Shown here piece by piece: positions 1 through 64,000 of a stretch of 64,000 nt of DNA. Both the position numbers and the translations under genes were made by a program. The notes under the pieces are model-generated. The model did no database searches. It was not told where the DNA came from and saw nothing but the letters and a program-made list of their open reading frames with translations. Position 1 is the stretch's first letter; every line of letters begins with the position of its first letter. The stretch is from Candidatus Methylobacter titanis (lineage in GTDB: Bacteria; Pseudomonadota; Gammaproteobacteria; Methylococcales; Methylomonadaceae), in contig JAQSDX010000013.1 of NCBI GenBank assembly GCA_029946125.1, forward strand, positions 1-64,000. The letters are read 5' to 3'.

Positions 1-462
1 TTTTTCCATCCCGAAATAATACGCTTTTTGAAGGGTGGGTGCGTAACATCAGTTATCAATTAAGACGCTTAGCAATAAACAAATTTCCGACTAACAGGAA
101 TGTTTAGCCAATTTAAAATCCCTCGTTCCGGGATGCATTCACTTCGCGTTCTGCCGACATGACGCTGTCTTCGTCTGCCGATAATAACACGTAATAACTT
201 AGTATTATTACAAACTCGGTGTTCAAATTTTTAATTTTAAAGAATCCAGCTCAGTGATACTTTACAGCGATAAGTTCGATTATGTAGCGCTGGGACTCAT
301 TGACGAAAACACCTTGATTTATCTGGGGATCATTTCCGTCAAGTTAAAAAACTTGAACATTGAGTACAAAGGGAAATGAGAGGAAAAGATATTAGTACAA
401 ATACTAACCCCGGCAATTCCTGTATGTATGAGGGCTTGGCTAAAGATTTTTTCCAATCAGGA
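1..462. other. Left-edge region without a complete gene
   Basis: No complete gene is visible. A frame on the plus strand is open from about 203 to a TGA at 377-379. It has no ATG, only a GTG at 254, and its last 41 codons (starting VILYSDKFDY and ending LKNLNIEYKGK) read like protein, but I do not recognise them. It may be the broken 3' end of a gene. At 40-52 there is a TGCGTAACATCAG string identical to one terminus of the 93-bp repeat found at 1729 and 11208. The rest of that repeat is not recognisable here. A short palindrome, TTAGTA-CAAA-TACTAA, lies near 390-406. Confidence 0.4.
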
Positions 463-1701
463 TCAAGTTAGTGTTTTATGAATCCCCTTAGCGGCGATAA
501 GCCGATATTGTTCCGCTACTCTGGTTGCAAGTACACTGTAACTACGCGTCGCATTAATATACGCGGGGCCTGAGGCCGCGCGCTTACGGGCAGCGTCAGG
601 ATCGGCAAGAATTTCAGAAAGTGCTTGCGCCAATGCATCGGAGGTACTTTCTGTCAGCCAGCCGACGCCACTAGTCGACAACAGTTGCGCCTGATCCGGG
701 TTGTCATTGCCCACGCAAGGCAGTCCTAGCGCCAAGTACTCCAGCAATTTTGTCGGTGAACTTACATCTAAAATTTCGCTCCGAGGGATAAATGAAATAG
801 CCGCATCGGCACCAGCAAGCAATGTCCAAGCCTGACTTGTTGGCAGCCACCCGGTAACATGCACTGCCTCATTTAGACCCATCCGGTTGGCGTAAGCCAG
901 CAACTCCTCGGTATCCTCACGAGGAGAGGCATCACCGATAAATAGTAGACGTGCCTGCGGGTGATGCACTCTGACAGTAACCAGTGCATCCACCACATCG
1001 TGGAGGCGACGTACCCGTTCCAGCGTTCCAAGATAGGCAATAAGCGGAATACCCTCCCAGCCTGATAGCCGTTGTTTGACTATACTACCAAGCAGCATAG
1101 TCTCGGTATCGACACCCATAGGCACGGCCGTGAGTTTTTCCGGCTGAATGCCTCTCGCTGCTATCAATGCCCTCATGGCCTCACTCTGAACGAAGACATG
1201 CCGAGCACCAGGCAACACAATTCGGTAAAGAATTGCCTGCTCAATTAGTCCTTTCAGCAAAACAAGGCGAAAACGAAATCCTGCGCCTGCTTTGATAGCT
1301 GCACGACTACGTTCTATTCGACTTTCGGTCAGAAGATATGAGATCCAATAGACAAAGGGGATGCCCTTCAACCGCGCGATCAACAAGGCGAGTAGCCCAA
1401 TCGACACCATGTCGCGTACCTGAATCAGATCACAGGACTCCTTGCGAGTTCCGAGTAGCGTTCGTAGGCACAGTAGCAGATAGGAGAGTTCCTGCCGCCA
1501 GCGCCCGCCAGTCGGATGCGCTCGCCGGACTGAGGCGAAGTCCTGATCATTCATTTCACCCTTGCCGGGCATGCCGACAATATGACAATGTACTCCGTAG
1601 CGAGGTAGATACTTACCGAACAGCACGGTCACATCTGAACGGAAAGTGGGTAATGGCTCTGGCACTAACTGTAACAAATTGAAAGGAGATAAGTGGTTCA
1701 T
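463..1701 (-). CDS. Glycosyltransferase family 4 (exopolysaccharide)
   Basis: A 412-residue GT-B glycosyltransferase of the GT4 type, expected to add a sugar from a nucleotide donor to the lipid-linked repeat unit on the cytoplasmic side. The N-terminal half is the acceptor domain (start MNHLSPFNLLQLVPEPLP). The C-terminal half has the donor-binding domain, with PLIAYLGTLERVRR, then LLFIGDA, then the E-x7-E region in RSEILDVSSPTKLLEYLALGLP. It is the last minus-strand gene of the EPS locus but is separated from the flippase gene by a hairpin and a 93-bp repeat, so it may be transcribed separately. No clear Shine-Dalgarno precedes the ATG at 1701, so the exact start is uncertain. Sugar specificity cannot be read from the sequence. 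Confidence 0.85.
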   Translation of the reverse strand: MNHLSPFNLLQLVPEPLPTFRSDVTVLFGKYLPRYGVHCHIVGMPGKGEMNDQDFASVRRAHPTGGRWRQELSYLLLCLRTLLGTRKESCDLIQVRDMVSIGLLALLIARLKGIPFVYWISYLLTESRIERSRAAIKAGAGFRFRLVLLKGLIEQAILYRIVLPGARHVFVQSEAMRALIAARGIQPEKLTAVPMGVDTETMLLGSIVKQRLSGWEGIPLIAYLGTLERVRRLHDVVDALVTVRVHHPQARLLFIGDASPREDTEELLAYANRMGLNEAVHVTGWLPTSQAWTLLAGADAAISFIPRSEILDVSSPTKLLEYLALGLPCVGNDNPDQAQLLSTSGVGWLTESTSDALAQALSEILADPDAARKRAASGPAYINATRSYSVLATRVAEQYRLIAAKGIHKTLT

Positions 1702-1728
1702 GTTGTTTGCTTAATAGTAAAATAGCAA

Positions 1729-1821
1729 CTAATGTTACGCAGGAAAACCAAAAATCAATAACTTATAAAGCAAGAAATGGCTGTAAGTTATTGATAGTTT
1801 GTAGTCGGTGCGTAGCATCAG
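1729..1821 (+). repeat. 93-bp MITE-like repeat, copy 1
   Basis: The element has near-inverted ends (CTAATGTTACGCA and TGCGTAGCATCAG) and an inner 12-bp inverted repeat, ATCAATAACTTA at 1754-1765 and TAAGTTATTGAT at 1784-1795. Its reverse complement matches the 93-bp element at 11208-11300 over the full length with scattered mismatches. There is no coding capacity. It is probably a non-autonomous mobile or palindromic repeat. Autonomous partner unknown. Confidence 0.7.
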
Positions 1822-1902
1822 ATAGTAAAAAGTTAAGTTTATATGATTGCGCCAATAGGGGCTAGATGGCAGGAAAGAATACCGCCTTGGCAACACTGAG
1901 AA

Positions 1903-1919
1903 GCCCATCCGAAATGGGC
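1903..1919 (-). terminator. Hairpin after flippase gene
   Basis: A 6-bp stem, GCCCAT/ATGGGC, with loop CCGAA directly after the flippase stop codon. The T tract is poor, so this is a weak terminator candidate for the main EPS transcript. Confidence 0.35.
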
Positions 1920-1920
1920 A

Positions 1921-3549
1921 TTACCACACGAAAATGTTTCGGTTGAGTAGTCGGTTTAAGCGCGTTCGCTCTTCCGTTCGGAAAGGTTTAAAGAAATAAG
2001 CCGTCAACAGGAAAAGGCTGAAAGCCATCGCCGCCAAGATGGTCAGGTCTAACCAACCATGTATAGGAGCAGCTATCTGCTGTGCTAGAAATTCAGAAGC
2101 AATGGTTTGGACGTTTTTTAAAGATCCAACAAAACCATTTACACGTGGCTGGAATAAACCTACCCATATCATTTGTGCTAGGATAACTAGCACGAATCCC
2201 ATAAAAGCCGCCGCCATCACTTTGAAGAACCCGACTTTATCAGGTCGGTAAGTTGTGGATAACCTCAAAGCGGTAATGAGCGTGGTGTTGAATACAATTT
2301 GCCCCACAATCATTGCGAGAATGGGACTCCATAGACCTTGTCCCGATTTAAGAAGCCAATAAGCTAAGGGAAGGGTTAAAACGCCAAGTGAACTGCCCCA
2401 AAAGCATAAATGGCTCTGACCGCAAGCCACTGCCACAGTCTCTAGTATCTGGCGCTGACTTAATGGAATAAGCATCAGCAGCATACCTCCGAGGTAATAC
2501 CCCGACTGGGTGAATTTTCCTCCACTCAACAAGCTTAATAATTCTCCCCTTGTAAGCCAAGCGAATATCAAGAGGGGCATCAGAACAAACAGGCTCATCT
2601 TGCCGACGAGATTGGCATTTCGCATCAATTGCGGCATGCCACCTTCGCCCACATAAGAAGCTATTAGTTTCGGCCGGATCAGGCCGAACAACAAATTAGC
2701 TGGCAGATAACGGGCAACCTGTCCGTACAAATTGAGCAAGAAGCCAAATAGCGCGGTGGCTTCTACGCCCATGAATCGCTGGGTCAGAAAGATAAATGTC
2801 GGCTGACTATAGGTCATATTCACAAGACAGCTGAAGTACATGTGACGCGCAGTGCGCCACATGTCTGGCCAGTTCGGCGGTTGCCACCCGTCTTTTGCGG
2901 GCAGATTTCGGTGCGTGCGTAAGTAACGATTCAGTCCACGTAACGCCGAAGCTGTGCCTAGAATCGTTCCCGCCAACTCAGCCAAAACCACATGATGCAG
3001 ATCAACCGCCTCTTGAACTGTTATGACGCCCAAGCACAATAACAATACTAGATTACGTACGACTTGGCTGAATTGCGCTTGGCCCTGCTGCAAAAGTGGC
3101 TCTAGAATGGACTCTTGGATATTCCGCCTCAAACCTTCCAGTACCAATACCAGCAAATAAAGCCTTGCCACATCTATTTGTTGTCCAAGTTTCATCGGTA
3201 TAAGCAGCCATGGCATTGCTATGAAGAGCAACAGTGCACCTAAAACGGCAAATAGGAAGGCCCGGGTAATAACTTGCCAAGCGAATTGTGCCAGTTGCTT
3301 TCCGTTTGCGTGTACACGAAACTCAGGCAAATAACGAGCTGCCACCCATGGCAGGCCGAGTGATGTGATAACTAGCACAAGTTCTGCTCCGGCGACTAGA
3401 GCCACATAAGCCCCGTACTCCTCTACTGCAAGCAAACGCACTAACCAAAGCAATATGCCCAAGTTTAGCAGGCCGGAAACAGTTTTACCGACAAGGAAAT
3501 GCACGGAGCTAAGCTTGAGCTCGGCACCGGAATATGGCGAAATGCTCAT
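1921..3549 (-). CDS. Polysaccharide flippase (Wzx/MATE-like)
   Basis: A 542-residue polytopic membrane protein with about a dozen hydrophobic segments spaced through the whole length, as in the polysaccharide transporters of the MOP superfamily. The start (VHFLVGKTVSGLLNLGILLWLVRLL) is typical of Wzx-type flippases, which move the undecaprenyl-linked repeat unit to the periplasmic face. The ATG at 3549 overlaps the stop of the upstream polymerase/ligase-like gene as ATGA, indicating translational coupling. The C-terminal 100 residues include an extra loop and TM segment (LDLTILAAMAFSLFLLTAYFF). The substrate is unknown. Assignment is by topology and context, not by a catalytic motif. Confidence 0.8.
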   Translation of the reverse strand: MSISPYSGAELKLSSVHFLVGKTVSGLLNLGILLWLVRLLAVEEYGAYVALVAGAELVLVITSLGLPWVAARYLPEFRVHANGKQLAQFAWQVITRAFLFAVLGALLLFIAMPWLLIPMKLGQQIDVARLYLLVLVLEGLRRNIQESILEPLLQQGQAQFSQVVRNLVLLLCLGVITVQEAVDLHHVVLAELAGTILGTASALRGLNRYLRTHRNLPAKDGWQPPNWPDMWRTARHMYFSCLVNMTYSQPTFIFLTQRFMGVEATALFGFLLNLYGQVARYLPANLLFGLIRPKLIASYVGEGGMPQLMRNANLVGKMSLFVLMPLLIFAWLTRGELLSLLSGGKFTQSGYYLGGMLLMLIPLSQRQILETVAVACGQSHLCFWGSSLGVLTLPLAYWLLKSGQGLWSPILAMIVGQIVFNTTLITALRLSTTYRPDKVGFFKVMAAAFMGFVLVILAQMIWVGLFQPRVNGFVGSLKNVQTIASEFLAQQIAAPIHGWLDLTILAAMAFSLFLLTAYFFKPFRTEERTRLNRLLNRNIFVW

Positions 3550-5027
3550 GGGCAGTTCCCGGTCATTGAACTACTATATCTACGGTATAACCAAGCCAAA
3601 TATCCCAGTACAGCAGCAAATACGATCTGGAAGCTTACATTTTCTAGTAGATCAATGTTATAAAATAGATGTAAAGCGAACAGTGGTAAAACTGCCTGAA
3701 TAGCGGCGGCATCAGCTCTTACCGTTGGTTCGGTTGATGCCCGGTACAATTGACCTGCGGTGTGCCAAGCCGAGAAAAAAATGGCGGCGAACAGTCCACA
3801 GCCAAGTACCCCCATATCCCAAAGCAGAGTTGAAGCCGCAGTCAATCCGATGCCGTAGCGAGGGTAGTAAGTATCCACGTGGCCACCTGTCTCTTGATGC
3901 GAACTACCCAGACCGTTTCCGAAAACGAAGGAGACTGGATCGTGGGTTCCTTGATGGTTGCCCCAGAAGGTCAGTACTGTGGTTCGGTTAAGGAAAGCAT
4001 TCTTGCCGTAACCCTTTTCATATAGGTTGTATTCTAGGGTATTCGCCAACAATTTATCCAAAGGCATTTGCATATTGTTCACATAGGCGTAACCCATGCC
4101 TACCGTGAGCAAGATGCCGACGATCAGTGCTAACAGCCCGTAATGTGGCCTAGCAATGAATTCTCGACGGAAGATAACTAGAAACATGAGCGGCAGCATA
4201 ATAATCACAATTTTTGTTTCCCCTAAGAACAAGGGTGCCAATACCCAGGGTATCAGCAAGACAAAGCGTCCGATCGGTAGCGTCTTTTGCATTTTCCGAG
4301 CTAGTAGAAATGCCAATACGATAATGAGAAAGGTGGACATTTCCCCGCTGGCGCCTCCGCCGTAGATGCTCGCTCCAAAAGTTCCCGCAACGACGTCAAT
4401 GGGCACCATATCAGGGAAGGAATTTTGTATTCCTTCGCGCAAAGGAACAAAGGCAATAAGTTCGTAAATCGCAAAAGGCAATTGGATCAAGGCGACGATT
4501 AGAAAAAACACCCGCCAGAGACGAATATGCTGCTCATCGAAGGCCATCCAACATAGGGCAAATAAAAGGCCCCACATCTGGAAGTAGCGTTTAAAGCCGC
4601 CGACGAACTCCTCTGCAGAGTGCCACTGGACGAGCGAGTTAAGCGCGGCATAAACAAAAAAAACAAACAAGACCCATATAAAAAGAGGGGTGTTTTTTCG
4701 CGTATCGGGGATGGTGGCAACTTTGAACAATGCTAAGGGCATCAGGAGAAAACAAAGTACTGATACAGCCCATCCTGCCTTTGCCTCCAACTCGACAAAA
4801 TAAAGAGGGACAATGCCCACCACCAGTAAACCCAACGACAAAACAGTCCACACGATCCATTCGGGCCGTGTCAACAAAAATGCCCCTGCAAAAAGTGCTA
4901 CCGTAATACTAATAACTATGTAGTTGGCTGTGGTCGAAATAAAACCAAACAGGATTGCCATTAACAGACTTGCGAGGATGACGGCAAAGGATCTGTTTTG
5001 GTTTAATGTACTGGCTGTTGAATGCAT
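3546..5027 (-). CDS. O-antigen ligase/polymerase-like membrane protein
   Basis: A 493-residue protein of at least ten predicted membrane segments, beginning after a short cytoplasmic tail (MHSTASTLNQNRSF). A long extracytoplasmic loop around residues 330-400 contains the segment GNGLGSSHQETGGHVDTYYPRYG. This layout is that of the O-antigen ligase/Wzy polymerase family (Wzy_C/O-antigen_lig), expected to polymerise repeat units in the periplasm. It lies between the flippase gene (ATGA overlap) and a 44-codon ORF whose TAA ends one base before this ATG, so the four reading frames form a tight operon. It could be a ligase rather than a polymerase; sequence alone does not decide. Confidence 0.75.
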   Translation of the reverse strand: MHSTASTLNQNRSFAVILASLLMAILFGFISTTANYIVISITVALFAGAFLLTRPEWIVWTVLSLGLLVVGIVPLYFVELEAKAGWAVSVLCFLLMPLALFKVATIPDTRKNTPLFIWVLFVFFVYAALNSLVQWHSAEEFVGGFKRYFQMWGLLFALCWMAFDEQHIRLWRVFFLIVALIQLPFAIYELIAFVPLREGIQNSFPDMVPIDVVAGTFGASIYGGGASGEMSTFLIIVLAFLLARKMQKTLPIGRFVLLIPWVLAPLFLGETKIVIIMLPLMFLVIFRREFIARPHYGLLALIVGILLTVGMGYAYVNNMQMPLDKLLANTLEYNLYEKGYGKNAFLNRTTVLTFWGNHQGTHDPVSFVFGNGLGSSHQETGGHVDTYYPRYGIGLTAASTLLWDMGVLGCGLFAAIFFSAWHTAGQLYRASTEPTVRADAAAIQAVLPLFALHLFYNIDLLENVSFQIVFAAVLGYLAWLYRRYSSSMTGNCP

Positions 5028-5028
5028 T

Positions 5029-5163
5029 TTAATGACTCATTCTAGTTTGAATATTGGCATTTAAACTTTTCTTAACCAGCGATTCCAGTGGTTTTTTTAA
5101 TAGCTCAAATTTTTTATAGGTTGCTATAGGGATATCAATATTAGTTGCTTTATATGTAATCAT
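5029..5163 (-). CDS. 44-residue ORF coupled to the NRPS-GT gene
   Basis: A short reading frame (start MITYKATNIDIPIATYKKFE, end NANIQTRMSH) whose ATG overlaps the TGA of the NRPS-GT gene as ATGA and whose TAA is one base from the ATG of the next gene. An AAGGAAG Shine-Dalgarno sits about eight bases upstream of the ATG, inside the end of the GT coding sequence. The product is lysine-rich, with no membrane segment. I do not recognise a family. It fills the only gap in an otherwise gapless operon, which argues that it is translated. Alternatively it is the remnant of a longer gene shortened when the AT-rich GT segment arrived. Confidence 0.5.
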   Translation of the reverse strand: MITYKATNIDIPIATYKKFELLKKPLESLVKKSLNANIQTRMSH

Positions 5164-8100
5164 TTTTTTATCTTCCTTTTAATATACTGTAATACCATTA
5201 CATAGAAAAACAACCACGATTCAGGATGCATGATTATTTTTTTAAATGGGGTAATAACTTGATGGTTTTTTAAATGGTTAGAAATTTCTGAATACAGCTC
5301 TGAATGAGCGAATAATTTTTGTCGATATTGTAGCAGATTAGTTGCGTTTTTATTACCTTTATGTGTGGCAATATTTATTAACTTTAAATTATTATTTTTT
5401 AATTCTAATAATCCATTTCCGCTATAATCTTGAGTTATTGAATTGATGGTATATCTGTAATAATAAAATGCATCATAGCTAAGAACAAATTTAGCGCCAT
5501 TTAGTAAACATTCGATAGATAATATAAAATCTTCGCCTAATCGGGTTGTTTCGTCATATGTTATATTATAATTACATAAAAAGCTTTTTCGTATGATTGG
5601 TTGTAAATAGCCATATGCGAAACCTGATTTTCCGGGCAAGTTATTCTGTATGAATGAATTTGTCGAAAGTATTTTATGCTTATTACTGCTTTGTGTATTA
5701 TTAATGGCGATTATTGGATTGTCGCCATTCTCATTGACATAATAAATATTGTCAGCGACAAGGTCGGCATTGTATTCTTCACCAATCTTGATTAGTTTTT
5801 TTAATCGATCCTTATGGTAAAAATCATCAGCATCCAATAATGCTATCCATTTGCCATTGGCTTCTGATATAGCGCGGTTACGAGCATATGAAGGGCCTTT
5901 GTTCTGTTCGTTCTTAATTATTTTTATTCTACAATCATTTTTAATCATGCTTTCTACAACAGCAACGGTGTTATCTGTTGAAAAGTCATCGCTAACTATT
6001 ATTTCTAAATCATGTTCTGTTTGATTTATAACTGATTCTAATGTTTCCTGGATATACGTACTTGCATTAAATGCGGGAATAATGATCGAGACTTTTACGC
6101 TATATTCTTTTGACATAAATATTTTATTTGGGTCGTCTTTTGTATGGTTTTCTATTCTGTAAATGGATTGTTTATCGTCAATTGCTTTATCCATGCAAGC
6201 TATTAATTTTTCAGCCAGGGCTTTGACATGCGGCTCTTTGCATATATCAAGATGTGTTCCGGTAACCTGTTGAACTTCCAGTCTGTCACCCAGAAGTGTT
6301 TGCCATGCTTGTTCTGGAAGGGCATAGCTAGAAAACGCACTATCCCACTCGAATCCTTGAAATAGCGTCACCCGACCGTTATAACTTTTCGGTTGAAAAT
6401 CATAGCGACAAGCATCGTCAGGTGCTGATGTATAAATATGAGGCCAGAAATCCGTGCCATATTTGTTAGGTGTTGTCAGGTCGGTGATTTTATTATTGAC
6501 TCTTGTCAAGAGCCGACGTGGGTTTTGCCTAAGTAACTTATGGATTTTTCGATGGAAGGGCAGCGATAGCTTTTCCCGGGTCAGATACGTATCCAACAAG
6601 CCCACAAAGTTCACTTGATGTCCATTTGCAACTAATTGACAGGCTATTTCATAGGCAATTAAACCACCAAAGGAAAACCCTATAAAATAGTAGGGGCCTC
6701 GTGGTTGCACCTGTTGCATCTCTTCAATATAGTGACTGGCAAGCTCTTTCAGTTGCGGTAGTTGGACAGAACGATTACTGTTCTCTGCGGCCATGCCATA
6801 TCGTAGAAAATAGAGCGGCTGCTCCTTTCCCAAATAATGGGGTAAATCTACGAGCGATATTGTATGAATTGCAAATAGGGGGGGGCGTGATCCTTGCGTC
6901 TGAATTGGGACGAGGGAATACCATGAAGGTTGTGGCTTGCCTGACGATATTATCCTTCCCAGTTTTTCAACCGTTGGAAATTGATAAATTGTACCCAAAG
7001 GTAAGTTGGTATCGAATTGTTTATTAACATCGACAACCATCTTTGTCGCTAACAAAGAATGTCCACCCAGCGTGAAGAAATTATCATAAATTCCGACACG
7101 ATCAATTGCTAATAGGTTGCCCCATATCTCAGCCAGTCGCGTCTCCACCTGACTGCGTGGAGCAATAAAAGCGACATCCAGATCCTGTTTATTCATATCC
7201 GGTATCGGCAGAGCCTTTCGGTCGATCTTACCATTTGGCGTAGTTGGTAAGGCATCAAGAAATACAAAGGCCGAAGGTATCATGAACTCAGGTAACTTTG
7301 ACTTAAGAAAGTCTTGCAGCTCCGCAGGAATTGGCGTTGAATCACTTTTAGGCACCATATAAGCTGCCAGCTTTTTATCTCCAGGAACGGGCTCGTAAAC
7401 ACCCACAACCACTTCACGTAATTGCGAATGCTGGCGCAACGTCGACTCGATTTCACCTGGTTCGATGCGAAAGCCCCGAACTTTGACTTGGAAGTCATTG
7501 CGGCCTAAGAATTCAATAGTGCCATCGGCTAACCATCGCGCCAGATCGCCAGTCTTGTACATCCGCGCATCAGCTTCCGGGATGAACGGGTCATGCACAA
7601 AGCGCTCCGCCGTTAGTTCCGGTTGATTCATATAACCACGCCCGACCGGCATTCCGCCTATATGGATTTCTCCGGCCACGCCAATCGGCACCAGTTGCTG
7701 GTGGGCGTCCAATATGTAAATGTGAGTATTGGCAATTGGCTTTCCGATTGGCACTGTGCGGTTGCAGTATCTGTCTTGCTCAAGATCAGGAGACATTCGG
7801 TGATAAGTAATTATGCCGGTGCACTCAGTTGGCCCATAGCCGTTGACAAACTCAGGCCGCGGTTCTGGCAGTTCCAGTAATCTGGAAGGTTGTATCGGTT
7901 CTCCACCAAAGATCACATGCCGCAATCCGCCGAGTTCTCCATTAGTACTGGCCGTGATCAGCGCATAAAACGCGCTAGGCGTCAGGTTGATCAAACTGAT
8001 GCGCTCTCTTGCAACCAATGTCACAATTGCTTGCGGGTTAAAGGACTCACCCGCCAAAACCAATCGTGCGCCAACGAGTAAGGGGCCGAAAATATTTCTT

Positions 8101-9539
8101 TGTGTCAGGTCGTAACTATGCGATGTCACTACCAAAACTGCATCGTCGCACGATAAATTAAACTCACCGATATACCAAGGAAGCAGGTTCTGTAGGCCGC
8201 GATGCAGAGCTCCAACGCCTTTCGGTTTACCTGTGGAGCCAGAGGTGTAGAGTACATTGGCCAGATTCTCAGGCATAAGTCCAACACTGCTGTGATCTGG
8301 GTTAGTCTCCGGCTTGCTTACCCATGAAGGGAACTTGGTCGACAGATTAATCACCGATAAAAATTTGCTGACATCTTCAAACAGCATCTTAAACTTGCCT
8401 TGTGTCAGCAAGGCCATCGGGGCGCTGTCTTCGAGCATGAACGTCAAACGTTCCGTGGGATAAGCAGGATCAAGTGGCACATAGGCCCCCCCAGCCTTAA
8501 GGATACCCAGCAATCCAACCACCATATCCAGGGATCGTTCAAGGCAAATACCTACCAACGTCTCTGGTTTCACCCCAATATCTCGCAGATGGTGGGCCAG
8601 TTGATTGGCGCGGGCGTTAAGTTCGCCGTAAGTCAGTTGATGTTCTTCATACACCACCGCCACAGCTTCAGGGGATCGGGCAACTTGTTCTTCGAACAAA
8701 TGATGAATAAAACGATTATGTAGAAATGTTACGGTAGTGCTATTCCACTCCGTCAACAGTTGCTGACGATCAGACTCAGTCAGCAGGGGTAGTTCGGATA
8801 GGCACGCCTCCGGCTGAGCGACGATGCCTTCGAGTAAAGTCTGAAAATGCCCGATCAGGCGGGTTATGGTCGCGGCCTCGAACAAGTCGGTGGCGTATTC
8901 CATCTCGCCTGTTAGACCATGCGGTGTTTCCAACAGTTCTAAGGTAAGGTCGAGTTGCGTCGCTCCGGTATCGACCTGTAAAAACTCTGGGGTAATTGCA
9001 TTTAACTGCGATTTGTCGTCGGAAACATTCCGAAGCGAGAACATGACTTGAAACAGCGGATTGTGACTGCATTCGCATTGCGGATGGAGTGCCTCGAGCA
9101 GTTTTTTAAACGGTATATCCTGATTGGCGTAAGCTCCAAGTGCAACTTCTTGCACCTGCGCCAGCAGTTCACGGAAACTTGGGTTGTCTGAAAGATCAGT
9201 ACGCAACAGCAGGGTGTTGACAAATAAGCCGAGCGAGTCTTCAAGCTCTAAATCGGTACGCCCTGCAGACGGCGTACCGATTACAATGTCGTCCTGGCCG
9301 CTGTAGCGGTGCAGCAGTACTTGAAAAGCCGTCGCCAGTGTTGTGAATAAGGTCGCGCCTTCGCGCCGACTCAGGTCTTTTAGTCCCTCAGTCAAGCCGG
9401 ACGGCAAACTGAATTGCTGGGTTTCAGCTCGGAATGACTGTAGCGCCGGGCGCGGCCTATCGGTAGGCAAGTCCAGTATTGGCGTATTCGCCAATTGCAA
9501 CTTCCAGTAGTCAAGCTGCCGTTTCATGGTTTCAATCAT
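5160..9539 (-). CDS. NRPS (partial C-A-PCP-TE) fused to GT2 glycosyltransferase
   Basis: A 1459-residue multidomain protein. Residues 1-245 are only the C-terminal half of a condensation domain (LPTDRPRP, then LGLFVNTLLLR); the half with HHxxxDG is absent. Residues 275-775 are an adenylation domain with YTSGSTGKPKG at 431-441, NGYGPTE at 566-572 and the A10 lysine in PNGKIDRKAL. A carrier domain follows with LGGHS, Ser828 being the phosphopantetheine site. Residues 880-1120 are a type I thioesterase (GFSFGG, Ser956, likely Asp983 and His1096). Residues 1148-1459 are a GT2 domain (VSIIIPAFN, LDADD). By hand alignment to GrsA the specificity residues read D-L-R-N-I-G-G-G, which I do not match to a known code. 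An internal ATG at 6116 lacks a Shine-Dalgarno, so a true fusion is likely. The GT part is much more AT-rich. Expected role: activate an amino acid for transfer to, or release with, the polysaccharide (inference). Confidence 0.85.
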   Translation of the reverse strand: MIETMKRQLDYWKLQLANTPILDLPTDRPRPALQSFRAETQQFSLPSGLTEGLKDLSRREGATLFTTLATAFQVLLHRYSGQDDIVIGTPSAGRTDLELEDSLGLFVNTLLLRTDLSDNPSFRELLAQVQEVALGAYANQDIPFKKLLEALHPQCECSHNPLFQVMFSLRNVSDDKSQLNAITPEFLQVDTGATQLDLTLELLETPHGLTGEMEYATDLFEAATITRLIGHFQTLLEGIVAQPEACLSELPLLTESDRQQLLTEWNSTTVTFLHNRFIHHLFEEQVARSPEAVAVVYEEHQLTYGELNARANQLAHHLRDIGVKPETLVGICLERSLDMVVGLLGILKAGGAYVPLDPAYPTERLTFMLEDSAPMALLTQGKFKMLFEDVSKFLSVINLSTKFPSWVSKPETNPDHSSVGLMPENLANVLYTSGSTGKPKGVGALHRGLQNLLPWYIGEFNLSCDDAVLVVTSHSYDLTQRNIFGPLLVGARLVLAGESFNPQAIVTLVARERISLINLTPSAFYALITASTNGELGGLRHVIFGGEPIQPSRLLELPEPRPEFVNGYGPTECTGIITYHRMSPDLEQDRYCNRTVPIGKPIANTHIYILDAHQQLVPIGVAGEIHIGGMPVGRGYMNQPELTAERFVHDPFIPEADARMYKTGDLARWLADGTIEFLGRNDFQVKVRGFRIEPGEIESTLRQHSQLREVVVGVYEPVPGDKKLAAYMVPKSDSTPIPAELQDFLKSKLPEFMIPSAFVFLDALPTTPNGKIDRKALPIPDMNKQDLDVAFIAPRSQVETRLAEIWGNLLAIDRVGIYDNFFTLGGHSLLATKMVVDVNKQFDTNLPLGTIYQFPTVEKLGRIISSGKPQPSWYSLVPIQTQGSRPPLFAIHTISLVDLPHYLGKEQPLYFLRYGMAAENSNRSVQLPQLKELASHYIEEMQQVQPRGPYYFIGFSFGGLIAYEIACQLVANGHQVNFVGLLDTYLTREKLSLPFHRKIHKLLRQNPRRLLTRVNNKITDLTTPNKYGTDFWPHIYTSAPDDACRYDFQPKSYNGRVTLFQGFEWDSAFSSYALPEQAWQTLLGDRLEVQQVTGTHLDICKEPHVKALAEKLIACMDKAIDDKQSIYRIENHTKDDPNKIFMSKEYSVKVSIIIPAFNASTYIQETLESVINQTEHDLEIIVSDDFSTDNTVAVVESMIKNDCRIKIIKNEQNKGPSYARNRAISEANGKWIALLDADDFYHKDRLKKLIKIGEEYNADLVADNIYYVNENGDNPIIAINNTQSSNKHKILSTNSFIQNNLPGKSGFAYGYLQPIIRKSFLCNYNITYDETTRLGEDFILSIECLLNGAKFVLSYDAFYYYRYTINSITQDYSGNGLLELKNNNLKLINIATHKGNKNATNLLQYRQKLFAHSELYSEISNHLKNHQVITPFKKIIMHPESWLFFYVMVLQYIKRKIKK

Positions 9540-9847
9540 TTCTGGTCTTAACTCCGTCCATTCTAGAAGCTGTTTAGTGACAGGTTAGTGACAGGTTTTT
9601 GAGGCAATGCAGACTTAGATAATAGCGGCATAAACCTAAAAAAACTGAGTAATACAATACAAATATGTCTAGCATAGAAGCTTTGTCTTTTTTAAACAAT
9701 TAGTGCAATTACCTATCAAAGAAACCTGTTATTGAGCTGAATGTCTTATATAAATACGATATGAAGTCGTGGATGGCAGTCTTTTTAAAGCCAATGATAG
9801 TAAAACCCGAGAATCTATGTTTAGTCGTACATGAGTTATATTGAATC
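9540..9847. other. AT-rich gap between EpsL and NRPS-GT genes
   Basis: No coding sequence is visible on either strand. An 11-bp unit, TTAGTGACAGG, is tandemly duplicated at 9574-9584 and 9585-9595, giving the in-frame stop just upstream of the NRPS start. The frame stays open for 16 codons above the annotated ATG (reading QLLEWTELRPE), but no condensation-domain N-terminus is present in any frame. I see no convincing promoter. Confidence 0.5.
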
Positions 9848-11089
9848 TTAAAAAGCCGCTTTTAAGTTAATTCCAGCCGATTTGGTTTCATAAGAGGCAA
9901 GCGGGTTATTAGAATCGCGTTTTTCGTAGCTCAGCATAGGACCAATACTGATGCTTTCCAATGGGTTATACATCACATTTAAGCCGATGTTGCTGACGTT
10001 GTCTGTTTGTTGCTCAGTGCCAACGGTGTTGCTGCGAGAGCCGCCCAGAAACTGTTGCTGTTGGTAGGACATGGGCAAATTCAGGGCAATTTTTGGGCTG
10101 GCCTGCCAGCTGAGGTTAAACCACATGCCTTGAGTTAGCACAAAGCTGGCAAAAAAGTTATCGGCTTGATAAATATCTCGTCTTGCGGACAGTCCTAATA
10201 ATGTTTTTTCGCTGACTCGCCAGTTTATATTAAGGTGAGCGACGATGTCGGCAAAATCGAGGCTACTGAAATTGTCAAAGTTTTGGTGTGTATAGCCGAC
10301 CAGTCCATCAATACGAGTTTTACTGTTAGCATGCCAATCGCCAGTCACGGCATAGTTCATTCGCGTGTAGGCATTATCCTGGGTGCTGCCGGAAGTTAAT
10401 TGGCGCTGCGGATACTTGCCGTCGGTTGCGAGTATTCGCAACCCCAAAGTGCTTTCGGTGGGGCTTAGGTACTGCAGGTTGAGCTCGGCATTATCTTCAG
10501 TATTATTGCTAAATTGTCGATTTTCATCGTCAAACTGCCTCTCTTCTCTAAAGAGACCAAATTTAATCTTGCCGTTGGGGTGAAACAGGTAACCGCCGTT
10601 GGCAAAGTAACGTTGATTGTTTTGCAAGTTGCCTACTAAGCTATTCAATTGACCAAAACTACCCAATGTTTGAATATTGGAGTATCCGATTTCGCCATCC
10701 AGATTATTCCCTACTTGCCAGTTCCATTGGGCTAGAGTGTCCCAGCCGGTGTAATCTAGGCTAGTGAGGTTTTGGAACCAGTTCTGGTTAGCGCTGGCTT
10801 TGATGATGAGGTGCTGCTTGCTGATTGTCCAGTCCATATCAAATCCGGCTGAAACCTGCTTAATAAAATCGCTTTTATCGCTTTGACCGGTAACCGATAC
10901 CGGATTGACATTATCGGATAGCCGTAAAAAATTGCTGTCGTATAGTAAGTTGGAGGCAACATAGGGTCTGATGGTATCGTCTGGCGATGCTACGGCATAA
11001 CTTTTATTAGGCAATACTCCGCTTATCAGCATCATGTAACATGGTAATAAGTAGCGATTTCTGATCGCATTGTTTTTGCTTAATTTCAT
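9848..11089 (-). CDS. epsL: EpsL-type outer-membrane beta-barrel protein
   Basis: A 413-residue protein with an N-terminal signal peptide (hydrophobic YLLPCYMMLISGV, cleavage probably after SYA). The mature start TIRPYVASNLLYDSNFLRLSDN is the signature opening of the EpsL family of XrtB/PEP-CTERM-associated exopolysaccharide proteins. Alternating amphipathic strands fill the rest, and the C-terminus ends in a strand with terminal Phe (SAGINLKAAF), as for outer-membrane barrels. It probably forms part of the export route or anchors EPS at the outer membrane; the biochemical role of the family is not established. It lies downstream of EpsG, separated by a 93-bp repeat. Confidence 0.8.
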   Translation of the reverse strand: MKLSKNNAIRNRYLLPCYMMLISGVLPNKSYAVASPDDTIRPYVASNLLYDSNFLRLSDNVNPVSVTGQSDKSDFIKQVSAGFDMDWTISKQHLIIKASANQNWFQNLTSLDYTGWDTLAQWNWQVGNNLDGEIGYSNIQTLGSFGQLNSLVGNLQNNQRYFANGGYLFHPNGKIKFGLFREERQFDDENRQFSNNTEDNAELNLQYLSPTESTLGLRILATDGKYPQRQLTSGSTQDNAYTRMNYAVTGDWHANSKTRIDGLVGYTHQNFDNFSSLDFADIVAHLNINWRVSEKTLLGLSARRDIYQADNFFASFVLTQGMWFNLSWQASPKIALNLPMSYQQQQFLGGSRSNTVGTEQQTDNVSNIGLNVMYNPLESISIGPMLSYEKRDSNNPLASYETKSAGINLKAAF

Positions 11090-11207
11090 AATTAATGATG
11101 ATGATAATTTGTTAACAATCTATAAAAAACATAATGTTACTATAGATTGTTAATATAGTTTATTTAATGTAATTAAGCAATCAGGTTTAATCTTTAGTTT
11201 TTAGTAT

Positions 11208-11300
11208 CTGATGTTATGCACCAACTACGAGCTATCAATAACCTAAGGTCGTTTTTTGTTTCGTAAGTTATTGATTTTTTATTTTCCTGCGTAACATCAG
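11208..11300 (-). repeat. 93-bp MITE-like repeat, copy 2
   Basis: Same length as and inverted relative to the copy at 1729-1821. Its ends are CTGATGTTATGCA and TGCGTAACATCAG, and the inner inverted repeat is ATCAATAACCTA near 11234 and TAAGTTATTGAT at 11264-11275. It sits in the gap between epsG and epsL. It has no coding capacity. Together the two copies bracket 9.4 kb carrying EpsL, the NRPS-GT fusion, the 44-residue ORF, the polymerase and the flippase. Confidence 0.7.
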
Positions 11301-11307
11301 TTAGTTT

Positions 11308-12180
11308 TTAAAAATCTGTTAGAACAGCGCCAACGCATTGACTGCCCGTGTCTTGCAATGCTTCTTTTAACAGTTGTAAATCATTCAACCTAGTTTTGTG
11401 TTGTCGCGCCACTAAAAGGGCGCCGCCACAATGTGAGGCGATAATTTGCGCATCAATCCCCTGTTCTGCCGATGGAGTATCGATCAGAATTACATCAAAC
11501 TGTGAGCGTAATTGATGTAAACAGGTTTTTAAGCCTCGGCTAATTAATTCGACCGGATTGGGCGGTACTGTGCCCGCAGGCAAGACCGATAAATCCCGGA
11601 AGCCTGGAATGCGTGTGACGCCAGTAAGATCAGCGCGGCCTGCTAACACGTCCGATAAGCCGTAAACGTTGTGTAGCTTGAATAACGCATGTTGCTGCGG
11701 CTGTCGTAGATCTGCATCAATTAGCAAGGTGCGCTCACCAAGCTGGGAAAAAACAATCGCTAAATTGGCCGCTATGTTACTACGCCCTTCACCCTGACGG
11801 GGACTGACCAGCGCTAAGGTTTTATGGGCGTCGAGAAACCAGCGTAGCATGAGTTGTCCACGTAAAGCTCGTAGCGCTTCCACTTGCGCACTAAAGGGCT
11901 GGTATGCTGCGATCAGTTCCCGGCTGAAATTCTCTTCACTTGCCGCTAGAAATGGGAAATCAAACTGCTGAGATAGGGCTTCTTGAATATCGTCATCAGT
12001 GATCAATCCTAATGCTTTCGCTGCTTCGCCAAAGCGTATGCCTTTCTGTTTTTGCAAAACGATAATACGTTCGGCATCGCCAACACTAATTTTTCCCGCA
12101 TCGAGAAACAAAGCCCCCATAGAAATAGGGCTTTCAGTTTTGACCATTCTTTTGTTAATTATAGCGTCTACTGCGTGCAT
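11308..12180 (-). CDS. epsG: EpsG-type chain-length ATPase (BY-kinase-like)
   Basis: A 290-residue cytoplasmic ATPase of the CpsD/EpsG group that partners the chain-length protein encoded just upstream. Residues about 20-85 form a small helical domain like the N-terminal domain of GspE (GKISVGDAERIIVLQKQKG). The MinD-like ATPase follows: a Walker A segment reading SPRQGEGRSNIAANLA, Walker A' LLIDADLRQP and Walker B VILIDTPS. The Walker A position usually held by lysine is arginine here. No tyrosine cluster is present at the C-terminus (GAVLTDF), so it may not autophosphorylate like Wzc or CpsD. A GGAG precedes the ATG at 12180 with good spacing. Expected role: control of polymer length with EpsF. 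Confidence 0.8.
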   Translation of the reverse strand: MHAVDAIINKRMVKTESPISMGALFLDAGKISVGDAERIIVLQKQKGIRFGEAAKALGLITDDDIQEALSQQFDFPFLAASEENFSRELIAAYQPFSAQVEALRALRGQLMLRWFLDAHKTLALVSPRQGEGRSNIAANLAIVFSQLGERTLLIDADLRQPQQHALFKLHNVYGLSDVLAGRADLTGVTRIPGFRDLSVLPAGTVPPNPVELISRGLKTCLHQLRSQFDVILIDTPSAEQGIDAQIIASHCGGALLVARQHKTRLNDLQLLKEALQDTGSQCVGAVLTDF

Positions 12181-12208
12181 TTATGCGCTCCTTCAATGGT
12201 TGTATCTT

Positions 12209-13621
12209 CTATTTGGTATTGTCACGATTAAACAGATGGGGCATTCGCGGTGACTTGGATGCCGATGTGGAAACAATAGCGAAAACAGGAATGGCCAATA
12301 ACTCCGAAATATCAAAAGCAGATCGCACCCGACGATCCATTATCTCGGTCAACAACGCCGCGCCCACTCCTAACATGCCACCCAAAAAAATAGACAGAAT
12401 CATGTTCAATAGCACTTTGGGCTTGGCGTGTTTTTGCGGCGCAAGGGCTGGATTAAGGACAGCAATATTGGTTTGGCTGATTTCGCTTTCCATACGGGTT
12501 TGTACCGCGCGTTGCATGGCGGCATCGTATGCCCGCTGAGCGTTTTCCACCTCACGGTTATAAACCGCTATTTCATCATGCTGTTTTTTTAGATGCAACA
12601 CCTTGGCTTTTTGTTCAGCCAAAGCATTGGCAACTATCCGGTCACGTTGATTGGAAGACGCGAGTCCACTGGTGATACTGCTTAACACCATTTTGATTTC
12701 AGACTGAGTTTTTTGTCGCAGGCTGTTCACTTCGGCTTTCGCTTGTTTGTACTGTGGGTGATTTATGTCAACTCGTTTGGACAATTCGGCAAAACTGGCT
12801 TCCGCTCGCGCTAATTCAGACTTAAGTGCTTGAATCAAAGGATTATTCAATACTTCCTGTAACGCTTCGGATGAACCGCCCTGTTTGATGGTAGTTGTCA
12901 GTAAATCTTTTCTGGATTGCAATTCGCTAGTCTGAACCTGACTTTCCAACAACTGCCGTGATAATTCAGACAGGCGAGAACTTTCCAAGTCAAGACGGTT
13001 ATCTGTCGCAACGATACCGTGCTGTTGTTGATAAGTAGATAGCACCGACTGCGCATGTTCCAGATGCTCTCGCAAGGTAGCCATTTGCGAGTCAAACCAG
13101 TCTGCAGTCAATTTGGCCGGTTGGGACTGCAATTCGATGCTGGTTTGTATATAGGCTTCGGCAAAGGCGTTGGCAATATTCGCGGCCGATTGCGGGTCGA
13201 TAGAGGTAGCGTCAATCTGTATCTGGTTGCTTTCGCGTGATGGCCTGATGTCCAGGTTTTTTTTCAGCAATAAATCCGCAATCCAGTCATTAATGTTGCC
13301 AGTACTCTTGGCTTTTGCAAAGTCTTCCTGTATTTGTGGGTCTTCGCTGAGCTTAAGCTTTTCCACTACTTTGCGCGCTACATTATGACTGGAAATTACA
13401 TCGACCTGTGTTGCTATATACCCTGGCATCAGTTGTACCGGCAAGGTCAGTCCCGTTACCGGATCGACACTGCGTTGATCGACTACTATTGATGTCGTGG
13501 CTAGGTATTGTTTGGGTAACAACAAACTCAACACCAAGGTTGTGATCACCGTCACCATTAATACTGATAGTGCGACTGATTTGCGCGACCAGAGGATGTT
13601 AATAAATTGTTGAAAGTTCAT
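12209..13621 (-). CDS. epsF: EpsF-type chain-length determinant (Wzz/PCP-2)
   Basis: The protein is 470 residues from the ATG at 13621, chosen because AAAGGA lies six bases upstream and the protein then opens with MNFQQFINILWSRK as in Wzz proteins; a longer frame reaches 13708. TM1 is at about residues 17-37 (LSVLMVTVITTLVLSLLLP). A large periplasmic part has extended coiled coil at about 170-370. TM2 near residue 420 (MILSIFLGGMLGVGAALL) contains the proline/glycine-rich tail region of polysaccharide co-polymerases. It acts in the inner membrane to set chain length and link polymerase to the export protein, and works with the separately encoded EpsG ATPase. The gene is downstream of epsE and 28 bases upstream of epsG. 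Confidence 0.85.
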   Translation of the reverse strand: MNFQQFINILWSRKSVALSVLMVTVITTLVLSLLLPKQYLATTSIVVDQRSVDPVTGLTLPVQLMPGYIATQVDVISSHNVARKVVEKLKLSEDPQIQEDFAKAKSTGNINDWIADLLLKKNLDIRPSRESNQIQIDATSIDPQSAANIANAFAEAYIQTSIELQSQPAKLTADWFDSQMATLREHLEHAQSVLSTYQQQHGIVATDNRLDLESSRLSELSRQLLESQVQTSELQSRKDLLTTTIKQGGSSEALQEVLNNPLIQALKSELARAEASFAELSKRVDINHPQYKQAKAEVNSLRQKTQSEIKMVLSSITSGLASSNQRDRIVANALAEQKAKVLHLKKQHDEIAVYNREVENAQRAYDAAMQRAVQTRMESEISQTNIAVLNPALAPQKHAKPKVLLNMILSIFLGGMLGVGAALLTEIMDRRVRSAFDISELLAIPVFAIVSTSASKSPRMPHLFNRDNTK

Positions 13622-13698
13622 ACTATTCCTTTGTTTTATTGATTTAATCTGGACAACCGGTAAGGGTGGTGCAAGAACATATTCCGGTTTGCAACATG

Positions 13699-14511
13699 TT
13701 AAAACCAACGCTCACTAACATAAATTACATCATCTTTTAATACGGTATCTTTCAATTCCACATCAGCTTCTTGTAAGGTGCCGTTTTCATCTTTACGTTT
13801 TATGACTATACCGTTTTCAGTGCCGCGTAGTGTCAGGCCGCCGCCGATCGATAAGGCCTTTAGCACCGTAATTCCCGGTTCAATACGATAACTACCCGGG
13901 CGCTGAACTTCGCCATAAATATAAAATAGCGGGGCCTTGGGTACGTATACCACATCGCCTTGGTGCATCTTAAATGGCGCGATACTTTCGGCGTCTTCCA
14001 GGTAAACGCGCAAATTCAGTTCCTGCCTTTGCGGCTTTCCGTTAACCGTTCGGGTAACCACGGCTTTATTGTCGCCCAATTCATCAATACCTTCGGCCAT
14101 GGCGATCAAATCGACGATTGAACTATCGGAATCCAGAGGATAGCGCCCCGGTGTTTTGACATGGCCCAGCACCGATACCTGTTGGCTGACATGTTCCAAC
14201 ACGGTGACGCTGACTTGAGCTTCGTGGATAAAACCGCCATTAATTAGACGCACTGCAATGGTTTCCTCCAACTCCATGCTCGATTTCCCCCTTGCATCGA
14301 GCTCGCCGATTAACGGAAAGTTAATTCTACCGTCGGACGAAACGCGGGTTTCAGTTCTTAAATCCTCATGACCGTACACAGAGATACGTAAAACATCATC
14401 AGGGCCAATGCTATTAGTGGCAATGCTTTGCTGCATAGGCAACAGTAGCAGAAAAACCACTAGCAACAGATAGCGTTTATCTAAACGCTGAAGTCTTTTG
14501 TTAGTATGCAT
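13699..14511 (-). CDS. epsE: EpsE-type polysaccharide export (OPX) protein
   Basis: A 270-residue exported protein with a signal peptide ([19 protein letters not shown]). A Poly_export domain (VLRISVYGHEDLRTETRVSSDGRINFPLIGEL, residues about 40-115) is followed by one or two SLBB repeats (VSVLGHVKTPGRYPL and YIYGEVQRPGSYRIEPG). Its length and domains match short Wza-like OPX proteins that build the periplasmic/outer-membrane export channel. There is no lipobox cysteine, so it is not an obvious lipoprotein, and no C-terminal amphipathic barrel helix, so the outer-membrane passage may need a partner such as EpsL. The start overlaps the end of the upstream phosphoglycosyltransferase gene by 11 bases. 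Confidence 0.85.
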   Translation of the reverse strand: MHTNKRLQRLDKRYLLLVVFLLLLPMQQSIATNSIGPDDVLRISVYGHEDLRTETRVSSDGRINFPLIGELDARGKSSMELEETIAVRLINGGFIHEAQVSVTVLEHVSQQVSVLGHVKTPGRYPLDSDSSIVDLIAMAEGIDELGDNKAVVTRTVNGKPQRQELNLRVYLEDAESIAPFKMHQGDVVYVPKAPLFYIYGEVQRPGSYRIEPGITVLKALSIGGGLTLRGTENGIVIKRKDENGTLQEADVELKDTVLKDDVIYVSERWF

Positions 14512-15691
14512 TTTTATCCTTGATTACTACGGCGATAGTTTTAAATATGATCACTAAGTCGAGAAATAATGACCAGTTGCGCAGGTAATCGAGATCGTGA
14601 TTAATCCGATCCTGCATTTTTTCGAGAATATCTGTTTCACCACGAAAACCGTTAACCTGAGCCCAGCCAGTGATGCCTGGTTTTACTTTATGCCTAATCA
14701 TGTAGCCTTTAATTAGACTGCGGTACATTTCATTATGACTGACAGCATGTGGTCTCGGGCCAACAATGCTCATACACCCCTGCAACACATTGATAAACTG
14801 CGGTAACTCATCCAGAGATGTTTTTCGCAGAAAATTGCCAAATCGGGTAATTCTCGGATCATTTCGCGTTGCCTGGTTAACGTGCTCTCCGTCTTCCAGT
14901 ACGGTCATGCTACGAAATTTATAAACCAGAATTTCTTTGCCGTCTAATCCATAACGACGCTGTTTGAATAATATCGGACCGTGTGAGCTGAGCTTTACGC
15001 CAATAGCAATCAACAGCATCAATGGAGCGATCAATAGCAAAATCGAGAGTGATAGCACTACATCGCTGATCCGTTTAATTTTACTGTTGATACCAACAAA
15101 CGGACTTTGGCACACAGCTACTATGGGAATGCCATTTATATTGCTGATGTTGGCCTGAATTAAATCAAACAAAAATATATCCGGCACAAAGTAAATCGAT
15201 GCGGTGGTATCACGCAAATCATCCAGTAGTGCCAGAATCCGCGGCTGTGCGGACATGGGTAAAGCGATATAAATATGCTGAACGTTATGGGCTTTAACAA
15301 ATTCGGCAGCTGTTGCAACGTTGCCTAGTAGTTTTTCCGGTTGTTGTTGGCTTTGTCCTGAAAAGCGTTTCTGCCAACGATCATCAAAAAAACCCATGAA
15401 GTTCACTCCCAGCGACGGGTTTTGCTTAAATTTGTAGGCGAGTTCATTACTTAAGCTACTAAATCCGATAATGACTGCTCGGGACGCTTCATTCTGGGTA
15501 AATGACCATTGATGTTGAAATAAGTTAACCACAGATTTCTTCCATAAGGGTTTTATGTTGGATTCAAATCCCATGCTATTTCCTAAACAATTCAAATTCC
15601 ATGTCGAACTCTCTTTTCCTGTGTGGTAATGATCAATGCTGATAGGTGCGAGTGGGCTTACAGACGACAAACTCGCTTTAATAGATTCCAT
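14501..15691 (-). CDS. epsB: Undecaprenyl-phosphate sugar phosphotransferase, N-terminally short
   Basis: The protein is 396 residues from the ATG at 15691, chosen for the AGGAG six bases upstream; the frame stays open to 15730. The catalytic half is that of WcaJ/EpsB-type polyprenyl phosphoglycosyltransferases: a membrane segment at about 225-248 (VVLSLSILLLIAPLMLLIAI), then SHGPILFKQRRYGLDGK, KFRSMTV, RKTSLDELPQF, GPRP and KPGITGWAQV. It transfers the first sugar phosphate to undecaprenyl phosphate. The nucleotide-binding-like middle domain (RAVIIGFSSLSNELAYKF) is present. The four N-terminal membrane helices usual in full-length relatives are missing; those helices are not needed for catalysis in characterised members. 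It is the first gene of the EPS operon. Confidence 0.85.
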   Translation of the reverse strand: MESIKASLSSVSPLAPISIDHYHTGKESSTWNLNCLGNSMGFESNIKPLWKKSVVNLFQHQWSFTQNEASRAVIIGFSSLSNELAYKFKQNPSLGVNFMGFFDDRWQKRFSGQSQQQPEKLLGNVATAAEFVKAHNVQHIYIALPMSAQPRILALLDDLRDTTASIYFVPDIFLFDLIQANISNINGIPIVAVCQSPFVGINSKIKRISDVVLSLSILLLIAPLMLLIAIGVKLSSHGPILFKQRRYGLDGKEILVYKFRSMTVLEDGEHVNQATRNDPRITRFGNFLRKTSLDELPQFINVLQGCMSIVGPRPHAVSHNEMYRSLIKGYMIRHKVKPGITGWAQVNGFRGETDILEKMQDRINHDLDYLRNWSLFLDLVIIFKTIAVVIKDKNAY

Positions 15692-15988
15692 GATAACTCC
15701 TAAAAAGGTTATGAAAAAATCGCCCTGCATAGGCCAACTAATTTAAAATAGGCTTGGACTGCAATCTAAGCAACGGTTCCATTTCAGACATGATGCAAAA
15801 TATCCCTATTTATCCTAGAAAAATCGATTGGAAAGATAGAAACGCTTTTAGAATATAGGAAGTGAATAATTTGTACAATTAGTAAAAACACCTAACGGCC
15901 GACATATGCTTGAGTTTTTTGGTTTGGCATGAACAACACGGAAGCGCTGAAGCTTTTCCGGTTTTTTCGGAAAGAGGCTTATATTGGG

Positions 15989-16040
15989 TTTTGAGGGGAT
16001 ACAGGGATGATAAAATTTAGATTTCATCATCCCCTCAAAA
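15989..16040. promoter_or_regulatory. Overlapping competing hairpins upstream of fhcB
   Basis: TTTTGAGGGGAT at 15989-16000 pairs perfectly with ATCCCCTCAAAA at 16029-16040. Inside, GGGATGAT at 16004-16011 pairs with ATCATCCC at 16026-16033. The two right arms overlap, so only one hairpin can form at a time. Neither is followed by a T tract. It may be a regulatory leader or a protein-binding site; function unknown. Confidence 0.45.
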
Positions 16041-16184
16041 ATTAAAAACTTGAATATCGAATGGCACTTTCATGACAATCATAATGCATTTAAACCCAGC
16101 ATTTTAGCTAGTCGTCAATGTGTAACTTCTCATATAGGCGCTTGATTGAGGGAGATGCTAAGGTTGTACGAATAGAGGTCATCT

Positions 16185-16208
16185 GTCACAATAACGCCAC
16201 ATTGTGAC
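16185..16208. promoter_or_regulatory. Perfect inverted repeat in fhcB 5' region
   Basis: GTCACAAT at 16185-16192 and ATTGTGAC at 16201-16208 form a perfect 8-bp inverted repeat with an 8-base spacer, ending 18 bases before the fhcB ATG and just before its AAAGGA. The size and symmetry suit a dimeric repressor or activator operator. The regulator is not in the window. Confidence 0.45.
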
Positions 16209-16226
16209 TCATAAAAGGACAGCTCC

Positions 16227-17486
16227 ATGGCTGAGATAACTGAAGTACCTAGCCCTTTTTGCGGTATCGGCACCGATGACCTGACTATTCAGGTTGATGG
16301 TGTACTGCTTAAGGTGGTTAAAAACGGCTGTGCGGTTAATACGCCTGCTTTTGAGCAGGCTATTACCGATATTCGTCCAAGAGTCGATGGCAAGGAAGTC
16401 GGTCTGGATGTAGCCGTGACTAAGGCTGCAGCGTTATTAAAAGATACTAATCTACCGGTTATCGGCGGCTGTGCTACTGATGTGAACGGCATGCGGGCGT
16501 TGTTGGCCTTGGCTGACCGTAGCGGCGCGGTGGTTGATAACATGAATTTTACCGGTGCGCGGAATAATTTTCTGGCTTTGCAGGATTCCGGCTGGATGAA
16601 TACCACGTTGGCGGAAGTAAAAAACCGTTGCGATTTGTTGCTGGTGGTTGGTGTCGATCTGGAAGGCTTTTCGCCGCGCTTTTTTGAGCGTTATCTATGG
16701 AATGAAGAATCCATGTTTCTGGAAGATACCGGCAAGCGCGAGGTTATTTACCTAGGCAAAGCGCCTTCCGGTAACGCTTCCACTTCGCCTAGTGGCCAAA
16801 AGGCACTGGTTTTTGAATGCGCAAATGAAGACTTGCCGGATGTGGTCGCGGTATTAAGGGCGCAGGTCAAAGGCAATCCGATTCGGGTCGATTCAGTTGG
16901 CGGTATTGCGGTGGCCGATTTGCAGGCTATTGCCGACAAATTACTAGCGGCCCGCTACAGCGTCGTGACCTGGGCAGCCGACGCGTTGGCCTACAGTCAG
17001 GCCGAATTGACGGTGCAGACCATTTCTGAAATGGTTAAGGATATTAACAATCAGAATACCCGTAGTTCCGGTTTGCCGTTAGGCGGCAAAGAAGGCGATC
17101 AGACCGCTAATCAGGTTTGCGGGTGGACCACCGGTTATCCGGCGCGTACCCGTTTTTCCAGTGGCTATCCTGAATATGATCCCTTTTTGAATGACACCAA
17201 TTTGTTGTTGGCCAATGGCGAGGCAGATGCTTTGGTATGGGTTCAGGCGTTTAATGCCAAAGCAGCTCCACCGGTAACAAGTTTGCCGACTATTGTATTG
17301 GGTCGTTCGGGGATGACCTTTGCCAAAGAGCCGGATGTGTTTATCCCTATCGGTACGCCGGGTATTGATCATGCCGGCCACGCTTATCGTATGGATAACG
17401 TGATTGCGATACGGTTGAAAAAATTGCGCGAATCCGGTCTACCTAGTACGTTTGACGTGCTGAATGCCATTGAACAAGCTTTGTAG
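16227..17486 (+). CDS. fhcB: Formyltransferase/hydrolase complex subunit B
   Basis: A 419-residue homologue of formylmethanofuran dehydrogenase subunit B, here the B subunit of the Fhc complex of methylotrophic bacteria. Fhc releases formate from formyl groups carried by methanofuran, the last step of tetrahydromethanopterin-linked formaldehyde oxidation in the cytoplasm. The start CGIGTDDLTIQVDG, the middle GGCATDVNGMRALLALADRSGAVVD and the region QVCGWTTGYPARTRFSSGYPEYDP fit the family. The archaeal FwdB/FmdB has a molybdenum or tungsten cofactor and iron-sulfur ligands; bacterial FhcB is shorter and catalytically reduced, and I see no cysteine cluster. AAAGGA precedes the ATG. First gene of the fhcB-A-(orf)-D-C operon. 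Confidence 0.9.
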   Translation: MAEITEVPSPFCGIGTDDLTIQVDGVLLKVVKNGCAVNTPAFEQAITDIRPRVDGKEVGLDVAVTKAAALLKDTNLPVIGGCATDVNGMRALLALADRSGAVVDNMNFTGARNNFLALQDSGWMNTTLAEVKNRCDLLLVVGVDLEGFSPRFFERYLWNEESMFLEDTGKREVIYLGKAPSGNASTSPSGQKALVFECANEDLPDVVAVLRAQVKGNPIRVDSVGGIAVADLQAIADKLLAARYSVVTWAADALAYSQAELTVQTISEMVKDINNQNTRSSGLPLGGKEGDQTANQVCGWTTGYPARTRFSSGYPEYDPFLNDTNLLLANGEADALVWVQAFNAKAAPPVTSLPTIVLGRSGMTFAKEPDVFIPIGTPGIDHAGHAYRMDNVIAIRLKKLRESGLPSTFDVLNAIEQAL

Positions 17487-17594
17487 GCAGAAATATGCGC
17501 TTCGGCAATTGCTCTTGCATTGCTCTATTACAGGCCATCGATGGCCTTAGGCAATTTCTGTACTCATTACATCCATGTAACTCGGAAAAATAGT

Positions 17595-19262
17595 ATGTTG
17601 ATAAAGTTAACAGGCGGAGCTGTCTATGATCCCGCAAGCGGGATTGATGGCGCAAAACAGGATATTTACATTCAGGACGGACGCATCGTCGACAAGCCCG
17701 CCGGCGATTTTAAAGTCGATAAAGAATACGATTTAACAGGCAAGGTGGTGATGTCCGGCGCGATTGATATGCATACGCATATTGGCGGCGGTAAAGGCAA
17801 CATTGCCAGAATTTTGTTGCCGGAAGATCATCGGGCCGATCCTGTCGCTCGTACCGATATTACCCGTTCCGGCTGCGGTCATGCTATGCCCAGTACTTTT
17901 GTGACCGGCTATCGTTATGCAGAAATGGGTTATACCGCCGGTTTTGAACCGGCCGTATTGCCGGTCAACGCGCGTCAGGCGCATATGGAAATGGCCGATA
18001 TTCCGATTCTGGATAAGGGCGGTTATGTGTTGATGGGCAGTGATGATTATTTGCTGCGCATGTTGACCGCGAAAAAAGATCAGAAAGCCATTAATGACTA
18101 TGTGGCCTGGACGATGCAAGCAGCAAAAGCCATCGGCGTTAAAGTCGTTAATCCCGGCGGTATCAGCGCGTTCAAATTTAACCAGCGCAAACTGGATCTG
18201 GATGAACAAAACAGCCATTACGGCGTGACTCCGCGCGATATTCTGCGGGTATTGGCGACGGCCGTTAAGGAGCTGGGCATTACTCATCCATTACATGTGC
18301 ACGGCTGTAATCTGGGTGTGCCCGGCAACATGAATACCACGCTGGATACCATTCAAGGCATAGGCGGCTTGCCGATGCATTTAACCCATATTCAGTTTCA
18401 TAGTTATGGTACCGAAGGAGATTTCAAGTTTTCCTCGGGTGCGGCCGAGATTGCCGAAGCGGTCAACAAAAATAAAAACATCACTATCGATGTCGGGCAG
18501 ATTCTGTTCGGTCAAACGGTAACCGCGTCCGGCGACAACATGCGCCAACATGCCAATCATAAGCATGCCAGCCCGAATAAATGGGTGACCATGGATATTG
18601 AATGTGATGCGGGTTGTGGTGTTGTGCCGTTCAAATACAAAGATAAGAATTTTGTCAATGCGCTGCAATGGGCAATCGGCTTGGAAACCTTCTTATTGGT
18701 TGATGATCCTTGGCGTATTTTTCTGACCACCGATCATCCCAACGGCGCGCCCTTTACCAGTTATCCGCATTTGATCCGATTGCTGATGGATAGAAGTTTC
18801 CGTAACGAGGTGTTATCCACGATTCATCCTGAAGCGCAAAAAATGACCACCCTGGCATCGATTGAGCGCGAATACAGCTTGCAGGAGATTGCGATTATGA
18901 CTCGTGCCGGAGCCGCCAGACTGATTGGCTTGCAAGATCGCGGCGGCTTGAGCGCCGGTAACTGGGCGGATATTACCGTTTATACCGACAATGTCGACCG
19001 GCAGCTTATGTTCGAAAAACCGGATTATGTGTTCAAGGACGGTGAACTGGTGGTGGTTGACGGCAAAGTCGTGCATACCAAATGGGGTACGACCCATGTC
19101 GTTAAGCCTGACTGGGATGCCTCGGTGGAAAAGGATTTACAGAAATATTTTGATCGGTTCCTGACCATGAAGCTCGGCAACTTTAAAATCAGTGATGATG
19201 AAATAACTGAGGATGGGCGCGGCAGTTTGACGGTGCATCCGCTTAAAGGAGATGTGGCATGA
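17595..19262 (+). CDS. fhcA: Formyltransferase/hydrolase complex subunit A
   Basis: An amidohydrolase-fold protein of 555 residues, homologous to formylmethanofuran dehydrogenase subunit A. I chose the ATG at 17595 because MLIKLTGGAVYDPASGIDG is the family N-terminus; the frame extends to 17520. Metal-binding signatures are visible: DMHTHIGGGK, PLHVHGCN, THIQFHSYG and TTDHPNGAPF. It is the hydrolytic subunit that converts the formyl group to formate. It follows fhcB after about 108 bases containing no other gene. The gene following it in the operon is not fhcD but a small membrane protein. Confidence 0.92.
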   Translation: MLIKLTGGAVYDPASGIDGAKQDIYIQDGRIVDKPAGDFKVDKEYDLTGKVVMSGAIDMHTHIGGGKGNIARILLPEDHRADPVARTDITRSGCGHAMPSTFVTGYRYAEMGYTAGFEPAVLPVNARQAHMEMADIPILDKGGYVLMGSDDYLLRMLTAKKDQKAINDYVAWTMQAAKAIGVKVVNPGGISAFKFNQRKLDLDEQNSHYGVTPRDILRVLATAVKELGITHPLHVHGCNLGVPGNMNTTLDTIQGIGGLPMHLTHIQFHSYGTEGDFKFSSGAAEIAEAVNKNKNITIDVGQILFGQTVTASGDNMRQHANHKHASPNKWVTMDIECDAGCGVVPFKYKDKNFVNALQWAIGLETFLLVDDPWRIFLTTDHPNGAPFTSYPHLIRLLMDRSFRNEVLSTIHPEAQKMTTLASIEREYSLQEIAIMTRAGAARLIGLQDRGGLSAGNWADITVYTDNVDRQLMFEKPDYVFKDGELVVVDGKVVHTKWGTTHVVKPDWDASVEKDLQKYFDRFLTMKLGNFKISDDEITEDGRGSLTVHPLKGDVA

Positions 19263-19290
19263 TCATTTGCAGCTTTATGGGTAATAAATA

Positions 19291-19587
19291 ATGACTACAT
19301 TAGCCTTTGATACCTACGCGTACATTCGTAAGCTGAAAGAGTCAGGTATAACCGAGGATCAGGCGCGAGCGCAAGTGGAGGCGCTGAGCTTGGCTCTTGA
19401 GCAATTTCAATCTGAATTGCACTTGTCCGAGTCTGCTAACAAGCAGGATGTTAGAGAATCTGAATTAAAGCTGGAGTTGAAAATTGCTGAAACTAAAGCC
19501 GAATTGGTTCGCTGGATTGTTGGAGCCGGATTTTTACAGACGGCCTTGATCGCCGCATTATTAATTAAACTGAGCGCTGGAATATGA
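19291..19587 (+). CDS. CCDC90/DUF1640-like coiled-coil membrane protein
   Basis: A 98-residue protein with an N-terminal helical region (FDTYAYIRKLKESGITEDQA), a long coiled coil of about 45 residues rich in Glu, Leu and Lys, and one C-terminal membrane helix (WIVGAGFLQTALIAALLIKL). This architecture matches the bacterial CCDC90/DUF1640 family, related to the mitochondrial MCUR1/FMP32 coiled-coil proteins; bacterial function is unknown. It lies inside the fhc operon between fhcA and fhcD. Its TGA overlaps the fhcD ATG (ATGA), so the two are translationally coupled. No strong Shine-Dalgarno precedes its own ATG. Such genes are common elsewhere in proteobacteria; insertion inside the fhc operon is the odd point. 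Confidence 0.8.
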   Translation: MTTLAFDTYAYIRKLKESGITEDQARAQVEALSLALEQFQSELHLSESANKQDVRESELKLELKIAETKAELVRWIVGAGFLQTALIAALLIKLSAGI

Positions 19588-20480
19588 TTATTAACGGTGT
19601 AGTTATAGACGCAACTTTTGCCGAAGCGTTCCCGATGAAGGCCACGCGTGCCATCATCACCGCACAGAATGAAAAATGGGCAATGATTTCGGCGCAAGCC
19701 ATGACCGGTTTTGCCACTTCGGTGATTGCCTGTGGCTGTGAGGCGGGGATTGAGCGGGTTCTTGATCCTTCCGAAACCCCGGATGGTCGACCCGGCGTAT
19801 CCATTATGATTTTTGCGATGGGCGGTAAAGGCTTGGCCAAGCAGCTTGAAACGCGGGCAGGGCAGTGCGTATTAACCTCGCCGACTTCGGCCTTGTTTGC
19901 AGGCATTGATGGCGGTACACGCATAGCCTTGGGTAAGAATTTACGTTATTTTGGTGACGGCTTTCAGGTGGCTAAGCTCATTGACGGCAAACGTTATTGG
20001 CGCATCCCGGTCATGGATGGCGAGTTTTTAACCGAAGCGACTACAGGGCAAGTTGATGCAATAGGCGGAGGCAACTTTCTGGTGTTGGCGGAATCGCAAC
20101 CGCAAGCGCTAGCGGCCTGCGAGGCGGCGATTGAAGAAATGCGTAAAATTCCCAATGTGATCATGCCTTTCCCCGGCGGTGTGGTGCGTTCCGGTTCCAA
20201 GGTCGGTTCAAAATATGCGGCTTTAGGCGCGTCAACCAATGACGCCTTCTGTCCGACTTTAAAAGGCATGACCAAAACCGACCTGTCGCCGGAAATCGAA
20301 TCGGTCATGGAAATCGTTATCGACGGTTTAACCAAAGAAGATATAGCTAAGGTTATGCGTGTGGGTATTCAGGCGGTTTGTGATTTAGGCTCGAAGAATG
20401 GCATCAAGCGCATTAGTGCGGGTAATTACGGTGGCAAGTTGGGGCCGTTCCACTTTCACTTACAGGAGATTATGGCATGA
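19584..20480 (+). CDS. fhcD: Formylmethanofuran:H4MPT formyltransferase (Ftr/FhcD)
   Basis: A 298-residue Ftr-family protein that moves the formyl group between tetrahydromethanopterin and methanofuran (or its bacterial analogue). Recognisable segments are the start MIINGVVIDATFAEAFPMKATRAIITA, the ACGCEAGIE region, GGGNFLVLAESQPQAL and the end SAGNYGGKLGPFHFHLQEI. The length fits the family at about 300 residues. The ATG overlaps the stop of the preceding small gene, and the stop overlaps the ATG of fhcC, so the genes are co-translated. It works in complex with FhcA, B and C. Confidence 0.93.
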   Translation: MIINGVVIDATFAEAFPMKATRAIITAQNEKWAMISAQAMTGFATSVIACGCEAGIERVLDPSETPDGRPGVSIMIFAMGGKGLAKQLETRAGQCVLTSPTSALFAGIDGGTRIALGKNLRYFGDGFQVAKLIDGKRYWRIPVMDGEFLTEATTGQVDAIGGGNFLVLAESQPQALAACEAAIEEMRKIPNVIMPFPGGVVRSGSKVGSKYAALGASTNDAFCPTLKGMTKTDLSPEIESVMEIVIDGLTKEDIAKVMRVGIQAVCDLGSKNGIKRISAGNYGGKLGPFHFHLQEIMA

Positions 20481-21292
20481 GCGCTTTAACCTTTACGCTG
20501 AAACAACAACTTGATCAGCGCGTGGACATGTCTCCGCTGGTTTGCCAGAAACTGGCTGATTTGGCGCTCACTGACATTGCCGCGCTCACCTTGCAGAATG
20601 GCAAGCGTAACATCCGCGTCGATGAGTTATTCGGTATTACCGGTTCTGATACACAAAACATCGTGATAAAGAACAGCTTTGGCAAGCTTGATTTTATCGG
20701 CAAGGAACTGGATGGTGGGTGCATAACGGTCGAAGGCGATGCAGGTGCTTATCTGGGTTTAGGCATGAAGTCCGGCGAGATTCAAGTGTCGGGCGATGCC
20801 GGGCTTTATGCGGCCTGCGAAATGAAAAAAGGTTTGCTAAAAATTAACGGTAATGCCGGTGATTTTTTGGGTGCAGCCTTACCCGGCAATAAAATGGGCA
20901 TGAAAGGCGGAACTATTCTGGTTAAGGGTAATGTCGGTGAACGCGCCGGGGATCATATGCGTCGAGGCAATATCCTGGTTGAAGGTAATGCCGGTGATTA
21001 CTGCGGCTCCAGAATGACGGCGGGTACTATCGCGGTCATGGGGCAGACCGGCAGGTATTTGGGTTTTGCGATGCGCCGGGGGACGTTGTTGTTATGGAAT
21101 CAACCGCAGACGTCGGCAAGATTTAATGATTGCGGTGCGCATACCTTGGCGTTTTTACCGATATTGTTTGCCTCATTTAGCCAGCTTGATTCCAGGTTTG
21201 CAGACAGTTCTGCGGCCTTTAGCCGGGTGCATCGTTATGCTGGCGATATGTCGGAAATGGGGCGTGGCGAAGTATTGGTTAAAATAGGCTGA
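20477..21292 (+). CDS. fhcC: Formyltransferase/hydrolase complex subunit C
   Basis: A 271-residue beta-helix protein homologous to the formylmethanofuran dehydrogenase C subunit, related to the GXGXG domain of glutamate synthase. Repeating turns with glycine at regular spacing are clear (GDAGAYLGLGMKSGEIQVSGDAG, GNAGDFLGAALPG, GNVGERAGDHMRRGNILVEG). It is the scaffold subunit of the Fhc complex. The ATG overlaps the fhcD stop and has AGGAG upstream. It is the last gene of the operon, followed by a strong terminator. Confidence 0.92.
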   Translation: MSALTFTLKQQLDQRVDMSPLVCQKLADLALTDIAALTLQNGKRNIRVDELFGITGSDTQNIVIKNSFGKLDFIGKELDGGCITVEGDAGAYLGLGMKSGEIQVSGDAGLYAACEMKKGLLKINGNAGDFLGAALPGNKMGMKGGTILVKGNVGERAGDHMRRGNILVEGNAGDYCGSRMTAGTIAVMGQTGRYLGFAMRRGTLLLWNQPQTSARFNDCGAHTLAFLPILFASFSQLDSRFADSSAAFSRVHRYAGDMSEMGRGEVLVKIG

Positions 21293-21327
21293 AAATTTAA
21301 ATCATCCGGCTTATTTGATACGGTTAC

Positions 21328-21358
21328 AAAAAAGCCCCGTTAAATCGGGGCTTTTTTG
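21328..21358. terminator. Bidirectional terminator between fhcC and fae-like gene
   Basis: AAAAAAGCCCCG and CGGGGCTTTTTT form a perfect stem around TTAAAT, giving a T tract on both strands. It sits between two convergent genes and can end both transcripts. Confidence 0.9.
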
Positions 21359-21370
21359 TATGAGAATGGG

Positions 21371-21919
21371 CTAGATTTTTCCGTCCAAGCCCATCTGGAA
21401 ATATTTGTGGATAATTTTATCCTGATTTTCCAGCAGCCAATCGATATTCGGCGTGTTATTCATGGCCTTATGAATGGCTTGTGCCATGGCTTTACGGTGG
21501 ATGTCGAAAAGAATCTGGTGGTCCAAATTATCATCTGTAGCCACACTCGGATTTAACCAAACCGAGCAGATAATACCTAGATCATTGGCTTTTTCTTTTG
21601 GGATATCGCCGGCACGCACGGCATCGAGTACGCCGTTAGCAATAGCGGCCTGTACAGTGCCCATTAGAATATTGGTGTAGCGGCTGTTGTTGACCGTTAC
21701 CTTGCTGACCATTAGTGTTACGGGGCGTACTTGAATATCCGTATTTAACAGAGCAAAGACTTTGGAGTGGCCTTTAGCTTGATTGCCGGTCAATGTTGCC
21801 AGCGCAATACCGACAGGGCCATCAAGTTCGCCGATAATGACTTCAGGTTCTGCTGCGGTACCCGCTGGGCCGCCCGCAATCAGCGCTTCACCGGTGCGGA
21901 ATATGATTCTTTCGCTCAT
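21371..21919 (-). CDS. Formaldehyde-activating enzyme (Fae) paralogue
   Basis: A 182-residue Fae-fold protein. The family pattern is clear: TGEALIAGG at the start, VIIGELDGPVG, TLMVSKVTV and a C-terminal helix. Canonical Fae condenses formaldehyde with tetrahydromethanopterin and uses a histidine in the segment AHIDLIIG. At the aligned position this protein has glutamate (AEPEVIIG), so it may not be a normal Fae and probably belongs with the Fae-like paralogues of unknown role. It is convergent with the fhc operon across a shared terminator, which supports a C1-related or regulatory role. A GGAG lies eleven bases upstream of the ATG. Confidence 0.8.
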   Translation of the reverse strand: MSERIIFRTGEALIAGGPAGTAAEPEVIIGELDGPVGIALATLTGNQAKGHSKVFALLNTDIQVRPVTLMVSKVTVNNSRYTNILMGTVQAAIANGVLDAVRAGDIPKEKANDLGIICSVWLNPSVATDDNLDHQILFDIHRKAMAQAIHKAMNNTPNIDWLLENQDKIIHKYFQMGLDGKI

Positions 21920-21993
21920 AACTTCAAAAACTCCAAATTAAAAATAGAGAAAACCGTAGAATAACATGCTTTAGATGAGTTTTGTGCAGAGTT

Positions 21994-22845
21994 ATGGCTT
22001 CGACATTAACAGTAAACAACCATAATCGTGATGTTGTCGGCTTAAAGTACGTGTATCCGGTGCTTTCCAGGCGAGCAGGCGGCTTGTCTATCGGCATCAA
22101 TTTTAATATCAATAATGCCTGTAACTGGCGCTGTATTTATTGCCAGGTACCTGATTTAAAAATCGGTGCAGCCCCGGAAATGGACTTTCAGCTGCTGGAG
22201 CAAGAGTTGAGGTGCTTTCTTGATGATGTACTTAACGGTGATTTTTATCAGCGCTTTCAGGTCGATGAAGATAAACGGATCATTAAGGATATTGCCATAT
22301 CCGGTAATGGTGAGCCGACCAGTTTAAAAGATTTTGATAAGGCTGTGGCTTTAATTGGTGGGGTGGCGACAGAAGTCGGGATTTTGCCGCAGAGTAAGTT
22401 TGTGTTGATTACCAATGGTAGCTTGATGCATCGTCCTAATGTTCAAGGTGGTCTGAAGAAATTACAGGAATATGGCGGAGAAGTCTGGTTTAAGTTGGAT
22501 AGCGCTACGGAAGAGGGTAGGGCTCTAACGAATAATGCCGGGCAGAGTTGTCGGGCGAGCGTGGATAATCTGTTAATTGCGGCAAGGCTTTGTTCAACAA
22601 AGCTACAAACCTGTTTATTGGATTACGATAAACAGGGCTTGTCCCGGAAGGAAAAAAATGCCTTTCTTGATTTGCTTAGAGGCATTAAAGCAAAGGACTG
22701 CGTGCTGAAGGGTGTGATGTTGTATACGATTGCAAGACAATCGCTGCAGCCGGAAGCCGATCGACTGCAGCGATTGTCTCCGGAGACGCTGAATGCATTC
22801 GCTGATGAAATCAGGCTCTTGGGTTTTGATGTTTCAGTGTGTTAG
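21994..22845 (+). CDS. Radical SAM protein (COG0731-like)
   Basis: A 283-residue radical SAM enzyme. The iron-sulfur motif is NACNWRCIYC, giving CxxxCxxC at Cys43, Cys47 and Cys50. A glycine-rich SAM segment follows (ISGNGEPTSLKDF), and ITNGS is present. The overall pattern resembles the COG0731 group that includes wyosine-synthesis relatives; the substrate is unknown. I chose the ATG at 21994 over an upstream TTG at 21982. It diverges from the Fae-like gene with a 74-bp gap, so the two may share a control region. Related radical SAM genes occur near C1 genes in some methylotrophs, but I cannot confirm that here. Confidence 0.75.
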   Translation: MASTLTVNNHNRDVVGLKYVYPVLSRRAGGLSIGINFNINNACNWRCIYCQVPDLKIGAAPEMDFQLLEQELRCFLDDVLNGDFYQRFQVDEDKRIIKDIAISGNGEPTSLKDFDKAVALIGGVATEVGILPQSKFVLITNGSLMHRPNVQGGLKKLQEYGGEVWFKLDSATEEGRALTNNAGQSCRASVDNLLIAARLCSTKLQTCLLDYDKQGLSRKEKNAFLDLLRGIKAKDCVLKGVMLYTIARQSLQPEADRLQRLSPETLNAFADEIRLLGFDVSVC

Positions 22846-22856
22846 TGAGCGATGAG

Positions 22857-23108
22857 TTAGGCTTTTATGTCAAGCAAAGATCCTGTCATCTCTTTATCGG
22901 CTTGAAGTAATTTAACGGCGGCCGAAGTTTCCAGTTCAGCCTCTTTTAAGCTGAGTACGGGTTTGATAATGTCACTGGAATTGAATTCTGAGCTGCCGAC
23001 TTCGTTATTTTGGATGGGCAGCTTTGCAATCTCTTGGGTCGCGCCCGCTGATTTATGTTGGGCGGCATTGATTAGATTAACTGCGCTGGTAGTTGGTGAA
23101 ATGTTCAT
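22857..23108 (-). CDS. Small protein with flagellar-rod-like C-terminus
   Basis: An 83-residue protein with no signal peptide. The last 25 residues (AAVKLLQADKEMTGSLLDIKA) resemble the C-terminal helix of flagellar rod and hook proteins, where a pattern like K-x3-T-x-D-x-M-x-x-x-L-D-I is usual. The N-terminal part is low-complexity. AGAGGT lies seven bases before the ATG, supporting translation. No other flagellar gene is in the window. It probably belongs to the small flagellar-like proteins often found alone in proteobacteria, with unknown role. Confidence 0.55.
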   Translation of the reverse strand: MNISPTTSAVNLINAAQHKSAGATQEIAKLPIQNNEVGSSEFNSSDIIKPVLSLKEAELETSAAVKLLQADKEMTGSLLDIKA

Positions 23109-23262
23109 GTCGCACCTCTGTACATTAAATTGGCTTCAAACTAATACTACATCTATATGAGTAATATGCAAAGATTGAATTTCGACTTAAAAGCAGAACT
23201 GTGAGTAATAGAGTCTTGTTGTTAACAGTAAATGATTATATTGAGAATGATAAATTTAAAGC

Positions 23263-23292
23263 TTGTTGTCTGTGTATGATTGCGGATATAAT
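23263..23292 (+). promoter_or_regulatory. Sigma-70 promoter of tRNA-Leu
   Basis: TTGTTG at 23263-23268 and TATAAT at 23287-23292 with an 18-bp spacer; the tRNA begins 19 bases downstream. Confidence 0.6.
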
Positions 23293-23310
23293 TGCAAGTT
23301 CATTCAAAGT

Positions 23311-23395
23311 GCGAATGTGGCGGAACTGGTAGACGCGCTGGATTTAGGTTCCAGTAGGTTATCCTGTGAGAGTTCGAGTCTCTCCATTCGCACCA
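23311..23395 (+). tRNA. tRNA-Leu (UAG)
   Basis: An 85-nt class II tRNA including an encoded CCA end. The acceptor stem GCGAATG pairs with CATTCGC. The anticodon TAG lies in the loop of GGATTTAGGTTCC, there is an extended variable arm, and the T loop is GTTCGAGTC. It lies upstream of the trigger factor gene. Confidence 0.95.
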
Positions 23396-23502
23396 CCCAA
23401 TTCATTTAAGAGTCAGCGATTCATCGCTGACTTTTCAGATTTCATGAGCCGTTTACCGGTGTTCTATAAAATTCTTATTTTAAATTTAGCTGAGGTAAAG
23501 AA

Positions 23503-24807
23503 ATGCAAGTTTCTGTCGAGAAGACATCAGAATTAAGCAGAAAAATGACTGTTTGCGTGCCTGAAGAAGTTGTTCAGGAAAAAATGGCGGCACGTTTAAA
23601 GTCGTTAGCACGCGAAGTTAAGATTGATGGCTTTCGTCCGGGTAAAATACCCCAACATGTCATTAAGAAAATGTATGGAGAACGGGTTCGCGGTGAAATA
23701 GCCGGGGATCTGATTCAAGCTACTTATTACGAGGCATTGAAGGAGCAGGATTTGAAACCTGCCGGCTACCCGCATATTCAGCCAGAAGATGAAGCCGAAG
23801 GTTTCAAATACATCGCCGAGTTTGAGGTCTATCCTGAAATATCACTAGAAGGTGTTGAGCAAATTGAGGTGTCGAAGCCTGTTGCTACCGTTCAAGATGT
23901 TGATGTTGACGGCATGATTGAGAAGCTGAGAGCGCAAAAGAAAATTTGGTCTGTTGTTGCGCGTGCATCTCAGGAGCATGATCGCGTGACCATTGGTTTC
24001 TCAGGAGTTTCCGAAGGCGAGAACTTTACGGACGGAAAAGTAGAGAATTATCCTGTTGAAATTGGCGCGAAACAAATGATTCCAGGTTTTGAAGAAAACC
24101 TGATTGGTCTCGCGGCGGGTGCTAATAAAACCTTTGAAGTAACTTTCCCGGAAGAATACGGCAATGAGAAGTTGACCGGTAAAGTGGCTGAGTTTGAAGT
24201 TGAAGTCATTAGTGTTGAAGAGCCAATATTGCCGGAAATTGATGATGCTTTTATTAAAGCATACGGTATTGAGGGTTCGGTAGAGGCTTTCCGTGAAGAC
24301 ATTAAAAGTAATTTGGAGGGTGAGCTTGAGCAGGCATTGCACGGTAAGCTTAAAAATGCAGTGATGGATGCTTTGTATGAAAAAATCCAGATCCTTGTGC
24401 CAAATGCATTAGTCGATCAGGAAGTCGAAAGTATGATGAAACCGTACATCGAGAATGCTAAAAGACAGAAAATGAAGCCGGAAGATGTGAAACTGCCAAG
24501 AGATTTATTTGAAGAGCGGGCAAAGCGTCGAGTAGCGCTGGGACTTATCTTGGGTGAAATTATTGATAAAAATGACATTAAGCTGGACGATAATAAAGTA
24601 CGCTCTACTATTGAAGATATGGCGAAGAGCTATGAGCGTCCTAGTGATGTTATAGATTGGTATTATTCTGATGAAAGTCGATTGAACGATGTACGGCAGA
24701 TGGTTCTGGAAAATCAGACCATCGATTGGCTGGTAGCTCAAGCAAAAGTGTCGGATGAAGCTATAAGTTTTAGTGATGCGATGAGTAAACAAGGCCAAGG
24801 GGTTTAA
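23503..24807 (+). CDS. tig: Trigger factor
   Basis: A 434-residue ribosome-associated chaperone with peptidyl-prolyl isomerase activity that meets nascent chains at the tunnel exit. The ribosome-binding domain carries GFRPGKIP at about residues 44-51. The FKBP-like PPIase domain is at about 160-245 (VTIGFSG, MIPGFEENLIG, VTFPEEYG), and the C-terminal helical chaperone arms follow. The length is normal for the family. GAGGTAAAG precedes the ATG. It is immediately followed by clpP, whose ATG directly abuts the stop codon. Confidence 0.97.
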   Translation: MQVSVEKTSELSRKMTVCVPEEVVQEKMAARLKSLAREVKIDGFRPGKIPQHVIKKMYGERVRGEIAGDLIQATYYEALKEQDLKPAGYPHIQPEDEAEGFKYIAEFEVYPEISLEGVEQIEVSKPVATVQDVDVDGMIEKLRAQKKIWSVVARASQEHDRVTIGFSGVSEGENFTDGKVENYPVEIGAKQMIPGFEENLIGLAAGANKTFEVTFPEEYGNEKLTGKVAEFEVEVISVEEPILPEIDDAFIKAYGIEGSVEAFREDIKSNLEGELEQALHGKLKNAVMDALYEKIQILVPNALVDQEVESMMKPYIENAKRQKMKPEDVKLPRDLFEERAKRRVALGLILGEIIDKNDIKLDDNKVRSTIEDMAKSYERPSDVIDWYYSDESRLNDVRQMVLENQTIDWLVAQAKVSDEAISFSDAMSKQGQGV

Positions 24808-25455
24808 ATGTATAATCAGTACATAGAAAATCAAGTAATTGCTCCAGAAGCAGCGGGTGGGTTGGTTCCTATCGTTATTGAACAAACTGCTCGAGGTGAG
24901 CGTTCTTTTGATATTTATTCAAGATTATTGAAAGAACGCGTCATTTTTCTGGTGGGGCAGGTTGAAGATTACTCGGCTAATCTGATTGTCGCCCAGTTGC
25001 TTTTTTTGGAATCGGAAAATCCTGATAAAGACATTCATTTATATATCAATTCGCCAGGTGGGTCAGTGACTGCTGGCATGTCAATTTATGACACGATGCA
25101 GTTTATTAAGCCTGATGTCAGTACTATGTGTATTGGACAAGCTGCCAGTATGGGAGCGCTGCTTCTGACGGGTGGAGCAAAAGGCAAGCGGTATTGTTTG
25201 CCTCACTCAAGAATGATGATTCATCAGCCATTGGGCGGTTTTCAGGGACAGGCTTCCGATTTTGATATTCATGCCAAAGAAATTCTGTCAATCAGAGAAA
25301 AATTGAATAAAATTCTTGCTGATCATACCGGCCAACCTATAGAAAAGGTTCGGCAGGACACAGACAGAGATAACTTCTTAAGTGCAAATGATTCTGTTAA
25401 GTATGGTTTGATTGATCAAGTATTGTCGAGTCGAACAGCTGTTGCGGAGAAATAA
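24808..25455 (+). CDS. clpP: ATP-dependent Clp protease proteolytic subunit
   Basis: A 215-residue ClpP serine protease, tetradecameric partner of ClpX. The catalytic serine is in [14 protein letters not shown] and the histidine in [11 protein letters not shown]; a late aspartate completes the triad (QDTDRDNF). The oxyanion segment [11 protein letters not shown] is intact. It starts at the base after tig ends, so the two are likely co-transcribed. Confidence 0.97.
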
Positions 25456-25544
25456 CGGTTAGTATTTTTTTGTATTTCGCTATATTCTTTATTTTATCGA
25501 AAGTAAAAAAACATCATCTCTGGATGGTTGCGGGAGTCTAATTT

Positions 25545-26822
25545 ATGAGTAATGACAAAAATAGCAAAGATGATGACAAACTGCTTTACTGTTCTTTTTG
25601 CGGTAAAAGTCAGCATGAGGTCAGAAAGCTTATTGCAGGGCCATCGGTTTATGTCTGTGATGAATGTGTAGATCTTTGTAATGACATTATAAAAGACGAA
25701 TTACAGGATGAATCCTCTTTTTCTTTTGGTGGCGGGGAGTTGCCCAAGCCAAAAGAGATAAAAGAAGAGCTTGATAGCTATGTTATCGGGCAGGAAAATG
25801 CGAAAAAGATTTTGGCAGTAGCTGTTTATAATCACTATAAACGCCTACGTAGTAAGTCTAAAAAAGATAGCGTTGAATTGGCAAAAAGTAATATTTTGTT
25901 GATTGGGCCTACCGGTTCAGGGAAAACCTTGCTGGCTGAGACTTTAGCTCGATTATTGGATGTGCCGTTTACTATTGCTGATGCAACTACGTTGACAGAA
26001 GCGGGTTATGTCGGTGAAGACGTAGAAAATATCATTCAGAAGATTCTGCAAAAATGTGATTATGATGTAGAGAAGGCTGAAACCGGTATCGTTTATATTG
26101 ATGAAATCGATAAGATTTCCAGGAAATCAGATAACCCGTCAATTACCCGTGATGTGTCGGGTGAAGGTGTTCAGCAGGCTTTGTTGAAACTGATTGAAGG
26201 AACTATTGCTTCGGTTCCGCCTCAAGGCGGGCGCAAGCATCCTCAGCAGGAATTTTTGCAAGTTAATACGGCTAATATTCTGTTTATAGTAGGCGGTGCT
26301 TTTGCCGGTTTGGATCGGGTTATTAAAGATCGCTCCGAAAAAGGAGGAATAGGTTTTTCAGCTGAAATAAAAACTAAAGATGAGTCTAGAAATATTGGGC
26401 AACTGTTTGCCGAAGTCGAGGCGGAAGATCTGATTAAATATGGATTGATTCCTGAATTTGTGGGTCGTCTTCCTGTTATTGCTACCTTAGAAGAGTTGGA
26501 CGAGAAAGCTTTGGTGCAAATATTGACCGAGCCTAAAAATGCGCTAATCAAACAATATAAGCATTTATTTGAAATGGAAGGCGCTGAACTGGAATTTCGG
26601 GATGACTCTCTGATTGCAATTGCTCGCAAAGCTATGGAGCGAAAAACAGGAGCGAGAGGGCTAAGAACTATCGTTGAAAATGTTCTGCTGAACACCATGT
26701 ATGAGTTGCCGTCTGCGGATAATATTTGCAAGGTTGTTGTCGATGGTGGTGTTATTTCAGGTGAGTCAGAGCCTATTTTGGTTTATGAAACCGAAAAGAA
26801 AAAGGCTTCTGCGGAGTCTTAA
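25545..26822 (+). CDS. clpX: ATP-dependent unfoldase ClpX
   Basis: A 425-residue AAA+ unfoldase. The N-terminal zinc-binding domain is [15 protein letters not shown]...[11 protein letters not shown] with four cysteines. The ATPase has Walker A GPTGSGKT and Walker B IVYIDEID. The RKHPQQEF pore-region segment, IGF loop (GGIGFSAE) for ClpP docking and sensor 2 (GARGLR) are present. It unfolds tagged substrates and feeds ClpP encoded just upstream. A strong terminator follows. Confidence 0.97.
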
Positions 26823-26840
26823 AGATTATCGATGGATGAT

Positions 26841-26877
26841 AAAGGGAGCTTTTATTTTTTAAAGCTCCCTTTTTTTG
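26841..26877 (+). terminator. Rho-independent terminator after clpX
   Basis: AAAGGGAGCTTT at 26841-26852 pairs with AAAGCTCCCTTT at 26861-26872, followed by a T tract. It ends the tig-clpP-clpX transcript. Confidence 0.9.
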
Positions 26878-26903
26878 TGCTGTAGATAATCAAAGGTACT
26901 ATT

Positions 26904-26932
26904 TTGAGGTGGCATCCTTGCTATTCTAATTA
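26904..26932 (+). promoter_or_regulatory. Candidate lon promoter
   Basis: TTGAGG at 26904-26909 and TAATTA at 26927-26932 with a 17-bp spacer, about 50 bases before the lon start. A heat-shock (sigma-32) signal is expected for lon but I do not see a clean one. Confidence 0.4.
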
Positions 26933-26980
26933 ACGACCCCATAATCTCTTTTTCAAGAAAATTGTTATAAGGTTCCATTT

Positions 26981-29413
26981 ATGGAAACGCACAAAATGAC
27001 AGAGTTACAACAAATAAATGTACTGATTCCGGTTTTGCCGCTCAGAGATGTCGTGGTTTATCCGCACATGGTCATTCCCTTGTTTGTCGGCAGGGAAAGA
27101 TCGATTGATGCTTTGGATGCTGCGATGAAGGACAGCAAACAAATATTGTTGGTTGCGCAAAAAGAAGCAGAAGTTGATGATCCCGATGTTGCCGATCTTT
27201 ATGAGGTAGGGACTCTGGCTAATATCCTGCAAATGCTTAAGTTGCCGGATGGAACGGTCAAGGTTCTGGTTGAAGGGGTTCAGCGCAGCAAAGTATTGCA
27301 CTATAAAGAGACAGAGAGCTATTTTTCTGCGGTCATAACGGAAATTTTCGACGTTTTAAAGCTAACCGAGCAAGAGCAGGATGTGTTGCAGCGGACGGTC
27401 ATTAATTCGTTTGATCAATACGTTAAGCTCAATAATAAGATTCCGCCAGAAGTGTTGAATTCGTTAGCAGGCATTGATGATCCAAGTCGGCTTGCCGATA
27501 CGATGGCGGCTCATATGACTTTAAAGGTTAATGAAAAACAGGCTATCCTTGAAACGGCAGATATTGAAAAGCGCCTTGAAGATTTAATGACCTTAATGGA
27601 AGGAGAGGTTGATCTTCTGGAGATGGAGAAAAGAATTCGCGTGCGCGTTAAGCAGCAAATGGAGAAGAATCAAAGGGAATACTATCTGAATGAACAGATG
27701 AAGGCGATTCAAAAAGAATTAGGGGATATGGATGATGTGCCTAATGAAATTGAAGCGTTGGCGAAGAAGATTGAAGACGCGGGTATGTCTAAGGAAGCTA
27801 AAACAAAAGCGGATGCTGAGCTTAATAAGCTTAAACAGATGTCACCTATGTCAGCTGAGGCAACCGTGGTGCGCAATTATATTGACTGGATGGTCAATGT
27901 GCCATGGAAGAAAAAAACCAAAGTACGGCATGATCTAAAGGTTGCTGAGCAGGTTTTAGAGGCCGAACACTATGGTTTAGATAAGGTTAAAGAGCGTATT
28001 CTTGAGTATCTTGCTGTTCAGCAGCGAGTAAAACAACTCAAAGGACCGATTTTGTGTTTGGTGGGGCCCCCAGGCGTAGGAAAAACCTCGCTGGGCGAGT
28101 CTATTGCCAGGGCAACTAATCGCAAGTACGTGCGTATGTCCTTGGGTGGAGTGCGTGACGAGGCCGAAATTCGTGGGCATCGTCGAACTTATATAGGCTC
28201 TATGCCGGGTAAGATTTTGCAGAATCTGGCTAAAGTGAAAACGCGCAATCCTATGTTTTTGCTAGATGAAATCGACAAAATGGCGGCCGATTTTCGAGGT
28301 GATCCGGCGTCGGCTTTATTAGAGGTCCTGGATCCCGAGCAGAACCACACTTTTTCAGATCATTATCTGGAAGTGGATTTTGACTTGTCTGATGTGATGT
28401 TTGTTGCGACTGCAAATACCATGAACATTCCTCCAGCATTGTTGGATAGAATGGAGGTTATACGCATTGCCGGCTACACGGAAGACGAAAAAATCAATAT
28501 CGCAATTCGGTATTTGGTTCCGAAACAAGTTAAAAATAACGGTCTTAAAGAACGAGAAATTCAAATTACAGAAGACGCGGTCAGGGATATGATTCGTTAT
28601 TACTCTCGCGAAGCCGGTGTTCGGAGTCTTGAGCGGGAAATTTCGAAAATTTGTCGTAAAGTGGTGAAAGATTTATTGTTGAAGCCGAGAAAAGCCAAAG
28701 TCGTGGTGAATCCTGAAAATTTGGATAATTATTTGGGAGTTAAGCGTTTTCATTATGGTCTTGCTGAAGAGAAGGATCAGATTGGACAGGTTACCGGTTT
28801 GGCTTGGACCGAAGTGGGGGGAGAGTTATTAACTATTGAGACTGCGGTCATTCCCGGAAAAGGTAAGCATTCGGCAACGGGTAAGCTCGGCGATGTGATG
28901 AAGGAGTCAATTGAAGCGGCAATGACGGTTGTCAGGAGTCGTTCAGAAATCCTGGGTATCGATAATGAGCTGTTTCAGAAGAACGATATACATATTCATG
29001 TGCCTGAGGGTGCTACACCAAAAGATGGTCCGAGTGCAGGTGTGGGTATGTGTACGGCCATTATTTCAGCCTTGACCAAGATACCGGTTCGAGCTTGTGT
29101 GGCCATGACCGGTGAAATTACCTTGCGAGGGGAGGTGTTGCCTATTGGGGGCTTGAAAGAAAAGCTTCTGGCTGCTCATCGCGGCGGCATAACAACGGTT
29201 TTGATACCTGCTGAGAATGAAAAAGATCTAGTTGAAATACCGGAAAACATCAAGCAGAACTTGGTAATAAAGCCGGTTCATTGGATAGATGAGGTATTGG
29301 AAGTCGCTTTACAATATATGCCAGTTCCGTTTGAAAAAAAGGAAGTGGAAGAGTCAGGAAAAAATGAAACTGAAGCAGTTAAAATAGTAAATCAGGGTCT
29401 AACAGCGCATTAA
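26981..29413 (+). CDS. lon: ATP-dependent protease La (Lon)
   Basis: An 810-residue LonA protease. The N-terminal substrate domain opens with [28 protein letters not shown]. The AAA+ module has Walker [10 protein letters not shown] and Walker B FLLDEID. The C-terminal protease domain has the serine in [11 protein letters not shown] and the lysine in [16 protein letters not shown] (Ser-Lys dyad). It degrades damaged and regulatory proteins in the cytoplasm. METHKM and MTELQQ are alternative starts five codons apart. It lies between clpX and hupB as in Escherichia coli. Confidence 0.97.
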
Positions 29414-29417
29414 TCAA

Positions 29418-29453
29418 TTTGGGGTTTTGTCCAAAAAATGGCAAAACCCCAAA
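29418..29453. terminator. Hairpin after lon
   Basis: TTTGGGGTTTTG at 29418-29429 and CAAAACCCCAAA at 29442-29453 form a 12-bp perfect stem. The plus strand lacks a T tail after it, so termination of lon may be incomplete. Confidence 0.5.
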
Positions 29454-29480
29454 AATCATGGCCTCCGGGGTGGTTAATGC

Positions 29481-29510
29481 TTGACACTACGTAAGTGCAG
29501 TTGTTATAAA
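29481..29510 (+). promoter_or_regulatory. Sigma-70 promoter of hupB
   Basis: TTGACA at 29481-29486 and TATAAA at 29505-29510 with an 18-bp spacer, about 100 bases before the hupB ATG. The -35 box is consensus. Confidence 0.75.
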
Positions 29511-29608
29511 TACCCGAGTTTTTTGTGTCGCTTACCATGGATGCATAAAAATTATCATGCTGGTCTTGTAGAATATAATTTTAAAAAATGACTTCCTAAG
29601 GGGGAATA

Positions 29609-29881
29609 ATGAATAAATCGGAACTTATTGACGCTATAGCAGAGTCTGCTGAATTGACTAAAGCGGATGCGGGTCGTGCATTAGATGGCTTTATTGGTGC
29701 AGTTACAAAAGCATTAAGCAGCGGTGATTCAGTCGCTTTAGTTGGCTTTGGAACCTATGCTGTAAAAGAAAGAGCTGAGCGCAAAGGACGTAATCCACAA
29801 ACTGGGGCTGAGATTACTATTAAGGCTGCAAAAATTCCTTCATTTAAAGCTGGTAAATCTTTAAAAGATGCTGTAAACTAG
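29609..29881 (+). CDS. hupB: DNA-binding protein HU
   Basis: A 90-residue histone-like HU protein that bends DNA non-specifically as a dimer. It shows the family start [12 protein letters not shown], the DNA-binding arm [15 protein letters not shown] with the conserved proline, and the end [17 protein letters not shown] precedes the ATG. It follows lon and is directly upstream of two tRNA genes. Confidence 0.97.
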
Positions 29882-29894
29882 GATTTCTTTAGTC

Positions 29895-29970
29895 GGGTGC
29901 TTAGCTCAGCTGGGAGAGCGTCGCCCTTACAAGGCGAGGGTCGGGGGTTCGAACCCCTCAGCACCCACCA
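29895..29970 (+). tRNA. tRNA-Val (UAC)
   Basis: A 76-nt cloverleaf with encoded CCA. The acceptor stem GGGTGCT pairs with AGCACCC. The anticodon TAC lies in CGCCCTTACAAGGCG and the T arm is GGGGGTTCGAACCCC. It lies 13 bases after hupB. Confidence 0.96.
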
Positions 29971-29976
29971 GACTTT

Positions 29977-30053
29977 GGAGTGGTAGTTCAGTTGGTTAGA
30001 ATACCGGCCTGTCACGCCGGTGGTCGCGGGTTCGAGTCCCGTCCACTCCGCCA
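29977..30053 (+). tRNA. tRNA-Asp (GUC)
   Basis: A 77-nt cloverleaf with encoded CCA. The acceptor stem GGAGTGG pairs with CCACTCC. The anticodon GTC lies in CCGGCCTGTCACGCCGG and the T arm is CGGGTTCGAGTCCCG. It is six bases after tRNA-Val. Confidence 0.96.
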
Positions 30054-30057
30054 AATT

Positions 30058-30095
30058 AAAAAAGCCCCGGATCAATTGATTCGGGGCTTTTTTTT
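30058..30095 (+). terminator. Terminator after tRNA-Asp
   Basis: AAAGCCCCG and CGGGGCTTT stem around GATCAATTGATT, followed by a run of T. It ends the hupB-tRNA transcript. Confidence 0.9.
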
Positions 30096-30131
30096 TGATT
30101 ATTGTAAGTTGTTTCTTTAGGGCAGAGCATT

Positions 30132-31994
30132 ATGCTGACAAAAATTAGAGAAAAAGCACAGGGTGCTTTTGCATGGGGTATTTTGATAGTGATTTGTGTC
30201 CCCTTTGCTTTATGGGGCATTCAGAATTATGTGGATACTGGAGAAGAGGCGCCTGTCGCTTCCGTAGGTGATAAGGATTTTTTTCAGCGCGATGTTAATA
30301 AGGCTTATGAACAATATAGCCAGAATTTTCAGGGGATGGCGTTTGACGAACAAACCTTGAAGGCACAAGCATTAGAAAAACTAATAAAAGATGAGGTCTT
30401 ATTGCAACATGTGCATGCTAAAGGTCTGGTTACAACTGATGATACTGCGCGTGATTTTATTCAATCCTTGCCCTATTTTCAGGTAGACGGAAAATTTGAT
30501 GATAAGCGATATAAGACAATGCTTAGCTTACAAAAAATATCCTCAGGGGAATTTGTAAACAGAATCAAAAATGCTCTGATCATGGAGCAGTTTCAGCGCA
30601 GCATTATCGATAGCAGTTTTGCAACAAAATATGATGTGGAAAGTTTTTTCAAAATCCAGAATCAGCAGCGCGATGTGGATTACATCACCGTTGCGGTGCA
30701 AAAGTCGACAGAACAGCCTTCAGAGCAAGATATAGCGGCCTATTATCAGCAGCATCAGGACTTATATCAAACGCCTGAGCAGGTTTCTGTAGAGTACATA
30801 GAATTGGCACTTGAAGATATAGCCAAAACTATAGCGGTAACCGATGACAAGCTGAAAGCCTACTATGAAGAGCAGAAAGATCAATATACCACCGCAGAGC
30901 GAAGAAAAATCAGTCATATCCTGTTTGCAATTAATGACAAGGTCGACGAAAAAACCGCTTTAGACAAGGCCTTAAAAGCCCAAGAAGAATTGGCAACTAA
31001 AGACTTTGCAGCTGTTGCGGCAGAATTTTCCGATGATAAATTGTCCGCTAAAACAGGCGGGGATTTAGGCCTGTTTAATGTGGGCGTCATGGAAAAATCA
31101 TTCGAAGACGCTGCGAGTGCTTTAAAATTGGGTGAAGTATCAAAACCCGTTAAGTCGGCATTTGGTTATCACTTGATTAAAGTCACCGAGTTAATGCCGG
31201 GAGAGATCAAGCCGTTCGATGCTGTTAAAAACGAAGTCACCAAGGCTTTTCAGAAAGCCCAGGCAGAAACCGCTTTTTATGAGTCAGCTGAAACGCTGAC
31301 CGAAATGAGTTATGAAAACCCTGACAATCTGAAAACAGTGGCGGATGCTTTGGGTATCACTATCCAGAAATCGGCCTTGTTCACCAAAGATAAAGGTGAG
31401 GGCATTGCCGCTGACGAAAAAATTCGCCGCGCCTCCTTCACTGAAGAAGTTCTGCAAGGTAACAATAGTACACCTATAGAATTGGGAACCGATCGTCTGG
31501 TCGTGTTGCGGCTTTCAGAGCACAAGACCGCTGCTGTGAGAGAACTAAAAGATGTTAATCCCGATATAGTTGCCGTGTTATTGGCCGATAAAGCCAAATT
31601 ACAGGCTGTCGAAACCGCTCGGCAGATTAAAGCCCGGTTACAGGCAGGAGAGTCTATTCAAACGGTTGCGGCTGAAAATAAGTTGCCAGTAAAGACGGTT
31701 ACGGGATTAACGCGCAGCAAGGATGATGTGCCATTGCCGTTGAGTGAAGCGATTTTTAAGGCGGCTAAGCCTGTTGGTGGCAAGTCGACCCTCTTTATTG
31801 CTGAATTGCCTGCAGGTGAGCAGGTGGTCGTGAGTCTGTCAAAAGTAAAAGAAGGCGTAATGACTGAGGACGACAAGAAACAAATGGAATTGGCGACCAA
31901 AAATATTGCCAAAGCTTTCGGTCAGACTGAGTTTAATGCGTTGGTAAACAGTTTACAGGGAGATGCTGACATCTCGGTAAAAGCACCTAAATAA
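30132..31994 (+). CDS. ppiD: Periplasmic folding chaperone/isomerase PpiD
   Basis: A 620-residue inner-membrane-anchored chaperone. One N-terminal membrane helix is at about residues 13-31 (AFAWGILIVICVPFALWGI), followed by a SurA-N-like chaperone domain and a parvulin-type domain at about 255-355 (RRKISHILFAIND, GGDLGLFNVGVME, FGYHLIKV). It helps fold exported proteins as they leave the translocon. The family's typical opening MLTKIREKAQGAFAWGI fixes the start. It follows the tRNAs as part of the tig-clp-lon-hup-ppiD order. A terminator follows that can also serve fabI. Confidence 0.95.
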   Translation: MLTKIREKAQGAFAWGILIVICVPFALWGIQNYVDTGEEAPVASVGDKDFFQRDVNKAYEQYSQNFQGMAFDEQTLKAQALEKLIKDEVLLQHVHAKGLVTTDDTARDFIQSLPYFQVDGKFDDKRYKTMLSLQKISSGEFVNRIKNALIMEQFQRSIIDSSFATKYDVESFFKIQNQQRDVDYITVAVQKSTEQPSEQDIAAYYQQHQDLYQTPEQVSVEYIELALEDIAKTIAVTDDKLKAYYEEQKDQYTTAERRKISHILFAINDKVDEKTALDKALKAQEELATKDFAAVAAEFSDDKLSAKTGGDLGLFNVGVMEKSFEDAASALKLGEVSKPVKSAFGYHLIKVTELMPGEIKPFDAVKNEVTKAFQKAQAETAFYESAETLTEMSYENPDNLKTVADALGITIQKSALFTKDKGEGIAADEKIRRASFTEEVLQGNNSTPIELGTDRLVVLRLSEHKTAAVRELKDVNPDIVAVLLADKAKLQAVETARQIKARLQAGESIQTVAAENKLPVKTVTGLTRSKDDVPLPLSEAIFKAAKPVGGKSTLFIAELPAGEQVVVSLSKVKEGVMTEDDKKQMELATKNIAKAFGQTEFNALVNSLQGDADISVKAPK

Positions 31995-32010
31995 ACGTCG
32001 AACCTGAAAT

Positions 32011-32041
32011 AAAAAAGGGAGCTTAAAGCTCCCTTTTTTTT
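32011..32041. terminator. Bidirectional terminator between ppiD and fabI
   Basis: AAAAAAGGGAGCTT and AAGCTCCCTTTTTT form a perfect stem with T tracts on both strands, between convergent genes. Confidence 0.9.
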
Positions 32042-32058
32042 GTGTCAAAATTATTGCT

Positions 32059-32841
32059 TTAAGATGCCGCTAAACCGGCAATGTTATAGCCGCAATCCAC
32101 AAAGGTGATTTCGCCGGTAATGCCCGAAGCCAGATCAGAACACAGAAAAGCCGCCGCATTGCCGACTTCTTCAATGGTGACATTTTTCTTTAACGGCGCG
32201 GTATCGGCCGCTTTGCTGAGCATAGATCTAAAATCATTAATACCCGATGCAGCAAGCGTTCTGATAGGGCCTGCTGAAATCGCATTAACGCGCGTACCTT
32301 CCGCGCCTAAGGCCACCGCCATGTAACGGACATTGGCTTCCAGGCTGGCTTTGGCAACACCCATGACATTGTAGTTAGGAATCGCCCGGTCGGCACCTAA
32401 ATAAGTCAGGGTCAACAGCGAACCGTTGCGACCTTGCATCATCGCACGTCCGGCTTTTGCCAAGGCGGTAAAGCTGTAAGAACTCACATCGTGGGCAATT
32501 TGGAAGTTTTCTCGGGTGGTCACATCAACATAATCACCGTTCAGTGCGTCGCGGGGTGCGAAAGCGACCGAATGTACGATGCAATCCAAACCGTCCCAGT
32601 GTTCGCCCAGCTTGTTAAATACCGTGTCGATATGTTCATCAATGCTGACATCGCATTCAATGGTAATGTTGGAATTGCATTTTCCAGCCATTTCCTCGAC
32701 GCGACTTTGCAGCTTTTCATTTTGAAAGGTAAAAGCTAATTCAGCGCCTTCGCGATGCATAGCCTCCGCAATACCCCATGCGATAGAACGATTACTGGCT
32801 AAGCCCACAATCAAGACCCGTTTGCCCTGCATAAAACCCAT
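32059..32841 (-). CDS. fabI: Enoyl-[acyl-carrier-protein] reductase (NADH)
   Basis: A 260-residue short-chain reductase that performs the last step of fatty acid elongation. The cofactor segment is [22 protein letters not shown], and the active-site segment is [20 protein letters not shown] with the family Tyr-x6-Lys. I chose the second ATG at 32841 because GGGAG lies six bases before it; the ATG at 32847 overlaps the Shine-Dalgarno. The gene diverges from the peptide ABC transporter. Confidence 0.95.
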
Positions 32842-32974
32842 TATCATCTCCCGGTGTTTTTGTTGTTACAATAGAGATTCAAGTATCTATGAGCCTTTTA
32901 TTGATGTCCAGTCTTTTGTTGTCGGCACACCGCTGTTCCATGGGTTGGCCTGCCTTTTAATTTCATGTAGTCGT

Positions 32975-35137
32975 ATGAAGATGCAATCCTGCAAAGTTCG
33001 TGTATTAGTCCTGATGTTGTCGGCCGTATTTTTGGCCGTCTCGGTTTCGTGTACGGCCAGGGAATCAGAGCAGCTTAATAATCCGTATAGCGAAGACGAA
33101 GGCAAGCAGGCGGTTTTATATGGGTCATTTTCCGAGCGGCCCAAGCATTTTGATCCGGCTGTATCCTACAATGCCAACGAATATGCCTTTATCGCGCAGA
33201 TTTACGAGCCGCCTTTTCAATATCATTATTTAAAAAGGCCTTATCAATTGGTGCCGTTAACCGCTGCCCGTATGCCTGAGGTTATTCACCTGAATCAGAA
33301 AGGCGAGAAATTGGACTATGGCGCAAATGACGACGATATTGCGTTTACCGATTATAGGATTGAAATTCAGCCCGGTATTCGTTATCAGCCGCACCCTGCG
33401 CTGGCAAAAAACGCCCAGGGCGATTATGAATATCACCGGTTAAACCCAGCGCAAATCGAGTCGGCTGCGTCGCTGAATGATTTTAAAGCCACCGGCTCGC
33501 GTGAACTCACTGCCGAGGATTATGTTTACCAGATCAAACGCTTGGCGCATCCCAAAATTCAGTCGCCGATAGCCGAAATCATGAAGAATTATATCGTCGG
33601 TTTTGATGATTTCTCCAAACAGGTTGGCGATAAACCCAAGGCAGCGCTTAGAAACCTGCCGATGGTCGGTACGACAGCACTCAGCCGTTACCAATACCGC
33701 ATTCGTATTAAAGGCAAATATCCGCAATTCATCTATTGGTTGGCCATGCCGTTTTTCTCGCCGATGCCGTGGGAAGCGGATGTGTTTTACGATCAGGCCG
33801 GACTTGCCGACAAAAACATTACCCTGGACTGGTTTCCGCTAGGTACAGGGCCCTATTTAATGGCCGAAAATAACCCGAACCGACGCATGGTCTTGCTTAA
33901 AAATCCGTTGTTCCATCTTGAAACCTATCCGACCGAAGGCGAAGCTGAAGACAAACAAAAAGGCCTGCTGGTTGATGCGGGAAAAAAACTGCCGTTTATC
34001 GATAAAGTGGTCTTTATGCTGGAAAAAGAAACCATTCCCTATTGGACCAAATTTTTGCAAGGTTATTACGATGCGTCGGGCATCGCCTCTGACAGTTTCG
34101 ATCAGGCCATACAATTTACCGGCAGCGGCGATGTCGCGCTAACGCCTACCCTGCTTGAAAAAGGCATTCAGCTGCAAACCTCGGTGGCGATATCCAGTTT
34201 TTACATGGGCTTTAACATGCTTGACGCGACCGTAGGCGGTGCGACCGAACAGGGGCGAAAGTTACGGCAGGCTATCGCTATCGCGGTCGATTATGAAGAA
34301 TATATTTCCATTTTTACCAACGGGCGCGGCGTTGTTGCTCAAGGCGTTTTGCCGCCTGGCATTTATGGGTTTGATGAAAAGACGGGCATTAATCCCTATG
34401 TTTACGAGTGGCAGACCAATAAGGTCCAGCGTAAAAAAATCGCTGACGCGAGGCAATTGATGACCGAAGCCGGTTATGCCAATGGTATAGATCCTAAAAC
34501 TAAAGCAGCCCTGATTTTGTATTTCGATACCACCGCTGCGAGCATTGATGATCGTCCCCGGATGAACTGGTATCGCAAACAATTTGAAAAGCTGGGCATA
34601 AAACTGGTGATACGCGGCACCGATTACAACCGTTTCCAGGAAAAAATGCGTACCGGTAATGCGCAGATCTTTGTCTGGGGCTGGAACGCCGATTACCCCG
34701 ATCCCGAGAATTTCTTTTTCCTGCTGTACGGTGCCAATTCCAAAGTGCAGCACGGCGGTGAAAATGCCGCCAATTACCATAACCCCGAATTCGACCGTTT
34801 ATTCGAGCAAATGCGCAACATGGATAACAGCGAGCAGCGCTACCGGATTATTCAGCAAATGCAGGAGATTGTGCGCCATGATGCGCCGTGGGTTTTCGGC
34901 TATCATCCAAAGAACTTTTCACTGTTTCATCACTGGTACAAAAATCTCAAACCCAATCTGATGGCGAATAACCAGCTGAAATATACCCGCATTGATACGG
35001 CCGATCGAGATACAAAAAGGCAACAATGGAATGAACCGGTATTTTGGCCTTTGGTGTTGGGTGGCGCGGTATTTGTGTTGATGTTGATTCCGGCAGTTAT
35101 TGCCTATCGCCGCCGGATCAAGGGAACCAAGCTATGA
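32975..35137 (+). CDS. Peptide ABC transporter substrate-binding protein (SBP family 5)
   Basis: A protein of about 720 residues of the YejA/OppA family. I chose the start at 32975 (or 32981) because the frame above it, open to 32822, is not protein-like, and the segment VLVLMLSAVFLAVSVSC then forms a signal sequence. A cysteine follows, but the lipobox is poor. The SBP_bac_5 domain fills most of the length, with SYNANEYAFIAQIYEPPFQYHY, YQYRIRIKGKYPQF and VWGWNADYPDPENFFFLLYG. At the C-terminus is an unusual membrane helix (FWPLVLGGAVFVLMLIPAVIAYRRR). It should bind oligopeptides in the periplasm for the permease encoded next. The start has no clear Shine-Dalgarno. Confidence 0.85.
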   Translation: MKMQSCKVRVLVLMLSAVFLAVSVSCTARESEQLNNPYSEDEGKQAVLYGSFSERPKHFDPAVSYNANEYAFIAQIYEPPFQYHYLKRPYQLVPLTAARMPEVIHLNQKGEKLDYGANDDDIAFTDYRIEIQPGIRYQPHPALAKNAQGDYEYHRLNPAQIESAASLNDFKATGSRELTAEDYVYQIKRLAHPKIQSPIAEIMKNYIVGFDDFSKQVGDKPKAALRNLPMVGTTALSRYQYRIRIKGKYPQFIYWLAMPFFSPMPWEADVFYDQAGLADKNITLDWFPLGTGPYLMAENNPNRRMVLLKNPLFHLETYPTEGEAEDKQKGLLVDAGKKLPFIDKVVFMLEKETIPYWTKFLQGYYDASGIASDSFDQAIQFTGSGDVALTPTLLEKGIQLQTSVAISSFYMGFNMLDATVGGATEQGRKLRQAIAIAVDYEEYISIFTNGRGVVAQGVLPPGIYGFDEKTGINPYVYEWQTNKVQRKKIADARQLMTEAGYANGIDPKTKAALILYFDTTAASIDDRPRMNWYRKQFEKLGIKLVIRGTDYNRFQEKMRTGNAQIFVWGWNADYPDPENFFFLLYGANSKVQHGGENAANYHNPEFDRLFEQMRNMDNSEQRYRIIQQMQEIVRHDAPWVFGYHPKNFSLFHHWYKNLKPNLMANNQLKYTRIDTADRDTKRQQWNEPVFWPLVLGGAVFVLMLIPAVIAYRRRIKGTKL

Positions 35138-36111
35138 CTCAATATATCATCCGGCGACTTTTATACAGCTTACCCTTATTGATGGGCGTCAATATCTTAA
35201 CCTTCGTGCTGTTCTTCGTCGTCAACAGCCCGGACGATATGGCGAGGATGCAACTGGGGCAAAAGCACGTTACCGAGCAATCCATCGCCAACTGGAAACA
35301 GCAGCACGGCTACGATGTGCCGTTACTCTGGAATGATGATGCGCAAGGTGAGAAAAAAATAACCGACACCATTTTTTACCAAAAATCGGTCGGCTTGTTG
35401 TTGTTTCGTTTTGGTGTGTCCGATAGTGGTCGGAATATCGGCGCTGACATTAAAGAGCGTGCCTTGCCGAGTCTTGCCGTGGCGTTGCCGACGTTGATGA
35501 TCGGCTTGCTGGTGAATATTTGTTTTGCCTTAATGATGGTGCTGTTTCGCAACAGTTATCTGGAACATGCAGGCTTGGTGTTATGCGTGATTTTGATGTC
35601 GATTTCCTCGCTGTTTTATATCATCGGCGGGCAGTTTTTCATCGGTAAAGTCTTAAGGCTGGTGCCCATATCCGGCTATGACGACGGCATGGCGGCGATC
35701 AAGTTCCTGATCCTGCCGGTGTTGATCGGCGTGTTTTCAGGCATCGGTTCAGGTGTTCGCTGGTACCGAACCTTGTTTTTGGAAGAAGTCGAAAAAGACT
35801 ATGTGCGCACCGCCAGAGCCAAGGGCTTAACCGAAACCCAAACCCTGTTCCGGCATGTGTTGCCCAATGCGATGATTCCTATTTTGACCGGTGTCGTAGT
35901 GGTGTTGCCGCTGTTATTCATGGGCAGCCTGATCATGGAATCGTTTTTCAGTATCCCCGGTTTAGGCAGTTATACCATTGATGCGATCAACAGCCAGGAT
36001 TTCGCTATCGTTCGCGCGATGGTTTTCCTGGGTTCGGTGCTATATGTGATCGGGCTGTTATTGACCGATATTTCCTACACCCTGGTTGACCCGCGCGTGA
36101 GGTTGTCGTAA
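35134..36111 (+). CDS. Peptide ABC transporter permease (YejB-like)
   Basis: A 325-residue BPD-type permease. The start at 35134 has AAGGGAACC upstream and overlaps the stop of the binding-protein gene as ATGA. It opens MTQYIIRRLLYSLPLLMGVNILTFVLFFVV, the family start for DppB/YejB proteins. Six membrane segments are visible, and the EAA-type loop is DYVRTARAKGLTETQTLFRHVLPNA. It forms the inner-membrane channel with the next gene product. Confidence 0.92.
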   Translation: MTQYIIRRLLYSLPLLMGVNILTFVLFFVVNSPDDMARMQLGQKHVTEQSIANWKQQHGYDVPLLWNDDAQGEKKITDTIFYQKSVGLLLFRFGVSDSGRNIGADIKERALPSLAVALPTLMIGLLVNICFALMMVLFRNSYLEHAGLVLCVILMSISSLFYIIGGQFFIGKVLRLVPISGYDDGMAAIKFLILPVLIGVFSGIGSGVRWYRTLFLEEVEKDYVRTARAKGLTETQTLFRHVLPNAMIPILTGVVVVLPLLFMGSLIMESFFSIPGLGSYTIDAINSQDFAIVRAMVFLGSVLYVIGLLLTDISYTLVDPRVRLS

Positions 36112-37454
36112 TGGTGGTTCTATGGACAGACGCGCTGATCTATGTGCTGATTGTAGTAATGCTGGCGCTGGGCATTTACCTGCGCGGCAAAGAGCATATT
36201 CAGCGTCCGCTACAACAAATAGGACGCAGTAAAATCGGCATGGCGTCATTGGTGGTACTGTTGTTTTTTGTGCTGATCGGCTTGCTCGATTCCGTGCATT
36301 TTAAACCTGCAGACGACAAGAAAAACGAGATTATCAGTCTGCTGGATGCCTTCGCGACGCCGTTGCGCGAGCATGGCGAGAAAACCTATTCCGCGCCTTT
36401 TGCGACCACGCTGTACAGCAAGGAAATGATGACGCTGGCGGACGGCTCCATACAATGGGCTTATCCGCGTCTGGAATTCGGCGGCAGGCATTTGGAGGAT
36501 ACTGAAACGCAGCATATTGCCGACATTCTGCAAAAAGCCGTTTACGGCTTGGCTCAAGGCGCCAGTTTGATTGGTTTTGTTATGTTGCTGATGTGGGGAT
36601 TATTAGCTGAGCAGCATAAACGCTTCATACGCAGTTCAACGGCGAAAACAGTCTGGGCTGTCGTGTTTGTTATCGTATCGTTCAGTTACGCCTCAATCCA
36701 CTTATCCGCCTATTATCATATTTTCGGCACCGACAAAGTCGGCGAAGACGTTTTTTATCAGGCGGTAAAAAGCATACGCACCGGCCTGGTTATTGGCACC
36801 TTAACCACGTTAATCATGCTGCCGATGGCGATCATCTTCGGCATCCTGGCCGGATTTTTTCGCGGCTGGGTAGACGACATCATCCAATACCTTTACACCA
36901 CGCTCAACTCGATCCCCGGCGTGTTGCTGATAGCCGCCTCGATCCTGATGGTGCAGGTCTATATGGCCAATCATGAAGCCGCCTTTACCAGCGTTATCGT
37001 CAGGGTCGATACGCGCTTATTATTCCTGTGCATGATCCTCGGCGTGACCAGTTGGACGGGCTTATGCCGGTTGCTCCGGGCGGAAACCCTCAAACTCCGG
37101 GAAATGGAGTACGTTCAGGCCGCCTCCGCGTTGGGCGTTAAGCAAGGCGCGATTTTGCTGCGCCACATCCTGCCCAATGTGATGCATATCGTGCTGATTT
37201 CCGTGGTGCTGGATTTCAGCTCGCTGGTGCTGGCCGAAGCAGTGTTGTCCTACATCAATATCGGCGTCGATCCGACCAGCTACAGCTGGGGCAATATGAT
37301 TAACGGCGCGCGGCTGGAAATGGCCCGTGAGCCTATCGTGTGGTGGTCACTGACGGCCGCCTTTGTGTTTATGTTCGCGCTGGTGCTGGCCGCCAATCTG
37401 TTTGCCGATGTGGTGCAAAATGCGTTCGATCCGAGACGGAGCGGCAATGAATAA
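36111..37454 (+). CDS. Peptide ABC transporter permease (YejE-like)
   Basis: A 447-residue second permease. It is longer than usual: after the first two membrane segments there is an extra extracytoplasmic domain of about 80 residues (from FKPADDKKNEII to RLEFGGRHLEDTET), as in YejE. The BPD permease core holds the EAA loop MEYVQAASALGVKQGAILLRHILPN. The ATG shares its first base with the TAA of the upstream gene. Confidence 0.92.
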   Translation: MVVLWTDALIYVLIVVMLALGIYLRGKEHIQRPLQQIGRSKIGMASLVVLLFFVLIGLLDSVHFKPADDKKNEIISLLDAFATPLREHGEKTYSAPFATTLYSKEMMTLADGSIQWAYPRLEFGGRHLEDTETQHIADILQKAVYGLAQGASLIGFVMLLMWGLLAEQHKRFIRSSTAKTVWAVVFVIVSFSYASIHLSAYYHIFGTDKVGEDVFYQAVKSIRTGLVIGTLTTLIMLPMAIIFGILAGFFRGWVDDIIQYLYTTLNSIPGVLLIAASILMVQVYMANHEAAFTSVIVRVDTRLLFLCMILGVTSWTGLCRLLRAETLKLREMEYVQAASALGVKQGAILLRHILPNVMHIVLISVVLDFSSLVLAEAVLSYINIGVDPTSYSWGNMINGARLEMAREPIVWWSLTAAFVFMFALVLAANLFADVVQNAFDPRRSGNE

Positions 37455-39051
37455 TCCGATACTGGCCGTTAAGCATCTTAGCGTCACCTTCAACCACCGG
37501 CAGACGGTGGTCGACGACATTGGTTTTGAGATCCATGCAGGCGAAACCTTCGCGTTGGTCGGAGAATCCGGTTCCGGCAAATCGATCACCGCCTTGTCGG
37601 TGCTCAGATTATTGCCCAATAATGCAAGGCTGAATGCCGACGCGATCAACCTGCAAGGCGATAATTTACTAAACCGCTCCGAATTCGAGCTGTGCAAAAT
37701 CCGCGGTCGGCGTATCGGCTTTATTTTTCAGGATCCGATGTCCTCGCTGAACCCGGTGATGACCATCGGCAGCCAGATCGAGGAAGTCATCAAGTTGCAT
37801 TTCGACCTGCCCAGGGCAGCGGTTAAACAACGGGCGCTGGAATTGTTGCAGCAAGTTGAACTACCTGATCCAAAGCAGCGTATTAAAGACTATCCGCATC
37901 AGCTTTCCGGCGGCCAGCGGCAACGGGTGATGATAGCCATTGCCTTGGCGGGCAAACCGGATTTATTGATCGCCGACGAACCGACCACCTCCCTGGATGT
38001 GACCATCCAGGCGCAAATCCTGGCGCTGCTGAAAGCTATCCAGCAACAGACCGGCATGGCGTTGTGGCTGATCAGTCATGACTTGGCGCTGGTATCCACA
38101 ATGGCCGACCGGGTTGCGGTCATGCAGCAGGGTAAAATCGTCGAAACCGGCGCGACCGCCGAGTTTTTTAACCAGCCCAAACATCCTTATACCCGCAAGC
38201 TGCTGAATGCGCTGCCGTTGATGCAGAGTTGCTTGACGCACAGCGCGCAAGAAAAACCGCCGTTACTACAGGTCAGCGATTTTTATTGTTATTATCCGAT
38301 CCGAAAAGGCATTTTCAAGCGGGTAGTCGATTTTGTGCGGGCAGTCGATGGCGTCAGTTTTGACATACAGCAAGGTAAAACCCTGGCCCTGGTCGGCGAA
38401 TCCGGCTGCGGCAAAACCACCCTGGGCAAGAGCTTGTTAAACCTGATACCCGGCAGCGGTCGGGTCGTGATCAACGGCGTCGAGTTGAATGCCTTAAGCG
38501 GAGAAGCTTTGCGGCAACAACGCGCCAATATCCAGATCGTGTTTCAGGACCCTTTTTCATCGATGAATCCGCGCATGCTGGTCGGCGACATCATCGCCGA
38601 AGGCATCAGAGCCTTGCATCCCAAGGTGAGTTCCGAGCAGCGCAAGACCCGAGTCCGGCAACTGTTGCAGCAAGTCGATTTGCCCGAAGATTCGGCGCTG
38701 CGTTATCCGCATGAGTTTTCCGGAGGGCAGCGCCAGCGCATCTGCATAGCCCGTGCCTTGGCGGTCGAACCCAAACTGATCGTCTGCGACGAGCCGACCA
38801 GCGCGCTGGACGTGTCGGTACAGGCGCAGATTATCCAGTTGCTTAAAACCTTGCAGCAGGAAAAAGGCGTGAGCTATTTGTTCATCACCCATGATCTTGC
38901 CGTCGTCGCCGAAATAGCCGATGACGTTGCCGTAATGTACCAGGGCAAGATCATCGAGCAGGGCAGTGTGGCTGAGGTTTTGACTCAGCCCAAGCAGGCT
39001 TATACCAAAAAGCTGCTGGCGGCGGTGCCGGTTTTGAAAACGGATAGTTGA
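37447..39051 (+). CDS. Peptide ABC transporter, duplicated ATPase (YejF-like)
   Basis: A 534-residue protein with two ABC ATPase domains in one chain, energising the importer. Domain 1 has Walker A GESGSGKS and signature [12 protein letters not shown]. Domain 2 has GESGCGKT and [12 protein letters not shown]. Both have Walker B aspartates ([16 protein letters not shown]). I chose the ATG at 37447 since the upstream extension is out of register with any known N-terminus; it overlaps the end of the permease gene by 8 bases. A single duplicated ATPase is a feature of the Yej system, in contrast to separate DppD and DppF. Confidence 0.93.
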
Positions 39052-39126
39052 AAGCGGATACAACTTGGGTCTTGCTGCGTTCGGGCAGTAAAGGCAGAAT
39101 AACTTCTTAACTTTGTGGATAAACTG

Positions 39127-39597
39127 ATGAAAAAACAAATCTTGTGTGCGCTAACAATGGTTCTCAGCACCTTAGCCTTTACTGTGTCAGCCGAAGAAAT
39201 CGGTGATGTCAGCACGACATTTAGGCTGCTCGGAGCCAATAATAAAATTGTGATTGAAGCCTTCGACGATCCTGATGTTCCCGGTGTTGCTTGTCATGTA
39301 TCACGCGCTAAAACCGGCGGAATGAAAGGTGCGGTAGGTCTGGCTGAAGACCCAACAGAAGCATCAATTGCCTGTCGGCAAATAGGCGCAATTGATACCG
39401 GCAAACTGGATAAATTGAAAAATGGCGAGGTGGTGTTTAAAGAAAGTCTGTCGCTGGTTTTCAAGAGTCTGCAAGTGGTGCGTTTTTATGATAAAAAACG
39501 TAATGTTCTGGTCTATTTGGCTTACAGTGACAGGGTGATTGAAGGCTCGCCAAAGAACTCTATTTCATCAGTGCCGGTTATGAAGTGGAATCAGTAA
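39127..39597 (+). CDS. creA: CreA family periplasmic protein
   Basis: A 156-residue protein with a signal peptide ([20 protein letters not shown]). The core [38 protein letters not shown] is the CreA family pattern, with conserved cysteines likely forming a disulfide in the periplasm. Function is unknown. The start at 39127 is the ATG before MKKQILC; a GTG at 39115 is an alternative. It stands alone, between the ABC operon and the deaminase gene. Confidence 0.9.
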
Positions 39598-39604
39598 ATC
39601 AATC

Positions 39605-39639
39605 GTAGGACGCAATACGCTGAAGTTATTACGTCCTAC
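39605..39639. repeat. Inverted repeat after creA (REP-like or terminator)
   Basis: GTAGGACG at 39605-39612 and CGTCCTAC at 39632-39639 form an 8-bp stem. There is no T tract. It may be a small palindromic element or a weak terminator. Confidence 0.5.
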
Positions 39640-39764
39640 AGGACGACTGGTTGGTTTTGGCTCGACCCGAACCGATCCGGTCTTAGCTTGGGAACCAGCG
39701 ATATTTTTCTCGATGTTCTTCGCGTTTTGGTAATTGCTCCATGCAGTCGTTCGTGGTGAAAAAA

Positions 39765-41078
39765 TCAACCCGCCAACCGCTCCCGCCATTCGGCGATTTT
39801 CATCCTCAACTCATCAATATTAACCGTAGTCAGATGGCGCTGTTTTAACAAACGTTTGCCCGCTACCCAGACATCGGTGACTTGCTGGCGGCTGGCGGCG
39901 TAGACAATCTGCGAAACCGGGCAATAGAGCGGCTGGGTTTCCAGATGCGATAAATCAACGGCAATCACGTCGGCGGCTTTGCCGAGGCTTAATGAGCCGA
40001 TTTCATTATGCAGGCCCAAAGCCTTGGCGCCGTTGATGGTCGCCATGCGCAGGGCGGTCATGGCTGGAATGGCGCTGGCGTCACCGGCAACGGCTTTGCC
40101 GAGCAATGCCGCAGTGCGCATTTCGCCGAACATATCCAAGTCGTTGTTGCTGGCCGCGCCGTCGGTACCCAAAGCCACATTGATGCCTGCGGCGATACAT
40201 TTGGCAACCGGGCAAAAGCCGCTGGCCAGTTTTAAATTGGATTCGGGGCAATGCACGATATGCGCGCCGGATTCTGCAAACCGGATGATTTCATCATCGG
40301 TCAACTGGGTCATGTGTACCGCGATGAACGACGGATCGATCAGGCCGAGTTCATGCAATCTTTGCAGAGGGCGCTGTCCGGTTTTTTCCAGTTGCTGCTC
40401 GATCTCGTGCTGCGTTTCGTGGACATGCATATGGATCGGCAGTTCCAGTTCATCGGCCAGAGTTTTGATTTTTTGCAACGGTTCGTCCGACACCGTGTAC
40501 GGTGCATGCGGCGCAAACGGAGTGGAAATCAGCGGATGGTGCCGCAGTTGTTCATGCAGAGCCAGGCCTTTTTCAATATAGGCGTCACTGTTTTCGGCCC
40601 AGACCGTCGGAAAATCGATAACGATCAGGCCGACGCTGGCGCGGATGCCGTGATGGTTCGCCTGCGCCGCGGTGATTTCCGGGAAAAAATACATGTCATT
40701 GAAGCAGGTCGTCCCGCCCAGTATCATCTCGGCTATTGCCAAGTCGGTACCGTCTTTGACAAACGCCTCGCTCATCCATTTTTGTTCCAGCGGCCAGATA
40801 TGGTTGGCAAGCCAGTCCATCAGCGGTAAATCGTCGGCAATACCGCGCATTAACGTCATCGCGGCATGGGTGTGGCTGTTGATTAAGCCGGGCAGCAGGG
40901 CGTGGTTGTCCAGATTCTCGGTTGTCGTACCTTGGTATTTCTGCTGGGCAAGATCGGTCGGCAGCAGGTCGATGATTCGACCATTATCGATAACCAGCGT
41001 ATGGTGTTCTAAGGTTACGGATTCCGGTTCAACGGGTATAATCCAGCGAGCGTGGATGAGGGTATCGACAACTGTCAT
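39765..41078 (-). CDS. mtaD: 5-methylthioadenosine/S-adenosylhomocysteine deaminase
   Basis: A 437-residue TRZ/ATZ-type amidohydrolase. Metal ligands are visible in NSHTHAAMTLMRG, HMHVHETQHE and LGTDGAASNNDLDM. Such enzymes deaminate 5-methylthioadenosine and related adenosines. The divergent neighbour, mtnA, supports a role in methionine salvage by the methylthioinosine route, although no MTA/MTI phosphorylase is in the window. AGGA lies eight bases before the ATG. Other TRZ/ATZ hydrolases act on triazines, but the context favours MTA. Confidence 0.85.
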   Translation of the reverse strand: MTVVDTLIHARWIIPVEPESVTLEHHTLVIDNGRIIDLLPTDLAQQKYQGTTTENLDNHALLPGLINSHTHAAMTLMRGIADDLPLMDWLANHIWPLEQKWMSEAFVKDGTDLAIAEMILGGTTCFNDMYFFPEITAAQANHHGIRASVGLIVIDFPTVWAENSDAYIEKGLALHEQLRHHPLISTPFAPHAPYTVSDEPLQKIKTLADELELPIHMHVHETQHEIEQQLEKTGQRPLQRLHELGLIDPSFIAVHMTQLTDDEIIRFAESGAHIVHCPESNLKLASGFCPVAKCIAAGINVALGTDGAASNNDLDMFGEMRTAALLGKAVAGDASAIPAMTALRMATINGAKALGLHNEIGSLSLGKAADVIAVDLSHLETQPLYCPVSQIVYAASRQQVTDVWVAGKRLLKQRHLTTVNIDELRMKIAEWRERLAG

Positions 41079-41231
41079 AAGATATTCCTAGGTTTGGGTT
41101 GCCGAATTATAACTTTTTAGACACTATTCGGCACGAAGGAAAGATTTAGGCGAAAGGCGAAGGGCAAAAAAACCTTGCACCTTTCGTCTCTTATAAAGAC
41201 ACTCAATAATTAGATTTTATTTTTATATTAA

Positions 41232-42272
41232 ATGACTATGCAAAATAAATTGACTGTACAAGCCTTGCAATGGACAGGCGATGCTTTAAAAGTGCTGGAT
41301 CAGCGACAATTGCCGGAAAAAATTGTTTACGATGAATACCAGGACGCCGTCGGCGTAACAGCAGCCATTGCCAGCATGCGCGTTCGCGGCGCACCGGCTA
41401 TCGGCATAGCGGCGGCTTACGGCGTGGCGCTGTCGGTACGTAAGCATTACGCGCAGTCCAATCATTGGCGGCAAAAAGTGACGGCTGATATAGAGTTGTT
41501 GGCAAAATCCAGGCCCACGGCGGTCAATCTGTTTTGGGCGCTGGATCAGATGAAGACCACATTGGCCAAGCAGCTGGATAATCCGATGGCGGCCGTTCTG
41601 GCTTGTGCGGAAAAAATCCACAGCGACGATATTGCGGCCAATCACAAAATGGGCGAACTGGGCGCCGATATTCTGGCCGACGCTAAAGGCGTGATGACGC
41701 ATTGTAACGCCGGGGCCTTGGCAACCGGCGGTTACGGCACGGCGCTGGGCGTTATTCGTAGCGCTTATCAACGCCAGCGCATTAACATTTATGCGGGCGA
41801 AACCCGGCCCTGGCTGCAAGGTGCAAGGCTGACCGTTTGGGAATTGGCGCAAGACGGCATTGCTTCGACCTTGATTGCCGATTCGGCGGCGGCATGGCTG
41901 ATGAAGTCCGGTGCTGTCGATTGGATTGTGGTCGGTGCAGACCGCATTGCCGCGAATGGCGATGCGGCAAATAAAATCGGCACCTATTCCCTGGCCGTGC
42001 TGGCCAAACAGCATGGCGTCAAGTTAATGGTGGTAGCACCAACCACGACCATAGACTGGACTATGCCTAGCGGTGATCTGATAGAAATCGAACAACGCAA
42101 CCCGAACGAATTATTGCCTGCGTGTTATAGCAACGAGGATTCCCTGGTTAGCGCCTGGAATCCGGTCTTTGACGTAACCCCGGCGGAACTGATTAACGCC
42201 ATTGTGACCGAGCGCGGTGTGGTATTGAATCCTGCCGAGCAAGGCGTGAGAGGATTAAGACATGCACTTTGA
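41232..42272 (+). CDS. mtnA: S-methyl-5-thioribose-1-phosphate isomerase
   Basis: A 346-residue protein that isomerises methylthioribose-1-phosphate to methylthioribulose-1-phosphate in methionine salvage. It resembles eIF2B-type proteins. Family motifs are visible: RVRGAPAIGIAAAYG, the active-site cysteine in MTHCNAGALATGGYGTALG and the aspartate in VVGADRIAANGD. The stop overlaps the start of the downstream CysZ-like gene by 11 bases. No later mtn gene lies in the window. Confidence 0.95.
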   Translation: MTMQNKLTVQALQWTGDALKVLDQRQLPEKIVYDEYQDAVGVTAAIASMRVRGAPAIGIAAAYGVALSVRKHYAQSNHWRQKVTADIELLAKSRPTAVNLFWALDQMKTTLAKQLDNPMAAVLACAEKIHSDDIAANHKMGELGADILADAKGVMTHCNAGALATGGYGTALGVIRSAYQRQRINIYAGETRPWLQGARLTVWELAQDGIASTLIADSAAAWLMKSGAVDWIVVGADRIAANGDAANKIGTYSLAVLAKQHGVKLMVVAPTTTIDWTMPSGDLIEIEQRNPNELLPACYSNEDSLVSAWNPVFDVTPAELINAIVTERGVVLNPAEQGVRGLRHAL

Positions 42273-42981
42273 TAAAAAAGGCAGCAACCCGGTATTAGCC
42301 GTAGGTTTTTTATTTAAAGGCCTGAAATTAGTGAGCCGCCCGGAATTGCGCAAATTCATCATCATTCCGGTATTGATTAATATCGTTTTGTACAGCGCCG
42401 CCTTGGCCTTAAGTTATTTTTATATTGCCGATTTGATCGACCAATTCATCCCCGGCTGGCTGCAATGGCTGAGCTGGATATTATGGCCGCTGTTTTTCAT
42501 CAGCTTTTTCATCGCCGGTTTTTTCACTTTTACGGTACTGGCGAATCTGATTGCCGCGCCGTTTTACGGCCATTTATCGGCAAAAACGCTGGCAATGGTA
42601 AGCGACAAACCCATTACAATAAATGAGCCGCCCTTAGCTAAGGTTCTGCTGGCGGAATTAAAACGCATGGGCTATCTGGGAACTCGAGCCTTACCGTTGC
42701 TGATTGTGTCGATTATTCCCGGTATCAATGTGATTGCGCCTGTGCTTTGGGCATTGTTCGGCGCTTGGGGCATGGCGTTGGAATATCTGGCTTATCCGCT
42801 GGAAAACGAGGGTGTATTGTTTTCCGAACAGAAAAACCTGGTCAAAAGTGTCAGGATGGGCGCGTTAAGCTTTGGCGGACTGGCGGTGTTGGGGCTGACC
42901 GTTCCGGTGCTGAATATCATCGTCGCCCCGGCTGCGGTGATTGGGGCTACGCTTTATTTTAATGAGATTAAGCGGGATTAA
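42262..42981 (+). CDS. cysZ: CysZ-like sulfate permease family protein
   Basis: A 239-residue membrane protein of the EI24/CysZ family. Features are GFLFKGLKLVSRPELRKFIIIP at the N-terminus, a group of four to five hydrophobic segments, and the conserved FLIAAPFYGHL-like segment (LANLIAAPFYGHLSAKTL). CysZ takes up sulfate for assimilation in other bacteria. It overlaps mtnA, linking sulfate uptake to sulfur salvage by context only. Confidence 0.85.
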   Translation: MHFDKKGSNPVLAVGFLFKGLKLVSRPELRKFIIIPVLINIVLYSAALALSYFYIADLIDQFIPGWLQWLSWILWPLFFISFFIAGFFTFTVLANLIAAPFYGHLSAKTLAMVSDKPITINEPPLAKVLLAELKRMGYLGTRALPLLIVSIIPGINVIAPVLWALFGAWGMALEYLAYPLENEGVLFSEQKNLVKSVRMGALSFGGLAVLGLTVPVLNIIVAPAAVIGATLYFNEIKRD

Positions 42982-43042
42982 ATGCCGGTAGTGGGAGCGT
43001 CGACCTCGGCGCTAGCCGTAACCCGACTCATTCACGCAAAAT

Positions 43043-43068
43043 GTTGGGTTACTTTACGCTAACCCGAC
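43043..43068. repeat. Palindromic repeat after cysZ
   Basis: GTTGGGTTA at 43043-43051 and TAACCCGAC at 43060-43068 (one G-T pair) form a short hairpin in a non-coding gap. It is a REP-like palindrome and could also end the mtnA-cysZ transcript. Confidence 0.45.
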
Positions 43069-43185
43069 CTACAGGACTGGGTAAAGTATTGTCAGAATGT
43101 TTTAAACATCACATATATTCGTGAAGTTTGACTAATAACGAATAATTACTTACTCTTGAAAAAAAATTAATTAATTGAGGTTGAT

Positions 43186-44028
43186 GTGGCTGGAAACAAT
43201 TGGATGACGTTGTTGCGGGATAATTCTTTTAAATACGACAAGCCTATTACCGAACTTGTAATTCCCGGAACTCATGATTCGGGGGCGTACGAATATGCCT
43301 ATACTCCCATGGTACGTGCACAGAATCTCAATATTCGCGGACAATTAGACGCAGGAGTAAGGGCGCTGGACATACGCTGTGGGGCTACGTTTTTTTCTGG
43401 CTATAATGTATTCCATGGACCCATTGATTTAGGCATGACTGTCGATTCGGTAATTGCGGATATCCGAAGTTTTTTGGATGATAATCCCGGCGAATTTGTT
43501 ATTTTGATGTTAAAACAAGAAGTCGGATTTACAGATATAAGTAATGCTGTCAATAAAATTGTGAACGATGGTCTTGGTAATAAATTATGGCAAAAGGATG
43601 ACAATCGCACCAAGTGGCCAACTACTGAGAAATGTAAAGGCAAAGCGATCGTTTTTAGCCGCTTTACCATAATCGACGCAAATCATTATTCGACAGCGGG
43701 TTGGGCTGGTGATTTTGCGAGCAAGAACCTAAATGTTGGCGGTAATCTCAGCGTAGAGATACAAGATTTGTATAATTCACCTTCGGTCGTAAACAAGAAA
43801 GCTGCGATTCTTGCCTTGCATAATAAAGGCAAAATCGATTATACAGGCACAACACTATATCTAAATTTCTCTAGTTTCGTTTGGAAACCTTATGAACCGT
43901 TGACTATTGGCCCAAGTCAGATGACGCCATACTTGATGAGGCTGAACAAAGGGGCTGGGGTTATTTGTGTAGATGGGGCTGATAGCCAACTTCTTGATCA
44001 ACTCATCAGTCTAAACAACTTCATGTAG
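43186..44028 (+). CDS. Phosphatidylinositol-specific phospholipase C X-domain protein
   Basis: A 280-residue protein with a bacterial-type PI-PLC X domain. Catalytic histidines are in LVIPGTHDSG and VFHGPID, and the segment ALDIRCG matches the family. It starts at GTG 43186, with GAGG five bases upstream. There is no signal peptide, so it is predicted to be cytoplasmic or exported by another route, whereas most characterised bacterial PI-PLCs are secreted. The sequence is AT-richer than its neighbours and is flanked by palindromic repeats on both sides, which would fit acquisition by transfer. Substrate unknown. Confidence 0.8.
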   Translation: MAGNNWMTLLRDNSFKYDKPITELVIPGTHDSGAYEYAYTPMVRAQNLNIRGQLDAGVRALDIRCGATFFSGYNVFHGPIDLGMTVDSVIADIRSFLDDNPGEFVILMLKQEVGFTDISNAVNKIVNDGLGNKLWQKDDNRTKWPTTEKCKGKAIVFSRFTIIDANHYSTAGWAGDFASKNLNVGGNLSVEIQDLYNSPSVVNKKAAILALHNKGKIDYTGTTLYLNFSSFVWKPYEPLTIGPSQMTPYLMRLNKGAGVICVDGADSQLLDQLISLNNFM

Positions 44029-44323
44029 GGTACTAAAGTCCCATAGTCATGTAGGCCGGAATAAGCCGGTTCGAGCGGCAGCGAGAACTGGGGTTTCCAG
44101 CAAACACCATTCGAACTCGCCGGAAACGCCACCTCGCGCTACGCGCTTGGATGGCCTTATTCCGGCCTACGCCTAGGTTTCAACCCCGCTCCTAACGTTT
44201 TTATGATACCTAAGTAAATGGTCATAACTTAACCAACTCAAAACGTTTCGAACGGGGCAACATATCCCGTCCGGCTTGTTTAAAACCCTCAATCCTTTTG
44301 ACTGCGATGAGTGTTAAAACCCA
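44029..44323. other. Gap holding a REP/MITE-like element
   Basis: No gene is seen. The 120-bp element at 44051-44170 dominates. The last 100 bases should hold the tusD promoter, but I see no clear boxes. Confidence 0.5.
44051..44170. repeat. 120-bp element with 15-bp perfect terminal inverted repeats
   Basis: GTAGGCCGGAATAAG at 44051-44065 and CTTATTCCGGCCTAC at 44156-44170 are perfect inverted repeats. The interior carries two more short partly complementary tracts. It has no coding capacity. It is a REP- or MITE-like element typical in form of dispersed genome repeats. Confidence 0.75.
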
Positions 44324-44713
44324 ATGAAATTCGCGATACAAGTTAATTCCAGCCCCTACCAGTCCAATGCCGGGTATACCGCGTATCAATTCATCAATGC
44401 CGCCTTGGCAGCGGGACATCAAGTGTTCCGGGTATTTTTTTATCACGACGGCGTATACCATGCATTCAAATACGCCACGCCGCCGGATGACGAACTCCAG
44501 TTCAGCGCCCAATGGAGCGAGCTGGCAAGACTGCATCAGATCGATCTAGTGGTGTGCATCTCCGCCGCGCAACGGCGCGGTTTGTTATGCAGCGACGAGG
44601 CCCAGCGGCAGGGCAAGCAGGATAATGATCTGGCCGAGGGCTTTCGCATTTCCGGTTTGGGGCAGTTGGTTGAGGCCACGCTGGAAGCCAACCGCTTTAT
44701 CGTATTCGGGTGA
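44324..44713 (+). CDS. tusD: Sulfurtransferase TusD/DsrE
   Basis: A 129-residue DsrE-family protein that passes persulfide sulfur in the 2-thiouridine tRNA relay or, in sulfur oxidisers, in the Dsr pathway. The opening MKFAIQVNSSPYQSNAGYTAYQFINAALAAGH and the active-site cysteine in DLVVCISAAQRRG match TusD. It is followed after four bases by the TusC gene. TusB is not seen downstream. Confidence 0.88.
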   Translation: MKFAIQVNSSPYQSNAGYTAYQFINAALAAGHQVFRVFFYHDGVYHAFKYATPPDDELQFSAQWSELARLHQIDLVVCISAAQRRGLLCSDEAQRQGKQDNDLAEGFRISGLGQLVEATLEANRFIVFG

Positions 44714-44717
44714 GGGC

Positions 44718-45074
44718 ATGAAGCGTTATTTGTTCGTACTGCGCAAACCGCCGCACAGCGGCGCCCAGGTTCAGGAAATGCTGGATATTATTCTGATCAC
44801 CGCCGCGTTTGACCAGCATGTCAGTATCTTGCTGCTGGACGATGGTGTGTTTCAGCTGAAAAACGGCCAGAATCCTGAAGTAGCGGGCATGAAAGATACG
44901 GCCTCCATTTTTAAAGCGCTGGAAATCTACGATGTTAACGATATTTATACCGAAGTGGAGTCGCTACAGGAACGCGGCCTAAAGCCGGGCGATTTGTGTT
45001 TGCCGGTGCAGGAGTTTTACCGGAAAGACATAGCCGGATTGATGAAACGGTTTGATGTGGTGTTTGCGGGGTAG
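44718..45074 (+). CDS. tusC: Sulfur relay protein TusC/DsrF
   Basis: A 118-residue partner of TusD. I chose the ATG at 44718 (MKRYLFVLRKPPHSGAQVQEML), because GAGGG lies just upstream and the extended frame overlaps tusD. The DsrF pattern is clear, including LLLDDGVFQLKNGQ. No DsrH/TusB gene follows: only a hairpin and the convergent ettA. Confidence 0.85.
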   Translation: MKRYLFVLRKPPHSGAQVQEMLDIILITAAFDQHVSILLLDDGVFQLKNGQNPEVAGMKDTASIFKALEIYDVNDIYTEVESLQERGLKPGDLCLPVQEFYRKDIAGLMKRFDVVFAG

Positions 45075-45095
45075 ATTTACTGTTAGCAAGAATGC

Positions 45096-45123
45096 TGTGG
45101 GGGCGACTTTAGTCGCCCCCACA
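45096..45123. terminator. Palindrome between tusC and ettA
   Basis: TGTGGGGGCGACT and AGTCGCCCCCACA form a 13-bp perfect stem with a 2-base centre between convergent genes. There is no T tract, so it may be a terminator for both or a REP-like palindrome. Confidence 0.55.
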
Positions 45124-45146
45124 AACAATACTACAATTAGAGGCGA

Positions 45147-46814
45147 TTACCCAGTCAGCTTCTTATACTTCAACCGGTGCGGATTATCCGCATCGCTACC
45201 TAGGCGGCGATGACGGTCGGCCTCGTAATCTTCATAGTTGCCTTCAAACCAGACCACGTTACTGTCGCCTTCAAACGCCAACATATGCGTGGCGATCCGA
45301 TCCAGAAACCAGCGATCATGCGAAATAACCACCGCGCAACCGGGGAACGCCAGCAGCGCTTCTTCCAATGCGCGCAGGGTTTCAACGTCCAGATCGTTGG
45401 TCGGCTCATCGAGCAACAGCACGTTGCCGCCGGTTTTAAGCAGCTTGGCCAGATGCACACGATTGCGTTCGCCGCCGGACAAATCGCCGATGCGTTTTCC
45501 CTGATCCGCACCTTTAAAGTTAAAACGGCCGACATAAGCCCGTGATGGGGTTTCATATTTACCGACGGTAATCATGTCCAGACCGTCGGAAATTTCATCG
45601 AACACGGTTTTCTTCGGGTCCAGGTCATCGCGCAACTGATCAACATAGGCAAGTTGAACGGTTTGTCCCAGCGTTAGGATGCCGGAATCGGGCTGGTCGA
45701 CACCGGCCATCATACGGAACAGCGTGGTTTTACCCGCGCCGTTAGGGCCGATAATACCGACGATGCCGCCGGGCGGCAGTTTAAAGCTCAAACCGTTGAT
45801 TAACAGCTTGTCGCCGAAAGCCTTACTGATGTTGTCGGCTTCAATGACCACGTCGCCTAAACGGGGGCCGGGTGGAATATAAATTTCCTGGGTCTCGTTA
45901 CGTTTTTGCACGTCGGATGAAGACAGCTCTTCAAAGCGCGCCAACCGGGCCTTGCTTTTGGCATGACGGCCTTTGGGGCTGGAACGTACCCATTCCAACT
46001 CTTCTTTCATGGCTTTCTGGCGAGAAGATTCCTGTTTCTCCTCTTGCAACAGCCGGTTGCTCTTTTGCTCTAACCAGCTGGAGTAATTGCCTTCCCACGG
46101 AATGCCGGAACCTCTGTCCAGTTCCAGAATCCAACCGGCCACATTGTCCAGAAAGTAGCGATCATGGGTGACCGCAACCACAGTGCCGGGGTAACCGTGC
46201 AGGAACCGTTCTAGCCAGGCGACCGATTCCGCGTCCAAATGGTTGGTCGGTTCATCCAGCAACAGCATGTCGGGGTTGGATAATAACAACCGGCACAACG
46301 CCACGCGGCGCTTTTCACCACCGGATAGCTTGGTGACATCGGCATCCCAATCCGGCAACCGCAACGCATCGGCGGCGACTTCGAGCTTGCGCTCCAGGTT
46401 ATGGCCGTCGCAGGCATTGATGAAGTCTTCCAAGAACGCTTGTTCGGCAGCCAGTTTGTCAAAGTCGGCATCGGGCAGGGCGTAAGCCGCGTAGACGGCG
46501 TCGAGTTTCGCCAAGGTTTCCTTGATTTCCGCGACGGCTTCCTCGACATTGCCGCGCACGGTTTTATTGGGGTCGAGTTGCGGCTCTTGCGGCAGATAGC
46601 CGATTTTAATGCCTTTGAGCGGGATGGCCTCGCCTTCAATCTCCTTATCGATGCCTGCCATGATACGCAGCAGCGTCGATTTACCCGAGCCGTTTAAGCC
46701 CAGCACGCCGATTTTTGCGCCGGGGAAAAAAGACAGCGAGATGTCCTTAAGGATATATTTTTTGGGTGGGACAATCTTGCCGACCCGGTTCATTGAGTAG
46801 ATGTATTGCGCCAT
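45147..46814 (-). CDS. ettA: Energy-dependent translational throttle protein EttA (ABC-F)
   Basis: A 555-residue ABC-F ATPase without membrane segments, equal in length to Escherichia coli EttA, which binds the ribosomal E site and gates translation according to ATP/ADP. Two ABC domains are seen: Walker [10 protein letters not shown] and GPNGAGKTT, signatures LSGGEKRR and LSGGERNR, and Walker [12 protein letters not shown] and [11 protein letters not shown]. The linker with [32 protein letters not shown] lies between them. The start [19 protein letters not shown] fits the family. Confidence 0.95.
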
Positions 46815-47292
46815 AGTGTTTAGTTCAGCAGTTTAAGGTGGGTAGAGGGTATCGCGATGTCGGCTATTATTCCATGTTATTTGGTAATTTTTAAGTGTCG
46901 ATGATCAAAGGACTGAATGTGCAGCCAGTTTCAAAGGTAAAAATTGTACCCGATATTCCGCATATCTGAAAATTAAGCATTTGAAATCAATCTGTTGAAA
47001 ATTATGTTGCTAGTTAGAAAAAAACAATATCATTTAATTTCAATGAATTGGCATGGGTATGCGGAATGTCGGTTGTACGGATGTCAATATCCATTTTACC
47101 TGGCTAACATTCCGGCATTGAATCGGTGTGTTTTTAACGTAGATGGAATTGGCATAAAGCAGGTCATCAGCGTATGCTTAATTCGCTGCATTCGGCAGTC
47201 GAATTTGGCAATAGTCATCTTTAAAACACGGGTGTCCCTGTGTCATTTGCATGAATTTTTAGAAAAACCATCAATTAGTCGGAGTGAATACC
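46815..47292. other. Gap between ettA and the 34-residue gene
   Basis: No credible gene. A possible 107-codon frame at 46995-47318 has no Shine-Dalgarno and no family likeness. An inverted-repeat element of about 133 bp is at 46946-47078. Confidence 0.45.
46946..47078. repeat. 133-bp element with imperfect inverted ends
   Basis: GTACCCGATATTCCGCATA at 46946-46964 is complementary, with a few changes, to the segment at 47058-47078 (TATGCGGAATGTCGG followed by TTGTAC). It looks like a non-autonomous element or two insertion-sequence ends without the transposase. No coding content. Confidence 0.45.
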
Positions 47293-47397
47293 ATGAGCAA
47301 AGAACAAAAAAGCAATAAAGAAGACAAGAAAAAACCTGCTTTAAGCCCGAAAGAAAAAAAAGCGGTGAAGAAAACCAAGAAAGATTCTAAGGGTTAA
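47293..47397 (+). CDS. 34-residue lysine-rich small protein
   Basis: An ATG at 47293 with GGAG eight bases upstream opens a frame of 34 codons ending in TAA. The product starts MSKEQKSNKEDKKKPALS and ends KKDSKG, about 40 per cent lysine with a few acidic residues and no hydrophobic stretch. It is probably a disordered, strongly basic cytoplasmic protein that could bind nucleic acid. A terminator-like hairpin follows twelve bases later. Ribosome site plus terminator make it a credible independent gene. I know no family for it. Confidence 0.65.
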   Translation: MSKEQKSNKEDKKKPALSPKEKKAVKKTKKDSKG

Positions 47398-47408
47398 TAT
47401 AATTTTGC

Positions 47409-47447
47409 CGGCTCCCGATTTCTATATTGGGAGCCGCTTCGTTTTTC
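47409..47447 (+). terminator. Terminator after the 34-residue gene
   Basis: CGGCTCCC at 47409-47416 and GGGAGCCG at 47429-47436 form an 8-bp stem, followed by CTTCGTTTTT. Confidence 0.7.
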
Positions 47448-47855
47448 ACGAAATCGGAGGTTAGCGCCTTTCGACAGGACTCGGAACACCAAATTCCCAA
47501 GCTTGAGTTCTCTCAAGTATCCCTGCTCGCTGTCCCATTCTACTGAGCCATGGGTAAATCTGTGGTTGCCGCTTTGTATAGCTATGCCGAACAGACAATA
47601 GTATTTGCACACAGCAACAATCAGTGGCTTAGCGTTGCCTTACGAATGCGCCGTTTAAGTGTCGCTAATAATCCGTAAGTCATTGATAGTTTATAAAATT
47701 ATTGATTTGTTGCGTTTTTGTACGATTTAACAAAACACCAATAAAAACCGCAAGTAAGCATTAAAGAAAACAATCAATACACAGAGTTATCCACAGATTT
47801 TGTGCGTAAGTATTGGATACGGCTTTATCGCTGTATACGGTGTTGAAGGGCAGTT

Positions 47856-47885
47856 CGCGTTCCTGCATTGGCATGCAGGAACGCG
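47856..47885 (-). terminator. Strong hairpin after the host-attachment family gene
   Basis: CGCGTTCCTGCAT and ATGCAGGAACGCG form a 13-bp perfect stem with loop TGGC, eight bases after the stop of the minus-strand gene. No T tract follows on that strand. Confidence 0.65.
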
Positions 47886-47893
47886 CGGTTTTG

Positions 47894-48337
47894 TTAAAGA
47901 TTTGGTAAATATTGGGGAAGATGTTGCCGAATATCGGCAACACTCAACATGGTTATTTCTTTGTTGAGTTCGAAGCGAACCAGCTTTCTAACTTGTTCAG
48001 ACAGATGATTACGTAGTAAGCCAAGAAAAGAAGGTGAGGCAACAAGCAGCAGTTGCTCAAACCGGTTTGTGTTGTGTGCGTCTTCCAGATATTGGGCAAT
48101 AATATGCGCAAAATTATCGGCTTCGTGTTTTTTCGGATCGGTAGGTTGCTCAAAAGCATGGCCGCCCCCACCGACGCTTTTGATCTTTCCTGGCAGATCG
48201 GAAGTTATATCCCGATCATGTAAACGACTTTCGGTATGAGAAAAGTCTTCAATTTCCTCTAAAGGGGACGCGGACGTGTCAGCAGTAAAAATGCGTGCAC
48301 GAGTGCTGTCAGCAACGAGTATCCAGGTTAATTTCAT
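47894..48337 (-). CDS. Host-attachment (Host_attach) family protein
   Basis: A 147-residue protein. I chose the ATG at 48337 because GAGGGA precedes it; the frame is open to 48385. The start MKLTWILVADSTRARIFTAD and the middle GGGHAFEQPTDPKKHEADNFAHIIAQYLEDAH match the family annotated as required for attachment to host cells (PF10116). The fold is related to eRF1-domain proteins, and its role in free-living bacteria is unknown. No signal peptide. It stands alone, divergent from dnaE. Confidence 0.85.
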   Translation of the reverse strand: MKLTWILVADSTRARIFTADTSASPLEEIEDFSHTESRLHDRDITSDLPGKIKSVGGGGHAFEQPTDPKKHEADNFAHIIAQYLEDAHNTNRFEQLLLVASPSFLGLLRNHLSEQVRKLVRFELNKEITMLSVADIRQHLPQYLPNL

Positions 48338-48596
48338 GATGGTTCCCTCTGTGATGATTTTGTTTAAATAACGCGTTATTTGCAAAACTTATTAAAGCTA
48401 AAAAACATAGGTTTTGCATTGTTAAATATAGGATAGAGATATTAAGCGCTTCAATCAATAAGTACTAATACTAGGCGGTAGAGCTGTGGTTACTGGTTTT
48501 GTGTTGGGCGTTATGTTGGTCACACGTAAATCTTGCAGACAGGGTAAAATAGCCTGCCCGGCATAATAGTAACGCTGAAATAATTTCCTAATCCCC

Positions 48597-51500
48597 ATGC
48601 AGATCACATTTGTCCATTTAAGACTCCACTCTGAATTCTCCCTGGTCGACGGGATCGTCAAAATCAAACCCTTGGTCAAGCGTCTGGCTGAGTTAAATAT
48701 GCCGGCGGTTGCGGTCACCGAGCATGCCAATCTGTTTTCACTGGTTAAGTTTTATAAGGCGTCATTAGGGCAGGGCATCAAGGCGATAGCCGGTTCCGAT
48801 GTATTGGTTTTTAATCCAGAAGATCCCGCGACGCCGTATCGTTTGACCTTGCTGGTCAATAATCACGCCGGTTACATCACGCTGACCGAGTTGATTTCAA
48901 AAGCTTATCAGGAAGGTCAGCACCAAGGTGTGCCGATGCTACGGCAAGAGTGGATAGTCGCCAATCATAACGGTCTGATTGCGTTGTCCGGCGCGATGAG
49001 CGGCGATATAGGCCGAGCGCTGTTAGCCGAAAACCCTGATGCGGCCAAACGGCTGGCAGAGTTTTGGGGCGGAGTGTTCGAGCAAAGCTTTTATCTGGAA
49101 TTGCAAAGGGTCGGCAAGCCTGAAGAGGAGCGCTATATCGCCGCCGCCGTCGAACTGGCGCTGGCAACCGGTTTGCCGGTGGTTGCGACTAATGATGTAC
49201 GCTTTATTCATCAGCAGGATTTTGCGGCCCATGAAGTGCGGGTTTGTATCAATCAGAGTCGGGTGCTGGATGATAATCGTCGGCCCAAAGATTACACCGA
49301 TCAGCAATATTTACGTAGTGTTGAAGAAATGCAGGCGCTGTTTGCCGATATACCCGAAGCCTTGGAAAACACCGTAGAAATTGCCAAACGCTGCAATTTA
49401 AAATTGACGCTGGGAGAAAATTTCCTGCCGGATTTTCCGGTACCCGAAGGCATGAATCTGGGCGAGTTTATGGCCGATGAGTCCATGAAAGGCCTGGAAG
49501 AGCGTTTGCAGCACTATCCGGCGGTGGGCAAGGGTACGGACGAAGAAAACCGGGTCGTTTATTATCAGCGCCTGGATTTCGAGTTGAAAATGATTACCCA
49601 GATGGGTTTTCCCGGTTATTTCATGATTGTTGCCGACTTTATCCAGTGGGCAAAAAATAATTTGATTCCAGTCGGGCCGGGACGGGGTTCGGGTGCGGGG
49701 TCGTTAGTGGCTTACGCACTTAAGATTACCGATCTTGATCCTATCGAATTCGACCTGCTGTTTGAGCGGTTTTTGAATCCCGAACGGGTTTCGATGCCCG
49801 ATTTTGACGTGGATTTTTGCATGGATCGCCGGGACGAGGTGATCGATTATGTCGCCCGTCATTATGGCCGCGATCATGTGGCGCAGATCATCACTTACGG
49901 TTCGATGGCGGCGAAAGCGGTGATTCGCGATGTCGGCAGGGTACTGGGTTTCGGCTATGGTTTTGTCGATAGACTGGCCAAGCTGGTTCCGTTCGAAATC
50001 GGCATGACGCTGACTAAAGCGCTGAAAGACAGTCCTGAATTAAAGCAACTTTACGATGCCGAAGAGGAAGTCAGGGCGCTGATCGATATGGCGCTGTCGC
50101 TGGAAGGCACGGCCAGAAACGCAGGCAAACACGCCGGCGGCGTAGTGATCTCGCCGACCAAATTGACCGATTTTACGCCGCTGTATTGCGATCAGGACGG
50201 CAATAACCTGGTTACCCAGTTCGACAAGGATGACGTGGAAGCGGTCGGTCTGGTCAAGTTCGACTTTTTGGGACTGCGTACGCTGACCATTATCGATTGG
50301 GCATTGCAGGATATTAACGCCAAACACAAACAACAAGGCAAACCGCTGGTTGATATAACCACCATTCCCCGAGATGACGCGGCTTCTTATAAGCTGTTGA
50401 CCAACGCCCAGACTACCGCCGTGTTCCAGCTGGAGTCGCGCGGCATGAAGGAGCTGATTAAAAAGCTGAAACCCGACTGCTTCGACGATATTATCGCGCT
50501 GGTGGCGTTGTTCCGTCCGGGACCGCTGGAATCGGGCATGGTCGACGATTACATCAACGTCAAGCACGGAGCCAAAGCCGAATATGCGCATCCGTTGCTG
50601 GTGCCTATTTTAAAGCCCACCAACGGCGTTATTTTGTATCAGGAACAGGTGATGCAAATCGCCCGTGAAATGGCGTTATACACGCTGGGCGGGGCGGATA
50701 TGCTGCGTCGGGCAATGGGTAAGAAAAAACCGGAGGAAATGGCCAAGGAGCGGGACAAATTTACCGCCGGTGCGATAGAAAATCAGGTTGATGAAACTAT
50801 CGCGACCTATGTGTTCGATTTGATGGAAAAATTTGCCGGTTACGGTTTCAATAAATCGCATTCCGCCGCTTATGCGCTGGTCGCCTATCAAACTGCCTGG
50901 TTGAAAGCCCATTATCGGCCTGAGTTCATGGCGGCGGTGCTTTCTGCCGATATGGACAACACCGACAAGGTGGTCATATTGATTGAAGAATGCAAGCAGA
51001 TGAAGCTGGAAGTCTGTCCTCCGACCATCAATGTTTCAAAATACAAATTCACCGTCAACGATGCAGGGCAGATCGTTTACGGCCTGGGCGCACTGAAGGG
51101 CGTCGGCGAGGCGGCCATCGAAGAAATGCTGGTCGAGCGGGAAGCAAACGGACCTTTTTCCGGCCTGTACGATTTATGCAAACGGGTCGATTTGCGCAAA
51201 TTCAACCGGCGAGTACTGGAGGCGTTGATACGCGCCGGGGCTTTCGATGAGTTTGACGATAACCGGGCCGGGCATTTGGCAGAGTTGCCCACGGTATTAA
51301 AAGTTGCCGACCAATACGGGAAAATGGCGAAAACAGGTCAGAACGATTTGTTCGGTCTGGCGGTTAATGTCGAAAATATCGATGATGTACATGCTTATTC
51401 CACGATGGTTGAGCCATGGTCGGAAAATGAACGGCTGGCTGCGGAAAAGCTGGTTCTGGGTTTGTTTTTGACCGGGCATCCGATCAACCAATATGAGGAT

Positions 51501-52091
51501 GAATTAAGGCAGTTTACCAACGGAACTATAGAGTCGCTGTTGGCCAATGTGGAACGCTCCAAAAGCAGGAAGATGGAAGCGCGGACGGCTGGCTTGGTTA
51601 TCGAAGTCCGTACCCGACAGACCAAGAGCGGTAAAACCATGGGCTTTGCGACCATTGATGATCGAACCGGCAGACTTGAAATTGCAGTATTTGGCGATGT
51701 CTATGAAAAATATCGGGGTATTTTTTCTCGCGATAGTCTGTTGGTTGCCGAAGGAGCATTGGGTATTGATGATTATTTGGGAACGTTACGCTTAACGGTA
51801 GAGAAGTTGTACAGCATGGAGCAGGCTAGGGAGGTTTTTGCTAGAGGGATTCAACTGGTCTGGAATGCGGTAGATAATGAGTATGAAGACCATGGCTTTG
51901 TTACCAGACTGATGGCTGCTCTTGAGCCTTTTAAGGGGGGAAGTTGTCCGGTCAGTATCAGTTATACATCAATGATTGCTAAAGCAAACTTACAGTTGGG
52001 TGATGCGTGGCGCGTCCATCCAACCGATGAATTGGTTGCGCGATTGCAAGCGTTGTCGGGGAGCAAGGTTGTAGAAGTTAGGTACAGGTGA
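48597..52091 (+). CDS. dnaE: DNA polymerase III alpha subunit
   Basis: A 1164-residue replicative polymerase. It has a PHP domain at the N-terminus (FVHLRLHSEFSLVDG), palm catalytic aspartates in MPDFDVDFCMDRR, the GPGRGSGAGSLVAYAL segment, fingers, a helix-hairpin-helix region (LGALKGVGEAAIEEML) and an OB fold at about 990-1070 (GLVIEVRTRQTKSGKTMGFATIDD). The length is normal for gammaproteobacterial DnaE. It is monocistronic here, divergent from the host-attachment gene. Confidence 0.97.
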   Translation: MQITFVHLRLHSEFSLVDGIVKIKPLVKRLAELNMPAVAVTEHANLFSLVKFYKASLGQGIKAIAGSDVLVFNPEDPATPYRLTLLVNNHAGYITLTELISKAYQEGQHQGVPMLRQEWIVANHNGLIALSGAMSGDIGRALLAENPDAAKRLAEFWGGVFEQSFYLELQRVGKPEEERYIAAAVELALATGLPVVATNDVRFIHQQDFAAHEVRVCINQSRVLDDNRRPKDYTDQQYLRSVEEMQALFADIPEALENTVEIAKRCNLKLTLGENFLPDFPVPEGMNLGEFMADESMKGLEERLQHYPAVGKGTDEENRVVYYQRLDFELKMITQMGFPGYFMIVADFIQWAKNNLIPVGPGRGSGAGSLVAYALKITDLDPIEFDLLFERFLNPERVSMPDFDVDFCMDRRDEVIDYVARHYGRDHVAQIITYGSMAAKAVIRDVGRVLGFGYGFVDRLAKLVPFEIGMTLTKALKDSPELKQLYDAEEEVRALIDMALSLEGTARNAGKHAGGVVISPTKLTDFTPLYCDQDGNNLVTQFDKDDVEAVGLVKFDFLGLRTLTIIDWALQDINAKHKQQGKPLVDITTIPRDDAASYKLLTNAQTTAVFQLESRGMKELIKKLKPDCFDDIIALVALFRPGPLESGMVDDYINVKHGAKAEYAHPLLVPILKPTNGVILYQEQVMQIAREMALYTLGGADMLRRAMGKKKPEEMAKERDKFTAGAIENQVDETIATYVFDLMEKFAGYGFNKSHSAAYALVAYQTAWLKAHYRPEFMAAVLSADMDNTDKVVILIEECKQMKLEVCPPTINVSKYKFTVNDAGQIVYGLGALKGVGEAAIEEMLVEREANGPFSGLYDLCKRVDLRKFNRRVLEALIRAGAFDEFDDNRAGHLAELPTVLKVADQYGKMAKTGQNDLFGLAVNVENIDDVHAYSTMVEPWSENERLAAEKLVLGLFLTGHPINQYEDELRQFTNGTIESLLANVERSKSRKMEARTAGLVIEVRTRQTKSGKTMGFATIDDRTGRLEIAVFGDVYEKYRGIFSRDSLLVAEGALGIDDYLGTLRLTVEKLYSMEQAREVFARGIQLVWNAVDNEYEDHGFVTRLMAALEPFKGGSCPVSISYTSMIAKANLQLGDAWRVHPTDELVARLQALSGSKVVEVRYR

Positions 52092-52232
52092 GTGTGAGGG
52101 TTAAAGTCGAAAGCATGAAGACTTGGGGGTATTTATCCTGCTTTTTTTCGTGAATTTCACGTCTTCGTGGTGAGTTAATGCGGTTGGTGAGCAAAACATC
52201 GTTGCCCACCAACCACTCCAATCCTCGGTTTG

Positions 52233-54689
52233 TTATTCCGTTTCTTGTTTGATTACTTCAGCCGGTTTTGGCGCGGGTTCAACAACCGGTTTTTGCGTTG
52301 GAGTCGGTTCAGCAATAGGTGCAGGTCTTGGTGCGTCTGATCCCTGATTATCGCTAACCTGGCTAGGCGCATTAGTCTGAGGTTCCGGGCGCTCGGTTCT
52401 TTCCACTCTTTCTGCAAAGTCATTGTCATAAGAACGGACTTGAGCCGGACGTGACTCGTCATTGCTTACGCTGGATACGTCATTTGTGGAATTTGAGTCG
52501 CCATCAAATTCAGGTTTTTTGTAGTTGGGGTTGCGCGGTCTTCTGCGATTCGGCCCTCTTCTGGCATTGTTTCTTTTGGGTTGATCTCCAGTAGTGACTG
52601 CACCAGGAGCAATAAGTTCCGGTGCGGTTGTAATAAGGTCGACAACCTCAACAGTTTCGCTTTTAACGGGTTCGATTTTTGGCGCTGGCAGATTGGCTGG
52701 ATCGAGATTGCGTTTCACGTTTCTGCCTTGACCACGCGGAGGACGGTTAGGACGTGGTTCATCCGGATTTTGTTCCGGTTTTGGTTTGGGTGCTTGTCGT
52801 TGTTCAGGTGCTTGAACTTGCTCTGATTTTGGATTTTGATCGCGCCCTTGTCCGCGTCCGCGCCCACGTCCGCGTCCTCTTTCTTGGGGTTGCCCCTGGC
52901 TTGGCCTGTTGCCCCTGTTCTTGTTCTGTTGACCCTCGTTAGTCGGTTGGGTTCTTTCGGTAGATTGAGCGGCTACCGTTACCCTTGCTTTAGGCTCTGT
53001 AGTACTGGCGCTGGGGCCTACAAGTTTCTGCCAGAAACGTTGAATCAGGCTGGCTGATTCGTTTTTGTTTTGTACCGGTGCCGGAGAATCGTGTAGGAAT
53101 TCTTTAACTGCGGCTTTTGTCGCGCTCGGTTTTACTTGTTGGGCAAATTCGGGGATGGTGATGTCTTCTGCTTTTATCTGTAAGTAGCTGGCTTTGCTAT
53201 CGCCGGATTCTTTTTCCTTGATGCGCTCAATGTCATAAGCCGGTGTTTCCAAATGCTTGCTGGGCAGGATGACAATGCCGACTTTCAGCCGGTGTTCAAT
53301 TTGATCAATGGCGCTGCGTTTCTCATTTAACAGGAAAGTCGCGCACTCAATGGGTAAGTGAGCAATCACTTTTTCGGTGCCTTTCTTCATCGCTTCTTCT
53401 TCAAGAATACGCAGTACAGAAAGTGCGACCGATTCTACATTCCGAATCGTACCCTGACCTTTGCAACGCGGACATGGCAGCTGAGTAGAATCACCCAGCG
53501 ATGGGCGCATTCTTTGTCTGGACATTTCTAGCAATCCGAAACGCGAGATGCGGCTGGTCTGGATGCGGGCTCGGTCGATTTTTAGGGCGTCGCGCAGTTG
53601 ATTTTCAACGGTTTTCTGATTCTTATTAGACATCATGTCGATGAAATCGATAACAAACAGACCGCCCAAATCGCGCAGTCTCAACTGACGGGCAATTTCA
53701 TCTGCCGCTTCCAGGTTGGTATTTAGCGCGGTTTCTTCAATGTCGCTGCCTTTGGTGGCGCGCGCCGAATTGATGTCGATTGAGGTTAACGCTTCGGTAT
53801 GATCGATAACCAGTGATCCTCCGGACGGTAAGGAAACTTCCCGGCCATAAGCCACTTCAATTTGGGATTCAATCTGGTAACGGTTAAACAAGGGGACGGC
53901 ATCTTGATACAGTTTTGCCTTGGGCAAAAAGTGCGGCATGACTTGTTTTAAGAAGTTTTGCACCAGGATGAAGGATTCTTCATTGTCGATCAAAATTTCG
54001 TCAATATTACCGCGCAAGTGGTCGCGCAAGGCTCTGATGATCACGTTGCTTTCCTGGAAGACCAGGAATGGCGCTGAATTTTCACCTGAAGAGCGCTCTA
54101 TAGCTTCCCAGAGTTGCAGTAAATAATTTAAGTCCCATTGCAATTCTTCGGCATTTTTACCGCATCCTGCTGTTCTAACAATGAGTCCCATGCTTTCAGG
54201 AATCTCAAGCGCTTCCATGACTTCACGCAGATCGCTACGGGTTTCGCCCTCGATGCGCCGCGAAATTCCGCCTGCTTTGGGGTTGTTGGGCATCAACACC
54301 AGATAGGTGCCGGCCAGGCTGATATAGGTGGTTAAAGCTGCGCCTTTATTACCGCGTTCTTCTTTTTCAATCTGAACAACGATTTCCTGACCTTCTTTAA
54401 TCAGGTCTTTTATGGCTGGACGACGGCCGTCGTTTTCGACGCCATCTTGCAGGTGACGGTAGAGCGGAGAGATTTCTTTAAAAGGTAAAAAGCCGTGTTT
54501 TTCAGCGCCGTAGTTGATAAAGGCAGCTTCTAAGCTGGGTTCTACATGGGTTACTATCCCTTTGTAAATGTTGGACTTTTTTTGTTCTTTTGAAGGTACT
54601 TCTATGTCAAAATCATATAGTTTTTGACCGTCTACCAAAGCGACTCGCAGTTCTTCTGGCTGCGTAGCGTTGATAAGCATTCTTTTCAT
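52233..54689 (-). CDS. rne: Ribonuclease E
   Basis: An 818-residue endoribonuclease of the RNase E/G family that starts mRNA decay and processes rRNA and tRNA. The S1 domain is at about 38-120. The catalytic magnesium aspartates are in [14 protein letters not shown] and [16 protein letters not shown]. The zinc-link is [10 protein letters not shown]. The C-terminal third is disordered and low-complexity, with an Arg-Gly run ([15 protein letters not shown]) and proline/glutamine-rich stretches, and ends without an obvious PNPase-binding motif. It is shorter than the 1061-residue E. coli protein. The start [18 protein letters not shown] is typical. Confidence 0.95.
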
Positions 54690-55190
54690 TCAATATTCCT
54701 TGTTGTTTCCTGCTCCACGGTCAGATTTTACTGAACAGACTGGTTTGGGTAATCGTGTTTGTGTAGGTCAGGCGATTAAAGTCGCTTCTACATAACTTAG
54801 TTTTTACGGTTTTAATTTTCCGTTTCTGCGTGTTGTAATGGGTATCCCGATCTTCACTTAAGTGAAGGCCCTGGATAGATGCACGAACAGAGTCTAAGCA
54901 AATAAATAGTCTTTTTTTCAGTCTTATTTGTAAATTCCGTCTTAAACAGGAGTTATAAATCGTTCGTCTAGGGTCGAACGATGAACCCGAAAATCTTACA
55001 ATGATGAGTCAGCGTGGTTAGTAACCGCTATGTTAATCATCATTGAATAGTGCTCTAAGGCAGTTTTGTTAATCAAACCACAGAACAATAGTATGTTTTT
55101 ACTATTAAAAACTTGCTTAATATAGCAATCTTATTGCTATACATCAATTTAAAGAATCAATCATAACAAGATACTGGTATTATTTACACG
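54690..55190 (-). promoter_or_regulatory. Long rne leader / rne-rluC control region
   Basis: About 500 bases between divergent rne and rluC with no gene. Two clear palindromes lie within it: CTTCACTTAAGTGAAG at 54852-54867, and ATCGTTCG at 54959-54966 paired with CGAACGAT at 54975-54982. In E. coli the rne 5' leader folds into hairpins through which RNase E controls its own message; the same may apply here. Promoters are not clear. Confidence 0.5.
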
Positions 55191-56150
55191 ATGAATAGTG
55201 AAGAAAAAAGCGTAACACCCAAAGTCCAACTGGTCGAAATCACCGAAGATATGTGCGATCAACGCTTGGATAATTTTTTAATTGCCCGTTTGAAGGGCGT
55301 CCCTAAAAGCCGAATTTACCGGATCGTTCGTAAAGGTGAGGTGAGGGTCAATAAAGGTCGTGTCGATGTTAAATACCGTCTGCTTGCAGGCGATATAGTC
55401 AGAATTCCTCCGGTTAGAATAGCAGAACGCAGCGAAGAATCTTATGTTCCGCAGGGTTTGCAAGCCGCATTGGAACAGGGCATTTTGTTTGAAGATGACG
55501 GTTTCCTGGTCGTTAACAAACCGGCAGGTTTCGCGGTGCACGGTGGCAGCGGTGTGAGTTCCGGCATTATCGAAGGACTGCGCCTGATCAGACCTGAAGC
55601 GCATTTTTTAGAGCTGGTGCATCGACTCGATAAAGATACCTCCGGCTGTCTGATGATTGCTAAAAAACGCAGCGCGCTGAAACTGTTGCATGAGCTGTTT
55701 CGAGAGAATCATATTCATAAAACCTATCTGGCTTTGCTGGCCGGGCAATGGGCGAGGAAAAAGCTGATTGTCAACGCGCCCTTGCTAAAAAATGTCAGCA
55801 AAGGCGGTGAACGCATGGTGGTCATCAGTCAAGCCGGGAAAGAGGCTGAGACGCTGTTTCGGCGCTTGAAAACATTTGCGGACTCGACGTTGGTTGAGGC
55901 TTCGCCAAAAACCGGGCGTACCCATCAAATCCGCGTACACGCTGCCAGTCTTGGGCATCCCATCGTCGGTGACGACCGTTACGGGCGAGATGACATTAAC
56001 CGCGGATTTAAAGGTCGAGGCTACAAGCGCATGTTTCTGCATGCGGAAAAGTTAAAGTTTCAGCACCCTGTTACCGGTGAGCCGCTAACCATTTTGGCTC
56101 CTTTGCCTAAGCAACTGGAAGATTTGTTAAGACATGAAGAACAGATTTGA
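55191..56150 (+). CDS. rluC: 23S rRNA pseudouridine synthase RluC
   Basis: A 319-residue RluA-family enzyme that makes pseudouridines in 23S rRNA. The S4 RNA-binding domain is at about residues 20-80 (QRLDNFLIARLKGVPKSRIYRIVRKGEVRVN). The catalytic aspartate is in VHRLDKDTSGCLMIAKK, and GRTHQIRVHAASLGHPIVGD completes the family pattern. It is divergent from rne as in E. coli, and its end overlaps the next gene by 17 bases. Confidence 0.95.
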   Translation: MNSEEKSVTPKVQLVEITEDMCDQRLDNFLIARLKGVPKSRIYRIVRKGEVRVNKGRVDVKYRLLAGDIVRIPPVRIAERSEESYVPQGLQAALEQGILFEDDGFLVVNKPAGFAVHGGSGVSSGIIEGLRLIRPEAHFLELVHRLDKDTSGCLMIAKKRSALKLLHELFRENHIHKTYLALLAGQWARKKLIVNAPLLKNVSKGGERMVVISQAGKEAETLFRRLKTFADSTLVEASPKTGRTHQIRVHAASLGHPIVGDDRYGRDDINRGFKGRGYKRMFLHAEKLKFQHPVTGEPLTILAPLPKQLEDLLRHEEQI

Positions 56151-56787
56151 TTTAATCATCTTTGATTGGGACGGCACTCTGATTGATTCGATAGACTGGA
56201 TCGTAAACTGCCTGCAAGCAGCGGCAAAGCAGTGTAATTGCGCTATTCCTGAGCCTCAAGCGGCAAGAGATGTGATAGGCCTGAGTATTGCCAACGCCTG
56301 TAGTCAGCTATTTCCCGGCGTCGATCAGCAAACGCTGACGCGATTGACGGCCTGTTACCAGCAAACGTATTCGTCCAAACAACTCAGCAGGGAAGATTTA
56401 TTCCCTGGTGTTTACGAGATGTTAGTGGAACTGAAACAGGCCGGTTATCAGCTGGCTGTGGCTACCGGTAAAACCAGGGCAGGTTTGCAGCACGCATTAC
56501 AGGCGACAGCTACCGAAGATTTGTTTTGCATCACCCGTTGTTCCGATGAGACCGCCTCTAAACCGGATCCGCTGATGCTGCATCAGATTATGCAGCATAC
56601 TAATGCAGCGAATAACCGGAGTTTAATGGTGGGTGATTCCAGCCATGACTTGCAAATGGCGATGAATGCCCAAATATCGTCGATAGCAGTGTTGTGCGGA
56701 GCGCATCCCGAAGACTTATTGCAACAATACAGTCCGATGATGTGCTTACAGCAGCCAACAGAATTACTGAATATTATTAGAGGTTAA
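56134..56787 (+). CDS. HAD-family hydrolase (phosphoglycolate phosphatase-like)
   Basis: A 217-residue HAD phosphatase. Motif I is FDWDGTLIDS, motif II is AVATGKTRAGL, motif III lysine is in SKPDPLML and motif IV is MVGDSSHDLQMAMNA. An inserted alpha-helical cap, subclass I, lies between motifs I and II. It resembles Gph/YjjG-type phosphatases; the substrate is unknown. It overlaps rluC, an arrangement common in gammaproteobacteria. Confidence 0.9.
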   Translation: MKNRFDLIIFDWDGTLIDSIDWIVNCLQAAAKQCNCAIPEPQAARDVIGLSIANACSQLFPGVDQQTLTRLTACYQQTYSSKQLSREDLFPGVYEMLVELKQAGYQLAVATGKTRAGLQHALQATATEDLFCITRCSDETASKPDPLMLHQIMQHTNAANNRSLMVGDSSHDLQMAMNAQISSIAVLCGAHPEDLLQQYSPMMCLQQPTELLNIIRG

Positions 56788-56793
56788 CAAAGT

Positions 56794-57759
56794 ATGGATA
56801 ATCAGAACAAAGCAGAAGTTATACGCGAATCCGGTTGGGAGCGAGAGGTCATTGAAAAGCTGGCGCTGGCCGCAGTCACCGAGCAAACCAGGGCAAGGCG
56901 GTGGGGAGTTTTTTTTAAGAGCTTGATGTTCGTGTACTTGATCGCCGTATTCGGTGTAGCGATGTACCCAAAGTTGAGTAAGGATATGGGTGATGTCAGT
57001 AAGGATCATACCGCTGTTATCGATGTGGTCGGCATGATTGCTGAGGATAAGCAGGCCAATGCTGATAGCATTATTGGAAGTTTGAGAGATGCAGTCAAAG
57101 ACAAACACACCAAGGGCATTATTCTGCATGCAAATTCGCCGGGCGGCAGTCCCGTGCAGTCTTCTTATATCTATGAGGAAATCAGAAAGATAAAAAAAGA
57201 ACACCCTAGTCTGCCGATTTATGCGGTGGTCAGTGATATTTGTGCCTCAGGTTGCTACTTTATCGTAGCTGCTAGCGACAAGATTTTTGTTAACCCGTCC
57301 AGTTTGGTGGGTTCAATAGGCGTATTGATGGATGGATTCGGTTTTGTCGACGTTATGCAAAAACTGGGCGTAGAGCGCCGGTTGCTCACAGCAGGGGCAC
57401 ATAAAGCCATGCTCGATCCTTTTTCGCCATCTAAAGAAGGGGAAACCCAGTATATACAAGGCCTGTTAAATCAAGTGCATCAGCAATTTATCAGCGCGGT
57501 TAAAGCCGGTCGCGGCGACCGGCTTAAAGAAAATCCAGACATGTTTTCAGGCTTGGTTTGGACCGGTGAAGAAGGCGTGAAGCAAGGCATAGTTGACGGC
57601 GTTGGCAACCAGGATTACGTTGCCAAAGAGTTGATTGGCGCCGATAAATTGGTTGACTTTAGCAGGCAGGAACATTTTCTGGATAAAATTGCAGGTAAGT
57701 TGGGCGCATCTTTCGGGCAAGCCATCGGCAGCATGGCTCAGGATTTGTCGTTACGTTAA
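56794..57759 (+). CDS. sppA: S49-family signal peptide peptidase (SppA, short form)
   Basis: A 321-residue protein anchored by one membrane helix at about residues 42-60 (FKSLMFVYLIAVFGVAMYP). The protease domain has the serine in SDICASGCYFIVAASD, the general-base lysine in AGAHKAMLDPFSP, and LHANSPGGSPVQSS. It cuts leftover signal peptides in the membrane. It is the short, single-domain form, distinct from the 618-residue E. coli SppA. It lies six bases after the HAD gene. Confidence 0.92.
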   Translation: MDNQNKAEVIRESGWEREVIEKLALAAVTEQTRARRWGVFFKSLMFVYLIAVFGVAMYPKLSKDMGDVSKDHTAVIDVVGMIAEDKQANADSIIGSLRDAVKDKHTKGIILHANSPGGSPVQSSYIYEEIRKIKKEHPSLPIYAVVSDICASGCYFIVAASDKIFVNPSSLVGSIGVLMDGFGFVDVMQKLGVERRLLTAGAHKAMLDPFSPSKEGETQYIQGLLNQVHQQFISAVKAGRGDRLKENPDMFSGLVWTGEEGVKQGIVDGVGNQDYVAKELIGADKLVDFSRQEHFLDKIAGKLGASFGQAIGSMAQDLSLR

Positions 57760-57810
57760 TGGTTCAGTGTCGATTCAGGGTGAGGGGTTAAAATGCTTTT
57801 CACTCAGTAA

Positions 57811-57927
57811 TAGAACGCAGATGACGCTGATAGTTATGATTGAATAAGATTTTTTGAATTATCCTGGAAAAATCAGTTGATCGTCATTTTGAGGCTATCC
57901 GCAGTCATCATAATCATCCGCGTTCTA
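57811..57927. repeat. Inverted-repeat element after sppA
   Basis: TAGAACGCAGATGA at 57811-57824 pairs with TCATCCGCGTTCTA at 57914-57927 with one mismatch, and further partial complementarity follows inward. The span of about 117 bp is non-coding and resembles dispersed palindromic repeats. Confidence 0.5.
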
Positions 57928-57980
57928 TTCTTGTCGTTACGTTGAACAAACATTTTGTGCCCGGATAGCTTGGATTGCCC

Positions 57981-58235
57981 ATGAGAAATTTGCTTAAAGC
58001 CGTTGTAGTCGCCTTGATATTTTCCAGTAGCTGTTTTGCAGAAAATAATCTGCTGGTTTACATCAGTTTGGACGAGGCTACCAAACAAATAATCGAAGGT
58101 ACTTATAACAAGGTGCTGGGTGCGCAAACAGAGATTATCGATGGCCAAGAAGTCCATATCATTAAAGTTCTAACACCGGATGGTCGTATCAGATATTACA
58201 AAATTGACGCCCAAACCGGTCAATTAGTCAGTTAA
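57981..58235 (+). CDS. PepSY-like periplasmic small protein
   Basis: The protein is 84 residues from the ATG at 57981, with a signal peptide (NLLKAVVVALIFSSSCFAEN). The rest (DEATKQIIEGTYNKVLGAQTEIIDGQEVHIIKVLTPDGRIRYYKIDAQTGQLVS) matches a PepSY domain. It is upstream of a PhoP/PhoQ-type pair with an 18-base gap and probably in the same transcript. It may sense or modulate the kinase, as PepSY proteins encoded beside such systems are suspected to do. Confidence 0.8.
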   Translation: MRNLLKAVVVALIFSSSCFAENNLLVYISLDEATKQIIEGTYNKVLGAQTEIIDGQEVHIIKVLTPDGRIRYYKIDAQTGQLVS

Positions 58236-58253
58236 CCTCGGCAGACGAAAAAC

Positions 58254-58931
58254 ATGCGTATTCTAGTTGTTGAAGATGAAATAAAGCTCTGTGAACAGAT
58301 TCAGCAGTTTTTTGCCGATAAAGGTTTTGCCGTTGATACCGCAAATACCGGTCGTGACGGCTATTATATGGGCAAGGAATATCCGATTGATGCGGCGGTG
58401 ATTGACATTGGCCTGCCCGATTTTTCCGGCATTGAATTGATTAAGCGCTTACGCAAAGACAATGTCACAATCCCCATTCTGATTTTAACCGCTCGCAGCC
58501 GTTGGCAGGAAAAAGTAGAAGGACTGGAAGCGGGCGCGGATGATTATCTGGTCAAACCTTTTCATTATGAAGAGTTGCTGGCCAGGATTAACGCCTTGAT
58601 AAGGCGCTCAGCCGGAGTGGCTCATCCGGTATTAAGCCATGACAATATTGAGCTGGATACCGTGGCTCAAGAAGTCACCGTGTCCGGCACCAAACTGGAA
58701 TTAACCGCTTACGAATACAAGGTGTTGGAGTACCTGATGTTTCGTAAGGGAGAAGTTATTTCAAAATCCGTGTTGACGGCACATATCTATGATGAAGACT
58801 TTGAACGCGACAGCAATGTACTTGAGGTTTTTATCGGTCGTTTGAGAAAGAAGCTTGATCCCGATGGTACACGTAAACCGATTGAAACCTTGCGTGGACG
58901 AGGTTATATTATTCATGGTCAGCGCGATTGA
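58254..58931 (+). CDS. OmpR/PhoP-family response regulator
   Basis: A 225-residue regulator. The receiver domain has the phosphoacceptor Asp51 in AAVIDIGLPDFSG and Lys101 in DDYLVKPFHYEEL. The winged-helix DNA-binding domain is at about 127-222 (LELTAYEYKVLEYLMFRKGEVISK, NVLEVFIGRLRKKL, RGRGYI). It is followed by its kinase gene after 18 bases. Confidence 0.95.
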   Translation: MRILVVEDEIKLCEQIQQFFADKGFAVDTANTGRDGYYMGKEYPIDAAVIDIGLPDFSGIELIKRLRKDNVTIPILILTARSRWQEKVEGLEAGADDYLVKPFHYEELLARINALIRRSAGVAHPVLSHDNIELDTVAQEVTVSGTKLELTAYEYKVLEYLMFRKGEVISKSVLTAHIYDEDFERDSNVLEVFIGRLRKKLDPDGTRKPIETLRGRGYIIHGQRD

Positions 58932-58949
58932 TTTGATACGCAAAGCTGA

Positions 58950-60293
58950 ATGCAAGTTAAATCATTAACCTTTCGATTGTTGGTTTCCGCAGGCCTTGTG
59001 CTTGCCGCATTTTTCGCCTTGGCTTCGGTGGTGCTTGAACAGGGCTTTCGAAAGAGTGCCGAACAAGCCTTGAAAGAAAAGCTACAGGTTCATGTGTACT
59101 CGCTGTTATCGTCCGCCGAGCTTAAAAACTTCGGCGATTTAACGATGCCGACTTATTTGCCGGAGCCGCGCTTTGCAACTCCAGGTTCCGGCCTATACGG
59201 CTTTATACACTTGGTCAATAAAGATCAGATTTGGCATTCGCCATCGGCTATCGGCCTTGATGTCATTCCTCCCCCGGAACTCATCCCCGGAAATTTTGAA
59301 TTCTTGTTAACCGAGCAGGGTCGTTACACACTGCATTACGCCGTCATCTGGAAAAATAAGATCGGTGATGAGCGCGAATACATCTTTACCGTGACTGAAG
59401 ACGCTCAGTTTGTCAGTAATGAGGTGGAGCGGTTTAGAAAAACCTTAAGAGTCTGGTTGCTGGCATTAGGCGTGGTTTTGATGTTTATTCAGCTGGCCTT
59501 ATTGCGCTGGGGATTGAAGCCTTTGCGGGTTATCGTAAAAGATCTTGAGGCGATAGAAAAAGGGCGAAAAATCCATTTAGATGGGAACTATGCGACGGAG
59601 TTGGAAGGTCTTGCCGGAAACATTAATGCCTTCATCAACAGCGAACGGGCGCATCTGAAGCGTTATCGTAATGCCTTGGCAGACCTGGCGCACAGCCTGA
59701 AAACGCCGCTGTCGATAATGCGCGGCTGTGCCGAGTCTTTCAGCGTGAATAAAGAGACGGTAAAAGAACAAATTTGCCGTATGGATGACATCGTCGAGTA
59801 TCAATTACAGCGGGCGGCAGCCAAGGGTGAGTATAAAACCACCGGAACCGTCGATTTATCGGTGATCATAAAAAAAATAAGCGTATCGCTGGCTAAGGTT
59901 TATATCGATAAAAACATTCTATTCGATATGACTGTGCCGGAACAAAGTCTGGTTTGTTATGAAGAAGGCGATTTGTATGAAATAGCCGGTAACCTGATGG
60001 ATAACGCCTGCAAGTGGTGCAAGCACACAGTCAAAATCAGCATTTCTCTAAATCAACATAAAGGCAGACGGCATTATGCGGTATTGTTACAGATTGAAGA
60101 CGACGGCTCCGGAATCCCTGATGGAAAACTGGTTGAGATTTTAAAAAGAGGCGTCAGAGCCGATGAAAATATCCACGGGCACGGTATCGGCATGGCCGTC
60201 GTTTATGAATTAGTCGGACTGTTGGGCGGCGTGTTGGAAGGCAAAAAGAGCGAAACGCTGGGCGGAATGAAATGGAATGTTTATTTGCCTTAA
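58950..60293 (+). CDS. PhoQ-like sensor histidine kinase
   Basis: A 447-residue kinase. TM1 is at about residues 8-28, a periplasmic domain of about 135 residues follows, and TM2 is at about 168-189. The HAMP region precedes the HisKA motif DLAHSLKTPLSIMRG with His248, of the PhoQ type. The ATPase has EIAGNLMDNACKWCK, DDGSGIP and GHGIGMAV. The short periplasmic domain may sense envelope conditions; the ligand is unknown. It converges on sbcC with a four-base gap. Confidence 0.93.
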   Translation: MQVKSLTFRLLVSAGLVLAAFFALASVVLEQGFRKSAEQALKEKLQVHVYSLLSSAELKNFGDLTMPTYLPEPRFATPGSGLYGFIHLVNKDQIWHSPSAIGLDVIPPPELIPGNFEFLLTEQGRYTLHYAVIWKNKIGDEREYIFTVTEDAQFVSNEVERFRKTLRVWLLALGVVLMFIQLALLRWGLKPLRVIVKDLEAIEKGRKIHLDGNYATELEGLAGNINAFINSERAHLKRYRNALADLAHSLKTPLSIMRGCAESFSVNKETVKEQICRMDDIVEYQLQRAAAKGEYKTTGTVDLSVIIKKISVSLAKVYIDKNILFDMTVPEQSLVCYEEGDLYEIAGNLMDNACKWCKHTVKISISLNQHKGRRHYAVLLQIEDDGSGIPDGKLVEILKRGVRADENIHGHGIGMAVVYELVGLLGGVLEGKKSETLGGMKWNVYLP

Positions 60294-60297
60294 TCAC

Positions 60298-63200
60298 TTA
60301 TGACACTTGCTTCAGTATCCCCATCCCATTAGGTTTTTTAACCACTTGCAGTTGGGCTTTAAAGCGTTTTTGTATGCCTTCAACGTGAGAAATAACGCCG
60401 ACGGTTTTGCCGTGGGTTTGCAAGCTTTCCAAGGTGCTGATGACCGTGTATAGCGTTTCAGCATCCAGGTTACCAAAGCCTTCATCGAGAAATAACGAAT
60501 CCACGGACTTGCCGTTATTGGCCAATTCCGAAAGTCCCAGCGCCAGCGACAGGCTCACCACAAAACTCTCGCCGCCGGATAAAGTCTTGGGCAGTCGTCG
60601 TGCATAGCCCTGAAAAGTATCCTCAATCTCCAATGCCAAGCCTTGTTCGCTGGGTATTTGCCGCAGATAATAACGGCCGCTGATTTTTTCCAGCACGGCA
60701 TTGGTTTGGGACAATAGCCGATCGGCTACCCGTTGTTGAACCCGACGACGAAAAGCCATGCCGCTTTCCTCGGCTATCTGAGCGGCCTCGGCGTTGCTCA
60801 GTCGGGTGATTTCTTGCTGATCCTGCAACTGTACCCGTATCGCATCGGCCTTTTGTTTAAGTTGGTTTTGCTCTTTCAACAGCCGCTCCAGACGCTGCGC
60901 TTCCAGATTGGCTATCTCCAGTTGCTCTCTTACGTTTTTGAGTTGCACGTCCAGTTGTTCCAGGCTGTCGTATCGGTTCCCTACCGATTGCGACACTTCC
61001 GCCATCCCTGGCAGTCGTAATTTAGTTGCAACCGGCATATTCTCAGCGTCCAACTCGAGTCGGCTGTTTTTCAGTTCTACGGTTCTGGCGTCGATTTCCT
61101 GTTCCAGTTCTGCCAGGTGCCGTTCAAGTTCCGGCTGGTGTTGCAGCAGCTCCAATATTTCAGTTAGCGCATGCAGACTGGTAAATTGCGTGTCCTGTAT
61201 TTTGTCTTGCAACGCTTGTTTTAGCACGCCGAGTTCGGTTTCCTGACTGGCAATAAGCTGCTCCTTGTCGGCAATCAGTTTTTGTTTTTCAATCAATGCC
61301 AAATGCAGGCCGACGATTTCTTCGGATTGTAATTGATGGCTGTAATGCTCGAGTTTTTCATGGCATGCCGTTATTTCAACTTGACAATGAGCCGCTTTCG
61401 CCTTCAATGCCCCCAGTTCGTCGGTTAAACTTTTTTGACGTAGAACATAGCCTTGATAATCCTGCCTCCGCGCATTCAGTCGGTCAAACAAGGCATCCTC
61501 TTTACCCTTAGTTGGCATTTTTTCGCCCAATAAGATCAATTGTGCAAGCACTTGTTCGGCCAGTTGTTGTTCGTCCTGCTGGCGGGTAGCCAATGCGGCG
61601 TCGTAATCGATTTCTTCCTGTGGACGCTCCCGCCATTCGGCATCCAGTTGCAGAGTGTTTAGCTGCAAACGTTCAACGGTAGCTTCGCCTTTGGCGATCA
61701 AGGCTTTTAATCGTTCGATACTGGCCAATTTTTTTCGATAGCTGGCGACCACGTTGGTAATGGTTGTTAATTTATCTATTTCAGCCGTTAGCAGGCGTTT
61801 TATCAAACGTAATTTAGTGATGCTTAGATCTTCACTTGCCGTGTTCAGTCGGTTGCTCAAGGTTAACCATTGGGATCTGATCCTCAGCAGTTGTGTCTGA
61901 TTAGCTTGGTTTTTTTCTACCTGTTTTTGCGTTGTTTTAATCCGCTGAGCGAGTTTGCCGCTAGCTAATGTTAAGGCCTTTAATTTTGCCTTCTGATCCG
62001 TCAGCGCCTGTTGAGAATTGGCTTCTTTCGGCGGATGCTTGATATAAGGATGCTCCACAGCACCGCATAAAAAGCAAGGTTCGCCATCGTCAAGATACTG
62101 TCGGTCTACGGCCATTTTTTTAAGCAAGGCTTCACGGAAAACGGCCGTTTCCAAGGTGAGTCTAATATTGTCTTCCCGGCTTATTTCCTGTTTTAACGCG
62201 ACAAGTTCGGCTTCCAGTTCCTCTATGTCATGATTCGGCTTGTCTTTACCGCCAAATAGACCGAAAAAATTAAAGCCGCTTTGAGACAGTTTTTGATTAG
62301 CCACGCTCAGACTATAGAACTCCCGGAAATCCTTAACCCGCTCTTGCTGATCTTGCTGAAACTCCTCAAGTTCAGCCAGATTTTTGCCCTGTGCCAGTTC
62401 ATCCAGTGCTTTTTCTGCCAGCGGCAACTGGCGAGTTAATTCAGCAATCTTTTTGTTTTCCTGCGCAAGGGCAGATTGGTTGTTTTTCAGTGATGAATTT
62501 GTGTTTTTGGACCACTGAATGAATGCTTTTTGTTTTTGTTTTAGTTCGACCAGTTCTGCTCGGAGGTTTTTTAATCGGCCTGTTTCGGGGAAATTTGCCA
62601 GCAAAAATTCGTCTGCGGCATGATCTTTCAGCCATTGTGACACGGTACCAAGAACCGATGTTTTCTGGTCAATCTGCATACCTAAAGATTGCCATAAGTC
62701 CGATTCCGACTGCTGCTGCGCACTAAGTTGACCGATCTGGGTTCTGATCTGGGTTATCGTTTGTCCCTGTTCGGTAACCGATTTATGGGGCAAGCCTTCC
62801 GGAGCCGATTGATCTGCACCGATGCGCTCTTGTATCTGTTTAAGTTCGCCACGAAAGTCCGCCAGTGTTGCTTTGCCCTGATGAATCTCGTGATTTTTTT
62901 CCTTAATAAGCTGCGCATCATCCTTAAAAAGCAACGCGTCTTGAGCTGTAGCCAGATGATCCAGTTGCTGCTGCTCACTTTCGGCCAGTGATTGGGTTTG
63001 CTGTAGGTTTTTTTCCTGATCGGCAATCCGGACTTGCAGGGATAACACGTTTTTCAGTGACGCTTGCTGCTGCTTCAGCTGGTTTTGCTGTTCCCTCAAC
63101 TCGGATGCTTGGTCGATAAAATCGGCCAAATCCTGTTCGCAGGCATCCTGCTTTTCCGGCTCCATGATCGGTATAATCGACAAATCCTGGGTTAAATAAT

Positions 63201-63792
63201 CCAGGCGTTGTTGCGCCTCGGCGGCGTTTTTAAGCACTTCCTTTTTATAGTCGGAATAAATGTCCGCGCTGATGATTTTTTCCAGAATATCCATGCGCTC
63301 ACTGTCCAGCGCGTTTAGAAATGCGGCAAAATCGCCCTGAGCCAGCAGTATCGAACGGGTAAAGTTACGAAAATTCATCCCGGTAATTTCGATGATCCGC
63401 GCACAAACCTGTTGGGATGTAGTCGCCAGCACTTGGTCGTCGCTCAAACGGATCAGCTTCATTTCAGGCGGCATTAACTCGCCCTCGGGATTCGCATCAT
63501 GCCGTTGGGCATGCCAACTGGACCGGTATTTCACCTGGTCCACAACAAATTCAATCTCCGAGTAACACTCAGCCGTGTGTTGGGTCATCACATGTTTGGC
63601 AGGGCGATCAAAACGAAAAGTCTCGCCATATAAGCCCAGCGTAATCGCATCTAAAATACTGGATTTTCCCGATCCGTTAGGGCCGGTAATAGCAAAAACC
63701 CCGGTATCTGAAAAGGGCGCTTGTTCAAAATCGATCCGGCTCTCGCCTTCCAATGAATTGATGTTTTTAAAATGAATATTGAGTATTTTCAT
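60298..63792 (-). CDS. sbcC: Exonuclease subunit SbcC
   Basis: An SMC/Rad50-like ATPase of about 1164 residues from the start MKILNIHFKNINSLEG at 63792; the frame stays open to 63843 without a better start. Walker A is GPNGSGKSS at the N-terminus. Long coiled coils flank a zinc hook, GEPCFLCGAVEHPY. The signature LSGGESFVVSLSLALGLSEL and Walker B SLFLDEGFGNLD are at the C-terminus. With SbcD it forms a nuclease that opens hairpins. SbcD would normally be encoded just upstream, but the remaining window shows none. Confidence 0.92.
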   Translation of the reverse strand: MKILNIHFKNINSLEGESRIDFEQAPFSDTGVFAITGPNGSGKSSILDAITLGLYGETFRFDRPAKHVMTQHTAECYSEIEFVVDQVKYRSSWHAQRHDANPEGELMPPEMKLIRLSDDQVLATTSQQVCARIIEITGMNFRNFTRSILLAQGDFAAFLNALDSERMDILEKIISADIYSDYKKEVLKNAAEAQQRLDYLTQDLSIIPIMEPEKQDACEQDLADFIDQASELREQQNQLKQQQASLKNVLSLQVRIADQEKNLQQTQSLAESEQQQLDHLATAQDALLFKDDAQLIKEKNHEIHQGKATLADFRGELKQIQERIGADQSAPEGLPHKSVTEQGQTITQIRTQIGQLSAQQQSESDLWQSLGMQIDQKTSVLGTVSQWLKDHAADEFLLANFPETGRLKNLRAELVELKQKQKAFIQWSKNTNSSLKNNQSALAQENKKIAELTRQLPLAEKALDELAQGKNLAELEEFQQDQQERVKDFREFYSLSVANQKLSQSGFNFFGLFGGKDKPNHDIEELEAELVALKQEISREDNIRLTLETAVFREALLKKMAVDRQYLDDGEPCFLCGAVEHPYIKHPPKEANSQQALTDQKAKLKALTLASGKLAQRIKTTQKQVEKNQANQTQLLRIRSQWLTLSNRLNTASEDLSITKLRLIKRLLTAEIDKLTTITNVVASYRKKLASIERLKALIAKGEATVERLQLNTLQLDAEWRERPQEEIDYDAALATRQQDEQQLAEQVLAQLILLGEKMPTKGKEDALFDRLNARRQDYQGYVLRQKSLTDELGALKAKAAHCQVEITACHEKLEHYSHQLQSEEIVGLHLALIEKQKLIADKEQLIASQETELGVLKQALQDKIQDTQFTSLHALTEILELLQHQPELERHLAELEQEIDARTVELKNSRLELDAENMPVATKLRLPGMAEVSQSVGNRYDSLEQLDVQLKNVREQLEIANLEAQRLERLLKEQNQLKQKADAIRVQLQDQQEITRLSNAEAAQIAEESGMAFRRRVQQRVADRLLSQTNAVLEKISGRYYLRQIPSEQGLALEIEDTFQGYARRLPKTLSGGESFVVSLSLALGLSELANNGKSVDSLFLDEGFGNLDAETLYTVISTLESLQTHGKTVGVISHVEGIQKRFKAQLQVVKKPNGMGILKQVS

Positions 63793-64000
63793 TGGCTGAG
63801 ACGACTTTGCTTGGTAACGGCTGGGGATTTTCGAATGAAACATTATAACGCTGTCTGATGATTTTTTCTCAACCTATAAGATAGCGTGTGACTGGTGGAA
63901 AATATAATCTATAAAACAGACGGTTATATAGAAAGGCTTGCAAAATCATGGCGGTTAACACCTTGAAATTAAAATATTCGTTTATAGTTGGCAGCTGAGT
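63793..64000. other. Right edge upstream of sbcC
   Basis: About 200 bases with no recognisable gene. sbcD is not visible here and may lie beyond the window. Confidence 0.4.

Follow-up and report, generated by a model that had tools for sequence, protein, structure and literature searches.

The fhc operon is the operon of formaldehyde oxidation, which is core to methylotrophy. In the window analyzed in this study (the whole stretch of 64,000 nucleotides from Candidatus Methylobacter titanis), its gene order is fhcB, fhcA, CCDC90, fhcD, and fhcC, all on the plus strand, and the third of these encodes a small protein of the CCDC90/DUF1640 family. The locus raises the question of whether this protein belongs to the Fhc complex, which it was initially proposed to tether to the membrane, or whether its gene is a guest in the operon.

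Gene organization of the fhc locus

The genes fhcB, fhcA, fhcD, and fhcC were assigned by NCBIfam equivalog models. The features of the locus are as follows:

16227-17486, plus strand: fhcB (TIGR03129, 343.2 bits, above the cut-off)
17595-19262, plus strand: fhcA (TIGR03121, 781 bits; ATG at 17595, product beginning MLIKLTGG)
19263-19290, plus strand: 28-bp spacer from the fhcA stop to CCDC90 (junction comparison)
19291-19587, plus strand: CCDC90-like/DUF1640 gene, probable guest, 98 aa (PF07798, 36.4 bits; dN/dS 0.083)
19306-19428, plus strand: head segment, residues 6-46 (PF07798 match, alignment, and model; aligns with the head of 6h9m)
19429-19449, plus strand: neck, residues 47-53, ESANKQD (alignment; helix break at 47-53 in a low-confidence model)
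19450-19512, plus strand: coiled-coil stalk, residues 54-74 (alignment)
19516-19572, plus strand: predicted membrane anchor, residues 76-94, IVGAGFLQTALIAALLIKL (Kyte-Doolittle 1.99)
19567-19584, plus strand: operon-specific tail KLSAGI, codons AAACTGAGCGCTGGAATA (junction and tail comparison)
19584-19587, plus strand: ATGA stop/start overlap of CCDC90 with fhcD (sequence)
19584-20480, plus strand: fhcD (TIGR03119, 456.6 bits)
20477-21292, plus strand: fhcC (TIGR03122, 272.3 bits)

The mechanically called fhcA ORF starts farther upstream, at 17520, than the ATG at 17595 given here. The CCDC90 ORF runs from an ATG start to a TGA stop and shares four bases with fhcD, where its TGA meets the fhcD ATG at 19584; the 98-residue ORF and its stop overlap had been correctly described in the initial annotation. 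The tail codons coincide in position with the ribosome-binding region of fhcD, and the 28-bp spacer begins with TCATT, resembling the fhcD start of empty sites. A scan for promoters and terminators between fhcA and fhcD gave results no better than shuffles. The operon direction and phase of the gene, together with the overlap between its stop and the start of fhcD, make co-transcription with fhc and expression probable, and fhcD would not be blocked.

The gap between fhcB and fhcA (17487-17591) is 105 bp, compared with about 5-12 bp in the majority of the other Methylobacter examined, and contains a short dispersed repeat (about 26-30 bp, 17498-17527) with 15 more partial matches genome-wide. 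Directly past fhcC, a gene for formaldehyde-activating enzyme (fae, 21371-21919) lies on the opposite strand.

Family and architecture of the CCDC90-like protein

The family PF07798 (CCDC90-like/DUF1640) takes in MCUR1, CCDC90B, yeast Put6/Put7, and bacterial DUF1640 proteins. The 98-aa product matched this family with 36.4 bits (cut-off 33.5), which bears out the assignment made initially, and all 31 aligned relatives matched it with E-values of 0.001 or better. Additionally, a profile of the 31 relatives matched the structure of human CCDC90B (6h9m, E 2.3e-5). The window protein has the head motif FDTxxxxxxLxxxGxxxxQA, neck, coiled-coil stalk, and C-terminal membrane helix of the family, but it is short (98 aa) and differs in its neck, SANKQD, and in its operon-specific tail. 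The Fhc family models gave no match to the CCDC90 protein.

A single hydrophobic segment was found at residues 76-94 (mean Kyte-Doolittle value of 1.99 over 19 residues). In a monomer model of low confidence (pLDDT 62), helices were predicted at residues 8-17 and 22-46 in the head and at residues 54-96; the interruption at the neck is what a head-neck-stalk-anchor arrangement would give. The one helix at 54-96 together with the hydrophobic segment corresponds to a stalk and anchor of the DUF1640 type, in agreement with the coiled coil and one C-terminal membrane helix of the initial annotation, and suggests that the protein is located at the membrane. The stalk was 7 residues longer in G172 and G088. 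According to PMC4786415, DUF1640 proteins have a beta-layer motif, [aliphatic]-A-T-K-[polar]-[DE], where the stalk begins; at this place most relatives read ATKxD, and the window protein reads SANKQD.

Purifying selection and phylogeny of the operon copies

The dN/dS ratios were calculated for eleven operon copies (the window and ten other genomes; 53 pairs). The median pairwise value for CCDC90 was 0.083, compared with 0.077 for fhcB, 0.040 for fhcA, 0.020 for fhcD, and 0.070 for fhcC, and the dS of CCDC90 was like that of the neighboring fhc genes. The low dN/dS held throughout the protein, and residues of the head and of the anchor were conserved among CCDC90 copies. These values indicate strong purifying selection on CCDC90, like that on fhcB and fhcC, and that CCDC90, where present, functions as a protein and is passed on together with the operon. 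Because same-place orthologs give a median of 0.083 over the 53 pairs, the stretch 19291-19587 is not a chance ORF. A strain-specific oddity was also ruled out by same-place orthologs in M. tundripaludum SV96 and other Methylobacter.

A tail of the form K-[LVM]-S-[ASN]-G-[IL] was common to the operon copies and absent from the other copies examined. On a weak tree, the operon copies fell into two groups, and a single clade was not rejected (AU p 0.305).

Occupancy of the fhcA|fhcD junction

Of 101 family genomes searched for fhcD, 100 yielded the gene, and the DNA upstream of it was read; with 7 further genomes added for CCDC90 hits or genus, 83 fhcA|fhcD junctions were readable. CCDC90 or a remnant of it occupied 15 of the 83, in 11 cases alone and in 4 (one being the remnant) with other genes, while 47 junctions were empty and 21 held other genes. 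Among the 76 junctions not picked for CCDC90 or genus, 47 were empty, 9 held CCDC90, and 20 held other genes. Nearly all empty junctions had a 4-bp ATGA overlap, and more than one junction state was found in 9 of 25 genera. The interruption of the usual fhc order that was noticed initially is thus real, but it is not peculiar to one operon, with 36/83 junctions of the family interrupted. The survey suggested at that stage placed the gene beyond one strain, at the same position in Methylobacter and four other genus-level groups; near-identical loci include, among the named ones, those of M. tundripaludum SV96 and a Candidatus Methylobacter oryzae MAG.

Guests with Pfam names were ParE, Phd/YefM-like, VapB+PIN, DUF4160+DUF2442, DUF433+DUF5615, HepT+nucleotidyltransferase, HicA+DUF1902, YafQ, Uma2, and methyltransferase genes, accompanied by some ORFs without a name. 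The non-CCDC90 guests were mostly toxin-antitoxin-type pairs; DUF4160/DUF2442 is the domain pair of DhiTA, which PMC8198452 reports as a toxin-antitoxin system. All recognized guests were in the operon direction, and plus-strand ORFs made up 45-95% of each insert.

Unlike the fhcA|fhcD junction, the two other fhc junctions take no guests: none was found at fhcD|fhcC in 96 loci (4-bp overlap in 93/96) or at fhcB|fhcA in 39 loci (gap of -14 to 145 bp in 39/39). The fhcA|fhcD junction contained no gene in any of ten genomes from outside the order. Sister families within the order showed no CCDC90 at this junction, fhcA being outside the 1.5 kb read in eight of their loci, and had two Uma2-like genes there. 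These comparisons mark the fhcA|fhcD junction as a hotspot for guest genes. As in chromosomal hotspots of toxin-antitoxin guests, variable small genes stand between two conserved genes and are missing in relatives with empty sites. However, the fhcA|fhcD junction belongs to a metabolic operon, and the genes on either side of it normally have a 4-bp overlap; its recognized guests are operon-directed, and CCDC90-only inserts stop within the fhcD start codon. In the titles, abstracts, and passages of the literature searched, no paper was found that describes this CCDC90 gene or the junction.

We consider it likely that the gene is a horizontally mobile member of the CCDC90 family, residing in phase as a guest in the fhc operon, and that its own function is not related to Fhc catalysis.

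Relatives away from the fhc operon

Five paralogs (E below 0.01) were identified in the genome of the window, on other contigs and none at fhc, some of them near a DUF4160 or TacA1-like ORF. Across the order, 106/201 genomes had a CCDC90 match. Named relatives outside the order were mostly from Geobacteraceae/Desulfuromonadales, with 37-59% identity over most of the protein. Relatives were also present at 59 loci of IMG/VR contigs, and the phage family phrog_17872 matched all 31 aligned sequences. A tblastn search of phage records gave no CCDC90 match, and plasmids gave three weak ones. The neighbors of other CCDC90 copies were toxin-antitoxin-type, phage, and ordinary housekeeping genes.

CCDC90 genes were often closely paired (L026, L028, L156, L158, L160, and L166; C96 and C111 among the genome's own contigs). 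A second recurrent CCDC90 site is possible in L025, L027, and L030, where CCDC90 is followed in the same direction, after about 80-120 bp, by a gene for a product of about 406 aa; from its ACT/AA_kinase matches, this seems to be an aspartate kinase.

These neighborhoods could be read as those of an addiction or defense element (a phage-exclusion protein, for instance, or a single-gene toxin acting on the membrane); this would explain why CCDC90 has its landing site and neighborhoods in common with toxin-antitoxin pairs. Its paralogs occur near DUF4160, DUF2442, HigB, HicB, DUF433, and Mu-type phage genes, and the phrog_17872 and IMG/VR matches point the same way. We regard this explanation as unlikely: no match was obtained with the PADLOC defense models, there is no constant partner gene, and many paralogs have ordinary housekeeping genes as neighbors. 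In eleven genomes, CCDC90 stands alone between fhcA and fhcD, unlike a type II toxin-antitoxin module with its adjacent toxin and antitoxin genes.

Gain, decay, and replacement of CCDC90

Within Methylobacter, junctions with CCDC90 alone (G000, G106, G159, G115, G136, and G172), CCDC90 plus toxin-antitoxin genes, toxin-antitoxin genes alone, and no insert were all found. In G112, CCDC90 is followed by VapB-like, Phd-like, and ParE-like ORFs. In G054, it has lost its head and start and is followed by an unnamed 281-aa ORF and VapB/PIN, and in L155 it shows an in-frame loss of about 26 head residues, its end also being lost; fhcABCD is intact in both. Genes of the Phd/ParE type alone occupy the junction in G015 and G131, and G074 is empty, with fhc intact in all three.

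In another genus, CCDC90 is present in G098, G020, and G138, and G069 and G114 have a spacer of 34-35 bp with a worn CCDC90 3' end, a scar of roughly 24 nt. The scars agreed with the CCDC90 3' end in 21/22 and 23/24 aligned columns, and 0/2000 shuffles were as good. Since these spacers hold a worn copy of its 3' end, CCDC90 was most likely lost in G069 and G114, with its tail left before fhcD. Because the junctions of relatives are empty, filled by toxin-antitoxin genes, or scarred, CCDC90 looks like a maintained guest rather than a required part of the enzyme. The initial statement that it is not a random insertion holds in that the gene is in phase and maintained, yet the comparison does show an insertion.

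The same comparison bears on the idea of a lineage-specific accessory subunit, which, in Methylobacter and its allies only, would anchor or organize Fhc at the membrane, close to the oxidation of methane and methanol. The CCDC90 gene has its operon in common with FhcABCD, in phase, with a dN/dS of 0.083 and a dS like that of the fhc genes, and most sampled Methylobacter genomes retain it there. Selection and retention in five genus-level groups exceed those of a neutral passenger and count against the guest reading, and the operon-specific tail and the clustering on the tree would also fit a lineage-specific Fhc partnership. However, rather than in all or most fhc operons, the gene occurs in 15/83 (9/76 without the chosen genomes), and the congeners G074, G015, and G131 do without it. 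G054 has a truncated copy and L155 one with a deletion in the head; elsewhere, unrelated genes (toxin-antitoxin-type, Uma2, or methyltransferase) take its place, and the unlinked paralogs of the same genome have the same architecture. An Fhc tether, as put forward initially, would have to be a recent and dispensable habit of a few genera. The comparisons speak against it, and we regard an accessory subunit as improbable, slightly more so than an addiction or defense element.

That the CCDC90 end serves as a regulatory spacer, giving fhcD a weaker or coupled ribosome-binding region and adjusting the FhcD dose, seems very improbable: the tail codons do lie over that region and the scars of G069 and G114 retain just that part, but a spacer would have no need of a conserved protein, and dN/dS is low along the whole protein, with conserved head and anchor residues.

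A guest-gene model for the fhcA|fhcD junction

Under the guest-gene reading, a CCDC90/DUF1640 member would have entered the junction in an ancestor that Methylobacter shares with its allies among the Methylococcales, or on a few occasions within that group. The insert would have settled in the direction and phase of the operon, with its last codons over the fhcD ribosome-binding region and its stop overlapping the fhcD start. Rather than for Fhc catalysis, the protein would be kept by selection for its own function at the membrane, one common to its many unlinked paralogs. In related species, toxin-antitoxin-type pairs and other small genes use this junction as their landing site. More tentatively, fhcA|fhcD of Methylococcales might be a standing landing site, where phase-keeping small genes are exchanged between species and stabilized by the importance of the operon, with CCDC90 genes as single-gene membrane guests whose lifestyle resembles that of toxin-antitoxin modules.

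This model replaces the unsupported idea of an Fhc tether with a testable one, namely that a single junction repeatedly takes small selfish-type genes. The cases of gain, decay, scar formation, and replacement, of which several fall within a single genus, offer a natural experiment on how guests enter operons with translation unbroken. An Fhc-related function should not be inferred for small genes at fhcA|fhcD.

Other observations on the junction

The ribosome-binding leader AACAATGAGCATAACAAT of toxin-antitoxin-filled sites was considered as a worn CCDC90 tail and rejected: its spacing is similar, but its likeness is that of shuffles (p 0.05-0.93). The first 60 nt of fhcD in Methylobacter agreed at 0.91-0.96 among toxin-antitoxin carriers, compared with 0.88-0.91 to CCDC90 carriers; this difference, small and fading, only hints that the toxin-antitoxin insert was imported along with the 5' end of fhcD.

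In G146, G151, G154, G168, G180, and others, fhcA and fhcD are on different contigs or loci, so the fhc operon is split at the fhcA|fhcD junction in those lineages. In addition, fhcD and fhcC of L123 (G199) seemingly form one open frame of 620 aa, a possible fusion.
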